In this document: positions 1-52,739 of the stretch, one piece after another
How positions within the stretch are numbered: position 1 is the stretch's first letter
Layout: every line of letters starts with the position of its first letter
Assembly: GCA_001270045.2 (NCBI GenBank)
Contig: DF970671.1
Location: forward strand, 5,001 to 57,739
DNA from: Bacteroidales bacterium 6E
GTDB taxonomy: Bacteria > Bacteroidota > Bacteroidia > Bacteroidales > Prolixibacteraceae
Length of the DNA: 52,739 nt
Direction: 5' to 3'
The notes under the pieces: generated by a model
Told to the model about the DNA's origin: nothing
The model's input: the letters and a program-made list of their open reading frames with translations, nothing else
The model's database searches: none
Translations under genes and position numbers: made by a program

Positions 1-1
1 T

Positions 2-970
2 TTTGCCGGAGTTGATGTCGTGTATCGAATGTTTGCGGCACCCGGATATAAGGAATCTGTTTTTCCTTTCCATCCAGGTAATTACAGTAATCATCTGTAT
101 ACGGGACCTGACAGACGATGGAATAAGCATACTTATACCAATATCTATGTTGGAGGTGGAATTTTCAGACATCTGGGTGATTTCTGGACCTGGGATGTGG
201 AGGGTCGTCAGTACCTTTCTGGATATAGGCTTGGGCAGACAGAAATAAGAGGAAATCTTCAGAAACCTCTCGTTTTCATGAAGGATTCGTCGGCCTATTT
301 TCAAATCATGGGAAACCTGATGAATCGAAAACCCGACTATTTTCAGGAAGAGTATTTTTCGAACAGGGCTAGCTGGAAGAATAATTTTGTGAATGAACAA
401 CAAATGAATGCCGGGATTTCCTTTCATTCACCCGAAAGGAACCTGGAAGCAGGTGCCCGATATTCCCTCATTAACAATTACATTTTTCATAACAGTGTTG
501 GAGTCCCTGCACAAGCGAATGATGGTTTACTCATCTTATCCGCATATCTGGATAAAGAATTTGACCTGGGCGCATTTTCGCTGAAATCACAAATTTTGTG
601 GCAGAAGGCATCAGCCCCGCAATATGTGCACCTGCCTGATTTTTCCATAAGGTTGGTTCCTACATTCGATTTTGTGTTGGCGAAAGTGCTTTTTACCCAA
701 TTAGGTGTGGACGTCCGCATGAATACCGAATATTACGCTGATGCATATCAGCCTGCCACAGGATTCTTTTATCTGCAGAATGAAAAGAAACTGGGATCCT
801 ATCCATATATGGATGCATTTGCCAACCTGAAATTAAAAAGGACAAGAATTTTCTTTCAATATATGAATCTCGGGTCGGGATTTCTCGATAAACCATATTT
901 TACTGCTCTTCACTACCCTATGAATCAAATGACTTTCAGGCTGGGAGTAGCCTGGTCATTTTACAACTAA
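2..970 (+). CDS. Putative porin, C-terminal fragment (5' end outside window)
   Basis: The reading frame is already open at the window edge, so this is the C-terminal ~320 residues of a longer protein; a GTG at base 20 is probably an internal valine. The translation is rich in alternating aromatic/polar strands, with many Tyr/Phe/Trp residues and short turns, as in an outer-membrane beta barrel. It ends in an aromatic-rich strand (FRLGVAWSFYN), the usual C-terminal pattern of barrel proteins. It resembles the Bacteroidota 'putative porin' family, from memory of the family rather than a search. Substrate is unknown. The next gene starts 28 bases downstream on the same strand, so co-transcription is likely. 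Confidence 0.7.
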   Translation, partial: FAGVDVVYRMFAAPGYKESVFPFHPGNYSNHLYTGPDRRWNKHTYTNIYVGGGIFRHLGDFWTWDVEGRQYLSGYRLGQTEIRGNLQKPLVFMKDSSAYFQIMGNLMNRKPDYFQEEYFSNRASWKNNFVNEQQMNAGISFHSPERNLEAGARYSLINNYIFHNSVGVPAQANDGLLILSAYLDKEFDLGAFSLKSQILWQKASAPQYVHLPDFSIRLVPTFDFVLAKVLFTQLGVDVRMNTEYYADAYQPATGFFYLQNEKKLGSYPYMDAFANLKLKRTRIFFQYMNLGSGFLDKPYFTALHYPMNQMTFRLGVAWSFYN

Positions 971-998
971 CACACTAAGTTTCACGAAAAATTAATTT

Positions 999-2426
999 AT
1001 GTTTTTGAAATTCAGAAACATACTGGCATTAGTGCTTGTATTTTTTGCATTCTCCACTTGCGTGGAGCAATCACGTAGTGCCAGTGTGTGGAATAATGGA
1101 AGATTCCAGACCCCAGTCAGGGATTTGGAAACCATTCAAACCGAAGGAAAACTTCGCGTGGTGGTGGACTATAATTTCACCAACTATTTTGTTTACAGGG
1201 GCAAACCCATGGGCTTTAAGTATGAAATGCTCAGAAAGCTTGCCCAGGACCTACAAGTTAAACTTGAGTTTACCGTAAGTAACGATATGGAAGAGACCAT
1301 CACTGGTCTCGAGACTGGCAGATTTGATCTTGCCGCAAAAAACCTGACAGTGACTCCTGACAGGGAAACACGGGTGGATTTTACACGACCGATTTTTCAG
1401 ACCAGACAGGTGCTGGTGCAAAGAAACCAAACTGCTTTTTCAAATGAGAGAGATGGATTTGTAAAGGATGTATATGGACTGGATGGCAAATCTCTGGTGT
1501 TGCAAAAAAACACAGTTTTCATAGGCCATCTTCGAAGACTGGAATTGGAAACCGGGATTCAAGTCAGCAAGATCGAAGAATCTACCGCAGGGATGGAACA
1601 GCTCGTTTCGATGGTATCATCGGGCGAGATTGACTATACCGTTTGCGATGAATATGTCGCAAAACTCTATGCCAAAAGGTTCAGTAACCTTGATATTTCA
1701 GTTGTGCTGAGTGATCCCCAGGATATTGCCTGGGCAGTCAGGGAGAATGCATCCCATTTCAGGGATTATCTCAATCAATGGCTCAATGATTATACCGTGA
1801 GCGAATCTTTTGGTAAACTCCAGGACAAATATTACCACTCTGCCAGAAGTGTCAACAGGGTCAGAAGTGATTATCATAGTTCGGGGCACGGCAGAATATC
1901 CCCCTACGATGACATTATAAAAAAGGAAGCTGCGGCCCGTAACTGGGACTGGCGACTTATTTCAGCCATAGCTTTTCAGGAATCGCAGTTTGATCCGATG
2001 GCTACGTCCTGGGCCGGTGCAAGTGGACTGATGCAGCTGATGCCCGAAACCGCGATTGCATTTGGGGTGAGTGACATCAACGATCCGGAAGAGAATATCA
2101 GGGCGGGAATCCGACTGCTTTCCTGGCTTGATTCACAACTGAAAGGTGAAATACAGGATCCCAACGAGCGGTTGAAATTTGTGCTTGCATCCTATAACGT
2201 TGGGCTTGGCCACGTGAAAGATGCACAAAGACTGGCCGGGAAATATGGGAAGGATCCTTTTCGCTGGCGAAATAATGTTGATGAATTCCTGTTAAAGAAA
2301 TCACAAACATCATTTTATAACGATCCGGTTGTCAAATGGGGTTATGCCCGGGGAATTGAACCGTATGAATTTGTCAATATTGTACTAAACAATTATGGGC
2401 ACTACAAAAATGTCATTCCCGAGTAG
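999..2426 (+). CDS. mltF: MltF-type membrane-bound lytic murein transglycosylase
   Basis: The 475-residue protein has an N-terminal hydrophobic export segment (about residues 8-20) ending in a cysteine (FSTC), a loose lipobox. A bacterial extracellular solute-binding family 3 domain follows (about 45-290), then a C-terminal SLT lysozyme-like domain (about 305-465). The SLT motif AFQESQFDP contains the catalytic glutamate E328, followed by the GASGLMQLMP motif and the later ASYNVG motif. This two-domain order is diagnostic of MltF, which cleaves glycan strands to 1,6-anhydromuramyl products at the outer membrane. The gene overlaps the 3' end of the convergent Nudix gene by 14 bases. Confidence 0.9.
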   Translation: MFLKFRNILALVLVFFAFSTCVEQSRSASVWNNGRFQTPVRDLETIQTEGKLRVVVDYNFTNYFVYRGKPMGFKYEMLRKLAQDLQVKLEFTVSNDMEETITGLETGRFDLAAKNLTVTPDRETRVDFTRPIFQTRQVLVQRNQTAFSNERDGFVKDVYGLDGKSLVLQKNTVFIGHLRRLELETGIQVSKIEESTAGMEQLVSMVSSGEIDYTVCDEYVAKLYAKRFSNLDISVVLSDPQDIAWAVRENASHFRDYLNQWLNDYTVSESFGKLQDKYYHSARSVNRVRSDYHSSGHGRISPYDDIIKKEAAARNWDWRLISAIAFQESQFDPMATSWAGASGLMQLMPETAIAFGVSDINDPEENIRAGIRLLSWLDSQLKGEIQDPNERLKFVLASYNVGLGHVKDAQRLAGKYGKDPFRWRNNVDEFLLKKSQTSFYNDPVVKWGYARGIEPYEFVNIVLNNYGHYKNVIPE

Positions 2427-3048
2427 GATCATGACGTGCAAGAATATCCAGAAACTCACATAGGATCATGGCTGTGGCTCCCCAGATAAACTCATTTTCA
2501 ATAGATATCCCGGGTACATTTAATTCCCCTGAGAAAGTTTCTAGCGTTCTGTATTCACGATTTTGTTCCTGTAAATGATCTAAGAGGGGAAAGAACAGAA
2601 GTTTCTCAACCTCATCCGGATTAAGGTTGAACGAGGGACGTGGGCTTGTCCAGGCCACATATGGATGGATCCTGTAATTGCTGACACTGACATATAAGGG
2701 AGAGAGTGCTCCGATTACTTGGATGGACTGTGGATCAATCCCTATCTCTTCATGTGCCTCCCGGATGGCTGTTTCTTTGGGTGAAATATCCTGTGGCTCC
2801 TGCCTGCCACCGGGAAATCCTATTTGGCCGGCATGGATTTTCATGTGGCCCGGACGTTTAATCAGGCAAGTATAGAGTTCTGTATCAGTTGGAATGACCA
2901 TAAGCAACACGCCACTCTCCAAAATTTTCACTTGGTTGGATGGCGGAATTTTCAAGTCTCTCTCGGGTGGTAGCATTTTGCGATGTGAAGCCTCTCCCGG
3001 AAGTTTATTAATCAGAAGATTTTCAATTATGAGTCGCCATTCATTCAT
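2413..3048 (-). CDS. Nudix hydrolase, CoA pyrophosphatase type
   Basis: The 211-residue protein carries a Nudix box of the CoA pyrophosphatase subtype: an FPGG turn, then REAHEEIG with the metal-binding glutamates, with an aspartate after FPGGRQEPQ as in the NudL/PCD1 group. Such enzymes cleave coenzyme A or its derivatives to 3',5'-ADP and 4'-phosphopantetheine. The first 45 residues are a non-catalytic lead-in common in this subgroup. It is convergent with mltF (14-base 3' overlap) and lies downstream of the LolC/E-like gene on the same strand. Exact substrate cannot be proven from sequence. Confidence 0.82.
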   Translation of the reverse strand: MNEWRLIIENLLINKLPGEASHRKMLPPERDLKIPPSNQVKILESGVLLMVIPTDTELYTCLIKRPGHMKIHAGQIGFPGGRQEPQDISPKETAIREAHEEIGIDPQSIQVIGALSPLYVSVSNYRIHPYVAWTSPRPSFNLNPDEVEKLLFFPLLDHLQEQNREYRTLETFSGELNVPGISIENEFIWGATAMILCEFLDILARHDPTRE

Positions 3049-3138
3049 GCCTTAAAAATATAAAATCAAAGGGATTTGACAGAACTACCTGAGACGAATT
3101 CAGCTCTGATTAAACTTCTGTCAGTAAAATGATGGAAA

Positions 3139-4392
3139 TTAGTCGAATCGCATGCTTTTGTCTGGCGCGATCCGGCTGATAAACATTGCCGGAAGAATTA
3201 ACATTGCCAGCGTAATCAGCAAGGTACCGGCATTCAGGAGTAAAATGTTTACCACGGAAAAATTGATCGGAACAACTTCCATATAATAAGAAGAGGGATC
3301 GAGAGTAATCAGGTTAAATTGCTTTTGGGCCAGCATGAGCAACAATCCCAGGAGATTACCCCACAACATCCCCCTGCTGACCAGAAACGCCGAAAGGTAC
3401 AGGAAGATGTTTCTCAGGCTTCTGTTGCGACTGCCAAGTGACTTCAGTACGCCTATCATGGCACTTCGTTCGAGGATAAGAACCAACAAAGCTGAAATCA
3501 TGTTAAATCCGGCAACCAGCAGCATAAGTATCAGAATAACCCAGACATTCATATCAAGAATGGAAAGCCAGTCAAAAATCTGGGGATACTTTCGCGTAAT
3601 GGTTATTGAACGCAGTGTAGTACCTTTTTCAACTCCATATTGCACAATTTGTTCCCTGATCAATTGTTCGGTGTGGTCGATTTTATCGAAATCGGAGACA
3701 TTGATCTCGAAACCGCTTACCTGGTCAGTTTGCCAATCATTGATATGCCTTATCTGTCGGATATCACAGATGACAAACAGGTCGTCAAATTCTTGCAAAT
3801 GGGTATTGTAAATGCCAACGATTTTGAACTGCCTTACCCTGGGTATTTGTTCTTCCTGATTAATAAAATACATGTAGATCGGGTCTCCTACATTTAACCG
3901 AAGCAATTTGCAAAGATTGGCTGAAATCAAAACTTGTGTGGAACGGTCGCTTGAACCAAAATCAGGTAATGTTCCGTCAACCAGGTGTTTATTAAAAAAC
4001 GACCACTCAAAAGTGCTGTCAACACCCTTTAGAACAATTCCCTGAATATACTCATCGGTTTTTATGATACCTGGTTTGGTGGCGAAAGCATTTACTGTCC
4101 TGACGTTCTCTACTTCACGCAGTTTGGGCAAAAACGATTGGCGTGAAGAAATAGGGGCCGTCTCATAAGAAAAATTGGAATCGTAATTGATAATCTGGAT
4201 GTGAGAGCCGAAGCCAACTACTTTATCCCTGATCTCCTTCTTGAAACCGGTTACTATAGATACTGCAATCAGCATGACAGTAAGTCCGAGTGCAATCCCA
4301 GCCAGTGCTACCTTGATGATCCTTCTTGAAAGCTGGTTTCTGTTCTCTTTATCACTGAATAACCGTTTTGCAACAAATAATTCTGTATTCAT
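3139..4392 (-). CDS. LolC/LolE-type ABC transporter permease (FtsX family)
   Basis: The 417-residue protein has the MacB/LolC layout: one membrane helix near residues 25-50 (ALGLTVMLIAVSIVTG), a large periplasmic domain of about 220 residues, then three helices from about 280 to the C terminus including the FtsX-type segment MNVWVILILMLLVAGFNMISALLV. The N terminus (FVAKRLFS) is typical of lipoprotein-releasing permeases, which with the LolD ATPase pass lipoproteins from the inner membrane to LolA. No ATPase gene is adjacent. Bacteroidota usually carry several FtsX permeases, so the Lol assignment rests on overall layout. Confidence 0.8.
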   Translation of the reverse strand: MNTELFVAKRLFSDKENRNQLSRRIIKVALAGIALGLTVMLIAVSIVTGFKKEIRDKVVGFGSHIQIINYDSNFSYETAPISSRQSFLPKLREVENVRTVNAFATKPGIIKTDEYIQGIVLKGVDSTFEWSFFNKHLVDGTLPDFGSSDRSTQVLISANLCKLLRLNVGDPIYMYFINQEEQIPRVRQFKIVGIYNTHLQEFDDLFVICDIRQIRHINDWQTDQVSGFEINVSDFDKIDHTEQLIREQIVQYGVEKGTTLRSITITRKYPQIFDWLSILDMNVWVILILMLLVAGFNMISALLVLILERSAMIGVLKSLGSRNRSLRNIFLYLSAFLVSRGMLWGNLLGLLLMLAQKQFNLITLDPSSYYMEVVPINFSVVNILLLNAGTLLITLAMLILPAMFISRIAPDKSMRFD

Positions 4393-4472
4393 CGATTCAT
4401 CGGAATGAAAAGTAAAGATATCAAATCCGGATCAAAGCCAATCTTTCATCCGGAATTTCATATGCGCCCGGT

Positions 4473-5480
4473 TTAATTTGTAACGGTATTCTGTTCTTTT
4501 TTCTGGTTGTTAAAGAAAGGCAGGGCCACCACCGATAGAAGGCCAAGGACTATTACGAGCAGAGTCATGATGGTGTGTGCGACAAAAGCAAAAATGATTC
4601 CATTCTCATAAGGTATCCCATACAATGCCAGGGATTCACGTGTCATGAAATGCCAGGCGCCAATTCCTCCCTGTACAGGGGCAACCATACCAAAGCTGCC
4701 CATGACAAAGGTGGTTAATCCTGCAAGTGGCGAAAGATCTTTTGTGAAATCGAAGGCAAAAAATGAAACATAGAGCATGAGATAATACATGAGCCAGATA
4801 AATAAGGAGTGGAACATAAAAGCACCTTTGTTTTTTACATATCTGACAGAAAGGATACCCTCCTTGAAATGGGAAGCTGCAGTTTCAATTTTTCTGAATA
4901 GATTGCTTTTCCTGATTTTTTTCCAAAGAACTATAGTGAGAATGAGAGCAATTACAAGTCCTGCGATAAGGATAGGTGAAAAGGCAAGATTTGTAACTTT
5001 TTCCCGAATGTCAGGATTCTCATTCAGAAACTGAAGTACATGGCCAAACTGAGTAACAACCATTAGAATGGTTACCATCCCCAATACCAGAAGGTCAAAA
5101 ATCCGCTCGGTAATCATGGTTCCAATAAGACGGGCAAAGGATATTTTCTCATATTTGCTCATCACGCCACATTTTGACAATTCTCCCATTCGGGGAACCA
5201 CAAGATTCATGATATAACCTATCATGACGGCAAAAAATGTGTTGCTGAGACGTGGTTTGTGTCCTAACGGTTCAATGAGATATCTCCATCTGGCTGCCCG
5301 GCTGATGTGACTGAGGACTCCAAGGAAAACAGAGAGCCATATCCATGAATAATTGACATCATTGGTAAGGATGGACTTCATCCTGTTGATATCCTGGTCC
5401 TTGTATAAATACCAAAACAAGAACACCCCAATGGCAAAAAATAACAAGTATTTTGTTGCCTTTTTTACTTTCTGTTTCAA
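4473..5480 (-). CDS. UPF0104 / lysylphosphatidylglycerol synthase transmembrane-region protein
   Basis: A 335-residue multi-spanning membrane protein with about eight hydrophobic segments. It matches the flippase-like LPG synthase TM-domain family (UPF0104): an early arginine-containing segment (SRAARWRYLIEPLG), the GYIMNLVVPRMGELSK motif, and a late GGIGAWHF motif. There is no C-terminal soluble aminoacyl-transfer domain, so it is not a full MprF. Family members are thought to move lipids or glycolipid intermediates across the membrane; the substrate here is unknown. It is divergent from ksgA across a ~260-base spacer. Confidence 0.82.
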   Translation of the reverse strand: MKQKVKKATKYLLFFAIGVFLFWYLYKDQDINRMKSILTNDVNYSWIWLSVFLGVLSHISRAARWRYLIEPLGHKPRLSNTFFAVMIGYIMNLVVPRMGELSKCGVMSKYEKISFARLIGTMITERIFDLLVLGMVTILMVVTQFGHVLQFLNENPDIREKVTNLAFSPILIAGLVIALILTIVLWKKIRKSNLFRKIETAASHFKEGILSVRYVKNKGAFMFHSLFIWLMYYLMLYVSFFAFDFTKDLSPLAGLTTFVMGSFGMVAPVQGGIGAWHFMTRESLALYGIPYENGIIFAFVAHTIMTLLVIVLGLLSVVALPFFNNQKKEQNTVTN

Positions 5481-5682
5481 TTTTTCTGCCTTTGCTGATT
5501 TATAACCGTTCCTTTTTTATTATCCGGATAATTTAATGTAAATTACAAACTCAGATTTCTGATATAAAAAAACAAATAATTATCCCGTCGAATTCGGTTA
5601 GATAACTGAACATTCACAACAAAGTTGTGTATTTTTACAGGCCTTAAAAAAGGGTCTGTTCAGACGAGAGCAAATTTATAAA

Positions 5683-5690
5683 TAACTTTG
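5683..5690 (+). promoter_or_regulatory. Candidate -7 promoter box (TAACTTTG) for ksgA-mgtE
   Basis: TAACTTTG fits the Bacteroidota primary sigma -7 consensus TAnnTTTG and lies 54 bases before the chosen ksgA ATG. No good -33 TTTG is visible at the expected 19-21 base spacing, so this is a moderate call. Confidence 0.4.
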
Positions 5691-5744
5691 ATTCTTAAGG
5701 TTTGAACTCCTATAAAATAGAAATCATGGAAGAAAGTGATTACG

Positions 5745-6524
5745 ATGAGTGTCGTAAGGCCGAAAAAAAACCTTGGTCAACATTTTTTAAGGGATCAGAA
5801 TATCGCCCGTAAAATTGTTGAAAGCCTGGATGTTTCCGGAAACGTCAATGTTTTGGAAATTGGTCCGGGGATGGGTGTTCTTACGCAATATCTATCTGTA
5901 ATTCCTTCCATTCAGTTATCCCTTATCGAAATCGACAAGGAATCTGTCGAATATCTTCGCGATAATCTGCAAAACCCGAATGTGCGGATTATCGAGGGCG
6001 ATTTTTTAAAGCTTGATCTTGCCTCCCATTTTGAATTTCCATTGTTTGTTATTGGCAATTTTCCGTATAATATTTCGTCGCAGATATTCTTCAGGATTCT
6101 TGAGTATCGTGATCGTATTCCCCAAGTGGTGGGTATGGTTCAGAAGGAGGTGGCTGACCGGTATTGTGCCTCTCCCGGAAGCAAGACCTATGGAATTTTA
6201 AGTGTTCTCCTGCAAGCGTTTTATCATATTGAATATTTGTTTACCGTAAGCGAGCAGGTGTTCATCCCTCCCCCAAAGGTTAAATCTGCGGTAGTCCGAC
6301 TGACCAGAAATGACAGGGAATTGCCCGAGGATGAAGCTGCATTGCTGCAGATGATCGTTAAGGCAGCTTTTAACCAGCGGAGGAAAATATTGGGTAATGC
6401 CCTGAAATCAGCCGGAATACAAACACCTCCCGAATTGGCCGGATTGCGTGCTGAGCAGCTCTCGGTTGACCAGTTTCTATCAATAGTCAGGTTTGTGAAA
6501 TCAGCTAAAATGCATGATGTATGA
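5745..6524 (+). CDS. rsmA: 16S rRNA (adenine1518/1519-N6) dimethyltransferase RsmA/KsgA
   Basis: The 259-residue protein begins MSVVRPKKNLGQHFL, the standard KsgA start. An in-frame GTG at 5736 would add only three residues, so the ATG at 5745 is preferred. SAM-binding motif I (LEIGPGMGVLT), the acidic motif II (LIEIDKE) and the NFPY catalytic motif (IGNFPYNISS) are all present. The C-terminal helical domain includes the FNQRRK segment. The enzyme dimethylates two adenines of 16S helix 45 late in 30S assembly. Its TGA stop overlaps the ATG of mgtE (ATGA), so the two are translationally coupled. Confidence 0.95.
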   Translation: MSVVRPKKNLGQHFLRDQNIARKIVESLDVSGNVNVLEIGPGMGVLTQYLSVIPSIQLSLIEIDKESVEYLRDNLQNPNVRIIEGDFLKLDLASHFEFPLFVIGNFPYNISSQIFFRILEYRDRIPQVVGMVQKEVADRYCASPGSKTYGILSVLLQAFYHIEYLFTVSEQVFIPPPKVKSAVVRLTRNDRELPEDEAALLQMIVKAAFNQRRKILGNALKSAGIQTPPELAGLRAEQLSVDQFLSIVRFVKSAKMHDV

Positions 6525-7879
6525 ATCTTGAACTGACAAGGGAATTTATTGACAATCTGCACCTCCTGATCGAAAACAATCAGGAAGACGATGTAAAGGA
6601 ACTCCTCTATGATTTACACGCTGCTGATATAGCAGAAATCATGGAAGTGCTTTCAATGGAAGAGGCTAAATATATCTACCTTTTACTGGATGGTGAGAAA
6701 GCCTCGGATGTGTTGATAGAATTGCCGGAAGATGACCGTCGAAGATTTCTGAATGCCTTGCCTCCCGAATATATTGCCCGTCAGTTTATTGAGTACATGG
6801 ATTCTGACGATGCAGCCGACATTCTTGGTGAGCTTGATGAAGACAGAAAGAAATCGGTACTTAACGAGATTGGTGATGTTGAGATTGCCGGTGATATTGT
6901 TGATCTTCTCGAATATGATGAAGAGTCTGCCGGGGGGATCATGGCAAAGGAGCTTGTTTCGGTCAACGAGAACTGGAGCGTTGCCACATGTCTGAAAGAA
7001 ATCTCCAGACAGGCGGAGGACGTGGATGACATCTATTATGTGTATGTGGTGGATGACGATAACAAGCTGAAAGGCGTTCTCTCACTGAAGAAACTGATTC
7101 TGAACAGCACGAGTACCCTGATCAGGAATATTTACAACGAGGATGTGAAATGGGTTACGACAGATACACCTCAGGCTGAGGTTGCCCAGATAATGGAAAA
7201 ATATGACCTTGTTGCCATTCCTGTGGTTGATGAGATAGGACGATTGAAAGGTCGGATTACGTTCGATGATGTCATGGACGTCATTCGTGAAGAGGCCGAG
7301 CGTGATTACAATATGGTTTCGGGTATTACTGGAGAAGTTGAAGCCAGTGATAAGGTTTGGCAGCTTACACGAGCCAGGGTACCCTGGTTGATGGTAGGTT
7401 TGTTTGGAGGTATTATGGGTGCCCAGGTTATAGGTGCCCATGAAGATTCATTACAAAAAGTTCCGGCGACTGCATTCTTCATACCACTAATTGCGGCTAT
7501 GGCCGGAAATGTTGGGGTTCAGTCTTCTTCAATCGTTGTGCAGACACTTGCGAGTGGGGTCAGGGATTATACAACCCCATGGCAGAAACTTCTAAAACAA
7601 CTGTCGGTAGCTTTTGTGACAGGTGCCATTTTTTCGGTTATGATCCTATTGTATAACCTCATTTTCAGTGACAGCCTGAGTCTCACTTATGCAGTATCCC
7701 TTTCTCTGTTTATTGTCATGACCATCGCCTCGGTTTTCGGGTCACTTATACCGCTAGCCTTGCACAAAATGAAGATTGATCCGGCAGTTGCGACCGGTCC
7801 TTTTATAACTACCTTAAATGATGTGCTTGGATTGACAATATATCTGTTAATCAGTCAGTTGTTTATGGATTTTCTCTAG
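6521..7879 (+). CDS. mgtE: MgtE-family magnesium transporter
   Basis: The 452-residue protein has the full MgtE layout: an acidic N-terminal superhelical domain (about 1-130), a pair of CBS domains (about 135-260), a connecting helix, and a C-terminal membrane domain with about five helices. The membrane domain carries the pore-family motif MAGNVGVQSS and the late DPAVATGPF motif. Acidic residues in the cytosolic domains (LPEDDRRRF, DSDDAADILGELDEDR) are the usual Mg2+-sensing surface that gates the channel. The start codon overlaps the ksgA stop by four bases. Confidence 0.95.
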   Translation: MNLELTREFIDNLHLLIENNQEDDVKELLYDLHAADIAEIMEVLSMEEAKYIYLLLDGEKASDVLIELPEDDRRRFLNALPPEYIARQFIEYMDSDDAADILGELDEDRKKSVLNEIGDVEIAGDIVDLLEYDEESAGGIMAKELVSVNENWSVATCLKEISRQAEDVDDIYYVYVVDDDNKLKGVLSLKKLILNSTSTLIRNIYNEDVKWVTTDTPQAEVAQIMEKYDLVAIPVVDEIGRLKGRITFDDVMDVIREEAERDYNMVSGITGEVEASDKVWQLTRARVPWLMVGLFGGIMGAQVIGAHEDSLQKVPATAFFIPLIAAMAGNVGVQSSSIVVQTLASGVRDYTTPWQKLLKQLSVAFVTGAIFSVMILLYNLIFSDSLSLTYAVSLSLFIVMTIASVFGSLIPLALHKMKIDPAVATGPFITTLNDVLGLTIYLLISQLFMDFL

Positions 7880-7940
7880 AGGCTTTTTCCCCGACCAATG
7901 AATGATTATTAATTGAAAAAGAGAAATCGTGGGAAACTCA

Positions 7941-7979
7941 AATATTGGCGCGTCACTGAATATCAATATTGTTTTTTTT
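7941..7979 (+). terminator. Weak Rho-independent terminator after mgtE
   Basis: A 7-bp inverted repeat (AATATTG / CAATATT) with a 16-base loop is followed by G and eight T residues. The stem is AT-rich and the loop long, so termination would be modest. It lies 61 bases after the mgtE stop and before the purH promoter box. Confidence 0.35.
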
Positions 7980-8031
7980 GTTTCTTTTGGAATGGCGCCT
8001 GATTTTTAAAGAGATTTATATCCTGTTTTTC

Positions 8032-8039
8032 TATCTTTG
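8032..8039 (+). promoter_or_regulatory. Candidate -7 promoter box (TATCTTTG) for purH
   Basis: TATCTTTG fits the Bacteroidota TAnnTTTG element and lies 24 bases before the purH ATG, a normal short-leader spacing. The -33 region is T-rich but has no exact TTTG at 19-21 bases. I see no purine riboswitch-like structure in this short leader. Confidence 0.5.
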
Positions 8040-8063
8040 CAATCTGAAATGAAAGAAAATTAA

Positions 8064-9653
8064 ATGGCTGAATATAAAAAAATTAAGAGTGCTTTGGTTT
8101 CAGTTTTTCATAAGGAGAATCTGGAACCGGTAATACATGCCCTTCATGACCTGGGAATAACCCTTTATAGCACGGGTGGAACCCAGACATTCATCGAATC
8201 ACTTCAAGTTCCGGTCGTTCCGGTTGAAAACCTGACCGGTTATCCTTCCATACTTGGTGGTCGTGTCAAAACTTTACACCCTGGTGTTTTTGGTGGAATT
8301 TTGGGAAGACGTGATTTGGCCGATGATGTGAAAACTCTCGAAAAATATAATATTCCTGAAATCGATTTGGTGATTGTTGACCTTTACCCTTTCGAACAGA
8401 CTGTTGAGTCGGGTGCGTCAGATCAGGATATCATTGAAAAGATTGATATTGGTGGAATTTCGCTGATAAGGGCCGCCGCCAAAAATTTCAGGGATGTACT
8501 GATTGTGCCTTCCAGAGACGAATATCTGGCTTTACTCGAAATTCTAAAGGAAAGGTCAGGAGAAACGACTCTTGAAGAGAGAAGGAGATTTGCCTCCAAG
8601 GCTTTCTCAGTTTCATCGCACTATGATTCTGCAATTTTTTCATGGTTTGGAAATGACAACCATGATATGGCCAGGATTAGTCTTAACGATGGAAAAGTCC
8701 TTCGTTATGGCGAGAATCCCCACCAGGAGGCTGTCTTTTATCATTATAAAAACTCAGATACAAAGGTAACGCTGGCAAGGTCTCAGGTGCTTCAGGGAAA
8801 GGAGCTTTCCTATAACAATCTTCTTGATGCGGATGCAGCCTGGAAATCGGTAAGTGATGCATATCATTCAGTCACTCATCTGGATTCCAGGGAAGCTGTT
8901 GCCGTGGTGAAGCATCTAAATCCATGTGGTTTGGCCGTTGCACCTACACAAATGGAGGCCCTTGAGCTAGCCTGGGCAGGAGACCCGGTTTCCGCTTTTG
9001 GCGGAATTATCTGTTTCTCCGGGAAAGTTGGAAGGGAAATCGCCGAATGGTTCGACAAACGATTTGTGGAAATAGTAATAGCGCCTGGTTTTACTGATGA
9101 AGCACTCGAAGTATTTGGCAAGAAAAAAAATCTACGATTATTGGTTACACCGATTAGGTCACAAACAACAAAGGAAAAAATTATCCGTTCAGTTAGCGGT
9201 GGCATTCTGATTCAGGATGAAGATGACGGTATGGATACTGAATTCAGGAATGTTACTGCCATCGAATTCGATCAAAACAAGATGAATCTGGCCCGATTTG
9301 GAGTTATGGCCTGCAAGCATTTGAAAAGCAATGCCATAGCGTTGGTTACCGAAAATGAGAATGGTTCGTTTTGGCTAACTGGTGCCGGGATGGGGCAACC
9401 TAACAGGCTTGATAGCCTTAGACAGTTGACTATCCCTCGGTTTAACCTCAAGGATGGAATTAAAATCGAAGATTCGGTGCTGATTTCTGATGCATTTTTC
9501 CCTTTCCGTGACAGCATAGAGGCTGCCAACGAATTTGGGGTGAAATATATCGTTGAGCCGGGTGGAAGTATTCGTGATCAGGAGGTGATTGACGCTTGTA
9601 ACGAATATGGTATAGGAATGGTTTTTACAGGACGCAGGCATTTTCGCCATTAA
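8064..9653 (+). CDS. purH: Bifunctional AICAR formyltransferase / IMP cyclohydrolase
   Basis: The 529-residue protein has both PurH domains: the N-terminal IMP cyclohydrolase/MGS-like domain (about 1-200; STGGT, GGRVKTLHP and IGGISLIRAAAKN motifs) and the C-terminal AICAR transformylase domain (about 205-529; RYGENPHQ, KHLNPCGLA, VSAFGGI and GAGMGQPNRLDS motifs). It catalyses the last two steps of de novo IMP synthesis. Length equals the common family length. purD lies about 19 kb away on the other strand, so the pathway genes are dispersed here. mreB follows after 30 bases with no visible terminator. Confidence 0.97.
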   Translation: MAEYKKIKSALVSVFHKENLEPVIHALHDLGITLYSTGGTQTFIESLQVPVVPVENLTGYPSILGGRVKTLHPGVFGGILGRRDLADDVKTLEKYNIPEIDLVIVDLYPFEQTVESGASDQDIIEKIDIGGISLIRAAAKNFRDVLIVPSRDEYLALLEILKERSGETTLEERRRFASKAFSVSSHYDSAIFSWFGNDNHDMARISLNDGKVLRYGENPHQEAVFYHYKNSDTKVTLARSQVLQGKELSYNNLLDADAAWKSVSDAYHSVTHLDSREAVAVVKHLNPCGLAVAPTQMEALELAWAGDPVSAFGGIICFSGKVGREIAEWFDKRFVEIVIAPGFTDEALEVFGKKKNLRLLVTPIRSQTTKEKIIRSVSGGILIQDEDDGMDTEFRNVTAIEFDQNKMNLARFGVMACKHLKSNAIALVTENENGSFWLTGAGMGQPNRLDSLRQLTIPRFNLKDGIKIEDSVLISDAFFPFRDSIEAANEFGVKYIVEPGGSIRDQEVIDACNEYGIGMVFTGRRHFRH

Positions 9654-9683
9654 AATTATATTGAATTTAATCAATGTTATAGC

Positions 9684-10706
9684 ATGGGATTGTTTTCATT
9701 TTTTACTCAGGAAATCGCGATAGACTTAGGTACAGCGAATACCATCATCATACATAACGATAAAATTGTCGTGGATGAACCCTCCATTGTGGCTATTGAC
9801 CTGAAAACCGAAAAGTTGGTGGCTATCGGGGAAAAGGCAAGGCAAATGCAGGGAAAAACACATGCCAACCTCAAAACCATCAGACCACTGAGGGATGGTG
9901 TGATTGCCGACTTTAACGCTGCCGAGCAGATGATCAGGGGAATGATCAAAATGATCAATCCAAAAAACAGGTTGTTCTCTCCGTCGTTAAAACTGGTTAT
10001 TTGTATCCCTTCGGGAAGTACCGAAGTTGAAATCCGTGCGGTACGTGACTCATCTGAGCACGCAGGTGGCCGGGAAGTGTACATGATCTACGAACCTTTG
10101 GCCGCCGCCATAGGAATAGGACTCGATGTTGAGGCTCCCGAGGGCAATATGGTGGTGGATATTGGTGGAGGTACTACAGAGATTGCCGTTATTTCCTTAG
10201 GTGGAATCGTTACGAATAAATCGATTCGCATTGCAGGTGATGACCTTACTGCCGATATCATGGAGTATATGCGTCATCAGCATAATATCAAGATTGGAGA
10301 GCGAACAGCCGAGGAAATCAAGATTCAGGTGGGATCGGCACTTCCAACCCTGGATAATCCACCCAAGGATTTTGTGGTTCAAGGACCAAACCAGATGACC
10401 TCTCTCCCTATTGAAGTGCCTGTATCCTATAAGGAAATTGCCCATTGTCTTGAGAAATCACTTTCCAAGATTGATATGGCAATATTGAGTGCCCTCGAAC
10501 AAACACCACCCGAATTATATGCCGACATTGTGAAAAATGGAATCTGGCTTGCAGGTGGAGGTGCACTCCTTCGTGGCCTTGACAAGAGGTTAAGCGACAA
10601 GTTGGGAATACCCTTCCACATCGCTGAGGACCCATTAAGGGCTGTTGTCAGGGGGACAGGAATAGCACTCAAGAATGTCGATAAATTTTCATTCCTGATC
10701 AGGTAG
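9684..10706 (+). CDS. mreB: Rod shape-determining protein MreB
   Basis: The 340-residue actin homologue has the phosphate-1 motif IDLGTANT, the phosphate-2 region (VVDIGGGTTEIAVISLGG) and the adenosine motif (LAGGGALLRGLD). The short N-terminal lead (GLFSFFTQEIA) is typical and may be membrane-binding. MreB polymers guide lateral peptidoglycan synthesis by PBP2-RodA, both encoded in the same run. First gene of the mreBCD-PBP2-rodA cassette; the gap to mreC is 19 bases. Confidence 0.97.
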   Translation: MGLFSFFTQEIAIDLGTANTIIIHNDKIVVDEPSIVAIDLKTEKLVAIGEKARQMQGKTHANLKTIRPLRDGVIADFNAAEQMIRGMIKMINPKNRLFSPSLKLVICIPSGSTEVEIRAVRDSSEHAGGREVYMIYEPLAAAIGIGLDVEAPEGNMVVDIGGGTTEIAVISLGGIVTNKSIRIAGDDLTADIMEYMRHQHNIKIGERTAEEIKIQVGSALPTLDNPPKDFVVQGPNQMTSLPIEVPVSYKEIAHCLEKSLSKIDMAILSALEQTPPELYADIVKNGIWLAGGGALLRGLDKRLSDKLGIPFHIAEDPLRAVVRGTGIALKNVDKFSFLIR

Positions 10707-10725
10707 TGTCAGGTAAAACCTTGTT

Positions 10726-11571
10726 ATGTGGAGTCTGTTCAGGTATTTATACCGGCATCACGTTGTTATACTGTTTTTGTTCCTGGAGATAATCGGATTC
10801 ATTCTGATCTTCAGTTACAACAGTTTTCAGCGTGCTGGTTTTATTAACTCCTCAGCCTATATCACAGGGAAAATTTATGACCGTTATAGTTCCATAACCG
10901 ATTATTTCAATTTGTCAATTGTCAACCGTCAGCTTTCCGAAGAGAACGCCCGGTTAAGGGAATCGTTGCTGGCACAAGCCAGGAATGAAGATAGTACAGG
11001 TACAATCCAATATATCAGGAATGACAGTGTTAGGAGTTTTCAATTTATTCCGGCACGCGTAATAAATAATTCGGTAAACCGTCAACACAATTTTATTACC
11101 CTCAACAAGGGAGCCCGGCATGGTATCAGACCTGACATGGGGGTGCTCACACCTCAGGGAGTTGCTGGTGTAGTATCCCATGTTTCCGATTCATACTCGG
11201 TTGTAATATCGATGCTTAACCTGCGCTGGAACGTATCCGCGAAATTAAAACGGAACAACTATTTTGGATCACTGACATGGGATGGAAAGGATTACAGATA
11301 TGCTTTGCTCAACGAAATCCCTTTTCATGTTGACTTAATGGAAGGTGACACTATTGTGACCAGTGGTTTTTCGTCTATTTTTCCTGAGGGTATGCCTTTG
11401 GGAATTATTGAGTCATACAAGAAAGAAGGAGGGGATAATTTCTACCAGATCAGGGTCCGGTTGTCGGTTGATTTTAAATCGGTTACCTACGTTGAGGTGA
11501 TAGATAACCGTAAGAGGCCCGAAATTGAAGCACTGGAAAAACTGACAAATAATGGCAAGGATCTGGATTAA
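10726..11571 (+). CDS. mreC: Rod shape-determining protein MreC
   Basis: The 281-residue protein has a short cytosolic N terminus, one membrane helix (about residues 12-30), a coiled-coil stretch around 60-90 (RQLSEENARLRESLLAQARNE) and a periplasmic beta domain with the family motifs LNKGARHGIRPDMGV and VVTSGFSSIFPEGMPLG. It bridges MreB filaments to the PBP2-RodA synthase. The final 20 bases overlap mreD in another frame, implying coupled translation. Confidence 0.95.
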   Translation: MWSLFRYLYRHHVVILFLFLEIIGFILIFSYNSFQRAGFINSSAYITGKIYDRYSSITDYFNLSIVNRQLSEENARLRESLLAQARNEDSTGTIQYIRNDSVRSFQFIPARVINNSVNRQHNFITLNKGARHGIRPDMGVLTPQGVAGVVSHVSDSYSVVISMLNLRWNVSAKLKRNNYFGSLTWDGKDYRYALLNEIPFHVDLMEGDTIVTSGFSSIFPEGMPLGIIESYKKEGGDNFYQIRVRLSVDFKSVTYVEVIDNRKRPEIEALEKLTNNGKDLD

Positions 11572-12055
11572 ATATTTCTTGATGTTCATATTTGTGGTAC
11601 TGATACAGGTTTTAATCCTGAATCAGTTGCAGATAAGTGGATACCTGAATCCTTACTTTTATGTACTCTTTATTCTCTTGTTGCCGGTTTCGACCCCGCG
11701 ATATCTGGTATTGTTGCTGGCATTTATCTCTGGATTCAGCATTGATTTTTTTACGGATACTCCCGGCTTGCATGCTGCCGCAACCACTATGATAGGATAT
11801 TTGCGGACTCCGGTATTATATCTTGTATCTGGACGTGGCTCTGATATGGCAGAGTATCCTACCCTGAAAAATAATGGCTTGCGGTGGTTTTTGGTATATT
11901 CTGTCTTGCTGGTACTAATTCATCATTTTTTCCTGTTTTATATGGAAGTGTTTTCATTTACAGGATTTTTCAGGACTCTTATACGTGTGATATTTAGTAC
12001 GATATTATCCGTTTTTGTTATAGTTTTAAGCCAGTTTTTGATATTTAGGGATTAG
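11552..12055 (+). CDS. mreD: Rod shape-determining protein MreD
   Basis: The 167-residue, very hydrophobic protein has about five membrane helices and the conserved segment FISGFSIDFFTDTPGLHA, which matches the MreD G-x-x-x-D pattern. It starts inside the 3' end of mreC (20-base overlap) and is followed 10 bases later by the PBP2 gene. The call rests on length, hydropathy, that motif and position between mreC and PBP2. Confidence 0.92.
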   Translation: MARIWIKYFLMFIFVVLIQVLILNQLQISGYLNPYFYVLFILLLPVSTPRYLVLLLAFISGFSIDFFTDTPGLHAAATTMIGYLRTPVLYLVSGRGSDMAEYPTLKNNGLRWFLVYSVLLVLIHHFFLFYMEVFSFTGFFRTLIRVIFSTILSVFVIVLSQFLIFRD

Positions 12056-12065
12056 CAACATCGGT

Positions 12066-13916
12066 GTGGACATTAATTCGAATAGAAAATACCTGATTGT
12101 ATCGATCTTCGTGGCGGTTAGCATCGTCTTGCTGATCAGGTTATTTTATTTACAGGTCATAGACAATACCTATAAAGAATTTGCCACGAGCAATGTTCTC
12201 CGAAAGGTTGTCCAATACCCTGCCAGAGGGTTAATTTATGACCGTAATGGCGAACTTCTGGTTTATAACAAGGCAGCCTATGACCTTTTGGTGACTCCCC
12301 GTGAAGTCAAGGCATTTGACACCCTGAAGTTTTGTTCGCTTCTTGATATAACCATAGAGGAGTTTCGATTAAAGCTCAAGGAAGCAAGGGCATATTCCCC
12401 TTACAAGCCTTCGGTGCTCGTTAAACAGATATCACCTGAAAAATATGCCGTACTCCAGGAGTTGCTTTATAAAGTCCAGGGATTTTATATTCAATCAAGG
12501 ACACTCCGTGAGTATCCACGACCTATGGCTGCCCACTTACTTGGCTATGTGGGAGAAGTAAACAGGGCAACCATTGAATCAAATCCGTATTATGAATCGG
12601 GCGACTATATCGGTATCAGTGGCATTGAAAAATCCTATGAGAATGAACTCAGGGGCAAGAAAGGCGTAAAGTATTATATGGTTGATGTCCATAACCGGAT
12701 ACAGGGAAGCTACCTGGATGGTGAAGCTGACACTACGGCTCTCATAGGAAAGAACCTGATTTCAACCCTGGATGCAGATCTTCAGGAATATGCAGAACTC
12801 TTGCTTGAAAATAAACGTGGCAGTGTGGTTGCCATTGAACCTTCAACCGGTGAAATTCTTGTGCTGGCCAATTCGCCTGCCTATGATCCCAACCTTCTGG
12901 TAGGACGCGAAAGGGGGCGAAACTATACTGTCTTGTCTGAGGATCCGGTTAAGCCTTTATATAACAGAGCATTAATGGCCCAATATCCGCCTGGGTCAAC
13001 CTTTAAAATGGCCAATGCATTGGTTGCGCTTCAGGAAGGAGTCATTACTCCATCCACTTCCTATTATTGTGCACATGGATACCATAGTGGTAATTTCACG
13101 GTTGGTTGCCATCACGATATGTCATTTACTTTGGAACCTTCAATTGCAAAATCGTGTAACGCTTATTATGTGTATGTATTTCGTGCAATTCTGGAGAATA
13201 ATAAATACAATAGTGTAAGAGAAGGATATGAGGCCTGGCGGAGATACATGCTGAATTTCGGCTTTGGTCGTACACTAAACACCGATTTATTGAACGAGTT
13301 AAAGGGACTTGTCCCTACTTCCGACTATTATGAGCGTTTTGTATTCAGAGGCTCAAGATGGCGTGCTTTACCTGTGGTTTCGCTGTCTATCGGTCAGGGA
13401 GAGCTTGGAATAACGCCTCTGCAACTTGCAAATTATACGGCCATGCTAGCCAATCGTGGCCATTATTATATACCACATGTCGTCAAGGAAATTGAGGGGC
13501 AGGAGATTGATATGCGATTCAGGGAGCCTGTTGACTCTGGTATCGACCGTCATCATTTTGATCCGGTCGTGGAGGGTATGGCACAAGTGATGCAGCCAGG
13601 CGGAACAGGTGCTATGTCGATGATTCCCGACATAGAGGTTTGTGGGAAGACTGGTACTGCCCAGAATCCTCATGGCCTTGATCACTCTGTATTTATGGCT
13701 TTTGCCCCCAAAGATCGTCCTAAAATCGCGATCTCCGTATATGTTGAGAACGGTATCTGGGGATCAACCTATGCCGCCCCAATAGCCAGTCTGATAGTCG
13801 AAAAGTATTTAAATGATACAATTGCGACAAGCAGATTATGGCTCGAAAGTAACATGCTGAAGGCAAACCTGATGGATCCCAACCGAGTAATAATATCAAA
13901 TGGCACAGAGGAATAA
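12066..13916 (+). CDS. mrdA: Penicillin-binding protein 2 (peptidoglycan transpeptidase)
   Basis: The 616-residue class B PBP starts at a GTG; no nearby in-frame ATG offers an alternative. An N-terminal membrane anchor (about 9-27) is followed by the dimerisation domain (RGLIYDRNGE) and the transpeptidase domain. Active-site motifs are complete: STFK with S311 as nucleophile, SCN, and KTGTAQ. Other PBP2 marks are GYVGEV and the IGQGELGITPLQLANY segment. It cross-links the lateral wall with RodA, whose gene overlaps this one by 17 bases. Confidence 0.96.
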   Translation: MDINSNRKYLIVSIFVAVSIVLLIRLFYLQVIDNTYKEFATSNVLRKVVQYPARGLIYDRNGELLVYNKAAYDLLVTPREVKAFDTLKFCSLLDITIEEFRLKLKEARAYSPYKPSVLVKQISPEKYAVLQELLYKVQGFYIQSRTLREYPRPMAAHLLGYVGEVNRATIESNPYYESGDYIGISGIEKSYENELRGKKGVKYYMVDVHNRIQGSYLDGEADTTALIGKNLISTLDADLQEYAELLLENKRGSVVAIEPSTGEILVLANSPAYDPNLLVGRERGRNYTVLSEDPVKPLYNRALMAQYPPGSTFKMANALVALQEGVITPSTSYYCAHGYHSGNFTVGCHHDMSFTLEPSIAKSCNAYYVYVFRAILENNKYNSVREGYEAWRRYMLNFGFGRTLNTDLLNELKGLVPTSDYYERFVFRGSRWRALPVVSLSIGQGELGITPLQLANYTAMLANRGHYYIPHVVKEIEGQEIDMRFREPVDSGIDRHHFDPVVEGMAQVMQPGGTGAMSMIPDIEVCGKTGTAQNPHGLDHSVFMAFAPKDRPKIAISVYVENGIWGSTYAAPIASLIVEKYLNDTIATSRLWLESNMLKANLMDPNRVIISNGTEE

Positions 13917-15327
13917 ACTTTGGGCAAATATCGACTGGGTTGCAGTCATGTTGGCTTTTGGATTGATGATCCTGGGATGGATAAACATTTATGCCGCTGT
14001 TTATAACGAAGATCATAGCAGCATATTTGACGTCACCCAACGCTATGGGAAGCAATTGATCTGGATAGGTGCAGCTGTATTGCTGGGAATGGTGATCCTG
14101 ATTACAGACAGTAACTTCTATGTTTTTTTTTCATGGCCTATTTATGGATTGGTTATTTTGTCACTTTTATTGGTTCTGATAGCCGGTGTTGAAATCAACG
14201 GTTCAAAATCCTGGTTTGTCATAGGCGGAGATTTTCGGCTGCAGCCTGCTGAATTTGCCAAATTTGCGACAGCACTTGCATTGGCTAAGTTATTGAGCAG
14301 TTATAATTTTAAAATACAGAAGGCTCCTTCGGTGTTACTGATTGCTGGCATTATCGGACTGCCCCCTGCTTTGATCATGCTCCAGCCTGATGCAGGTTCA
14401 GCCATAGTTTTTGTTGTTTTCTTCCTCGTATTATATCGGGAAGGGATGTCTGGAATTATTTTGTTTTTTGGGTTACTGACGATCTTGTTATTTCTTCTGT
14501 CCTTGCTGACAGAAAATGTAGTTTTACTCATTCTTCTATTTACAGGAAGCATCCTTGCCTTTTACGTTCTCAATCCCAGGATGAAACTGGCTTTATCCGC
14601 TCTTGGTTTAGGAATAGGCCTTACCCTTTTGCTACAGGCAATAAATCTCATTTCAGGAAACACGATAGATTTTGAATGGATTGTTTTGTCAGGTACTGTG
14701 ATTAGTATGATTGTTTTTTTTATTTATGGTCTGAAGGTTAGGATGAGGCGTGCTTTCGTTATTATCGGGATATTTTTTGCTGCTGTGTTGTTTACTTATT
14801 CTATCGATTTTGTTTTTGAGAACATACTTCAGGCGCACCAACAGGCGCGCATAAATGAATTACTTGGTTTACAAAGTGATCCTCTTGGTGCAGGATATAA
14901 TGTGAATCAGAGTAAGATTGCCATTGGCTCCGGTGGATTCGCCGGAAAGGGATTTTTGAATGGGACACAGACAAAATTCAATTTTGTACCGGAGCAGAGT
15001 ACTGATTTTATTTTCTGTACGGTAGGTGAAGAATGGGGTTTCCTGGGTAGCCTGGTGGTAATTGGACTATTTCTGGCCTTACTGGTGAGGATTATTAACC
15101 TTGCCGAACGTCAAAGGTCCCTTTTTAGCAGGGTTTATGGATATTCAGTGGCTTCTATTTTGTTTTTTCATTTTGCAGTTAATATTGGAATGACCATCGG
15201 GCTTATGCCGGTCATTGGAATTCCTTTACCTTTCTTTAGTTATGGCGGCTCCTCTCTCTGGGCATTTACCGTATTGTTATTTGTTTTCCTTCGGTTGGAT
15301 GCCAGCCGACTGGATCGTCTCGTTTGA
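13900..15327 (+). CDS. rodA: RodA peptidoglycan glycosyltransferase (SEDS family)
   Basis: The 475-residue polytopic protein has the SEDS signatures: GGDFRLQPAEFAK, LQPDAGSAIVF (the region holding the essential aspartate), the loop QSKIAIGSGGFAGKGFLNGTQTKFNFVPEQSTDFIF, cited here only by its position (about residues 344-379), and the C-terminal PFFSYGGSS. It is about 70-100 residues longer than E. coli RodA, the extra length lying in additional hydrophobic segments around residues 180-300; long RodA forms are common in Bacteroidota. Last gene of the cassette, followed by a strong terminator hairpin. Confidence 0.95.
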   Translation: MAQRNKLWANIDWVAVMLAFGLMILGWINIYAAVYNEDHSSIFDVTQRYGKQLIWIGAAVLLGMVILITDSNFYVFFSWPIYGLVILSLLLVLIAGVEINGSKSWFVIGGDFRLQPAEFAKFATALALAKLLSSYNFKIQKAPSVLLIAGIIGLPPALIMLQPDAGSAIVFVVFFLVLYREGMSGIILFFGLLTILLFLLSLLTENVVLLILLFTGSILAFYVLNPRMKLALSALGLGIGLTLLLQAINLISGNTIDFEWIVLSGTVISMIVFFIYGLKVRMRRAFVIIGIFFAAVLFTYSIDFVFENILQAHQQARINELLGLQSDPLGAGYNVNQSKIAIGSGGFAGKGFLNGTQTKFNFVPEQSTDFIFCTVGEEWGFLGSLVVIGLFLALLVRIINLAERQRSLFSRVYGYSVASILFFHFAVNIGMTIGLMPVIGIPLPFFSYGGSSLWAFTVLLFVFLRLDASRLDRLV

Positions 15328-15354
15328 TTCGTTGTTTTCGGGTAAACTAGTATA

Positions 15355-15385
15355 AAAAAAGGTCTTTTGGAGTAAAGACCTTTTT
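15355..15385. terminator. Bidirectional Rho-independent terminator between rodA and serS
   Basis: Poly-A, then GGTCTTT, a 6-base loop (TGGAGT), AAAGACC and five T residues form a symmetric hairpin usable on both strands. It lies between the convergent rodA (28 bases before) and serS (16 bases after). Confidence 0.85.
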
Positions 15386-15400
15386 ATGAGTTCAACTTTC

Positions 15401-16675
15401 TTATGAGATTTTCTCAAAGCCGGTCCACCTGACCAAAGCTTCCGGGATCAGAATTCCATCACGAGTTTGATTGTTTTCAAGTAAGGCAGCCACTATTCTT
15501 GGGAGGGCAAGGGCGCTGCCGTTGAGAGTATGGGCCAGTTGGGGCTTTTTGCTGTTTTTGTCGCGGTATCTCAATTTTAATCTATTAGCCTGGAAAGACT
15601 CAAAATTGGATACAGAACTTACTTCGAGCCATTTTTGTTGGGCAGCAGACCAGACTTCAAAGTCATAAGTCATGGCAGAAGTGAAACCCATATCTCCACC
15701 ACAAAGTTTTACAATGCGATATGGTAGTTCGAGTTTTTTGACCAGTGATTCGACATAATTAACCATCTCTTCCAGAATCTGGTATGATTGGTCAGGATGA
15801 GCTATTTGTACTATTTCAACCTTGTCGAACTGGTGAAGGCGGTTAAGTCCACGTACATCTTTTCCATAAGATCCGGCTTCACGGCGGAAGCATGCGCTGT
15901 ATGCCGTATTTTTGACAGGCAATTCCTCTTCGTCGAGAATAACATCCCTATAGATATTTGTCACGGGCACTTCTGCGGTTGGAATCAGATATAGATTGTC
16001 AATTGAAACATGATACATCTGTCCTTCCTTATCCGGGAGCTGTCCTGTGCCGAAACCGGATGCCTCGTTAACCATTAATGGAGGCTGAATTTCTTCATAT
16101 CCATTTTCACGGGCTTCATTAAGAAAAAAGTTGATCAAGGCACGCTGCATTTGGGCACCTTTTCCACGGTAGACGGGGAATCCTGCTCCTGTCAACTTAA
16201 CACCCAGTTCAAAATCGATCAGGTTGTATTTGGTGGTAAGATCCCAGTGGGGTAATGATCCTTCAGGCAGGGAAGGAATGGTTCCGCCACTTCTGACAAC
16301 GAGATTGTCGTCTGCACTCTTGCCTTTGGGCACAGATTCATGTGGAACGTTTGGCAATTGCACCAAAAGAGCCTGAACCTGATCGTCAATGTCATTAAAT
16401 ACCTGATCAAGTTCCCGAATTTTATCCTTCAATTCGGCAGTAAGGCTTTTTGCATGATTGGCCTCTTCCATTTTGCCATCCTTGAACAGAATTCCTATCT
16501 CCTTTGATAGTTTATTCATTTCAGCTTTGGCTAAATCAGCCTGGGTTTGTGTCTGATTTCGTTTTTCCCTGAGTTCAATGATAGAATTAACGATTGTGGA
16601 GGCATCGAAATTTCTTTTTGCCAGTTTTTCGATGACTTCTTCCGGACGGTCGTTCAGATATTTAATGGTAAGCAT
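15401..16675 (-). CDS. serS: Seryl-tRNA synthetase
   Basis: The 424-residue class II synthetase is set to start at MLTIKYLNDRPEEV; the frame extends 14 codons upstream but that extension would run past the promoter box and is unlike the family. An N-terminal long coiled-coil arm (about 30-100) contacts tRNA-Ser. The catalytic domain has motif 2 (FRREAGSYG) and motif 3 near the C terminus (NGSALALPRIVAALLENNQ). It charges tRNA-Ser and tRNA-Sec with serine. It is transcribed away from rplU-rpmA on the same strand but separated from them by a hairpin and its own promoter box. Confidence 0.96.
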   Translation of the reverse strand: MLTIKYLNDRPEEVIEKLAKRNFDASTIVNSIIELREKRNQTQTQADLAKAEMNKLSKEIGILFKDGKMEEANHAKSLTAELKDKIRELDQVFNDIDDQVQALLVQLPNVPHESVPKGKSADDNLVVRSGGTIPSLPEGSLPHWDLTTKYNLIDFELGVKLTGAGFPVYRGKGAQMQRALINFFLNEARENGYEEIQPPLMVNEASGFGTGQLPDKEGQMYHVSIDNLYLIPTAEVPVTNIYRDVILDEEELPVKNTAYSACFRREAGSYGKDVRGLNRLHQFDKVEIVQIAHPDQSYQILEEMVNYVESLVKKLELPYRIVKLCGGDMGFTSAMTYDFEVWSAAQQKWLEVSSVSNFESFQANRLKLRYRDKNSKKPQLAHTLNGSALALPRIVAALLENNQTRDGILIPEALVRWTGFEKIS

Positions 16676-16697
16676 AATTTTCTGATAAGTTTCAGTA

Positions 16698-16705
16698 CAA
16701 AAGTA
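16698..16705 (-). promoter_or_regulatory. -7 promoter box (TACTTTTG) for serS
   Basis: On the minus strand TACTTTTG fits TAnnTTTG and lies 22 bases before the serS ATG, supporting the start at 16675. The same 8-mer occurs in the rplU promoter. A -33 TTTG at exact spacing is not seen, since that region is taken up by the rpmA terminator hairpin. Confidence 0.55.
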
Positions 16706-16712
16706 GCAAAAC

Positions 16713-16746
16713 AACAAACTCCTGCCGGTTGTGGCAGGAGTTTGTT
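16713..16746 (-). terminator. Hairpin after rpmA, probable terminator
   Basis: A perfect 14-bp stem (AACAAACTCCTGCC / GGCAGGAGTTTGTT) with a 6-base loop. On the minus strand it is followed by GTTTTGC, so the T tract is short. It sits between the rpmA stop and the serS promoter box. Confidence 0.6.
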
Positions 16747-16781
16747 ATGTAAGAATTGTGATTTTCTTAAGAAGTACCGGA

Positions 16782-17060
16782 TTAGTTGATTGAGGCTTCA
16801 ACGGCAACAATGGGTTCTACTGAAACGTAAGACCTGTTATCGCGTTTTTTGCTGAATACAACCGTACCATTGGTAAGGGCAAACAGGGTGTGGTCTTTAC
16901 CAATTCCCACGTTTTCGCCCGGATGATGTTTTGTGCCTCTCTGGCGAACAATGATATTGCCCGCTTTAGCAAACTGACCGCCAAATATTTTCACGCCAAG
17001 TCGTTTACTTTCCGATTCGCGTCCGTTTTTCGAACTACCTACACCTTTCTTATGAGCCAT
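16782..17060 (-). CDS. rpmA: 50S ribosomal protein L27
   Basis: The 92-residue protein begins [16 protein letters not shown] and contains the L27 core [19 protein letters not shown] followed by [19 protein letters not shown]. The N terminus reaches the peptidyl-transferase centre and here lacks the cleavable leader found in Firmicutes. It lies 15 bases downstream of rplU, the universal arrangement. Confidence 0.98.
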
Positions 17061-17075
17061 GGTCTTTTAATTTAA

Positions 17076-17387
17076 TTATCCAACAATTTCTTCAATGAGC
17101 ACCTGAGTGAAAGACTGACGGTGTCCATTCATCTTTTGGTAACTTTTCCTTCTTTTCTTTTTGAAAACCAGGACCTTGTCACCTTTAGTATGCTCCAGGA
17201 CCTTTACAGTTACCTTTGCACCTTCTACCACTGGCGTTCCAACAGAAACGCTGCCTTCATTGTCAACCAACAAAACCCTGTCAAAGTCAACCGAGGTTCC
17301 TTCAGCTGCCTGGAGACGGTGTACAAAAACTTTTTTGTTCTTTTCAACTTTGAACTGTTGTCCAGCAATTTCAACGATTGCGTACAT
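17076..17387 (-). CDS. rplU: 50S ribosomal protein L21
   Basis: The 103-residue protein begins [16 protein letters not shown], the L21 hallmark, and contains the [21 protein letters not shown] rRNA-binding segment (about residues 74-94). First gene of the rplU-rpmA operon, behind a well-formed promoter 89 bases upstream. Confidence 0.98.
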
Positions 17388-17783
17388 ATTCTTTCAATTA
17401 TTAGTTATGTCTGCCAGGCGGAAAAAACCTCTCGTCTTTCACTTCTCTGCCTGGACAAATCAATTTTTGGGACTGCAAAAGTAGTTATTTTCGGATGATT
17501 ACCAAATGATTGTCAGATATTTTTAGTTGCAAGGGAAAAGTTTAACGGTCAAGAGACTTGAGGATTCTTTAGAAGGAAATTAATTTCTGTTTTGCATATG
17601 CTGGAGAAAAAACGGATATTTGACATCTATTTCAGGAGTCGCTGCTTGGGTGATGTCGAAAAAAGGAAAGAAATATATATTCAACCCTGAATTTTCGATT
17701 AATTTTATACCGACATTCCCTTCAGTCAGGCAAGATGGAAGGTGCATTATTGCATTCGATTTATTTTACATGCAAGGCTTATC
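17388..17783. other. 396-base divergent spacer between rplU and the DUF151 gene
   Basis: The rplU end holds a good minus-strand promoter (17476-17506) and an 88-base leader. The remainder, 17507-17783, is AT-rich. I see no exact TAnnTTTG box for the plus-strand gene, no hairpin of note and no convincing small gene. A 60-codon frame at 17620-17802 overlaps the real start and looks non-coding. Confidence 0.6.
17476..17506 (-). promoter_or_regulatory. rplU-rpmA promoter (-33 TTTG, 19-base spacer, -7 TACTTTTG)
   Basis: On the minus strand, TTTG (17506-17503) is followed by exactly 19 bases and then TACTTTTG (17483-17476), matching the Bacteroidota consensus TTTG-N19-21-TAnnTTTG in both boxes and spacing. 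This is the best promoter in the window and supports the phylum assignment. Confidence 0.75.
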
Positions 17784-18371
17784 ATGCAGAAAGTTAAACT
17801 GAATATTCTAGGCTTGTCGGTTAGTCAAACCCAGACCGGAGCTTATGCGTTGGTGCTCGCGGAAGAAGAAGGTGACCGTAGGTTACCTATTATAATCGGA
17901 CCAGTGGAGGCACAAGCAATTGCCATCCAGCTGGAAGGCCTGAAACCTCCACGGCCATTAACGCACGATCTCATCAAAAATTTGGCAATAGCCTTCGACA
18001 TCGCCCTTCTGGAGGTAATTATCCATAAATTGGAAGAGGGAATTTTCTATTCGGAATTGCTTCTTGAAATGGAGGGCAAGGAAGTGAGGGTGGACTCAAG
18101 GACTTCTGATGCAGTTGCGCTAGCTATCCGTTTCAGATGCCCTATCTATACCACTGAGGATATTTTACACAAAGCCGGAATTGTGCTTGATATGAATGAA
18201 GAACAGACAGCCCGTGAACATTTTGATGAAGGTCATGTGGGGCATGGAAAATCCATTTATGAAAAGTACACTTTGTCTGATCTTGAAAACCTCCTGGGGG
18301 AAGCCATCCAAAATGAAGATTACGAAAAGGCGTCGTTGATTCGGGATGAAATTAAACGACGGAAAAAATAA
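17784..18371 (+). CDS. Bifunctional nuclease family protein (DUF151 plus UVR motif)
   Basis: The 195-residue protein is set to start at the ATG giving MQKVKLNILGLS; a frame extension of 14 codons upstream lacks family resemblance. The DUF151/BFN domain spans about residues 1-135 (LPIIIGPVEAQAIAIQLEG, DSRTSDAVALAIRF). A C-terminal UvrB/UvrC-like helical hairpin follows (LGEAIQNEDYEKASLIRDEI). Family members have reported DNase/RNase activity in plants; the bacterial role is not established. nupC follows 11 bases later, suggesting a shared transcript. Confidence 0.88.
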   Translation: MQKVKLNILGLSVSQTQTGAYALVLAEEEGDRRLPIIIGPVEAQAIAIQLEGLKPPRPLTHDLIKNLAIAFDIALLEVIIHKLEEGIFYSELLLEMEGKEVRVDSRTSDAVALAIRFRCPIYTTEDILHKAGIVLDMNEEQTAREHFDEGHVGHGKSIYEKYTLSDLENLLGEAIQNEDYEKASLIRDEIKRRKK

Positions 18372-18382
18372 TAGATTGGTGT

Positions 18383-19873
18383 ATGAAGAAAACTATATTG
18401 TCCCTTTTTCTTGTTCTGTTTCTTGTTTTTCTGTCTTATTTGGTGATGGGTGCCCTGGAAGTTCAGGATTCCATCAATTCCCAAGGAGATAGTTCTACAT
18501 TGGTAAATATCCTGCCTTCCGAAGGAACTTCACAGCCAAATACATCTGCCCTTCTTCTGACTAAGACTCCGGAGCGCTCATTTTCATTTCTTACCATTAT
18601 TCGGGGTATCATTGGCATGTTTGTCCTGCTAGGTCTTGGTTATCTGCTTTCGCATAACCGGAAGAATATACCTTGGAAAACCGTTTTTACAGGCCTGGCT
18701 TTTCAGGTCATATTGGCTATTGGGGTTTTATATGTTCCCTTTATCCGCTATGGGTTTGAATTTGCCGGTCAGATCTTTGTTAAGATTCTGGATTTTACCA
18801 AGGCCGGCAGCGAATTTCTGCTTGGCGGGTTAATGGATTCTAATACATATGGTTACATATTTCTTTTCCAGGTTCTTCCTACCATTATTTTCTTTTCGGC
18901 ACTCACAAGTCTGCTTTTTTATTGGGGAATTATACAAAAGGTTGTATGGGCCTTGGCATGGGTTTTTACAAAAACTTTGAAAATCTCGGGAGCTGAAGCT
19001 TTATCGGTTGCCGGTAATATCTTTCTGGGACAGACCGAATCGCCCCTGATGATAAAGGCTTATTTGCCCAAAATGGGTAATTCTGAAATTTTATTGGTGA
19101 TGACTGGAGGCATGGCTACACTGGCTGGAGGTGTCCTTGCTGCTTACATCGCAATGCTGGGTGGAGACGACCCTGTTATGAGACTTGAGTTTGCAAAGCA
19201 CTTGCTGACTGCATCAGTAATGGCTGCTCCAGCCGCCATCGTTTTTTCCAAAATGATCGTACCTCCTGATACTGAAATTAATAAGGAAATAGAGGTCAGT
19301 AAGGACAAAATCGGAAGTAATGTGCTTGACGCAGTCACAAACGGGACAAGCGAAGGGGTAAAGCTTGCGGTTAATGTGGCAGGGATGCTTTTAGCTTTTA
19401 TTGCTTTTATTGCCATGTTCAATTTTATTTTTGGAAAAATCGGACAGTGGACTACGCTCAATGATATGATTGTTACCGCCACAAATGGACGCTACGAAGG
19501 ATTGTCCCTTCAATTTATCCTTGGGTATACTTTCGCCCCCTTGATGTGGCTAATCGGGATTACTCCTGATGACATTGTGATGGTAGGAAGATTATTGGGA
19601 GAAAAATTGATTCTTACCGAGTTCATTGGATATATCAGCCTTGCCGAACTTAAAACGGCAGGCGCCTTTGCATCACATAAATCAGTGATAATGGCCACAT
19701 ACCTTCTCTGTGGATTTGCGAATATTGCTTCAATTGGAATACAGATAGGTGGAATTGGATCATTGGCTCCCAATAAGAGAGTATTACTTTCAAAATATGG
19801 TGTTCCGGCCTTAATTGCCGGAACATTAACTTCACTTATGTCAGCTACAATTATAGGAATGCTGATGGGATAA
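18383..19873 (+). CDS. nupC: NupC-type concentrative nucleoside transporter (CNT)
   Basis: The 496-residue polytopic protein has the CNT domain from about residue 70 to the end, with the motifs GNIFLGQTESPLMIKAYL, TGGMATLAGGVLAAYI and GFANIASIGIQIGGIG. These mark the nucleoside and cation sites of the family. The first ~70 residues are an extra export-like hydrophobic segment plus a Ser/Thr-rich linker, longer than E. coli NupC but frequent in Bacteroidota. It should import nucleosides using a Na+ or H+ gradient. It lies 11 bases after the DUF151 gene. Confidence 0.92.
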   Translation: MKKTILSLFLVLFLVFLSYLVMGALEVQDSINSQGDSSTLVNILPSEGTSQPNTSALLLTKTPERSFSFLTIIRGIIGMFVLLGLGYLLSHNRKNIPWKTVFTGLAFQVILAIGVLYVPFIRYGFEFAGQIFVKILDFTKAGSEFLLGGLMDSNTYGYIFLFQVLPTIIFFSALTSLLFYWGIIQKVVWALAWVFTKTLKISGAEALSVAGNIFLGQTESPLMIKAYLPKMGNSEILLVMTGGMATLAGGVLAAYIAMLGGDDPVMRLEFAKHLLTASVMAAPAAIVFSKMIVPPDTEINKEIEVSKDKIGSNVLDAVTNGTSEGVKLAVNVAGMLLAFIAFIAMFNFIFGKIGQWTTLNDMIVTATNGRYEGLSLQFILGYTFAPLMWLIGITPDDIVMVGRLLGEKLILTEFIGYISLAELKTAGAFASHKSVIMATYLLCGFANIASIGIQIGGIGSLAPNKRVLLSKYGVPALIAGTLTSLMSATIIGMLMG

Positions 19874-20057
19874 TTCTCATTATTTCCAAATATATAAGTT
19901 GATAAACATGTCATAATCCCCAATAATCTTGTGGATATGGTTTTTTTTGTGGTTCAATTTGTGGACCATCCATATTTCGTTTGAGTCTCAAAAGCTAAAA
20001 TTCCCTGATGAGGTCATTTCTTACCACTTAGGGCGAGTCATTATATTTTTTATCCTT

Positions 20058-20065
20058 TATTTTTG
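20058..20065 (+). promoter_or_regulatory. Candidate -7 promoter box (TATTTTTG) for valS
   Basis: TATTTTTG fits TAnnTTTG and lies 36 bases before the valS ATG. No clear -33 TTTG is present. No T-box or tRNA-like leader is visible. Confidence 0.4.
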
Positions 20066-20101
20066 TGCCTTTGTTTTTAGAAACACTTAAGATTGAATAT
20101 C

Positions 20102-22735
20102 ATGGAAATTGCCAGCAAATATAATCCAACGGAGGTTGAGAAGAAATGGTATAGCTACTGGATGGAGAATGGATTCTTTCATTCGGAGCCTGATAATCGT
20201 GAACCATATACCATTGTTATTCCACCTCCCAATGTTACAGGGGTTCTCCATATGGGGCACATGCTGAACAATACCATCCAGGATATTCTGGTTCGTCGTG
20301 CCCGTATGAAGGGGAAGAATGCCTGTTGGGTTCCCGGAACCGATCATGCCTCCATTGCAACCGAGGCAAAGGTTGTCAACAAACTTCGGGAAGCCGGGAT
20401 TGACAAGCACTCATTGAGTAGGGATGAGTTTCTGAAACATGCATGGGACTGGACACACAAACATGGGGGTATCATACTTGAGCAGTTAAAAAAACTGGGA
20501 GCCAGTTGCGACTGGGATCGTACTACCTTTACCATGGATGAGCAACGAAGTGAATCGGTCATAAGGGTTTTTGTTGATTTATACAAAAAGGGTTATATAT
20601 ACAGGGGTGTCAGAATGGTGAATTGGGATCCCCAGGCCAAAACTGCTCTCTCGGATGAGGAAGTGATATATAAAGAAGTCCAGTCAAAACTGTACTATCT
20701 TAAATATCAAATTGAAGGTAGCGAAGATGAGTTTGTTACCATCGCAACGACACGTCCTGAAACCATTTTGGGGGATACAGCCGTTTGTGTTCATCCCGAA
20801 GATGAACGCTTCTTTCACTTGAAAGGTAAAAGAGTGATTGTTCCACTCATTAATCGTGCAGTTCCGGTAATCCAGGATGAATATGTGGATATGGAATTTG
20901 GTACTGGTTGCCTTAAGATTACACCTGCACACGATGTGAATGACTATACCATCGGCCTGAAATATAATCTGGAATCTATCGATATATTTAACGATGATGG
21001 TACCTTAAGCGAGAGTGCCGGATTGTTTATTGGTGAGGACCGTTTTGTTGTCAGGGAGAAAATAGTTCCGGAATTGCAAAAGGCTGGAAACATTGCCCTG
21101 ATTGAAGATTATACCAACAAGGTAGGATATTCGGAACGGACGGATGTGGTTATTGAGCCTAAACTTTCGGCACAATGGTTCTTGAAAATGGAGGATTTGG
21201 CGAAACCTGCCCTGGAGAATGTAATGAATGAGAATATTCAATTCTATCCTCCCAAATTCAAGAACATATACCGACACTGGATGAGCAACATCAAGGACTG
21301 GTGTATAAGCCGGCAGCTTTGGTGGGGCCATCGTATTCCCGTCTACTATCTCCATGACGGCAGCTTTGTGGTAGCCAACAATGCGGAAGAAGCAGTGACT
21401 GAAGCACGCATGAAGACAGGCAATCCAGATTTGGGAATCAATGATCTTCGTCAGGACGAGGATGTATTGGATACGTGGTTCAGTAGCTGGTTATGGCCTG
21501 TATCCGTTTTCGATGGCATTAATAATCCTGACAATCCTGAAATCAAGTATTATTATCCGACCAGTGATCTAGTTACGGCGCCCGATATCATTTTTTTCTG
21601 GGTTGCCCGTATGATTATCGCTGGCTATGAATATCGAAATGACCTTCCCTTCAAGAATGTTTATTTCACGGGAATGGTGCGTGATAAGCAAGGACGTAAA
21701 ATGTCAAAATCTCTTGGAAATTCTCCTGAGCCACTTGAATTGATCGAAAAATTTGGTGCAGACGGAGTAAGAGTGGGGATGTTGCTTTGTTCACCGGCAG
21801 GAGGAGATCTCCTTTTCGATGAGAGCTTACCTCAACAGGGCATGAGTTTCTCAACAAAAATATGGAACGCATTCCGGCTTGTTAAGAGCTGGGAAGTAGA
21901 TGATGCCATCTCCCAGCCACTACATTCACAGCTTGCGATAGATTGGTTTCAACATAAATTGGCTGAAGTAAATCGTCAAATGGATGATTTATTTGAAAAA
22001 TACCGGATTTCAGATGCATTGATGCTCATTTACACTACGGTCAGAGATGAGTTCTCAGGCTGGCTGCTGGAGACCGTAAAACCCGCATATCAAATGCCGG
22101 TTGATGCCCGGACTTATTCAGAAGTAATTACCTTGTTTGATCATTTACTTAAAATTCTCCATCCTTTCATGCCATTTATCACCGAAGAAATATGGCAGAT
22201 GCTGGAAGAAAGAGCCAAAGGTGAAAGTATCATGGTTTCAACATTGCCTAAAGCTTCTCAATATGATTCAAGAATTACAGAGGCCTTTGAGAATGTCAAG
22301 GAAGCTGTTTCCGGAATCAGAAAGATCCGGCTCGACCATGCTGTCCCAAACCGGGAAGTATTGGAATTGTTCGTTCAGCCAGGAGACAAGGGTTTTGAAC
22401 AGGAATACCTGCCTGTAGTATTAAAATTGGGAAACCTAAACAAGGTTTGTGTTGTGAATGGTGAGGTTAGTGGCGCTGCCTCATTCAGGGTAAAATCAAC
22501 CAATTTCTACCTTCCATTGGGCGAACATGCAGATACAGAAGAAGAACTCAGGAAATTGAATGATGAGCTCACTTATACAAAGGGCTTTCTGCAATCGGTA
22601 ATGAAGAAGCTTGGGAATGATAGATTTGTGTCTGGTGCCCCCAAAGAAGTAGTTGATAAGGAAATGGCAAAAAAGGCTGATGCTGAAGAGAAAATCAGGA
22701 TTTTAGAGGAAAGGATAGCAAGCCTGAAAGCTTAA
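20102..22735 (+). CDS. valS: Valyl-tRNA synthetase
   Basis: The 877-residue class Ia synthetase is set to start at ATG 20102 ([16 protein letters not shown]); an upstream TTG at 20093 would add three residues. The HIGH-type motif is HMGH ([11 protein letters not shown]) and KMSKS is intact ([10 protein letters not shown]). The CP1 editing domain (about 190-340; [13 protein letters not shown]) is present, as is the C-terminal coiled coil (about 815-877) that contacts tRNA. Convergent with the histidine kinase; the stops are only 14 bases apart. Confidence 0.97.
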
Positions 22736-22749
22736 ATTTGATTTTTAAA

Positions 22750-24804
22750 TCAGGAAAGAATTCTCATAAATCCCTTGGGATTTACCAGAGGAAGTTCAAA
22801 CCAAAACCGTGACCCTTTGTTGATCTCGGAGTTCAGATTCAGAGTACCCCCCATCAGGGCAACAAAATGTTGTGCCACGGATAAACCAATTCCGGCACCA
22901 GCCTTCTGGGAAGTCCGGTCTTTGTCAATTACATAGAAACGCAAGAAAATGTTTTCTCTTTCGCTTTCGGGAATTCCTGGACCTGTGTCCTCAACAAAAA
23001 ATTCAACAGAGGAAGAACCTTTGTTATTGTATCCAAAACGAATCATGCCTTCATTCGTAAATTTGATCGCATTTTCAAGTAAGAGATGAAGGGTCTGTTT
23101 TAGAAGTACCTGATCGGTCTCGAATCCAACTTCATCAGCCTGAATAGCCGCGGACATTTTAAGTTGAAGGTCACGGTTGTCAGGCATCAGTGGGTAGAAT
23201 TGGTTAAATAAATCACGAAGCAGCTGGTTGATATTGCAAAATGATGTGCTTATTTCCAGTGTGTTGGTCTCGATTTTTGAAAGATAAATCGTGTTGTCAA
23301 TCATGCTCAACAACTGATAACCATGCACTGAAATCTCATGTATGAAATCCTCTTTCTCGAAGTCAGATAAGCCTGGTTCGGCCAGCAGTTTGGTAAGTCC
23401 GATGATAATGTTCATTGGAGTCCTGATATCATGCGACAGGTTGGCAAGGAACCTTGATTTAAGGGCGACTGCTTCCTCTGCCCTGATCTTGGCCTTTTCA
23501 AGTTCAAATTCAGCCTTTTTCCTGCGTGTAATATCTCTTGCTATGGAAATTACGGCATTGTCATTAAGACGGGCCAGTCGCATTTCAAATAATAGCGTGG
23601 TGTTGTTGGCTTCAAGTGAATACTCGATGGTCTCAATGGAGTCATTATCAATGGCTCTGTGAATGCATTCGAAAATTTTCCTGGACATGTTTTCCGGAAA
23701 TCCAACGTCAAAAATAGTACTTCCAATGATTTCTCCCGCTTCAAGGCGAAGGTCTGACTGCCCCTTGAATACCAGGTCTTCATAGGTGCCTTCACGATCA
23801 ATGACAAAGAAGATGTCTGGAATGGCTTCAATAAGAGCCATGTATCTGTCTTTTGTCTCCTTCAGGGCCTTTATTTCTTTCTTTTCCTGTGAAACATCAT
23901 AAAAGATACATACGCAGCTAAACTGGTTAAACCAGAATATGTGAAGGTTGAACCATTTATCATGGTAAGGCGAATAAATCTCTGATTGTTGCCTCGGATT
24001 TAAGATAAAGAGGTCGTTCCAGTTGAATGAATTCTTGAAGATAAGACCAAATAAATAATTCAGTTCCTGATTCTTTGCCTCCTGGAATGGCATTTTGAAT
24101 TGTGACTCAAATGCATGATTGATCTTTTCGATTTGCAGGAGGGTGATATTGCCGGCATGATCTCTAGCTGCATTGATCTGAACCAACGGTTGTTTTACCG
24201 TCTGGAATGTTTCATTGATCTGACGTTGAATTGAAAGTTGTTCTTCCCTTAATGCACTGAAGCGTTTGTCGAAACTCACCCTGATTAGGGTTGCTGCAAT
24301 AAAGACTATGATGAGTCCGGTAAGGGGATTGTTTGAGAAATTCTGTGAAAGCGCAAAGAATCGGTCAGAAAGATCGGCCTCAATAATATGAAAGACCATA
24401 TAAACCAGTCCACTGGCCATGAAGAGGATGAACCTGAAATTGACGGCCGAGAATAATGCGAGAAATGAAACACCGGCGATAAACCACCACATGGCGGTAA
24501 AAAGTGTCTCGGCAGGTGGATTGCTGTTGCTGAAATCTGCCAAATAGGAAAAATAAGAGATCAGCGGTATAAAGAATACTATATTGATAGATAGGTCACT
24601 TTTTCCTTGCCTGACACTTAAGAATGCACCGACGAATGCCAGGATACTGATAATGTCAGCAACCGGATTGGCAAGGTCAGTTCTGAATAGTTGTTTATAG
24701 ACAAGTGCAGCAAGCGCAATAACCAGACCTGCTGCCATAATATATTTCAAACTTCCGGAGATACTGTCTTCGCCTTTTTTTATATCATGCGCACTATATT
24801 TCAA
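22750..24804 (-). CDS. Membrane sensor histidine kinase with PAS domains
   Basis: The 684-residue protein has about six N-terminal membrane helices (about 20-190), a PAS-like region (about 205-315), a second PAS domain (about 325-435; AIPDIFFVIDREG), a HisKA dimerisation domain with H458 in LANLSHDIRTPMN, and a HATPase_c domain with an N box (LLENAIKFTN), G1 (DTGPGIP) and G2 (GAGIGLSVAQHF). It should autophosphorylate H458 and pass phosphate to a response regulator. No receiver domain is fused and no regulator is adjacent, so it is an orphan kinase; its signal is unknown. Confidence 0.9.
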   Translation of the reverse strand: MKYSAHDIKKGEDSISGSLKYIMAAGLVIALAALVYKQLFRTDLANPVADIISILAFVGAFLSVRQGKSDLSINIVFFIPLISYFSYLADFSNSNPPAETLFTAMWWFIAGVSFLALFSAVNFRFILFMASGLVYMVFHIIEADLSDRFFALSQNFSNNPLTGLIIVFIAATLIRVSFDKRFSALREEQLSIQRQINETFQTVKQPLVQINAARDHAGNITLLQIEKINHAFESQFKMPFQEAKNQELNYLFGLIFKNSFNWNDLFILNPRQQSEIYSPYHDKWFNLHIFWFNQFSCVCIFYDVSQEKKEIKALKETKDRYMALIEAIPDIFFVIDREGTYEDLVFKGQSDLRLEAGEIIGSTIFDVGFPENMSRKIFECIHRAIDNDSIETIEYSLEANNTTLLFEMRLARLNDNAVISIARDITRRKKAEFELEKAKIRAEEAVALKSRFLANLSHDIRTPMNIIIGLTKLLAEPGLSDFEKEDFIHEISVHGYQLLSMIDNTIYLSKIETNTLEISTSFCNINQLLRDLFNQFYPLMPDNRDLQLKMSAAIQADEVGFETDQVLLKQTLHLLLENAIKFTNEGMIRFGYNNKGSSSVEFFVEDTGPGIPESERENIFLRFYVIDKDRTSQKAGAGIGLSVAQHFVALMGGTLNLNSEINKGSRFWFELPLVNPKGFMRILS

Positions 24805-25055
24805 TATGTTTGAATATGCTATATCCTGCGTTATCGCGAAATACTTCCATCAGGAATTTTGGTTCCCAATTTTAAAGTTAAGTGTAAAAATAACTGAAAA
24901 GAAATAAGGAATACTCTTTGAATGAAAAAAATCATCATTCGTATTCTGTCGCATCAACAGAGTGCAAATAATTGTGAACCTGATTTTTGTTATAAATTAT
25001 TCGGATTGCATGGTTTAGTTTTGTGATGAAGAATAATTATAAATAAGGATATAAA

Positions 25056-26693
25056 ATGGCAAAAGGTTTTTTTAATGTTCCGGTTGCAGTTAATGAGCCG
25101 GTGTTGAGTTACGCTCCGGGATCTGCCGAGCGTAAAGAGCTTCAGGAAAAGCTCAGGGAAATGCGGGGAATGGAACTTGAACTCCCCATGATAATAGGGG
25201 GAAAAGAAATTCGGACAGGTAAGTTGGAAAGGATGTTTCCTCCCCACGAAATCGCGCACACTCTGGGATATTACCATCAAGGTGATGCTAGTCATGTGAC
25301 CATGGCCATCGAAGCCGCCATGGCTGCTCGCGAACAATGGGCTGCCCTGTCGTGGGAGCATAGGGCATCTGTTTTTCTGAAAGCTGCCGACTTATTGGCA
25401 GGTCCCTATCGTGCAAAGCTCAATGCAGCCACCATGCTTGGGCAGTCAAAAAATGCTTACCAGGCAGAGATTGATGCAGCCTGCGAATTGGCTGATTTTT
25501 TCCGGTTTGGTGTCAGGGAGATGACGAGAATATATCAAATGCAACCTGAGTCAGTGCGTGGCATTTGGAATTATAATGAATTCCGTCCTCTTGAAGGTTT
25601 CGTATATGCATTAACACCTTTCAACTTCACCTCAATTGCCGGAAACCTGCCTGCAGCACCTGCAATGATGGGTAATGTTGTTGTTTGGAAACCTTCAAAA
25701 ACTGCCGTTTATTCTGCCGGGGTTATCATGGATCTTTTCCGTGAGGCTGGTGTGCCTGACGGTGTTATCAACCTCGTTTTCGTATCTGGTCCGGTTGGAG
25801 CTGAAGTTACCATGAACCATCCTGATTTCGCTGGAATTCATTTCACCGGAAGTACAGGGGTATTCCAATCGGTATGGAAAAGAATAGGCGAGAATATCTA
25901 TAAATACAAATCATATCCCAGGATCGTTGGAGAAACTGGCGGTAAAGACTTCATTTTTGCTGATGCGACAGCTGATAAGCAGGCATTGACAATTGCAATG
26001 ATCAGAGGTGCGTTTGAATATCAGGGTCAGAAGTGTTCAGCGGCTTCAAGAGCTTATGTTCCCGCAAGTATCTGGCCAGATATCAAGGAGCGTCTCGAAC
26101 GTGAAATGGCCACTGTGAAGATGGGGCCACCTGAGGACTTCACCAATTTCTTTAATGCCGTAATTGATGAGGCTTCTTTCGATAAACTGGTTAGCTTTAT
26201 TGACCGTGCGAAATCTGATAAAGATGCAGATGTCATCATAGGGGGAAATTATGACAAATCAGTTGGTTATTTTATCGAACCGACGATTATCCAGGCCTAT
26301 GATCCAAAATATATCACAATGGAAGAAGAATTGTTTGGGCCGGTACTGACAGTTTACGTATACAATGACGAAGACCTGGATGAGACATTGAAGATCTTGG
26401 ATGAAACATCAATTTATGCACTGACGGGTGCCATCTTCTCACAGAACCGGTATAATATCGAAAAATATACCCGCATACTCGAAAATGCTGCCGGCAACTT
26501 CTATATTAACGACAAGCCTACTGGTGCTGTTGTTGGTCAGCAGCCTTTTGGTGGTGCCAGGGGATCGGGAACAAACGACAAGGCCGGATCTCTTTTCAAT
26601 ATGCTTAGATGGGTCAACATACGAACCATCAAGGAGAATTTTAATCCTCCCCATAATTATACCTATCCAAATTTTGCTCCGGATAAAGAATAA
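25056..26693 (+). CDS. pruA: L-glutamate gamma-semialdehyde dehydrogenase (1-pyrroline-5-carboxylate dehydrogenase)
   Basis: The 545-residue aldehyde dehydrogenase has catalytic Cys327 (YQGQKCSAASR) and general base Glu293 (VGETGGKDF). It has the family's substrate-site segment near the C terminus (NDKPTGAVVGQQPFGGARGSGTND, about residues 488-511). Length and motifs match the monofunctional P5C dehydrogenases of the ALDH4 type rather than the PutA fusion. It oxidises glutamate semialdehyde from proline or ornithine breakdown to glutamate with NAD+. No proline dehydrogenase gene is present in the window. A strong terminator follows. Confidence 0.93.
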   Translation: MAKGFFNVPVAVNEPVLSYAPGSAERKELQEKLREMRGMELELPMIIGGKEIRTGKLERMFPPHEIAHTLGYYHQGDASHVTMAIEAAMAAREQWAALSWEHRASVFLKAADLLAGPYRAKLNAATMLGQSKNAYQAEIDAACELADFFRFGVREMTRIYQMQPESVRGIWNYNEFRPLEGFVYALTPFNFTSIAGNLPAAPAMMGNVVVWKPSKTAVYSAGVIMDLFREAGVPDGVINLVFVSGPVGAEVTMNHPDFAGIHFTGSTGVFQSVWKRIGENIYKYKSYPRIVGETGGKDFIFADATADKQALTIAMIRGAFEYQGQKCSAASRAYVPASIWPDIKERLEREMATVKMGPPEDFTNFFNAVIDEASFDKLVSFIDRAKSDKDADVIIGGNYDKSVGYFIEPTIIQAYDPKYITMEEELFGPVLTVYVYNDEDLDETLKILDETSIYALTGAIFSQNRYNIEKYTRILENAAGNFYINDKPTGAVVGQQPFGGARGSGTNDKAGSLFNMLRWVNIRTIKENFNPPHNYTYPNFAPDKE

Positions 26694-26706
26694 ACTTTGG
26701 GATGTT

Positions 26707-26749
26707 AAAAACACGGGAGATTGTTTAATCAATTCTCCCGTGTTTTTTT
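26707..26749 (+). terminator. Rho-independent terminator after pruA
   Basis: ACACGGGAGA pairs perfectly with TCTCCCGTGT across a 13-base loop, with flanking A and T runs; six T residues follow the right arm. It lies 13 bases after the pruA stop. Confidence 0.85.
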
Positions 26750-26776
26750 ATAATTTGGCAGCAAATTAAGCTGTGT

Positions 26777-27085
26777 ATGCTGAATAGGTTAAAATCTGAA
26801 GGTCGATTTTATATCTTATTGAAAAACAAATATTTCATCGTAATTCTCATCTTTGTCGTCTGGATGATATTTTTCGATGAAAATAACCTTGTTGCCCATC
26901 ATCGTAACAAGAAGAGGCTATCAGCTCTTAAATCGCAGAAAGAATATTACATCGAAAAAATCGCTGAAGACAATCAAAAGATTGAAGAACTGCGTTCTGG
27001 ACAGAATAATCTTGAAAAATATGCCCGTGAGCAGTTTTTCATGTCACGTCCGGATGAGGATGTGTTTATGATTGTCGAAGATTAA
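26777..27085 (+). CDS. FtsB/DivIC-type septum formation protein
   Basis: The 102-residue protein has one membrane helix (about 20-35; FIVILIFVVWMIFF), a periplasmic coiled coil (about 40-80; RLSALKSQKEYYIEKIAEDNQKI) and the C-terminal motif LEKYAREQFFMSRPDEDVF, which matches the DivIC/FtsB family. These bitopic proteins bridge early and late divisome parts. Its stop codon overlaps that of the convergent membrane-protein gene. Confidence 0.88.
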   Translation: MLNRLKSEGRFYILLKNKYFIVILIFVVWMIFFDENNLVAHHRNKKRLSALKSQKEYYIEKIAEDNQKIEELRSGQNNLEKYAREQFFMSRPDEDVFMIVED

Positions 27086-28071
27086 ACGGCTGTCAGTTTC
27101 AAATAGGCCGCTATTCCCAAAATCATATAAATGATGATCTCGCCCCAGACGTGGCGTTTGAATGACAGTAGCAGATTACTAACCAGGAAAGAGACAGGCG
27201 TAAGGGCAACCAGAAGTATTTCTTCAGAAGCTGATGGAACCAAACCCAATATAATCAGGTTGCTGACAAAAATCAGAAAGAAGACAAGGTAGTACTGCCT
27301 GATACTGATTTTCTTCTCTTCATAATTTCTGATCATGTTAAGACTTCCCACGAAGATCAATAATCCGATATAGCCCAGATATATCAATATGCCCGGTTTA
27401 TTGCCAAACTGTGGATTTGTTGTCATCAGATTTGCCTCCAGGATTGTGATTTGTTGTGGCAGTCCGTCATTTAGGAAAAAGTAAGTAAATGTGAAAAGCC
27501 ACGGTGTGAGGAATCCTGCAATTGTTAACACATTTTCTCTCCAACCCGTTTCCCTTCCCAGAATCATTCCTCCGGCAACCACTGAAGGCAGCAGGAAAAC
27601 TGAATTCAGATAAAACATTGAGCCAATTCCCAAAAGGAATCCTGACTCAAAAACCTGTGAATAAGGTTTTCTTTGATCAAAAACATTAAAAATTCTGTAA
27701 AGGGACAACAATAAAAAGATCAGCGAAAAATAGATCGGATGGAGTGTATGAAACGCTGACAAACCACAAACAAAATATATAAAAAGAGCTGCTGGTAAAA
27801 CATTTTTTGTTCTGGAAAAGCCAAATTCGGTATTCATCCTTTGCAAAATTACTCCTGCAAGGATCAGAAGCAGGAAGGAGATAGCTCCCATTGCCAAAGG
27901 GGAATTTTTGACCAGTAAATGGACAGGCCTGAAAAGGACCATTTGGTTTTCGCCATCAAAAAAATTGTAATGATAATCTTCAGTGCCTGAGACTAGCCAA
28001 AATACCAAAGCAAGCACTGGGAAGATCAGGTAGCTGATTAACCGGTTCGAATTGGCCAGCCGATATATCAT
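27082..28071 (-). CDS. Uncharacterised polytopic membrane protein, DUF6427-like
   Basis: A 329-residue hydrophobic protein with about nine membrane segments and no catalytic motif that I can recognise. The layout resembles the Bacteroidota DUF6427 family (N-terminal MIYRL...LISYLIFPVLALVFWLV, mid-region NSVFLLPSVVAGGMILGRETGWRENV at about residues 157-183); this is recalled, not searched. It starts 3 bases after the purD stop, so the two are probably co-transcribed. No function is known. Confidence 0.6.
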   Translation of the reverse strand: MIYRLANSNRLISYLIFPVLALVFWLVSGTEDYHYNFFDGENQMVLFRPVHLLVKNSPLAMGAISFLLLILAGVILQRMNTEFGFSRTKNVLPAALFIYFVCGLSAFHTLHPIYFSLIFLLLSLYRIFNVFDQRKPYSQVFESGFLLGIGSMFYLNSVFLLPSVVAGGMILGRETGWRENVLTIAGFLTPWLFTFTYFFLNDGLPQQITILEANLMTTNPQFGNKPGILIYLGYIGLLIFVGSLNMIRNYEEKKISIRQYYLVFFLIFVSNLIILGLVPSASEEILLVALTPVSFLVSNLLLSFKRHVWGEIIIYMILGIAAYLKLTAV

Positions 28072-28074
28072 GGT

Positions 28075-29343
28075 TTAGAGATCAAAACCGATATCAGTGC
28101 GGAAGTATTTACCTTCGTATTCAATCAGTCGGGCGTTATTCAATGACTTAGCCAAAGCTTCATGGATGTCATTGCCTGAAGCACTGATTGCAAGGACCCT
28201 GCCTCCATTGTTTTTCAATTTGCCAAATTCCAGTTTGGTGCCTGAGTGGAAAAGGAGACAATCGTTAATCTTGTCATATCCGGATATGATCTTTCCTTTT
28301 TCGAATTCCCCAGGGTATCCCCCCGAAACCAGTACCACCGTAGCTGCTGCCTCTTCAGTGTACTCGATATTTTTGGTGCCGAGTTTACATTCAGCAGCAG
28401 CATTTAACAGATCGAGCAAGTCAGATTTAATGCGGAGCACGACTGCTTCTGTTTCCGGATCCCCCATACGTGCATTGTATTCAATCATATATGGATCTCC
28501 ATCACAATTTATCAGGCCGAAGAAAATGAAGCCCTGATATTCGATATTTTCCTCCTGCAAACCACGAATCGTAGGTTCGATAATCCTGGTTTTTACCTTA
28601 TCCATAAAGACTTCGTCGGCAAAGGGTACCGGGCTTACGGCTCCCATACCTCCGGTATTGAGTCCGGTATCTCCCTCTCCGATTCTTTTATAATCCTTGG
28701 CCTCAGGTAGCAGGATATAATCTTTTCCATCGGTCAAAATGAAGACCGATAATTCTATGCCCGAGAGGAATTCTTCAATAACAACGGTTTTGCTTGCATT
28801 GCCAAATTTTCCGACAAGCATTTCCCAAAATGCGTCCTGGGCGTATTCCAATGAGTCGAGTATCAGGACTCCCTTCCCTGCGGCCAGGCCATCAGCTTTA
28901 AGAACGTATGGTGGATTCATGGCTTTCAGGAAACGGAATCCTTCTTCGGCAGTTTCCTTTGTAAATGAGGCATATGTGGCAGTTGGTATTTGATGCCTCT
29001 TCATGAAATCTTTGGCAAATTCCTTACTCCCCTCCAGTCGGGCTCCCTCTTTTTTGGGCCCGATGATTTTTACATACTGAAGGTCAGGGTCGTTGGCAAA
29101 ATAGTCATGAATTCCATCAACCAGGGGGGCTTCCGGACCAATTACCATCAGATCGATCTCATTCTCGAGTACTTCCCTCTTAATGGTTTCAAACTGTGAT
29201 AAGTCGGCATTCAGGTTAATCCCTAATTCAGCCGTGCCAGGATTCCCAGGTGCGAAAAACAATTCTGAAAGCAGCGGGCTCTGACTGATTTTCCATCCGA
29301 GTGCGTGTTCGCGCCCACCTGATCCAACTATAAGTACATTCAT
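28075..29343 (-). CDS. purD: Phosphoribosylamine-glycine ligase (GAR synthetase)
   Basis: The 422-residue ATP-grasp enzyme begins MNVLIVGSGGREHALGWK, the PurD N-domain signature, and contains SKEFAKDFMKRHQIPTA, the glycine-rich ATP segment ADGLAAGKGV, NTGGMGAVSPVP and EYNARMGDPETE with the metal-binding Glu/Asn. It catalyses the second step of purine synthesis. It lies upstream of the DUF6427-like gene with a 3-base gap. Confidence 0.97.
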   Translation of the reverse strand: MNVLIVGSGGREHALGWKISQSPLLSELFFAPGNPGTAELGINLNADLSQFETIKREVLENEIDLMVIGPEAPLVDGIHDYFANDPDLQYVKIIGPKKEGARLEGSKEFAKDFMKRHQIPTATYASFTKETAEEGFRFLKAMNPPYVLKADGLAAGKGVLILDSLEYAQDAFWEMLVGKFGNASKTVVIEEFLSGIELSVFILTDGKDYILLPEAKDYKRIGEGDTGLNTGGMGAVSPVPFADEVFMDKVKTRIIEPTIRGLQEENIEYQGFIFFGLINCDGDPYMIEYNARMGDPETEAVVLRIKSDLLDLLNAAAECKLGTKNIEYTEEAAATVVLVSGGYPGEFEKGKIISGYDKINDCLLFHSGTKLEFGKLKNNGGRVLAISASGNDIHEALAKSLNNARLIEYEGKYFRTDIGFDL

Positions 29344-29385
29344 AGTAAATATTTTAACCGATGTTGTTGATGTCTACAGGCAATT

Positions 29386-29393
29386 CAAATTTA
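29386..29393 (-). promoter_or_regulatory. Candidate -7 promoter box (TAAATTTG) for purD
   Basis: On the minus strand TAAATTTG fits TAnnTTTG, 42 bases before the purD ATG. A matching -33 box at 19-21 bases is not evident. Confidence 0.35.
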
Positions 29394-29448
29394 TAAAGAA
29401 TAGCGGAATAATTTAATAACAGGTTAATTACCTCATTCTTCCTTAGTT

Positions 29449-30108
29449 CTACAAAGGATGCAAAAGTAACTGCTCCTTTGAATAAAAAGGAATGGCTTCA
29501 AGTTGATATCCTTCATCTTTTAACATTTTAATTACCAACGGAAGGGTTTTTTGTAATGTCTCATAGGTTTTAACGGAATCATGGAACGTGATTATTGACC
29601 CATTCTGAATATATCGGTTGATATAATCTACAATTTTTGATGGTTTGACGGCGGGGTCATAATCACGTGAAAGGATATCCCACATAATGATCTTATATTT
29701 TTGGGAAATATGCCTGTATTGTGAAAACGACATCAATCCATGGGGTGGCCTGAAAAGGTTTGATTGGATCAGCCGGGCTGCCTTGTCAATATTTTGGTAG
29801 AATTCTGTACTGTTGGATTTTAATCCTTGCATATGATTGAATGTGTGGTTGCCCACAGCATGTCCATGGTCTAGGATATCCTCAAAAATCTCCTGATTTC
29901 GTTCAACATTTTCGCCAACACAGAAGAAGGTTGCTTTCGCATTGGTTTCATCCAATCTTTCCAGAATCCATGGCGTAACAATGGGTATCGGCCCATCATC
30001 GAATGTAATAAATACACTTTTGCTGCTCCCGCCCATTCTCCAGAAGGCCTCTGGATATAATCGCCTGAAAAGTCCGGGAGGATGGACGAGAGGAGCAAAA
30101 AATGTCAT
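29449..30108 (-). CDS. Polysaccharide deacetylase (NodB family)
   Basis: The 219-residue protein has the NodB catalytic motifs: MT1 TFDDGP (catalytic base and metal aspartates), MT2 HTFNH (metal histidines), MT3 RPPHG, and a later MWDILSRDYD strand. There is no obvious signal peptide, so it may act at the cytoplasmic side or be anchored by partners. Its ATG overlaps the stop of the DUF2723 gene (ATGA), implying coupled translation and a linked job. The substrate, an N-acetylated glycan or lipid-linked sugar, is not determinable here. Confidence 0.88.
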   Translation of the reverse strand: MTFFAPLVHPPGLFRRLYPEAFWRMGGSSKSVFITFDDGPIPIVTPWILERLDETNAKATFFCVGENVERNQEIFEDILDHGHAVGNHTFNHMQGLKSNSTEFYQNIDKAARLIQSNLFRPPHGLMSFSQYRHISQKYKIIMWDILSRDYDPAVKPSKIVDYINRYIQNGSIITFHDSVKTYETLQKTLPLVIKMLKDEGYQLEAIPFYSKEQLLLHPL

Positions 30109-33100
30109 TGAATAGCTGACATGAATCTGGCATAATACTCTTCCATGGTTGCACGCGCTTTTTCTCCCGTGGCGGTAGAACCGGCCGCGTTTGAAATCCG
30201 CTCCAGTTTCTGCAGGTAGAACAGATTCTTTTGCATTTCATCCGTTACATCACCTGAAACCTGAAGTCTGGCCGGAAGCGTGAACAAATATGCCAGCATG
30301 TCTTCAAATGAGCTAATTGATTCTTCAGCCAGTTGGTCTGCCTTTTGGGTGGCTTTGGCTTTATAGAGTGTTTCGATCATATCAAGAGAAAAATACTCAT
30401 GCGGTACAATCCTGGTAGGCACCAGTTCAAAACCACGGTCAATCACTTCAACAGCCTTGCTTGTATCACCTTCAACCAGCAACTGTTGTGCCAGTCTGTT
30501 GAAATTGTTACGAATTTTGGTCATCATTCTGGCGTTGTTTTCATCAATATAGACGTTAGGATCGTCCATATTGCCCCAGGCAAACTTGTTCATCAGATTG
30601 TCGTACATGATACTGGCCCCGACATTACCAAAGTTAATCCTGTCGGCAGTGGGGGTCTCTCTTTTTATGGGAACAAAACGGTATGCGAAACCTTCCAGCT
30701 GGAAGTAGTCCTGAAGATTCAGGAACTTTGATGGTGCGATTGTAATGGCAAAATAAATAGGTCTTTCCCAATTGTTGTTTGCAATCATGTCAAGTATGAC
30801 ATATTCATCCTTCGGAAGATAATCCTTGTGGCTCAGGTCGATGTATATCGTATCGACAATTTTGTCATAATCTTGGGGTCTTACCACTTTATTTCTGATA
30901 ACAGCCTCCTTGTCGACAGGATAGGAAATCACTTTTTTAGGAATATAGGAAGCATTACTTGCCTGGCGTAATTTTGTTCCCGGATCTTCACTGGAAACAA
31001 AGTTGACAGCCTCCCTCAAGTCGACTGTTGGTCGTTTTATTCTTGGATCGTCCAGCAAATAGACCAAATCCCGGGTGCCCTGTGTATATTGCTCTTCCTT
31101 CAGGCTGATTGGAAGCGGTTTTGAATCCCACATTTTCTGTTTCATCTGGGTAATGTACCAATCGGTCTGCAGATAACTTAAGTTACAAACCCGGACATCC
31201 CTTCTTACGCCTTCGACATCCTGATTGTACCAGAGTGGAAATGTGTCGTTATCTCCATTTGTAAATATGACACCCTGTTCAGCGACTGTTTTGAGGTAAT
31301 TCGCTCCAAGATCCCTGGCTGTATAGCGGTTTGAACGATCGTGGTCGTCATAGTTGGCCGAAATGAGAATACCGGGCACCAGCACAAGGCCCAGCAAAGA
31401 TACCAGGGCAGCGTTAATGTTGTCGGGGAGTACTTTTTTGAGTGCTTCATACAAAGCAGCCACGCCAAGGCCGATCCAAATTGTGAATGCATAGAATGAC
31501 CCGGCATAGGCATAATCCCTTTCACGAGGCTGAAGCGGATACTGGTTAAGATATACCACAATGGCGAGTCCAGTCATCACGAACAGCAATGTCACAAGCC
31601 ATAAACCCTGCCTGCCCTCCTTGCCTTTGTTGAACTGGAAAAAGATACCCAATATGCCGAAAATGAGGGGAAGGAAATAATACTCATTCTTTGCTTTGTT
31701 ATTAGCCAGTTGCTCAGGAAGATTGGTCTGGTCTCCAAGCCTGATTTTGTCGAGGCCATTGATGCCACTGATCCAATTTCCATGAAGAATTCCTCCATGA
31801 CTTTGGATATCATCCTGGCGACCGGCAAAGTTCCACATGAAATAACGCATATACATGTGACCAACCTGGTATCTGAAAAAGAATTTCAGGTTTTCGCTGA
31901 AGGTTGGCTTGATAATGTTCTCGGTTTCTCCTCTTTCGTTTTGATGTCTTACCGGGCGACCTTTAATGTTTGCCCATTGTTCATATTCCTGGGCATGTTG
32001 AGGGTCCATGGAACTCCACATCCTGGGGAAAAGCGTCTTGAACTTGTCGTCATAATTGGGTCTTACCCTATATTCCGTAATGACATATTTGCCATCCCGC
32101 TGTGTATAATAAGGGCTACCCTGAGTATAACGGTTGGCCGGATTGAGGGGTGAATTGTAGTATTGTCCATGTACCAGTGGCCTTTCACCATATTGTTCAC
32201 GATTCAGATAGGACAGCAGGGAAAAGGTGTCATTCGGACTGTTCTGGTCCATGGGAGGAGCTGCCGATGACCTTATGATGATAAGGGCGAACGACGAATA
32301 TCCTATAAATATCACTGTCAATGCGACAACTATGGTATTCCATACAACCAGATTTTTTTTGATGGTATACCTGATGGCAAAAATCATGAAGGCAGTCAGG
32401 GCTATGACATAGAACAATGCCCCTGAATGGAAGGGCATGCCAAGTCCATTCACAAACATCAACTCAAACCAGGAAGCAATTTTTACGAATCCCGGTATGA
32501 CTCCATACATCAAACCGCCCAGGATGGCGATCGAAACCAGGAGTGCATAGAATATACCTTTGTTGGTTACCTCGTATTTCTTGAAATAATAAACAAAAAC
32601 GATTGCTGGAATGGCAAGCAGGTTAAGGAGGTGAACCCCGATAGATAAACCGATCAAATAGGCAATAAGAATAAGCCATCGGTTGGCATGAGGCTTGTCG
32701 GCAATATTCTCCCATTTAAGAATAGCCCAGAATACAAGGGCTGTCAGGAAGGATGACATAGCATAAACCTCACCTTCGACTGCCGAGAACCAGAAAGTAT
32801 CCGAAAAGGCATATCCTAGTGCACCTACAAGCCCACTGCCCATGATTGCCAGTATGTTGCCGGTCGACATTTCATTATCTGGAGCAATGAGTTTTTTTGC
32901 GAGGTGTGTGATAGTCCAGAATAAGAACAGGATAGTGAAGGCACTTGCCAGCGCTGACATGATATTCACCATGACAGCGGCATTTTGTTCAGACCCCCCA
33001 AGCAGGGTAAACAGTCTGCCTACGATCATAAAAACCGGGGCTCCCGGGGGATGCCCAACCTGAAGCAAGGTTGCCGTGGTTATAAATTCGCCGCAATCCC

Positions 33101-33200
33101 AGAAACTTGTTGTGGGCTCAATGGTCATCAGATATACAACGGCCGAAACCAGAAATGCAGTCCAGCCAACAATTAAATTGTACAGATTGTATTGCTTCAT
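30105..33200 (-). CDS. DUF2723 membrane glycosyltransferase-like protein
   Basis: The 1031-residue protein has a GT-C-like N-terminal membrane half (about ten helices) and a large C-terminal soluble part. The motif EPTTSFWDCGEFITTA in the first loop, followed by GHPPGAPVF, is characteristic of DUF2723 and resembles the acidic catalytic loop of protein O-mannosyltransferase-type enzymes. Helical repeats are hinted near residues 910-1000 (LLVEGDTSKAVEVIDRGFELVP). The family is nearly universal in Bacteroidota. The enzyme presumably uses a lipid-linked sugar on the periplasmic face; acceptor unknown. It is translationally coupled to the deacetylase downstream. Confidence 0.85.
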   Translation of the reverse strand: MKQYNLYNLIVGWTAFLVSAVVYLMTIEPTTSFWDCGEFITTATLLQVGHPPGAPVFMIVGRLFTLLGGSEQNAAVMVNIMSALASAFTILFLFWTITHLAKKLIAPDNEMSTGNILAIMGSGLVGALGYAFSDTFWFSAVEGEVYAMSSFLTALVFWAILKWENIADKPHANRWLILIAYLIGLSIGVHLLNLLAIPAIVFVYYFKKYEVTNKGIFYALLVSIAILGGLMYGVIPGFVKIASWFELMFVNGLGMPFHSGALFYVIALTAFMIFAIRYTIKKNLVVWNTIVVALTVIFIGYSSFALIIIRSSAAPPMDQNSPNDTFSLLSYLNREQYGERPLVHGQYYNSPLNPANRYTQGSPYYTQRDGKYVITEYRVRPNYDDKFKTLFPRMWSSMDPQHAQEYEQWANIKGRPVRHQNERGETENIIKPTFSENLKFFFRYQVGHMYMRYFMWNFAGRQDDIQSHGGILHGNWISGINGLDKIRLGDQTNLPEQLANNKAKNEYYFLPLIFGILGIFFQFNKGKEGRQGLWLVTLLFVMTGLAIVVYLNQYPLQPRERDYAYAGSFYAFTIWIGLGVAALYEALKKVLPDNINAALVSLLGLVLVPGILISANYDDHDRSNRYTARDLGANYLKTVAEQGVIFTNGDNDTFPLWYNQDVEGVRRDVRVCNLSYLQTDWYITQMKQKMWDSKPLPISLKEEQYTQGTRDLVYLLDDPRIKRPTVDLREAVNFVSSEDPGTKLRQASNASYIPKKVISYPVDKEAVIRNKVVRPQDYDKIVDTIYIDLSHKDYLPKDEYVILDMIANNNWERPIYFAITIAPSKFLNLQDYFQLEGFAYRFVPIKRETPTADRINFGNVGASIMYDNLMNKFAWGNMDDPNVYIDENNARMMTKIRNNFNRLAQQLLVEGDTSKAVEVIDRGFELVPTRIVPHEYFSLDMIETLYKAKATQKADQLAEESISSFEDMLAYLFTLPARLQVSGDVTDEMQKNLFYLQKLERISNAAGSTATGEKARATMEEYYARFMSAIQ

Positions 33201-33299
33201 AAACTAGTAAGTTCTAGACAAATGCCCTATTATCAGGGCTTTGATATTTTCCTGCGAAGATAGTGGTTTTGAAGGAAACTCATGAAAAATTAAGTTAAT

Positions 33300-34058
33300 T
33301 TAGAAAATTGTATTCATGTTCCTTTGTTTCAGTATTATACCCGTTGCCATCCTGCCGGTTTCCACTCCTTCCCGACGTGCCGAATAAAACTGGTCGTGAT
33401 TTTCATAGGTGCACTTTCCATATAGAGATATCGAGGATTGATGGAGCCCGACACGCAGTAACTGAAGCCGGTTAAGTGCCCAAAGGTCGAGGTGCGGCCT
33501 TTGAAATTCATAGTTGATGATCAGTTCTTTCCAAAAACCATATTTGCCAATGAACAGATCTGCAACTTCGTTTCCGATTTCATAAAAACCGGATCCGATT
33601 GAAGGACCGATCACGGCAACCAATTCCGAAGGTGAAGACTTGAATTCTTTGGACATGGTTTTTACTGTAATGCCTGCAATTTCACCATATGTGCCCCTCC
33701 ATCCGGCATGAATGACAGCGGCGGCATGATGTTTTGGGTCATATATAATCAATGGCACACAGTCAGCGGTTTGTACACAAATACAAATTCCCGGTTTGGA
33801 AGTAATCAGGGCATCCGTATCCGTAATTTCATGTTCGGGAAGAGATTCCAACAGTTTTACATTCGATGAATGCGTTTGCCTGGGAAAGACCAATTTCGCC
33901 GGATCTATCCCCAGTGCTCTGGAGAGTTGATCTTTCGATTGCTGTACCAAACTTACCTCCTCGCCGGTAAAACGGGACAAAGCATGAAAGCCTTCCTTTT
34001 TGGTCGTGGTAAAGGCATAAATGTCTGGGAACTCTTTAAATATGGGATATGTGATCAT
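33300..34058 (-). CDS. pgeF: Peptidoglycan editing factor PgeF (YfiH/DUF152, laccase fold)
   Basis: The 252-residue protein has the metal/purine-site motifs of the family: RQTHSSNV, CVQTADCVPL and HAGWRGT. Members have been described as purine nucleoside phosphorylases/adenosine deaminases and as correcting misincorporated serine in muropeptides. It lies 7 bases downstream of the Crp/Fnr regulator gene on the same strand, so it is probably in the same transcript. Confidence 0.9.
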   Translation of the reverse strand: MITYPIFKEFPDIYAFTTTKKEGFHALSRFTGEEVSLVQQSKDQLSRALGIDPAKLVFPRQTHSSNVKLLESLPEHEITDTDALITSKPGICICVQTADCVPLIIYDPKHHAAAVIHAGWRGTYGEIAGITVKTMSKEFKSSPSELVAVIGPSIGSGFYEIGNEVADLFIGKYGFWKELIINYEFQRPHLDLWALNRLQLLRVGLHQSSISLYGKCTYENHDQFYSARREGVETGRMATGIILKQRNMNTIF

Positions 34059-34065
34059 TTTGTTT

Positions 34066-34743
34066 TCAATCTTTTTCGAGCAGCTGACTTAGCCTTTTTT
34101 TCTCATTTATTACGATATTTTTTCGACCTAGCACAATTAATCCTTCACGCTGTAGCTCCCCCAGAACTCGGGCCAGAGATGGCCTTGTTACTCCGAAAAG
34201 CTCGGCAAGCTGTTGTTGGGTGTGTTTGAGTTCCACGGTATTTGAGTTGCTTCCAGACTCCTGCATCAAGTAATGGGCTATTTTACCCCGGATGGTTCTG
34301 AAGCTCAGGAAATGTAGTTTGTTTGACAAAAACTGGGTTCTGGTTGAAATATCATTCAAGTAATTAATGAGTATGGTCTGTTCTTTCTGCATCAGTTTCA
34401 GAAATTCATTTTTGGGAATCGACAATAATTCCACATCGTTGTTGGCTGTTACCGTAACCGGATAAACATTTGATTTACCGAAAATGAATGCGCCAGCCAA
34501 TGCCCTTGGAGCTTCAATGTCTTCAATTTTCAGGACCTTGCCTGAATAGTCGAGCATTTCTCCCCTTACTGATCCCTTCTGGATAATGTATAATTGGTTA
34601 ACTTTCTCCCCGGCATTTACAATTAAGTTGTCCTTTCGGAAGCTTTTCATCTGGATGTGGACTGTTCTCAGGCAGTCACTTAACTGTTCAGAATTCAGGC
34701 CCCTGAATACGGGGCTTTTTGTTAGTATATCGTAATTGGGCAT
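34066..34743 (-). CDS. Crp/Fnr-family transcriptional regulator
   Basis: The 225-residue protein has a cyclic-nucleotide-binding-like beta roll (about 10-125; VNQLYIIQKGSV), a long dimerisation helix and a C-terminal winged helix-turn-helix (QQLAELFGVTRPSLARVLGELQREGLI, about residues 178-204). The N-terminal cysteine cluster of true FNR is absent, and the canonical cAMP-site residues are not obvious, so the effector is unknown. It is divergent from an iron-sulfur protein gene across 77 bases that contain a small palindrome, suggesting it controls that gene and itself. Confidence 0.88.
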   Translation of the reverse strand: MPNYDILTKSPVFRGLNSEQLSDCLRTVHIQMKSFRKDNLIVNAGEKVNQLYIIQKGSVRGEMLDYSGKVLKIEDIEAPRALAGAFIFGKSNVYPVTVTANNDVELLSIPKNEFLKLMQKEQTILINYLNDISTRTQFLSNKLHFLSFRTIRGKIAHYLMQESGSNSNTVELKHTQQQLAELFGVTRPSLARVLGELQREGLIVLGRKNIVINEKKRLSQLLEKD

Positions 34744-34754
34744 ATATCAGCAGT

Positions 34755-34765
34755 TTTGTAACAAA
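34755..34765. promoter_or_regulatory. Palindrome TTTGT-A-ACAAA, possible Crp/Fnr-type operator
   Basis: An 11-base palindrome lies in the 77-base divergent spacer between the Crp/Fnr gene and the iron-sulfur protein gene, 12 bases upstream of the regulator's start codon. Position suggests an autoregulatory site; half-sites are short. Confidence 0.35.
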
Positions 34766-34793
34766 TGGTACATTTCACAAACCCGTTAAAATA

Positions 34794-34801
34794 TAGTTTT
34801 G
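34794..34801 (+). promoter_or_regulatory. Candidate -7 promoter box (TAGTTTTG) for the iron-sulfur protein gene
   Basis: TAGTTTTG fits TAnnTTTG and is 19 bases before the ATG at 34821. There is no exact -33 TTTG; activation by the divergent regulator could compensate. Confidence 0.45.
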
Positions 34802-34820
34802 CTGCGTAAAATAGTAAAAA

Positions 34821-35708
34821 ATGATACGGGAGATTGTAAAAATAGATGAGGAATTGTGCAATGGGTGTGGGGTTTGTGTTCCAAATTGCCACGAAGGCGC
34901 ATTGCAGATAATTGACGGGAAGGCAAGATTAATCAGTGAGTTGATGTGCGACGGTTTGGGAGCGTGTATTGGCCATTGCCCGGAAGGTGCCATAACTATA
35001 GAGGAAAGGGAGGCTGAGGCCTATGATGAAACTGCCGTAATCGCCCAAATGGTGAAAAGTGGAAAAAACACAGTGTTTGCTCACTTAAAGCATCTGCAGG
35101 ATCATGGTGAAACAGAATATTTGCGTGAAGCAACCTCATGGCTCAGGGCAAATCGTGAAATATTGCCATTTTCAATAGCTGAGGTACATGAATTATTGAA
35201 TGGGAGTAATAAAACCGTAAAACCCAATGTGATCATACAGGGATCAGGATGTCCGGGATCTACCCAGCAATCATTTGCGGCTGCAGGTGGATTTAAAATG
35301 GCATCCTCGCCCTCTGCAACGAATGTTTCCGAATTGACACAATGGCCTGTGCAATTGCATTTAATCAATCCGGCAGCTTCTTATTTTAATGGAGCAGACT
35401 TGCTTGTTGCAGCTGATTGTGCCGCATTTGCACACGGTGACTTTCACCGGACTTTTCTCAAAGGCAAGAAGTTGGTAATTGCCTGTCCTAAGCTTGATCA
35501 TAGCACTGAAACTTATATCCAGAAATTCATACGACTGATTGATGAGGCGAAAGTGAATACCATAACCGTGGTGATGATGGAAGTCCCGTGCTGCGGGGGC
35601 CTGATTCAAATGGTCCAATATGCGGTAAGGTCAGCTTTCCGAAATGTTCCGGTGAAAGCGATCATTGTCAGTTCAAGGGGAGAAGTGCTCTCGGAAGAGT
35701 GGGTATAA
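34821..35708 (+). CDS. Ferredoxin-domain iron-sulfur protein with cysteine-rich C-terminal domain
   Basis: The 295-residue protein begins with a ferredoxin fold: a complete CxxCxxCxxxC cluster (CNGCGVCVPNC, residues about 13-23), then a second set CDGLGACIGHCPEGA in which the usual second cysteine is leucine. After a linker, a C-terminal domain carries GSGCPGS, ADCAAFAHGDFH, ACPKLD and EVPCCGGL, suggesting further metal or redox chemistry. Such proteins accompany Crp/Fnr-type regulators in anaerobes, and here too the regulator is divergent. No reaction is established. Cytosolic: no signal or membrane segment. Confidence 0.8.
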   Translation: MIREIVKIDEELCNGCGVCVPNCHEGALQIIDGKARLISELMCDGLGACIGHCPEGAITIEEREAEAYDETAVIAQMVKSGKNTVFAHLKHLQDHGETEYLREATSWLRANREILPFSIAEVHELLNGSNKTVKPNVIIQGSGCPGSTQQSFAAAGGFKMASSPSATNVSELTQWPVQLHLINPAASYFNGADLLVAADCAAFAHGDFHRTFLKGKKLVIACPKLDHSTETYIQKFIRLIDEAKVNTITVVMMEVPCCGGLIQMVQYAVRSAFRNVPVKAIIVSSRGEVLSEEWV

Positions 35709-35775
35709 GCCCTGAAATTACTTTTTTGGAATTGCTTTTTTGTTTATAAGGTAAAGGATCATTGAGTTGTCTGAA

Positions 35776-36381
35776 TTATTGATCAACCGGACGAACAATT
35801 GCCAGATTTTCGTTTTCGTTGATAAAGTCGATGATGTCATCCATGAATTGGTTAAAAAGATGAAATAGCTGATCATGACGGCTCGACAATAAATCAGGTA
35901 TGAATGATTCACGGTAAGGGATTGAGGAATAGCCTGACATGATCCTTAAGGAGGTGTCGATACCCTCTGCGGTTGCATAGGACTCCAGCCTTCTGTTGTG
36001 TATCATGATTGGCAGGAATCTTTTGACCTCGTCGGGAAGGATATCAAAATTCTTTAATAAAGCTGAATGTGCATAACTGGCAAACTCACTTAAGCTTACT
36101 TCAGAGAAAAGAGGCCAATTGTTGGCGAGGAAATAGTCAAAGACAACATCGGCGGCAATGCCTGAGTACCTGCTGTATACCGGCCTGAAATAATTCTTTG
36201 TTTCGAGAAATGCCTTATGGTGATCAGTGAAATGGTCAATCTTACGGTGTATAAGAATTCCCCGCCTGATCCCATCACGATAGGCCAGATAGCGATTCCC
36301 TTTTATGTAATCGCCAATAAAATTACCGGTCATTATGTCACCGGAATTCCCTGATAAATATAGATGTGCCAAAAAATTCAT
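35776..36381 (-). CDS. acpH: Acyl carrier protein phosphodiesterase (AcpH family)
   Basis: The 201-residue protein begins MNFLAHLYLSG with the conserved metal-binding histidine and contains GNFIGDYIKGN and HRKIDHFTDHH, the HD-like signature of AcpH/DUF479. AcpH removes 4'-phosphopantetheine from acyl carrier protein. No ACP or fatty-acid genes are adjacent. Convergent with the iron-sulfur protein gene (67-base gap) and divergent from the downstream P-loop gene. Confidence 0.88.
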   Translation of the reverse strand: MNFLAHLYLSGNSGDIMTGNFIGDYIKGNRYLAYRDGIRRGILIHRKIDHFTDHHKAFLETKNYFRPVYSRYSGIAADVVFDYFLANNWPLFSEVSLSEFASYAHSALLKNFDILPDEVKRFLPIMIHNRRLESYATAEGIDTSLRIMSGYSSIPYRESFIPDLLSSRHDQLFHLFNQFMDDIIDFINENENLAIVRPVDQ

Positions 36382-36388
36382 TAGATGC

Positions 36389-36409
36389 TGATCTGATGTT
36401 AACAGATCA
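36389..36409. repeat. 21-base dyad TGATCTG-N7-CAGATCA upstream of acpH
   Basis: A perfect 7-bp inverted repeat with the inner palindrome TGTTAACA lies 7 bases upstream of the acpH start codon in the divergent spacer. It could be an operator for either neighbour; no T run follows, so it is unlikely to be a terminator. Confidence 0.4.
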
Positions 36410-36536
36410 TACCCTCAAATGTTTTTTAACACTGTTTTATTCTATTGATTGTGAGATTTATCTTGTTTTTCAGTTCTAAATTGTCCTAAATTTTGCAGTT
36501 GAATCAGTACGATCAGTTAACTAATCAATAAATCTT

Positions 36537-37892
36537 ATGGAACCGCAGAAAGTAATCATTATCGGCGCTGCAGGCCGTGATTTTCACAATTTCAATACCC
36601 ATTTCAGAGGTAATCCCGCTTATAGGGTGGTAGCCTTTACTGCTGCCCAGATCCCTGATATTGACGGGAGGAAATATCCGGCAGAGCTTGCCGGAGAACT
36701 TTATCCGGAGGGAATCCCGGTTCATCACCAGAATGAGCTTGAGGGACTAATACAGGAAAATGCAGTGGATATTTGTGTCTTTTCATACAGTGATGTGCCC
36801 TATAATTATGTCATGAAAATTTCGTCGATGGTAAATGCAGCCGGAGCCATGTTCCTGCTTTTAAGCCCCAGGCAGACTCAAATCCAAAGCATAAAACCCG
36901 TCATATCAGTCTGTGCCACCCGAACCGGTTCAGGTAAGAGCCAGACAAGCCGAAAAATTGTCCAGTTGTTAATGCGACTTGGATTGAAAGTGGTTGTCAT
37001 CAGACATCCCATGCCTTATGGAAATTTGGCAGAACAGGCTGTCCAGAGGTTTGCGACCATCGAGGACCTGGCAAAACATAAATGCACCATTGAGGAAATT
37101 GAGGAATATGAACCTCATGTCGTAAGAGGCAATGTGATATATGCAGGGGTAGATTACGAAGCTATTCTTCGTGCCGCAGAGAATGACCCAAATGGATGCG
37201 ATGTAATTTTATGGGATGGTGGAAACAATGATTTTTCATTTTATAAGTCTGATTTGTCAATCGTGGTGGCCGACCCGCACCGCCCGGGAACCGAAGTGAG
37301 CTATTATCCGAGTGAGTTGAATATGAGGAGTGCAGACGTCATAATCATTAACAAGATAGATACGGCAAGGCCTGAAGATATTGAAACAGTGAGGAAGAAT
37401 ATTGAAGTTGTTAATCCGGGCGCTGTCGTCATTGATGCTACAAGCCCTATCAGGGTTGATGATTCATCGCTGATTAAAGGTAAGAGGGTACTTGCTGTTG
37501 AAGACGGACCCACCCTGACTCACGGTGAAATGAAGATTGGTGCCGCGGTTGTGGCTGCCCATAAGTATGGAGCAAGAGAACTTGTTGATCCCCGTCCTTT
37601 CCTTTGTGGAAAACTCAATGATACATTCATGACATATCCCGGTATCGGAAAGCTTTTGCCAGCGATGGGCTATAGTCCTGAACAGGTAAAAGACCTGGAA
37701 GAAACCATTAACAATACTGATTGTGATTCGGTTCTTATCGGAACGCCCATTGATCTTCAGAGGTTGATCAGGTTGACCAAGCCAGCCACAAGGGTTTATT
37801 ACGATCTTGAGGAGATTGGTTATCCCAAACTGGGGGATGTTTTGGATGAATTCTTAGTTAAAAAAGGATTGTCATATCTGGCAACAAAGTGA
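36537..37892 (+). CDS. Cyclic 2,3-diphosphoglycerate synthetase-like P-loop NTPase
   Basis: The 451-residue protein has an N-terminal Rossmann-like segment (VIIIGAAGRDFHNFN), a P-loop at about residues 124-135 (ATRTGSGKSQTSR), a Walker B-like VILWDGGNNDFSF and a later IIINKID segment. This matches the predicted-GTPase family named after archaeal cyclic 2,3-diphosphoglycerate synthetase. In methanogens that enzyme makes the thermoprotectant cDPG, but bacterial members are uncharacterised and may act on another phosphorylated substrate. It stands alone, between a divergent acpH and the PfkB gene 109 bases on. Confidence 0.8.
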   Translation: MEPQKVIIIGAAGRDFHNFNTHFRGNPAYRVVAFTAAQIPDIDGRKYPAELAGELYPEGIPVHHQNELEGLIQENAVDICVFSYSDVPYNYVMKISSMVNAAGAMFLLLSPRQTQIQSIKPVISVCATRTGSGKSQTSRKIVQLLMRLGLKVVVIRHPMPYGNLAEQAVQRFATIEDLAKHKCTIEEIEEYEPHVVRGNVIYAGVDYEAILRAAENDPNGCDVILWDGGNNDFSFYKSDLSIVVADPHRPGTEVSYYPSELNMRSADVIIINKIDTARPEDIETVRKNIEVVNPGAVVIDATSPIRVDDSSLIKGKRVLAVEDGPTLTHGEMKIGAAVVAAHKYGARELVDPRPFLCGKLNDTFMTYPGIGKLLPAMGYSPEQVKDLEETINNTDCDSVLIGTPIDLQRLIRLTKPATRVYYDLEEIGYPKLGDVLDEFLVKKGLSYLATK

Positions 37893-38001
37893 TTGACTGA
37901 GTATTGGCCATTCAGGGTTCTGTTCATCTGTTTTAATGCCATCTTTAAATGGATGGTGATTGTCATTTTTATTACTTTTGGACTTTAGAAATCAGAAACA
38001 G

Positions 38002-38910
38002 ATGAGCAAGAGAATTGTCGCGTTTGGTGAACTTGTCTGGGATTTATTCCCCGACGACCAGAAAATCGGGGGAGCTCCGGTTAATCTGGTTTTCAGGGTG
38101 AACGCTATGGGTGATGAGGGGTTTTTATTATCCCGTATCGGCGAAGACCAACTTGGACATGATGCACTCGCCGAACTTGCAAAACTGAAAATTTCTGACT
38201 CTAATGTCCAGGTGGATCCTATTTTTCCTACAGGGACTGCCCATATCAGGATTGGTAGCGAGGGAAGACCTGATTATGTAATCGAACCTGACATGGCATT
38301 CGATCATATCGAATTTACGGCAGAGGCACTGAAGCTCGTCAGAAGTGCTGATTGTCTGGTTTATGGTACCCTCGTTCAACGATATGGGATTTCAAAAAAT
38401 ACACTCAGGGAGTTACTCAAGGAGTCCCCTGCCCCGGTTAAGTATCTGGATTTAAAACTTCGAAAAAATTGCTTCAACCGCCCGATTCTTGAAAGTAGTC
38501 TTGAAGCTGCCAATATTTTGAGGGTAAAAGAAAATGAGCTTTTTACACTCAAAAGTGAACTTGGCCTTTTTGAATTTGAAACCAGGGCACTCGCCCAAGA
38601 GGTTATCAATGAATATAATATCGATATTGTCCTCGTGACTAAAAGTAAATCAGGAGCCTGTGCCGTTTGCAATGATGGCTCTTATTTCGAAGATCCGGGG
38701 TATAAAATCGACATAGTGGATACTGTTGGTTCGGGATCTGCTTTCTCTGCCGCTTTTCTTCATGTATATCTCGAGAACAGGAATGTTGAAGAGGCTCTGA
38801 ATTTTGCGAATGCCGCAGGCGCAGCCGTGGCTGCCACGCATGGAGCCACATCTTATATATCAAAACGACAAATTACTGAATTGATGCGAAGTGGTGAACG
38901 CCGTAAATAG
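38002..38910 (+). CDS. PfkB-family carbohydrate kinase with altered catalytic motif
   Basis: The 302-residue protein starts best at ATG 38002 (MSKRIVAFGELVWDLFP); a longer frame adds 14 unlike residues. The substrate-side motif GGAPVNLVFRVNAMG and overall length match fructokinase-like PfkB members. The C-terminal signature, normally DTxGAGD, reads DTVGSGSAF: the catalytic-base aspartate position is Ser246. This suggests lost or altered kinase activity. It is followed by Gfo/Idh and isomerase-like genes (35- and 23-base gaps), so the three probably form a sugar or sugar-acid module. Confidence 0.8.
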   Translation: MSKRIVAFGELVWDLFPDDQKIGGAPVNLVFRVNAMGDEGFLLSRIGEDQLGHDALAELAKLKISDSNVQVDPIFPTGTAHIRIGSEGRPDYVIEPDMAFDHIEFTAEALKLVRSADCLVYGTLVQRYGISKNTLRELLKESPAPVKYLDLKLRKNCFNRPILESSLEAANILRVKENELFTLKSELGLFEFETRALAQEVINEYNIDIVLVTKSKSGACAVCNDGSYFEDPGYKIDIVDTVGSGSAFSAAFLHVYLENRNVEEALNFANAAGAAVAATHGATSYISKRQITELMRSGERRK

Positions 38911-38945
38911 TTATATTTAAGGGTTCAACTAATCTGCTTTGCATA

Positions 38946-40268
38946 ATGAAAACTAATCGTAGGAATTTTATTCGTTCCACTTCCTTGGCTGCAGCCTCAC
39001 TAGGAGTGGTGGGTCCCTTTTCCAATACTGTTTTCGCAGGTACTCCTTCCGATCAGTTAAATGTTGCCTTGATCGGGGTCAGGAATATGGGTTTCGGTAT
39101 TCTGGAACGTCATCTTGAAAAAGGAAATGTCAATTGTGTTGGTTTATGTGATATTGATGCGAGCCTGCTTGAAAAAAGGGCTTCTGATGTCCAGAAATCT
39201 TTTGGACAGAAACCTGCAATCTATAAAGATTTTCGAAAATTGCTGGAAAACAAGGATATTGATGCAGTTATTATTGGTACCCCTGACCACTGGCATTGTT
39301 TGCAAACCGTCTATGCATGTCAGGCGGGCAAGGATGTATATGTTGAAAAGCCGATGGCAAATTCAATCGCTGAATGCAACGTGATGGTGAATGCAGCACA
39401 TCGATACAACCGTATCATTCAGGTTGGTCAGCAACAACGGTCAGGTAAGCATTGGCAGGATGTAAATGCCATGATTAAAAATGGCAGGATCGGTAAACTT
39501 CGAAAAGTAAATATTTGGGGAAATTTTGATTATGGTGTTGGTCAGGCAAAGGTCCCCGACCAGCCGGTTCCCGATGGTGTCGATTTTGATATGTGGCTGG
39601 GGCCTGCGCCTGACAGAAGTTTCAATCCTGCACGATTCCATGGAAGCTGGAGAATGTTTTGGGATTATGGGGGAGGATTGGTTACTGACTGGGGGGTTCA
39701 CTTGATTGATATGGCCTTCTGGGCGAAAGACCTAAAAACCCCGCCCAAAATCACCCTTGCCTCAGGCGGCAATTATTCATTTGAAAACAATGCCCATGAA
39801 ACCTTTGATACCATGTCAGTGATATGGCAACAGGATGACTTTATCGTATCCTGGGAGCATACGGCTGGCACTCAGGGCGGGCCATGGGATAAGAATTACG
39901 GAATTGCTTTCATTGGTGATGATGCAACCTTGGTTGTGAACCGACAGGGCTACAAGATCATACCGGAATGGGACGATGCCAAAAAAGTTGGAAAGACCGA
40001 AGGAATCGAAGTTAAGATGGATGGTGAAAACCATGGGGATCATGTTGCTGATTTTATCAGTAGTGTAAAGACCAGAAATACTCCGGCATGCCCACCTGAG
40101 ATTGGAAGGGCGGTGGCAGTTGCAGCTCATGCCGCTAACATTGCGGTGCGCACGAGTGAAAACAAATTGGTTTGGGATGACAAATCTTCCTCCTTTTCAA
40201 ATTCCGAAAAGGCAAACGAAATGATCAAGCCTAAATATAGAAGCCCGTGGAATTTTCCTGAACTTTAA
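38946..40268 (+). CDS. Gfo/Idh/MocA-family oxidoreductase with Tat signal
   Basis: The 440-residue protein has an N-terminal twin-arginine signal (TNRRNFIR then a hydrophobic stretch to FAG, about residues 1-32). The NAD(P)-binding Rossmann domain follows (LNVALIGVRNMG) with the family EKP motif (VEKPMAN, catalytic-lysine region) and a C-terminal alpha/beta domain (about 160-440; GPAPDRSFNPARFHGSWRMF at about residues 219-238). Tat export folded with cofactor fits a periplasmic sugar oxidoreductase or glycosidase-like member; Bacteroidota carry many. Substrate unknown. It lies between the PfkB and TIM-barrel genes. Confidence 0.88.
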   Translation: MKTNRRNFIRSTSLAAASLGVVGPFSNTVFAGTPSDQLNVALIGVRNMGFGILERHLEKGNVNCVGLCDIDASLLEKRASDVQKSFGQKPAIYKDFRKLLENKDIDAVIIGTPDHWHCLQTVYACQAGKDVYVEKPMANSIAECNVMVNAAHRYNRIIQVGQQQRSGKHWQDVNAMIKNGRIGKLRKVNIWGNFDYGVGQAKVPDQPVPDGVDFDMWLGPAPDRSFNPARFHGSWRMFWDYGGGLVTDWGVHLIDMAFWAKDLKTPPKITLASGGNYSFENNAHETFDTMSVIWQQDDFIVSWEHTAGTQGGPWDKNYGIAFIGDDATLVVNRQGYKIIPEWDDAKKVGKTEGIEVKMDGENHGDHVADFISSVKTRNTPACPPEIGRAVAVAAHAANIAVRTSENKLVWDDKSSSFSNSEKANEMIKPKYRSPWNFPEL

Positions 40269-40291
40269 TCACTTACTAAAATCGAATCAAC

Positions 40292-41149
40292 ATGAATGCG
40301 ATAAACCGACGTCACTTTATCAGGCAGTCTGCCCTGGCCTCAATCTCCATTGCGGCAGCACCAACCCTGTTTGCAGGCATTCCAGGTGATAGAGCGCCTG
40401 CCCTGGGATTTATTTCCGGGATAGTCAATAATTTTTTGCAGGAAGATTGGAAGGGTACACTTTCATCACTGGCCGCCATGGGTTATACCGAGTTGGAAGG
40501 TGGCTGGAACCTTGGGAAGTCACCAAAAGAAATGCTGGACTTTTGTGCCGGAATCGGAATAAGGCCTGTGGCAGGGGGTATGGGATTACAACAGTTACTC
40601 GAAGGCACGGCCACACATATTGAGACTGCCAGGCGTTACAAAAACGATTATCTGGTTTGCTATTGGCCTTGGCTCGACGGGGCAGACAACATAACCGCTG
40701 ACCAGTGCAGGAAGTCGGCAGAAACCCTGAATCAGTTGGGTAGAATGTGTCAGGATGCCGGGTTAAAGTTCTGTTGGCATAATCATGACAAAGAATTTCT
40801 GAAAGACACAGGAGAAGGTTTGCCTTTTGATCTGTTGATGAAATGGACAGATCCTCAATTGGTTTCAGTTGAGCTGGATTTATACTGGGTCAGGAAAGGA
40901 GGCGGAGATCCACTCACGGTCCTGAAAAATTATGCCGGACGTTATTCAATTCTTCATCTTAAAGACATGAATAACGAAAAGGAAATGGATTTTGCCTGTC
41001 CGGGAGAGGGAGTGATCGATTTCGCACCGCTGCTTCGGGAGGCAATCGACCAGGGCATACAACATTATATGGTGGAAAGGGATGGAGAAGTCAATGGACT
41101 GAATTGTTTGCAAAACAGCTACAGGTATTTAAGGGAACTTTCACTTTAG
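40292..41149 (+). CDS. Sugar phosphate isomerase/epimerase-like TIM barrel with Tat signal
   Basis: The 285-residue protein has a twin-arginine signal (INRRHFIRQSALAS, to FAG at about residue 29) and a xylose-isomerase-like AP-endonuclease-2 TIM barrel. Likely metal ligands lie in WHNHDKEF, VELDLYWVRKGG and ILHLKDMN, the usual His/Glu/Asp set. It follows the Gfo/Idh gene by 23 bases, and the two share Tat export, so they probably act on the same periplasmic sugar. Exact reaction cannot be read. Confidence 0.85.
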   Translation: MNAINRRHFIRQSALASISIAAAPTLFAGIPGDRAPALGFISGIVNNFLQEDWKGTLSSLAAMGYTELEGGWNLGKSPKEMLDFCAGIGIRPVAGGMGLQQLLEGTATHIETARRYKNDYLVCYWPWLDGADNITADQCRKSAETLNQLGRMCQDAGLKFCWHNHDKEFLKDTGEGLPFDLLMKWTDPQLVSVELDLYWVRKGGGDPLTVLKNYAGRYSILHLKDMNNEKEMDFACPGEGVIDFAPLLREAIDQGIQHYMVERDGEVNGLNCLQNSYRYLRELSL

Positions 41150-41219
41150 ATAACTGCACTTTTCATAAATGCAGGCAGAGACAGTTTTCGAAAAACATAC
41201 AATTTTTGGTAACCTGAAA

Positions 41220-41259
41220 CATAGGAATTCAGTTTAATATATAAAACTGAATTCCTATG
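41220..41259. repeat. Perfect 16-bp inverted repeat overlapping the DUF1338 start codon
   Basis: Arms 41220-41235 and 41244-41259 are perfectly complementary with an 8-base AT loop; each arm contains GAATTC. The last three bases of the right arm are the ATG of the downstream gene, so an RNA hairpin would bury the start codon and the ribosome-binding region. No T run follows on either strand, arguing against a terminator. Confidence 0.85.
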
Positions 41260-42183
41260 AAAACGACTTCCACAAAATTGTTGAAGCAGCTGACGGAGAA
41301 CTTGTGGCTCCAATACCTGCGAAGGGTTCCCTATGCACGCAGTTATTCGGATATGGTCGAGTCCAAGGGAGGCCGTGTTGTTCATGATCATATAGCTTTC
41401 AGGACATTTAATACGCATACCGGTGAGCAACCGCCTGGCATAAAGGCAATTGGACATATTCTGGAAATGCTCAATTACAGAAAGGCCGGAAAATACAAAT
41501 TTCCAAAGATGCAAGTCACGGCCGTACATTATGAACATCCCGACCCTTTGCTTCCGCGGATTTTTGTGAGCCAGCTCGAGGTTGAAGAACTGCCAGATTG
41601 GGCACGCAATATCATAAATCAGAAAGTTTTTGAATCACCTTATATTATATCTGATCAGGCCATTGAATTGTTGAATGTAATCGAAGCACAAGGGAAGATT
41701 AACGAAGAAGCCGCTGAAATCCTTGTAGAGGAATTGAGCGGATATTTCAGACGGCCCTGGAAGCTTCCTCAAAGAGATGATTTGCTTCAGATAAATGATT
41801 TGTCACAATATGCCGCATGGGTTTTGCTTCATGGAAATTCCGTGAATCATTTTGCTGCTTCCATTAACCTGCAAAATGTGCCTGAATGGCCAGATCTGGA
41901 AACCACTTGCAGGGCCCTGGCTTCAGCCAAAATCCCGATGAAGGAGGAAATTGAAGGAGAAAAGGGTAGTATATTAAGGCAATCGGCCACTCAGGCAGTG
42001 AAGGAGATTTTTCGTTTAAAAAGCGAGGATGGTACCATAGTTGATACCGAATGGACCTACGCTTACTATGAATTCACGGAAAGGGGATATGTTATCAGTG
42101 ATTCGGGTGAGAGCTTATTCTCCGGGTTTCTTACTGATCAGGCAACCCACCTGTTCAAAATGACTGAAACCCGTGACAATTAG
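41257..42183 (+). CDS. DUF1338 / HglS-type VOC-fold dioxygenase-like protein
   Basis: The 308-residue protein matches the DUF1338 family, whose characterised members (HglS/YdcJ) are Fe(II)-dependent 2-oxoadipate dioxygenase/decarboxylases in lysine catabolism. The N-terminal metal histidine is in HDHIAFRTF (about residues 43-51) with the characteristic RT pair; FVSQLEVEEL and the later VNHFAASIN supply further conserved positions. It is shorter than the ~460-residue proteobacterial HglS, so substrate may differ. The next in-frame Met is about residue 36, inside the conserved region, so ATG 41257 is the only sensible start, despite lying in a hairpin. Confidence 0.78.
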   Translation: MKTTSTKLLKQLTENLWLQYLRRVPYARSYSDMVESKGGRVVHDHIAFRTFNTHTGEQPPGIKAIGHILEMLNYRKAGKYKFPKMQVTAVHYEHPDPLLPRIFVSQLEVEELPDWARNIINQKVFESPYIISDQAIELLNVIEAQGKINEEAAEILVEELSGYFRRPWKLPQRDDLLQINDLSQYAAWVLLHGNSVNHFAASINLQNVPEWPDLETTCRALASAKIPMKEEIEGEKGSILRQSATQAVKEIFRLKSEDGTIVDTEWTYAYYEFTERGYVISDSGESLFSGFLTDQATHLFKMTETRDN

Positions 42184-42198
42184 CTGCCTGCATTTTTT

Positions 42199-43446
42199 TC
42201 AGGTGATAACTGTTTTGCCTTTGGCTTGTTTGGGAAATACTTCCAGCCAGGCTCCAAAATGATTATTGTATGCGAATTCTGTCAAGGGGATAAATCCTGA
42301 AAGTATTTTACCGGATTTATCGCATAATGTGTGATGTGGATTTTGTTCCGCAATCCAGGAGGCAAAAGATTTCTCCCTTCCTTGCCATGTCCTGAATATG
42401 CCAAAGGACGATGGATAAATGTATTTCTCGATACCCATGCATATATGTCCCATGGTGAAACGCCAGTTGATTTCCAGACATGGATTAATTCTAAGATTGC
42501 CTGCATGATCCCTGAAAATGAGGGTGTCAATCCCAAAGGCCCCGGAGTATAGATTATTTAATCCCGCATCGGTTAAAGCTTTGATGAGCAGTCCGGGCAG
42601 TTCTGCGATAGACCAATCGATGAATTCTTTTTCTTCTCTAGGTGTTTCGTCAGGGAATCCCCTTAGATAATTACCCTTATATTGACCTCTGTTGTCGGTG
42701 AAAAATCTTGAAATGCCTGTGAATGAGATCTTTCCATGAACTGAATTGTAAAGAAATGCGAGGTCTTGCACTTTTTCAAGAAGTGGTTCCGCCATAATGT
42801 ATCCCTGAGATTTCAGGGCGCCAGTTATCTGTTGTCTGATAGATAGATGTATGGGTATTTCTTTTACGGCGATCAGACCTCGTCCTGAACTGCTCCAAGG
42901 GGATTTCAACATTAAGGGGCCGGTTTCAGAAGCGAACTGTTCGATCTCTACCATCGTATGGCAAATCCTTGGTGTCATATGAATGGGGATGAACTTCTCA
43001 TTTGAATGTTTATGCAATATTAGTTGCAACAACATATGTGAGGTCAGGCGACTGCGAAGTTGTTTGTCTGATTCTTTCCAGAGAAATATTTCATTTGTTA
43101 TTGCCGGATTGTTTTTGGGTTTAAGAAAGGGCGAAATCTGTCGTATAAAGGCCGGACTCCAGCCCCATGGATGAATCTCCTTTATTGTCTCCGGAGTGTT
43201 TGTAAATGAATCGAATGTCGTGTAACGGGGCTCAGTGAACCCAGCAGAAATCATGAGTCGGGACAATTCAGGTGATGGAAGTTTTTTGAGTAACACGAGA
43301 TCATCAGGTGTGGCAAGGAATCTGACAATGGTTGCCATATCCTCTTCCATGCGAGTGAGCATGGCATTTGGTTGCCAGGAAGGGCTCCCGTTGGCAACGG
43401 CAAAATCACAAGTGGGATTGAAAACGAATAGTCTTGGCAGAACCAT
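42199..43446 (-). CDS. Uncharacterised ATP-grasp-like protein
   Basis: The 415-residue protein is not one I can name. An ATP-grasp fold is suggested by Lys181 in KSPWSSSGRG (nucleotide lysine and glycine loop), an intervening MAEPLLEKVQDLAFLYN strand resembling the hinge, and LEINWRFTMGH with E325/N327/R329 at the place of the metal-binding ENxR residues. The N terminus (FVFNPTCDFAVANGSPSWQP) is Bacteroidota-like and may bind a carboxylate partner. There is no signal peptide, so it is cytosolic. It lies 5 bases after the cvpA-like gene and is probably co-transcribed. Likely a carboxylate-amine ligase, substrate unknown. Confidence 0.6.
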   Translation of the reverse strand: MVLPRLFVFNPTCDFAVANGSPSWQPNAMLTRMEEDMATIVRFLATPDDLVLLKKLPSPELSRLMISAGFTEPRYTTFDSFTNTPETIKEIHPWGWSPAFIRQISPFLKPKNNPAITNEIFLWKESDKQLRSRLTSHMLLQLILHKHSNEKFIPIHMTPRICHTMVEIEQFASETGPLMLKSPWSSSGRGLIAVKEIPIHLSIRQQITGALKSQGYIMAEPLLEKVQDLAFLYNSVHGKISFTGISRFFTDNRGQYKGNYLRGFPDETPREEKEFIDWSIAELPGLLIKALTDAGLNNLYSGAFGIDTLIFRDHAGNLRINPCLEINWRFTMGHICMGIEKYIYPSSFGIFRTWQGREKSFASWIAEQNPHHTLCDKSGKILSGFIPLTEFAYNNHFGAWLEVFPKQAKGKTVIT

Positions 43447-43451
43447 CCCGG

Positions 43452-43973
43452 CTATTGAGCATTATCTTCCTGTCTTTCTTTATTGCTATCACCCCAGAAA
43501 TCCAGAAATGGAAATACCGAGGGTGCAAAATCCTTGACGGGTTCAAACATTCTGGAATTATTTTTTGCTTCAACCGGAATCAGATGTACATCCTGGTCAA
43601 TCTTGTTGATGACAACCAGAAACACGCTTAAAATTATAATACCTTTAAGTACGCCAAATAATAAACCTGCAATCCTGTTGATGAAGTTTAGCTTAACCGC
43701 CTTTATGAGATTACTGACGATTGCACCAATAATATTGATCAGGATAATGACAAAAATGAAGATGCCAATGAAAGCCAGCATATTGACATATTTGCCATCA
43801 AGATTGAATGTTTCAGTCAGATAACTTCCAACCATTGCTGAGAATTGGATGGCAGCCCATACTCCTATGATGAGCGCCACCAGTCCTGCGAGTTCCTCAA
43901 TAAAACCGTTTTTAAATCCGTTTATCGCGGACAACAGAAGAAGTATAAGGAGAATGATATCCAGATAATTCAT
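43452..43973 (-). CDS. CvpA-family membrane protein
   Basis: The 173-residue protein has four membrane helices, a GFKNGFIEELAGLVALIIGVWAA segment (about residues 19-41) that is the CvpA signature, and a short hydrophilic C terminus. CvpA proteins are linked to colicin V export and envelope stress; the molecular role is unsettled. Upstream of the ATP-grasp gene by 5 bases, divergent from the GH3 gene. Confidence 0.88.
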   Translation of the reverse strand: MNYLDIILLILLLLSAINGFKNGFIEELAGLVALIIGVWAAIQFSAMVGSYLTETFNLDGKYVNMLAFIGIFIFVIILINIIGAIVSNLIKAVKLNFINRIAGLLFGVLKGIIILSVFLVVINKIDQDVHLIPVEAKNNSRMFEPVKDFAPSVFPFLDFWGDSNKERQEDNAQ

Positions 43974-44051
43974 AAATCGGCAAGTATGGTTATTAAGACA
44001 GGTTAAAGGTATAAAAAATATATGCCCTCATTCTTGTCCATCAAAATTTCC

Positions 44052-44059
44052 TAAATTTG
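44052..44059 (+). promoter_or_regulatory. Candidate -7 promoter box (TAAATTTG) for the GH3 gene
   Basis: TAAATTTG fits TAnnTTTG, 16 bases before the ATG, giving a leader of about 10 bases. No precise -33 TTTG is seen. Confidence 0.45.
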
Positions 44060-44075
44060 ACAAAAAATTGGTTAG

Positions 44076-45590
44076 ATGCCGCTGTTGAATTCAGTTATCA
44101 ATTGGCTAAATGTCAAAAGGATATACCAGATTGATTTGTTCTCAAAGTACCCTCATGACATCCAAAAGGAAGTGTTTTTCGAGCTCATACGAAAGGCATC
44201 GGACACAGAATGGGGTCGTAAGTACAATTATGGACGGATCAGTTCCATTGAAGAATACCAAAAACATGTTCCAATTCAGACCTATGAAGATATCAGGCCA
44301 TGGGTCGATCGTCTTAGAGATGGCGAAAAGGATATTTTATGGCCAGGTGAGGTAAAATGGTTTGCCAAGTCTTCAGGAACCACCAGCGATAAAAGCAAAT
44401 ACATTCCGGTTACTTCCGATGCACTTGAAGAGTGTCATTTCCGGGGCGGAAAAGATGTGCTGGCATTGTATGTCAGAAACAATCCCAATACAAACCTGAT
44501 TTGGGGGAAATCCCTGACACTGGGTGGAAGTACACAAATCAATAATTTCAGCAATAAGTCCTATTATGGTGACCTTTCTGCCATCCTGATAGAGAATATT
44601 CCTTTCTGGACACAGTTCATACGGACTCCTTCATCTGAAATTGCACTGATAGAAGAATTTGAGGAGAAAATTGAGAAGATCATTGAAACTTCGATTAATG
44701 AAAATGTGGTAGGTATGGCCGGAGTGCCTTCGTGGTACCTGGTATTGCTGAAAAGGGTGCTTGAAAAGACGGGGAAGAAGAATATTTTGGAGGTTTGGCC
44801 AAATCTGGAACTGTTCATTCACGGTGGCATTAATTTCCAGCCATACAGGGAACAATACAGGGAGCTTATTCCTTCACCGGATATGCATTACATGGAAACA
44901 TACAATGCATCTGAGGGTTTCTTCGCTATCCAGGATAATCCAAGCACACAGGATATGCTACTGATGCTCGACCTTGGCATATTCTATGAATTCATTCCAA
45001 TGTCGGAGTGGGGTAGTGAGAACCCGAAAGTACTTGCATTGGAAAATGTTGAGGTAGATGAAAATTACGCCATGGTCATTAGTACAAATGGTGGCCTATG
45101 GCGTTATATGATAGGAGATACCGTCAAATTCACCTCAAAATACCCATACAAAATCAAAATTACAGGACGTACCAAGCATTTTATCAATGCCTTTGGTGAA
45201 GAGGTTATTGTTGATAATGCCGATCAGGCGCTTAAGGTTGCTTGTGAGCATACAGGTGCCGTTGTTCACGAATATACGGCAGGGCCTGTATTTATGGGTA
45301 TGAATAATAAGGGAGCCCACGAATGGATTATTGAATTTGACAAGGAGCCTTCAAGTCTGGAAAAATTCACCATAAGTCTCGACAATGCACTGAAGATGCT
45401 TAATTCTGATTATGAAGCCAAAAGGCATAAGGATATTACACTTGAAATGCCGCATGTCGTCAAGGCTCCTTCAGGAACCTTCTACGAGTGGATGAAGTCG
45501 CGTGGAAAAGTTGGGGGACAAAACAAGATTCCCCGACTTTCCAATGACCGGAAATATCTTGACCAGTTACACAAAATGATCAAAGAATAA
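44076..45590 (+). CDS. GH3-family acyl-adenylate / amide synthetase
   Basis: The 504-residue protein matches the GH3 auxin-responsive family of the ANL adenylating superfamily: ATP motif I SSGTTSDKSKYIP, motif II YNASEGFFAIQ, and motif III around MVISTNGGLWRYMIGDTVKF (about residues 331-350). Plant members join amino acids to jasmonate or auxin; bacterial ones are mostly uncharacterised. The catalytic motifs look intact, so it should adenylate a carboxylic acid. The deoxynucleoside kinase gene follows after 36 bases with no terminator. Confidence 0.9.
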   Translation: MPLLNSVINWLNVKRIYQIDLFSKYPHDIQKEVFFELIRKASDTEWGRKYNYGRISSIEEYQKHVPIQTYEDIRPWVDRLRDGEKDILWPGEVKWFAKSSGTTSDKSKYIPVTSDALEECHFRGGKDVLALYVRNNPNTNLIWGKSLTLGGSTQINNFSNKSYYGDLSAILIENIPFWTQFIRTPSSEIALIEEFEEKIEKIIETSINENVVGMAGVPSWYLVLLKRVLEKTGKKNILEVWPNLELFIHGGINFQPYREQYRELIPSPDMHYMETYNASEGFFAIQDNPSTQDMLLMLDLGIFYEFIPMSEWGSENPKVLALENVEVDENYAMVISTNGGLWRYMIGDTVKFTSKYPYKIKITGRTKHFINAFGEEVIVDNADQALKVACEHTGAVVHEYTAGPVFMGMNNKGAHEWIIEFDKEPSSLEKFTISLDNALKMLNSDYEAKRHKDITLEMPHVVKAPSGTFYEWMKSRGKVGGQNKIPRLSNDRKYLDQLHKMIKE

Positions 45591-45626
45591 TTATAGCTAT
45601 ATTACAGAAACAATAAATCTCGTATT

Positions 45627-46241
45627 ATGCACATTGCAGTTGCCGGTAATATTGGGGCAGGCAAAACCACCCTCACGGAACTCCTTTCGAAACATTACGG
45701 TTGGGTCCCGAATTATGAAGATGTTGATGACAATCCATATCTCAATGATTTTTACAATGATATGCAGAGATGGTCATTTAATCTCCAGATATATTTTCTG
45801 AATTCAAGGTTTAACCAGATCCTGGAGATTCGAAAATCGGGAAAGACGATTATTCAGGACAGGACCATATATGAGGATGCGGAAATATTTGCACCCAACC
45901 TCCATGCGATGGGTCTGATGAGTACCCGTGACTTCAAAAACTATAAAACCCTGTTCGACCTGATGACCAGCCTTGTTCAGCCACCTGATCTGTTGATTTA
46001 TCTGAAAGCCTCAATACCTACATTGGTAAATCAGATTGAAAAGCGTGGAAGGGAGTACGAAAACTCCATCAGATTGGATTATTTGAGACAGCTGAACGAC
46101 CGTTATGAAACCTGGATTCGAAGTTATAAGCTTGGGAAGCTGCTTATCGTGAATGTAGATGATTTGAACTTCGCCAACAATAAGGAGGACCTGAGCAATG
46201 TCATCAATAAGGTTGATGCCCACCTTTATGGATTGTTTTAA
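45627..46241 (+). CDS. Deoxynucleoside kinase
   Basis: The 204-residue protein has the P-loop GNIGAGKTTL, the substrate region (YEDVDDNPYLNDFY), and the DRT/E signature QDRTIYEDAEIFA; the LID segment EKRGREYENSIRLDYL carries the arginines. This is the dNK/dGK/dCK fold, which phosphorylates a deoxynucleoside in salvage. Which base it prefers cannot be told. It works in the same pathway area as NupC and the PfkB nucleoside kinase nearby. A bidirectional terminator follows. Confidence 0.93.
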   Translation: MHIAVAGNIGAGKTTLTELLSKHYGWVPNYEDVDDNPYLNDFYNDMQRWSFNLQIYFLNSRFNQILEIRKSGKTIIQDRTIYEDAEIFAPNLHAMGLMSTRDFKNYKTLFDLMTSLVQPPDLLIYLKASIPTLVNQIEKRGREYENSIRLDYLRQLNDRYETWIRSYKLGKLLIVNVDDLNFANNKEDLSNVINKVDAHLYGLF

Positions 46242-46251
46242 TCAAAATTCA

Positions 46252-46302
46252 AAAAAATCTTCCCTGTTATTCTGTCTGATCAGAAGCCAGGGGAGATTTT
46301 TT
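46252..46302. terminator. Bidirectional terminator between dNK and PfkB genes
   Basis: AAAAAATCTTCCCTG pairs with CAGGGGAGATTTTTT (one G-U-type mismatch of 15) across a 21-base loop, with A/T runs on both outer sides. The right arm lies inside the last codons of the convergent PfkB gene. Confidence 0.75.
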
Positions 46303-47299
46303 GTTCAATCGATTTCACTTTTTCCAAAATTCCATTCCATTCGTTTTCGGGGATTTTGGCACCCATAAATTCAACCACCCTTGATGAAACATATGAGGCA
46401 ATGTCGCCACATTGAGTGATATCCAGTCCTTGGGTCAAACCATATAAAAATCCGGCTGCATAACTGTCACCTGCACCGGTGGTGTCTTTCGCAAGTGCGG
46501 GGACTGCATTTATCCTGACAACTTGTTCCTGAAACCTCACGAGAGATCCGGTTTTGCCAGTTTTTACAATGGCCAGATCACACAATCCGGAAATTTCCCT
46601 GATTGCTTCTTCCGGCTCTTTGCCCGTGAATGCCATGGCTTCCTCCTCATTGGCAAAAACAATATGTACATATTCCTTGATGATTTCCTTGAGGAAATCA
46701 AGGTTCTGGGCAACTATGTTAAAACTTGAAAGATCAATGGCTACCTTGAGACCTGCGTTGAAACCTTGTTGAAGGATGGTTCTAATCAGTTCATGATTTT
46801 GCACCAGATATCCCTCTACGTAGAGAATGTCATACTGGCTCATTAGATCCATCGTAAACTCAGTGGGGTTAAGCTCAGCGGCAGATCCAAGATAAGTCGC
46901 CATGGTTCTTTCAGAATCCGGGCTTACCATGGCCATTACCCGGCCGGTATCAGAATCTCCTGGAGCAAAGTGCGTGGTAATCCTCTTTTGGTGAAATTCT
47001 GATAAAAACATTTCGCCAAGTTCATCTTTCCCTACCTTCCCGACAAATCCACAAGAAACTCCAAGATTTGCGAGCGCATGAATAGTATTTGCTGCCGAAC
47101 CTCCGGTAGTAAATTCTTTTTGATAAGCCTTGGTGGCTTCATAAATGGATCCAGACCGGGTACTGTCAACTAAGGTCATGCTTCCTCGTGGAAGGCCATG
47201 GTGTTTAAGAAAATTGTCGTTTGGCAAGGCGATCATGATGTCAACAAGCGCGTTGCCGACTCCCAAGATTCTCGAAGGGGTATTTACCGGATATTTCAT
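46280..47299 (-). CDS. PfkB-family kinase, adenosine/ribokinase-like
   Basis: The 339-residue protein has the PfkB signature 1 (TGGSAANTIHALANLG) and an intact signature 2 (DTTGAGDSYAAGF) with the catalytic aspartate. The N terminus (VGNALVDIMI) and length resemble the bacterial adenosine-kinase-like group rather than fructokinases. It likely phosphorylates a nucleoside or sugar. Monocistronic by context, with a terminator inside its 3' end. Confidence 0.88.
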   Translation of the reverse strand: MKYPVNTPSRILGVGNALVDIMIALPNDNFLKHHGLPRGSMTLVDSTRSGSIYEATKAYQKEFTTGGSAANTIHALANLGVSCGFVGKVGKDELGEMFLSEFHQKRITTHFAPGDSDTGRVMAMVSPDSERTMATYLGSAAELNPTEFTMDLMSQYDILYVEGYLVQNHELIRTILQQGFNAGLKVAIDLSSFNIVAQNLDFLKEIIKEYVHIVFANEEEAMAFTGKEPEEAIREISGLCDLAIVKTGKTGSLVRFQEQVVRINAVPALAKDTTGAGDSYAAGFLYGLTQGLDITQCGDIASYVSSRVVEFMGAKIPENEWNGILEKVKSIEQKISPGF

Positions 47300-47548
47300 T
47301 TCATTTTTTTATTGTACAGGATAATGAGACCGGACCCAGAATTGAATTACAAGGCATATGTGTCCTAAAGACCATGTCAAGGTAACATCAGTTATGTATT
47401 AATCATTACTGGATTCCGAGTGGCAAAATTAGGGTATTTTTCATTCTGGCCAAGGTCGAAATTGCCGGGTAATCCCTTGGCTAGGGGTAAAAATGAAAAT
47501 CAAATTCCGTGAAGATTGGATGTCAATGAAAATTGGAAAGTATTTTAT

Positions 47549-47572
47549 ATGCAAGTTATCAGAAAATTGCAT
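47549..47572. repeat. Inverted repeat ATGCAA-N12-TTGCAT, possible enhancer site
   Basis: A perfect 6-bp dyad with 12-base spacer about 235 bases upstream of the sigma-54-like -12 box. It overlaps one copy of the GCATGTAG direct repeat whose second copy starts 28 bases on. Spacing from the promoter suits an activator-binding site, but both elements are short. Confidence 0.3.
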
Positions 47573-47792
47573 GTAGCTCAAATAGCTTATAATCAGGCAT
47601 GTAGAAATGAAAAATTTAAAAATTCAACACTGATGAAAAAATAAACAGATATATTAAAAGGCAGATCTACAGATAGATAGGAATTTTATAATGTTTGTGT
47701 GTTTAAAAAATCAACAATATGATGTGTTGTAAAATACTACAGAATGAATTGTAAGTAATTGAAAATAAGATAAATGAAAGCCATAAAAATAA

Positions 47793-47808
47793 TTGGCACC
47801 AATATTGA
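47793..47808 (+). promoter_or_regulatory. Sigma-54-like -24/-12 promoter (TTGGCAC-N5-TTGA)
   Basis: TTGGCAC, five bases, then TTGA matches the RpoN consensus TGGCAC-N5-TTGC except for the final C. Transcription would start near 47820, giving a leader of about 57 bases to the ATG at 47877. The mismatch at a conserved C lowers confidence. Confidence 0.35.
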
Positions 47809-47876
47809 AATATGATATTGTGGAAGGTAAGGCTTCCGATATCAAGATCAATTTTGAACAATAAATACTTACAATC

Positions 47877-49556
47877 ATGAAAACCATTTCTTACTTACTG
47901 ATCGGATTTTTCCTGACGTTTTTCAATCTCGCAGGAAATGGAGCCGAAGATGAAAAAGCTGCAAGTCAAGCTTCGGTAAATGGATCGCTCATTATAAAGA
48001 GCGCTCCTGAACTTATGGATTTGGCAAAAAGCTGGACTGAAGAATTCAGGAATTCCAACAATGGTGCCGATATTTCTTTGGTACCGATTGGCGAACAACC
48101 TACGGCCGTTGACCAGGAAATTATTCTGGTGGCTGGAACTGCCCAGCCATTAGTAAAAGACCCCGAAATGTGGAAGATGGTTGTTGGCCGCGACGCTGTT
48201 GTGCCGGTTATCAATTCAGCTAATCCTTTCTTAAGCCGGATCAAGGAAGTTGGAATTAACGGAGAAAAGTTCCATGCTCTTTTTAAGGGCGAGAATATTA
48301 CCTGGGGTGCCCTTTTGGGAACCGAAGATGATGCTCCTGTTTCTGTTGTCTGTCTTGATGACATCCATGTGAAAGAAAGTTTTGCCGCTTTTGCCCGCGT
48401 TGAATCCGAATCGATGAATAGCCTTCTTGTAGCTGGCGCTACTGAAATCCTTTCAGCGGTGAATTCGGACAAGCTCTCAATTGGACTATGCAGATTAACT
48501 GATGTCCCCGCCAGTAATTGGGAAAGCACCGATGGCAAATTCGTCATCATGCCCATCGACAAGAACAGAAATGGAAAAATGGATGAATTTGAAAAGATAT
48601 ATTCCTCTCTGGCCGATTTTACAAGGGGAATCTGGATTGGAAAGTATCCTGCTGCCTTAAGTGGAAACATTTATGCTGTCATGAATAATGCGCCTGAGAA
48701 TGAGGTCGCCAAATCATTTCTTGCATGGCTGAATGAAGACGGACAGAAGGTGCTTGGTACGGTTGGATTTTCTGAACTTCTTTCCCGCGAAAAAACCAAC
48801 AACCTTGAATCCCTGAATGTTCCTCTGCCCTTGGAGCAAGCAGTCGAAACAGCCTCTGGTAAATATACATGGTTGATTGTTCTTGGAATAATCGTTGTCT
48901 CTGGTGTCGCTTTGTTCGGTTATGGAATGTATAAGCAAAGCCGGGCTTTGGTCCAGGTCGAAGGAAATCCTGTGATTCATGCCGCCCTGACTGAAGAGTC
49001 AATTCTTGCACCTGCCGGTTTGATGTATGATAAAACACATACCTGGGCATTCATGGAAAAGGACGGTAATGTGAGAGTAGGGCTTGATGACTTTATGCAA
49101 CATATCACAGGTCAGATTACCAGGGTCGTCTTGAAAAATGAAGGTGAGTCCATTCGGAAAGGAGAGAAGTTTATGTCAATCATCAGGGATGGCAAACAAT
49201 TGGATATTTATTCTCCCATTTCCGGGACGATAAAGCAGGCAAACAAACTTCTCGCCAGCAATTCTTCCTTAATAAATGAAGCTCCCCATGCCGAAGGTTG
49301 GGTGTATATGGTTGAACCTCGGAATTGGTTCCGGGAAAGCCAGTTTATGCTGATGGGAGATAGATATAAAGATTGGCTGACAGATGAATTCACCCGTCTC
49401 AAGGATTTTATTGCCGCTTCGGTTTACCGCAATGCCAGGGTATACGAGCATGTGGTTTTACAAGATGGCGGAGAAATCACCGATCAGGTTCTGGCCGATC
49501 TTGGGCCGGAGGTGTGGGAAGACTTTCAAACCAATTTTATCGACGTGAACAGGTAA
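47877..49556 (+). CDS. PstS-like binding domain - TM - GcvH-like (lipoyl-fold) fusion protein
   Basis: The 559-residue protein has a signal peptide (about 1-22), a periplasmic PBP/PstS-like domain (about 35-310), one membrane helix (about 334-352) followed by positive residues, and a cytoplasmic GcvH-like barrel (about 375-480: THTWAFMEKDG, VGLDDFMQHITGQI, YSPISG, AEGWVYMVEP). In the hairpin where GcvH has ESVK, this protein has DGK: Gly at the lipoyl position and Lys440 one residue later. An EF-hand-like loop D228-E239 (DKNRNGKMDEFE) lies in the periplasmic part. The C-terminal ~80 residues, ending QDGGEI...EVWEDFQ, recur in the last gene of the operon. First gene of four; no such fusion is known to me by name. 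Confidence 0.75.
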   Translation: MKTISYLLIGFFLTFFNLAGNGAEDEKAASQASVNGSLIIKSAPELMDLAKSWTEEFRNSNNGADISLVPIGEQPTAVDQEIILVAGTAQPLVKDPEMWKMVVGRDAVVPVINSANPFLSRIKEVGINGEKFHALFKGENITWGALLGTEDDAPVSVVCLDDIHVKESFAAFARVESESMNSLLVAGATEILSAVNSDKLSIGLCRLTDVPASNWESTDGKFVIMPIDKNRNGKMDEFEKIYSSLADFTRGIWIGKYPAALSGNIYAVMNNAPENEVAKSFLAWLNEDGQKVLGTVGFSELLSREKTNNLESLNVPLPLEQAVETASGKYTWLIVLGIIVVSGVALFGYGMYKQSRALVQVEGNPVIHAALTEESILAPAGLMYDKTHTWAFMEKDGNVRVGLDDFMQHITGQITRVVLKNEGESIRKGEKFMSIIRDGKQLDIYSPISGTIKQANKLLASNSSLINEAPHAEGWVYMVEPRNWFRESQFMLMGDRYKDWLTDEFTRLKDFIAASVYRNARVYEHVVLQDGGEITDQVLADLGPEVWEDFQTNFIDVNR

Positions 49557-49592
49557 ATAAATCAACTTAAATTCTAACATAAAACTTACGTT

Positions 49593-50459
49593 ATGAGTAT
49601 CAATCGACGCAACTTTTTTAAAACAGTTGGGGTTGCCGGAATAACATTGACAGGACTGGAAAGTCTTGGGTCTCCTGCCGAAGCCGCAAAGGCAGATGAC
49701 ACTGAATTTTACGGATTCCTTTATGACTCGACAATCTGTTTAGGTTGCAGGGCATGTGAAAAGGCTTGCGCCAAAGCACATGGATTCCCGGAACCTGAAG
49801 ACGATGCAGAAGTTGGGGTTATCCGTAAAACCAGCATTAACCAACGAAGTGTAATCAACAAGTTCGAAACCTCCCAAGGTGAAATGATGGTACGTCATGC
49901 CTGTATGCACTGCAATGAGCCTGCTTGTGCTTCGGCTTGCCTAACCCAGGCGATGTACAAGACCAAGGAAGGTCCGGTAATCTGGAGAGCCGATAAGTGT
50001 ATGGGCTGTCGTTACTGCATGATTTCATGTCCGTTTGATGTTCCCAAGTTTGATTATCACAGCTCAAATCCAATAATCCAAAAATGTGATATGTGTTTCG
50101 ACAGGGTACAGAATGGTGAAATTCCGGTATGTGCCGAAACTTGTGGAGATGCTTTATTCTTTGGTACACGTAGGGAATTGATAGCTGAAGCGCACAGAAG
50201 GATATCAGAAAGTCCTGATTCATATATCCCGCAAATTTTTGGTGAAAAGACAGCCGGAGGCACCAGTTCGTTGTACCTTTCTCCGGTACCTTTTGATGAA
50301 TTGGGTCTAAACACCAAGGTTTCAAATGAATCCTATCCGGCAAAAACCAAGGGATTCCTGTACAGCGTGCCTTCAGTATTTGTTCTCCTGCCCTCGCTTC
50401 TTTTGGGCATGCACGAAGCAACCAAATCCAAACAATCAAAAAATCACGAAAATGACTAG
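49593..50459 (+). CDS. Tat-exported four-cluster ferredoxin subunit (HmcB/HybA/DsrO-like)
   Basis: The 288-residue protein has a twin-arginine signal (INRRNFFKTVGVAG) and 16 cysteines in four sets: C49/52/55/59, C104/107/112/116, C136/139/142/146 and C165/168/180/184. That is the standard set for four [4Fe-4S] clusters. A C-terminal hydrophobic helix (about 256-275; GFLYSVPSVFVLLPSLLLGM) anchors it, as in HybA. It should sit on the periplasmic face and pass electrons to or from the NrfD-type subunit, whose gene overlaps it by 8 bases. No catalytic molybdenum or haem subunit is encoded nearby. Confidence 0.9.
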   Translation: MSINRRNFFKTVGVAGITLTGLESLGSPAEAAKADDTEFYGFLYDSTICLGCRACEKACAKAHGFPEPEDDAEVGVIRKTSINQRSVINKFETSQGEMMVRHACMHCNEPACASACLTQAMYKTKEGPVIWRADKCMGCRYCMISCPFDVPKFDYHSSNPIIQKCDMCFDRVQNGEIPVCAETCGDALFFGTRRELIAEAHRRISESPDSYIPQIFGEKTAGGTSSLYLSPVPFDELGLNTKVSNESYPAKTKGFLYSVPSVFVLLPSLLLGMHEATKSKQSKNHEND

Positions 50460-51678
50460 TCCTGCATATCCCATTACAACAGAAAAGAAAGAAAAATCAA
50501 TCTGGAAATTTCTTGTCGAAGAATTCAAGCCCAGAGGTAAATGGCTAACTCCATTTAATGTCATTTCGCTGCCTGTTATGCTGGCAGGCCTGGTTCTGAT
50601 TGTATTTCGGTTTACCGAAGGTCTTGGTGCCGTATCTAATGTCAACCAGGAGATTCCCTGGGGCTTGTGGAAAGGTTTTAATGTTGTCACCGGTGTTGCT
50701 TTTGCTGGTGGTGCCTATGTCCTGACTTTCATGGTATATATTCTGAAAATGGATAAATACCACTCCATTGTCAGGGTAACAGTCCTAAACGGCTTTCTTG
50801 CCTACATGTTCTATGCGGGTGCCCTTGTATTGGACCTCGGGAAACCATGGAATATTTTCAACCCGATTATTGGCAACAATTTTGGCGCCAGTTCTGTCCT
50901 TTTCCTGGTGGCATGGCATTTCATGCTCTATATCTTTGCCCAGCTGATTGAATTCTCTCCAGCTGTGGCTGAATGGTTGGGAGCACGCACCGCACGGAAG
51001 ATTCTTTCCGGGATGACAATAGGTGCCGTCATTTTTGGTATTACACTCTCGACACTTCACCAATCAGGGCTCGGCGCATTGTTCCTGATGGCCAGTGAAA
51101 AAATACACCCACTCTGGTACAATGAGTTTATTCCGATTCTTTTCCTTGTATCCAGTGTATTCGCAGGGTTGTCGATGGTGATTTTCCAGGGATCCATCAC
51201 GAATAAGGTCTTTGCTTATCAATTGTCAAAGGACCATCGTAAAAAGGATAACGGGATAATTCACGGATTGGCACGTGTTTGTGCAGGTGCTTTGTTTGCC
51301 TACCTTTTTATGCAGATCATTGTTTTCATCCATGGTCAGCACTGGGCTCTTTTAAATACTCCAATGGGCTACTGGTGGTTGTTTGAAATCATTGGATTTG
51401 TGGTGGTTCCATTGTTCCTCTTTTTATATAGTTACAGGAATTATAACATTACCTTGATCAAGGTTGCCTCGATCATCACCATTGTTGGCATCATCCTGAA
51501 CCGCTTGAATGTATCAATCATAGCATTCAGGTGGGATGCGGCAGCACATTACGTCCCTTCATGGATGGAGATAGTGGTAACTGCAGCTATTATTTTGACC
51601 CAGATCTGGATTTTCAGATGGGTTATCCACCGTATGCCGGTACTCAGGGAATCTCCCGAATGGGCAAAGGATCATTGA
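50452..51678 (+). CDS. NrfD/HybB/HmcC-type integral membrane quinone-interacting subunit
   Basis: The 408-residue protein is set to start at ATG 50452 (MTSPAYPITTEKK); a frame extension to 50326 lies within the upstream gene. About ten membrane helices are visible, with the family motif STLHQSGLGALF after helix 5 and the early IPWGLWKGFNVVTGVAF segment. Ten helices place it with HybB/HmcC/DsrP rather than the eight-helix NrfD. Members exchange electrons with menaquinone or quinol, some coupled to proton movement. It pairs with the preceding ferredoxin subunit. An 83-base gap leads to the next gene. Confidence 0.9.
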   Translation: MTSPAYPITTEKKEKSIWKFLVEEFKPRGKWLTPFNVISLPVMLAGLVLIVFRFTEGLGAVSNVNQEIPWGLWKGFNVVTGVAFAGGAYVLTFMVYILKMDKYHSIVRVTVLNGFLAYMFYAGALVLDLGKPWNIFNPIIGNNFGASSVLFLVAWHFMLYIFAQLIEFSPAVAEWLGARTARKILSGMTIGAVIFGITLSTLHQSGLGALFLMASEKIHPLWYNEFIPILFLVSSVFAGLSMVIFQGSITNKVFAYQLSKDHRKKDNGIIHGLARVCAGALFAYLFMQIIVFIHGQHWALLNTPMGYWWLFEIIGFVVVPLFLFLYSYRNYNITLIKVASIITIVGIILNRLNVSIIAFRWDAAAHYVPSWMEIVVTAAIILTQIWIFRWVIHRMPVLRESPEWAKDH

Positions 51679-51761
51679 TGATGCATATTAATCTCATACA
51701 CAAACATTAGAATGAATAATCTGTGATTTCGGATTTCTGAATCGCTTAAAACAATACAATT

Positions 51762-52475
51762 ATGGATGGATTTACGTACACCAATATTTTTGCGACAAAA
51801 GGGATAGAGTATATTGCCATATTGTCCTTTTTTGCCCTCCTGGTTCCCTTCTGGTTCATGCTTGGCAAACAAGTAAAGGTCAACAGGGATATCAAAAGAA
51901 CTCTGGGTTTGTTAACCGTAGCAAGTTTGAGATTACCAAAAGGCTTGTTCTTCAGCAAATATCATAGTTGGACACATCTCGAACCAACAGGTCTGGCCAA
52001 GGTCGGAATCGATGACTTTCTGGTTAGGATTACCGGTGAAATCAAATTGTCACAGTTCAAAAAGGTGGGAGAGCATGTATCCAAGGGTGAATTGCTCATG
52101 ACCGTTTCAACCGAAGGAAAATCACTGGATATACTTTCCCCCATCACAGGTGAAATAGTATCCGCTAATCAATCATTGCTTCAAGAACCTGAGCTCCTTT
52201 TCTCCGATCCATATACAACGGGATGGGTATTCAGAATTCAACCTGAGAATTGGATGGCTGAAACAACTGACTTTATGCTAGGCAATGATGCCGGACCATG
52301 GTATGCACAAGAACTTGAAAGATTCAAGGATTTTCTTGGCAGGTCTGCCGGACAACACGCTCCCGGATTATCACAAATCGTGATGCAGGATGGAGGAGAA
52401 ATTATGGAGCAGCCCCTTGCCACAATGCCACAAGAGATTTGGTCTGACTTCCAAAGGGAATTTCTTCAGATTTAA
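51762..52475 (+). CDS. Membrane-anchored GcvH-like (lipoyl-fold) protein
   Basis: The 237-residue protein has one N-terminal membrane helix (about 16-34) followed by positive residues, then a GcvH-like barrel (about 65-165: YHSWTHLEPTG, VGIDDFLVRITGEI, LSPITGEIVSAN, TTGWVFRIQPENW). The lipoyl site reads EGKSLD: glycine at the GcvH lysine position and Lys120 one residue later, as in the first gene of the operon. The C terminus (QDGGEI...QEIWSDFQREFL) matches that gene too, so the two are paralogues. The soluble part is predicted cytoplasmic. Whether it is lipoylated is open; no lipoate ligase is encoded nearby. Confidence 0.78.
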   Translation: MDGFTYTNIFATKGIEYIAILSFFALLVPFWFMLGKQVKVNRDIKRTLGLLTVASLRLPKGLFFSKYHSWTHLEPTGLAKVGIDDFLVRITGEIKLSQFKKVGEHVSKGELLMTVSTEGKSLDILSPITGEIVSANQSLLQEPELLFSDPYTTGWVFRIQPENWMAETTDFMLGNDAGPWYAQELERFKDFLGRSAGQHAPGLSQIVMQDGGEIMEQPLATMPQEIWSDFQREFLQI

Positions 52476-52564
52476 AGCATAAAGACTTTTATGGATTGCT
52501 CCTTTCAGTCATTTTAATAATGAAGTGTAGTCCCTGGCAAGAAAGAAAATATGTGCCACAAAAG

Positions 52565-52605
52565 GAGGCTGTTCCGGATTCGGGGCAGCCTCTTTGCTTT
52601 TTGTT
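52565..52605 (+). terminator. Rho-independent terminator after the redox operon
   Basis: GAGGCTG pairs with CAGCCTC (7 bp) with an inner CCG-GATT-CGG stem, followed by TTTGCTTTTTG. It lies 89 bases after the last stop and marks the end of the operon; the remaining 130 bases of the window hold no gene that I can see. Confidence 0.7.
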
Positions 52606-52739
52606 TGGATGCTACCTGAGACCATTTCCAGTATATTTTACACTCCGGTCAATAGTGTCGTGTTGAAAACCGATCCACTTTAGGTTCACAACCGGTTATG
52701 TATTTAGACGTAATTTCAGCGCATCTTAAATATATCTTG

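Follow-up and report, generated by a model that had tools for sequence, protein, structure and literature searches.

Near its end, the window analyzed here, a 52,739-nucleotide stretch of contig DF970671.1 from Bacteroidales bacterium 6E, carries a four-gene membrane redox operon, which on balance is likely an inducible, Hmc-like quinone/Fe-S output of a two-component system encoded at the same locus, with its two GcvH-fold subunits serving as non-lipoylated regulatory or assembly adaptors. The conservation of this gene set in scattered Bacteroidota suggests a second use of the GcvH carrier fold, in signalling or in regulated electron transfer. The operon and its flanking elements are as follows.

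47700..47716, strand not assigned: palindromic enhancer-like site TGTT-N9-AACA (TGTTTAAAAAATCAACA)
47794..47809, + strand: sigma54 (-24/-12) promoter-like site TGGCACCAATATTGAA, pattern TGGCAY-N5-TTG
47877..49556, + strand: ORF1, 559 aa; signal peptide, PstS-like domain, TM helix, GcvH-like domain and C-terminal DGG extension
49020..49376, + strand: GcvH-like domain of ORF1, aa 382-500; Gly439 at the lipoyl-lysine column, followed by Lys440
49593..50459, + strand: ORF2, 288 aa; Tat-motif, tail-anchored 16-Cys ferredoxin, HmcB/HybA-like
50452..51678, + strand: ORF3, 408 aa; ten-helix NrfD-family subunit, HmcC/HybB-like
51762..52475, + strand: ORF4, 237 aa; TM-anchored GcvH-like protein with DGG extension; Gly119 at the lipoyl-lysine column, followed by Lys120
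52562..52595, + strand: intrinsic-terminator-like hairpin of 15 pairs, between ORF4 and the kinase gene

The first-pass annotation had placed four one-strand genes with a terminal hairpin at 47877-52475, and the ORFs, strand and coordinates are all as it claimed. The intergenic gaps are 36, -8 and 83 bp; the likely start of ORF3 is the ATG at 50452, which gives an 8-bp overlap with the ORF2 gene, and the mechanical ORF start at 50326 is less likely. The 16 cysteines of ORF2 are arranged in four groups, and ORF3 has ten predicted helices, within the eight to ten of the NrfD family, with the N-terminus inside by charge and an NrfD Pfam score of 53.8 bits (gathering cut-off 25.8). The best NCBIfam matches of ORF2 and ORF3 are HmcB and HmcC (283.6 of 420 and 385.3 of 550 bits), followed by HybA and HybB (217 of 263 and 235.4 of 450 bits), all below cut-off; these profiles bear out the proposed membrane ferredoxin-NrfD module as one of the HmcB/HmcC (HybA/HybB) kind. 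The suggested Tat export of the Fe-S subunit agrees with an RRNFF motif in ORF2, which also has a hydrophobic stretch near its C-terminus. Among HmcB relatives, a crude motif scan, in which the starts of L088 and L123 are uncertain, found the Tat signal missing in 30 of 59 proteins, and the membrane side of these 30 is uncertain because they lack it. A flipped HmcC topology was considered as the reason and ruled out, as the same charge pattern occurs in both groups.

Likewise, no catalytic oxidoreductase subunit was recognized, as the initial reading had it: no hydrogenase subunit occurs among the ten locus proteins scanned with Pfam, the remaining genes of the window locus (L004) being judged by eye, and no ORF with at least three CxxCH motifs, as expected of an HmcA-like multihaem cytochrome, was flagged there. 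The signal peptide and charges are consistent with a ligand-binding domain outside and GcvH-like domains inside, again as proposed. The N-terminal domain of ORF1 has a sub-threshold match to Pfam PBP_like_2 (E = 0.056), and a 13-sequence profile of it finds solved PstS phosphate-binding proteins, the best being 4gd5 (E = 9e-10). The phosphate ligands of PstS lie in a GSGTR-type loop; in the profile alignment the ORF1 residues ddeevk stand opposite DGSGTR of 4gd5. The AlphaFold model of ORF1, built from three sequences, had a pLDDT of 31.8 and was set aside.

The operon is part of a larger set. A kinase gene starts 307 bases beyond the window end and is followed by genes for a sigma54 response regulator (REC, sigma54 AAA+ and Fis domains) and an M54 metalloprotease, the latter scoring 80.9 bits with the Peptidase_M54 profile (cut-off 24.4). 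The earlier proposal of a four-gene system thus holds as to linkage but was drawn too short: relatives keep the kinase, regulator and M54 as well, which rules out the four genes alone as the conserved unit. The periplasmic kinase motifs CxxCH and CX4CHxH are present in 54 of 54 and 52 of 54 kinases, respectively, and with haem c motifs in an exported domain the kinase is predicted to be a c-type haem sensor; its core is closest to ZraS among solved structures. The M54 motif HExGHxxGLxHC-x4-C is found in 38 of 40 M54 proteins.

Outside the window genome, 27 of 28 GcvH-like matches have an HmcC match no more than 7 kb away, which exceeds chance, and HmcC occurs with a receiver-less GcvH-like gene in 44 of the 65 loci examined, the kinase, sigma54 regulator and M54 also being present in 35 of these 44. 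Of the remaining nine loci, L052 and L092 are cut off by a contig end; in the other seven, M54 is encoded at another place in the genome, accompanied by kinase and regulator in those places that were retrieved. Of 34 selected HmcC matches, 26 have a same-strand M54 no more than 7 kb away, and M54 is present in 31 of the 33 genomes concerned, counts that draw on 34 of the 63 typed HmcC matches (E <= 1e-55, a cut chosen post hoc with the architectures seen, plus G276 at 1.2e-48) and on 43 of 71 M54 places, the 28 omitted belonging to 20 same-class genomes outside the HmcC list. The whole-genome searches covered the phylum Bacteroidota; L035, on the same contig as L037, was dropped from an early comparison onward and L045 from that comparison, L045 and L046 being two pieces of one genome, and L135, L136 and L146-L148 lay outside the analysis. 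Unlinked genes in relatives had been named at first pass as what would speak against the system; linkage holds overall, but L050, L051 and L053 contain the PBP-GcvH gene and kinase set without adjacent HmcBC. Two genomes, G013 (L051) and G041 (L050), encode PBP-GcvH, kinase, regulator and M54 with no HmcC at E <= 1e-6, and ORF1 therefore has some role apart from HmcBC. L053 is a second PBP-GcvH/kinase-set locus in G014, L112 consists of HmcBC alone, and kinase-regulator-M54 triads lacking GcvH were found in L127, L137, L138, L140, L141, L143 and L145.

The pattern TGGCAY-N5-TTG occurs at -150 to -20 in 14 of 18 Bacteroidales loci (mean in shuffles 0.01), in 8 of 28 other (non-Bacteroidales) architecture I loci and in none of 12 architecture II loci, L045, L112 and the mixed-set loci L102, L109, L110 and L115 being excluded from the count. 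No such site was matched upstream of the kinase gene in 22 loci, and in L036, L041 and L043, where the kinase set is elsewhere, the site is still on the operon. Among these 18 Bacteroidales loci, 10 have a TGTT-N9-AACA palindrome in the upstream region (30 shuffles gave 4-6 for the best arm/spacer), lying 92-94 bp upstream of the -24 element in L004, L036, L037, L039, L044, L046 and L048. With a -24/-12 site, an enhancer-like site, an AAA+ regulator and RpoN, encoded by a single rpoN copy in the window genome, the operon is predicted to be sigma54-dependent. This genome contains the exact pattern TGTTK-N7-MAACA 43 times, versus 17 for an equally exact control pattern. Seven of the 42 other sites were inspected: at one (L129), a sigma54-like site lies at a distance of 52 bp, within an opposite-strand gene and with no called gene downstream in its direction, and the other six have none in enhancer position. 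In L128, a nearly identical palindrome precedes a 311-aa gene, malate dehydrogenase-like by eye, without a promoter match. The hairpin after ORF4, a stem of 15 pairs followed by a T-rich tail, may terminate transcription in the window genome; a terminator scan gave 5 terminator-like sites versus 4.9 in shuffles, so that this hairpin is distinct by stem length alone.

In architecture II, receiver and GcvH-like domains are joined in one protein, and a 13-haem cytochrome gene lies between HmcC and the kinase. The fusions were confirmed by HMM in 12 loci, each with HmcC and kinase; by size, taken as open frames of 371-480 aa in 28 of 42 matches (the HMM check covering the 12 loci only), 27 of 28 frames lie within 7 kb of HmcC. 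All 25 of 25 receiver domains keep the DD, Asp and Lys residues (19 by pattern, 6 by eye). ORFs with 13 CxxCH motifs are confined to architecture II loci (e.g., L107, L117) and L110.

Our favoured account takes linkage, promoter sites and residue loss directly from the sequences; electron flow, subunit contacts and the signal are what we infer. The kinase would sense a redox change or ligand at its periplasmic haems, and the sigma54 regulator, bound at the palindrome, would turn the operon on. HmcC would exchange electrons with the quinone pool, and HmcB would pass them via its clusters to a c-type haem partner: in architecture II the 13-haem cytochrome encoded alongside, in architecture I either the kinase or a cytochrome encoded elsewhere. 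The GcvH-fold proteins, carrying no lipoate, would sit at the cytoplasmic face as regulatory or assembly adaptors tying the module to the two-component system, a tie that would be plainest in the receiver fusions. Several observations sit awkwardly with such an output role, namely the low promoter count in non-Bacteroidales architecture I loci, the long hairpin between ORF4 and the kinase gene in the window genome, the HmcB relatives without a Tat signal, and the separate occurrence of PBP-GcvH/kinase sets without HmcC, triads without GcvH, HmcBC-13-haem sets without GcvH or kinase, and HmcBC by itself. A more specific mechanism can be proposed tentatively, in which the H-protein fold, its lipoyl lysine lost, has become an output or adaptor domain of the two-component system: the haem-c kinase of architecture II would phosphorylate receiver-GcvH proteins, which would dock on HmcC and gate electron flow, a kinase of the same family in architecture I acting on the operon through the sigma54 regulator. 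If true, such gating would mean a two-component system targeting a membrane redox complex, beyond the promoter alone.

The reverse direction, with HmcBC as an input feeding quinone-pool electrons to the kinase haems, the kinase reading the quinone redox state and GcvH-like proteins docking both, would suit a locus that lacks a recognized catalytic subunit and encodes a kinase with two periplasmic c-haem motifs, as well as the 13-haem gene sitting between HmcC and the kinase. We nevertheless regard it as rather unlikely, given that the kinase set is present in G013 and G041 without any HmcC found, that the sigma54 site precedes the HmcBC operon and not the kinase, and that HmcB-HmcC-13-haem sets occur without GcvH or a nearby kinase in L118, L124 and L126.

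Similarly improbable is an ordinary respiratory branch, i.e., a quinol:cytochrome module of the Hmc/Ohc kind that has a sigma54 regulator of its own and in which the GcvH-like proteins are plain structural subunits. Receiver-GcvH fusions and PBP-GcvH/kinase sets without HmcC link GcvH to signalling, and an ORF with at least three CxxCH occurs in just 8 of 44 architecture I loci, in L109 and L115 by way of an adjacent architecture II set. Such a branch would nonetheless fit the profile similarity to HmcB/HmcC and HybA/HybB; two papers describe tail-anchored ferredoxin/HybB pairs with cytochromes as a known module, with a sigma54 regulator beside one stand-alone locus (PMC10924467), and ohc in Desulfovibrio under sigma54 control (PMC4641369).

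The closest known systems each share part of the set. The Desulfovibrio Hmc complex (HmcABCDEF) likewise has an HmcB-type tail-anchored ferredoxin adjoining an HmcC-type NrfD subunit, to which architecture II adds a 13-haem cytochrome gene, but in the window operon no HmcA, D, E or F was seen, both NCBIfam cut-offs are missed, and two GcvH-like subunits with kinase, sigma54 regulator and M54 are present instead. HybA/HybB of [NiFe] hydrogenase 2 form the same ferredoxin/ten-helix pair, whereas the window-locus proteins scanned include no hydrogenase subunit, and ORF2 and ORF3 score below the HybA and HybB cut-offs. Ohc and the stand-alone octahaem modules share the ferredoxin/HybB-type pair; the window set has no octahaem cytochrome gene, and the passages considered from PMC4641369 and PMC10924467 mention no GcvH-like or PstS-like domain, di-haem kinase or M54. 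ZraS/ZraR-type NtrC-family systems resemble the locus in kinase core and in the REC, sigma54 AAA+ and Fis regulator, but the locus kinase has a periplasmic CxxCH + CX4CHxH sensor and is linked to M54 and HmcBC/GcvH. Among the papers listed, mainly from non-subscription literature, none combined GcvH-like with NrfD/Hmc genes by title and abstract start. Stand-alone HmcB/HmcC pairs gain recurring partner genes (haem-c kinase, sigma54 regulator and archaemetzincin-type protease, plus large multihaem cytochromes in architecture II), two-component signalling is possibly linked directly to quinone-level electron transfer, and GcvH Pfam-domain proteins without the lipoylation lysine gain a testable role.

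The GcvH-like domains have a true H-protein fold of about 110 residues, shared with GcvH and LbpA. ORF1 and ORF4 score 77.9 and 69.9 bits with Pfam GCV_H (cut-off 22.2), although they stay under the NCBIfam GcvH cut-off (79.3 and 76.5 of 117 bits). The AlphaFold model of ORF4 (mean pLDDT 64.6) matches H-protein structures, with a target-normalised TM of 0.80-0.91 in 21 of 22 matches at E <= 0.001 and 0.73 in the other. Unlike GcvH and LbpA, the window proteins have lost the lipoyl lysine, have a hairpin one residue shorter and have gained a TM anchor as well as a DGG extension at the C-terminus. Lys occupies the lipoyl-lysine column in 5 of 5 bona fide GcvH, these being the usable sequences that a crude pick gave from 15 control loci (L022 left out), versus 6 of 110 GcvH-like domains, 102 having another residue and 2 a gap; the hairpin is shorter by one residue in 95 of 108 ungapped domains. 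The window domains are probably not lipoyl carriers, because Gly stands at this column in both, and the lipoyl arm suggested at first is not supported. A lipoylated domain swinging electrons or intermediates at the cytoplasmic face of the complex is highly improbable despite the fold, the six Lys-bearing domains and the Lys that comes one position later in 17 of 18 PBP-GcvH proteins (one being gapped) and 8 of 13 Bacteroidales ORF4 relatives, as the alignment rules against it, the other 5 of 13 have Asn, Arg or Ile there, and LbpA, a known lipoylated GcvH-like redox partner, strictly keeps its lysine (PMC6067878). In the domain tree, groups I1 and I2 are unseparated; the five GcvH cluster together (support 1.0), and the receiver-GcvH group IIa lies closest to them (split 0.81).

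The feature is real, conserved and larger than the four-gene operon described in the first-pass annotation. ORF, domain and topology analysis of the window (C6:5001-57739 of the 4.4 Mb genome) confirmed all four reading frames, as well as a hairpin 3' of ORF4 with a 15-pair stem and a T-rich tail. The conserved gene set extends past these four genes; kinase, regulator and M54 protease genes come next in the same locus (L004), beyond the window end:

47877-49556 (+), ORF1: signal peptide, PstS-like domain, one TM helix and GcvH-like domain (PBP-GcvH type)
49593-50459 (+), ORF2: HmcB/HybA-like ferredoxin bearing a Tat motif, its 16 Cys arranged in four groups, with a hydrophobic stretch at the C-terminus
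from 50452 (likely start, +), ORF3: HmcC/HybB-like NrfD protein with ten helices, overlapping the ORF2 gene by 8 bp
51762-52475 (+), ORF4: TM-anchored GcvH-like protein
53046-54728 (window coordinates): histidine kinase
54733-56073 (window coordinates): REC-sigma54-Fis regulator
56137-56688 (window coordinates): M54 metalloprotease

A profile of the PstS-like domain of ORF1 matches 4gd5 at 9e-10, and the domain contains an EF-hand-like loop (window 48558-48593, aa 228-239, DKNRNGKMDEFE), whose Asp, Asn, Gly and Glu are invariant in a 13-sequence alignment, hinting at calcium binding. The AlphaFold model of ORF4 (pLDDT 64.6) matches H-protein structures with TM scores of up to 0.91 of the target, and relatives of the protein in Prolixibacteraceae bacterium UBA5740 and Mariniphaga sp. 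LH_M28 share 77% and 51% identity with it, respectively. The nearest families to ORF2 and ORF3 are HmcB/HmcC and HybA/HybB, with the window proteins scoring below the curated cut-offs; the only solved-structure match of the HmcC profile is ActC of alternative complex III (6f0k at 1.1e-6, 6btm at 3.6e-4).

ORF4 was searched in 61 genomes of relatives. Across 395 genomes of the phylum, ORF4 matches at E<=1e-22 occur in 28 genomes, own included, and HmcC matches at E<=1e-25 in 57; the phylum search for M54 gave 54 genomes. Typing of 65 fetched loci with local HMMs revealed two architectures. Architecture I has the order (PBP-)TM-GcvH, HmcB, HmcC, GcvH, kinase, sigma54 regulator, M54. Architecture II is ordered HmcB, HmcC, 13-haem cytochrome, kinase, REC-GcvH (a receiver fused to a GcvH-like domain), TM-REC-GcvH, followed in some loci by larger multihaem cytochromes. 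In L109 and L115, both architectures lie back to back on one contig and are divergently transcribed.

The linkage of GcvH-like genes with HmcC also extends to relatives: HmcC lies within 7 kb of 27 of the 28 GcvH-like matches of the phylum-wide ORF4 search outside the own genome, and of 27/28 receiver-GcvH-sized frames. A GcvH-like match from either search is near 50 of the 63 HmcC matches, and six of the remaining 13 have such a gene by local HMM (L109, L111, L113-L116). HmcC is accompanied by a receiver-less GcvH-like gene in 44 of the 65 loci, among which 32 have at least two such genes, 14 a PBP domain, and 35 the kinase, regulator and M54 together. Two of the nine incomplete loci reach contig ends (L052, L092). 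For L036, L041, L043, L100, L101, L104 and L113, M54 is encoded elsewhere in the genome, adjoined by kinase and regulator in the fetched places L053, L127, L137, L138, L142, L143 and L145. Among 34 HmcC matches selected from the 63 (E<=1e-55 plus G276 at 1.2e-48, a cut set after the architectures were known), 26 have M54 within 7 kb on the same strand; their genomes contain M54 in 31 of 33 cases, the exceptions (G195, G370) being REC-GcvH loci.

Some results speak against this linkage, being incomplete combinations of the set. PBP-GcvH occurs with kinase, regulator and M54, HmcBC being absent, in L050, L051 and L053; HmcC was not found at E<=1e-6 in genomes G013 and G041. The kinase-regulator-M54 triad has no GcvH nearby in L127, L137, L138, L140, L141, L143 and L145, the HmcB-HmcC-13-haem sets of L118, L124 and L126 have neither GcvH nor a kinase within the region retrieved, and L112 contains HmcBC alone. 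In three genomes of the own genus (G002, G005, G006), HmcC and M54 are both absent. Since GcvH-less, HmcBC-less and kinase-less loci exist, the electron-transfer and signalling parts are separable modules, usually found in combination.

The lipoyl arm earlier attributed to the GcvH-like domains was not upheld. At the alignment position of the lipoic-acid lysine (the lipoyl column), ORF1 and ORF4 read D-G-K and E-G-K, with Gly replacing the lysine. All five bona fide reference GcvH proteins have Lys there; among the 110 GcvH-like domains, 6 share this Lys, 102 carry a different residue and 2 are gapped. Of the 108 ungapped domains, 95 show a hairpin shortened by one residue, the exceptions being the 12 REC-GcvH (IIa) domains and one domain of L105. 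The next residue is Lys in 17/18 PBP-GcvH proteins (one gapped), and Lys (8), Asn (3), Arg (1) or Ile (1) in 13 Bacteroidales relatives of ORF4. Neither window protein reaches the NCBIfam GcvH cut-off. LbpA proteins are lipoylated, with a strictly conserved lysine, according to excerpts of PMC6067878. Judged from sequence, the window system is probably not lipoyl-based.

CxxCH is present in 54/54 kinases and CX4CHxH in 52/54; Met83 and His192, invariant in a 15-sequence alignment, are possible haem ligands. The nearest solved structure to the kinase core is ZraS. Three architecture II kinases (L107:6088-7971, L117:12186-14084, L125:11558-13435) have an insertion of ~120 aa in the ATPase domain, with CPVC and CPxCG pairs resembling a zinc ribbon. 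All 25 receiver-GcvH proteins retain the DD, Asp and Lys expected of a functional receiver (19 by pattern, 6 by eye), and the zincin motif is present in 38/40 M54 proteins.

The sigma54 pattern TGGCAY-N5-TTG was sought at -150..-20 in 330 bp taken before each operon. Of 18 Bacteroidales loci of architecture I, 14 have it there and 16 have it within 330 bp; the two without it, L050 and L053, are also without HmcBC. Other architecture I loci gave 8/28 and 10/28, respectively, and dinucleotide shuffles averaged 0.01 patterns. Architecture II gave 0/12, with one pattern at -263, which fits the lack of a sigma54 regulator of its own; L109, L115 and L123 have one in the adjacent set. The strict pattern precedes the kinase gene in none of 22 loci tested, a looser match occurring once (-243 in L145). 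In L036, L041 and L043 the site still precedes the HmcBC operon although the kinase set is elsewhere, which argues for control in trans. The own genome has one RpoN gene, and 33/42 regulators, including its own, have the exact GAFTGA motif. A TGTT-N9-AACA palindrome occurs in 10/18 Bacteroidales loci, 92-94 bp 5' of the -24 element in seven. A near-identical enhancer palindrome (L128:8109-8125; G000:C21:578108) precedes a 311-aa gene, dehydrogenase-like by eye, with no sigma54 promoter match there.

Sigma54 control of ohc and stand-alone ferredoxin/HybB modules with cytochromes are described in excerpts of PMC4641369 and PMC10924467, respectively. A term search of the text of a survey of NrfD-like subunits (PMC8076601) for glycine cleavage, histidine kinase, lipoyl and HmcC found nothing, and among the literature matches listed, in the portions available, no description of an Hmc, GcvH-like and kinase combination was found. 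As the likeliest role, we lean slightly towards an Hmc-like quinone/Fe-S module that is induced through the kinase and whose GcvH-fold adaptors carry no lipoyl group, in which the electron-transfer components would be the known part and their regulated assembly with repurposed GcvH folds the new one.

By motif scan, the HmcB neighbouring 60 HmcC proteins has a Tat motif in 29 cases (window included) and none in 30; one has no HmcB. The HmcC charge pattern is alike in both Tat groups, with the N-terminus predicted inside. Tail-anchored ferredoxins without a signal are known beside HybB-like subunits, and co-export with a signal-bearing partner has been proposed (PMC10924467); no Tat-bearing partner of this kind was noticed in the present loci.

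Small four-CxxCH ORFs in or beside architecture I sets (L082:5526-6056, matching Cytochrome_C554; L106:12833-13336; L095:10571-11110) are candidate electron partners. The second GcvH-like proteins of the non-Bacteroidales loci L083 (12299-13126) and L082 (6073-6807) have no TM helix flagged and a Cys-rich start (C..., YKLC or YKIC, ...CDxC) suggestive of metal or cluster binding. Two more NrfD-family genes are present in the own genome (G000:C7:97328-98290, G000:C5:14954-15937). Window positions 44076-45590 encode a GH3-family protein, whose best NCBIfam match is OlsH (lyso-ornithine lipid synthetase) at 435.5 of 620 bits, below the cut-off.
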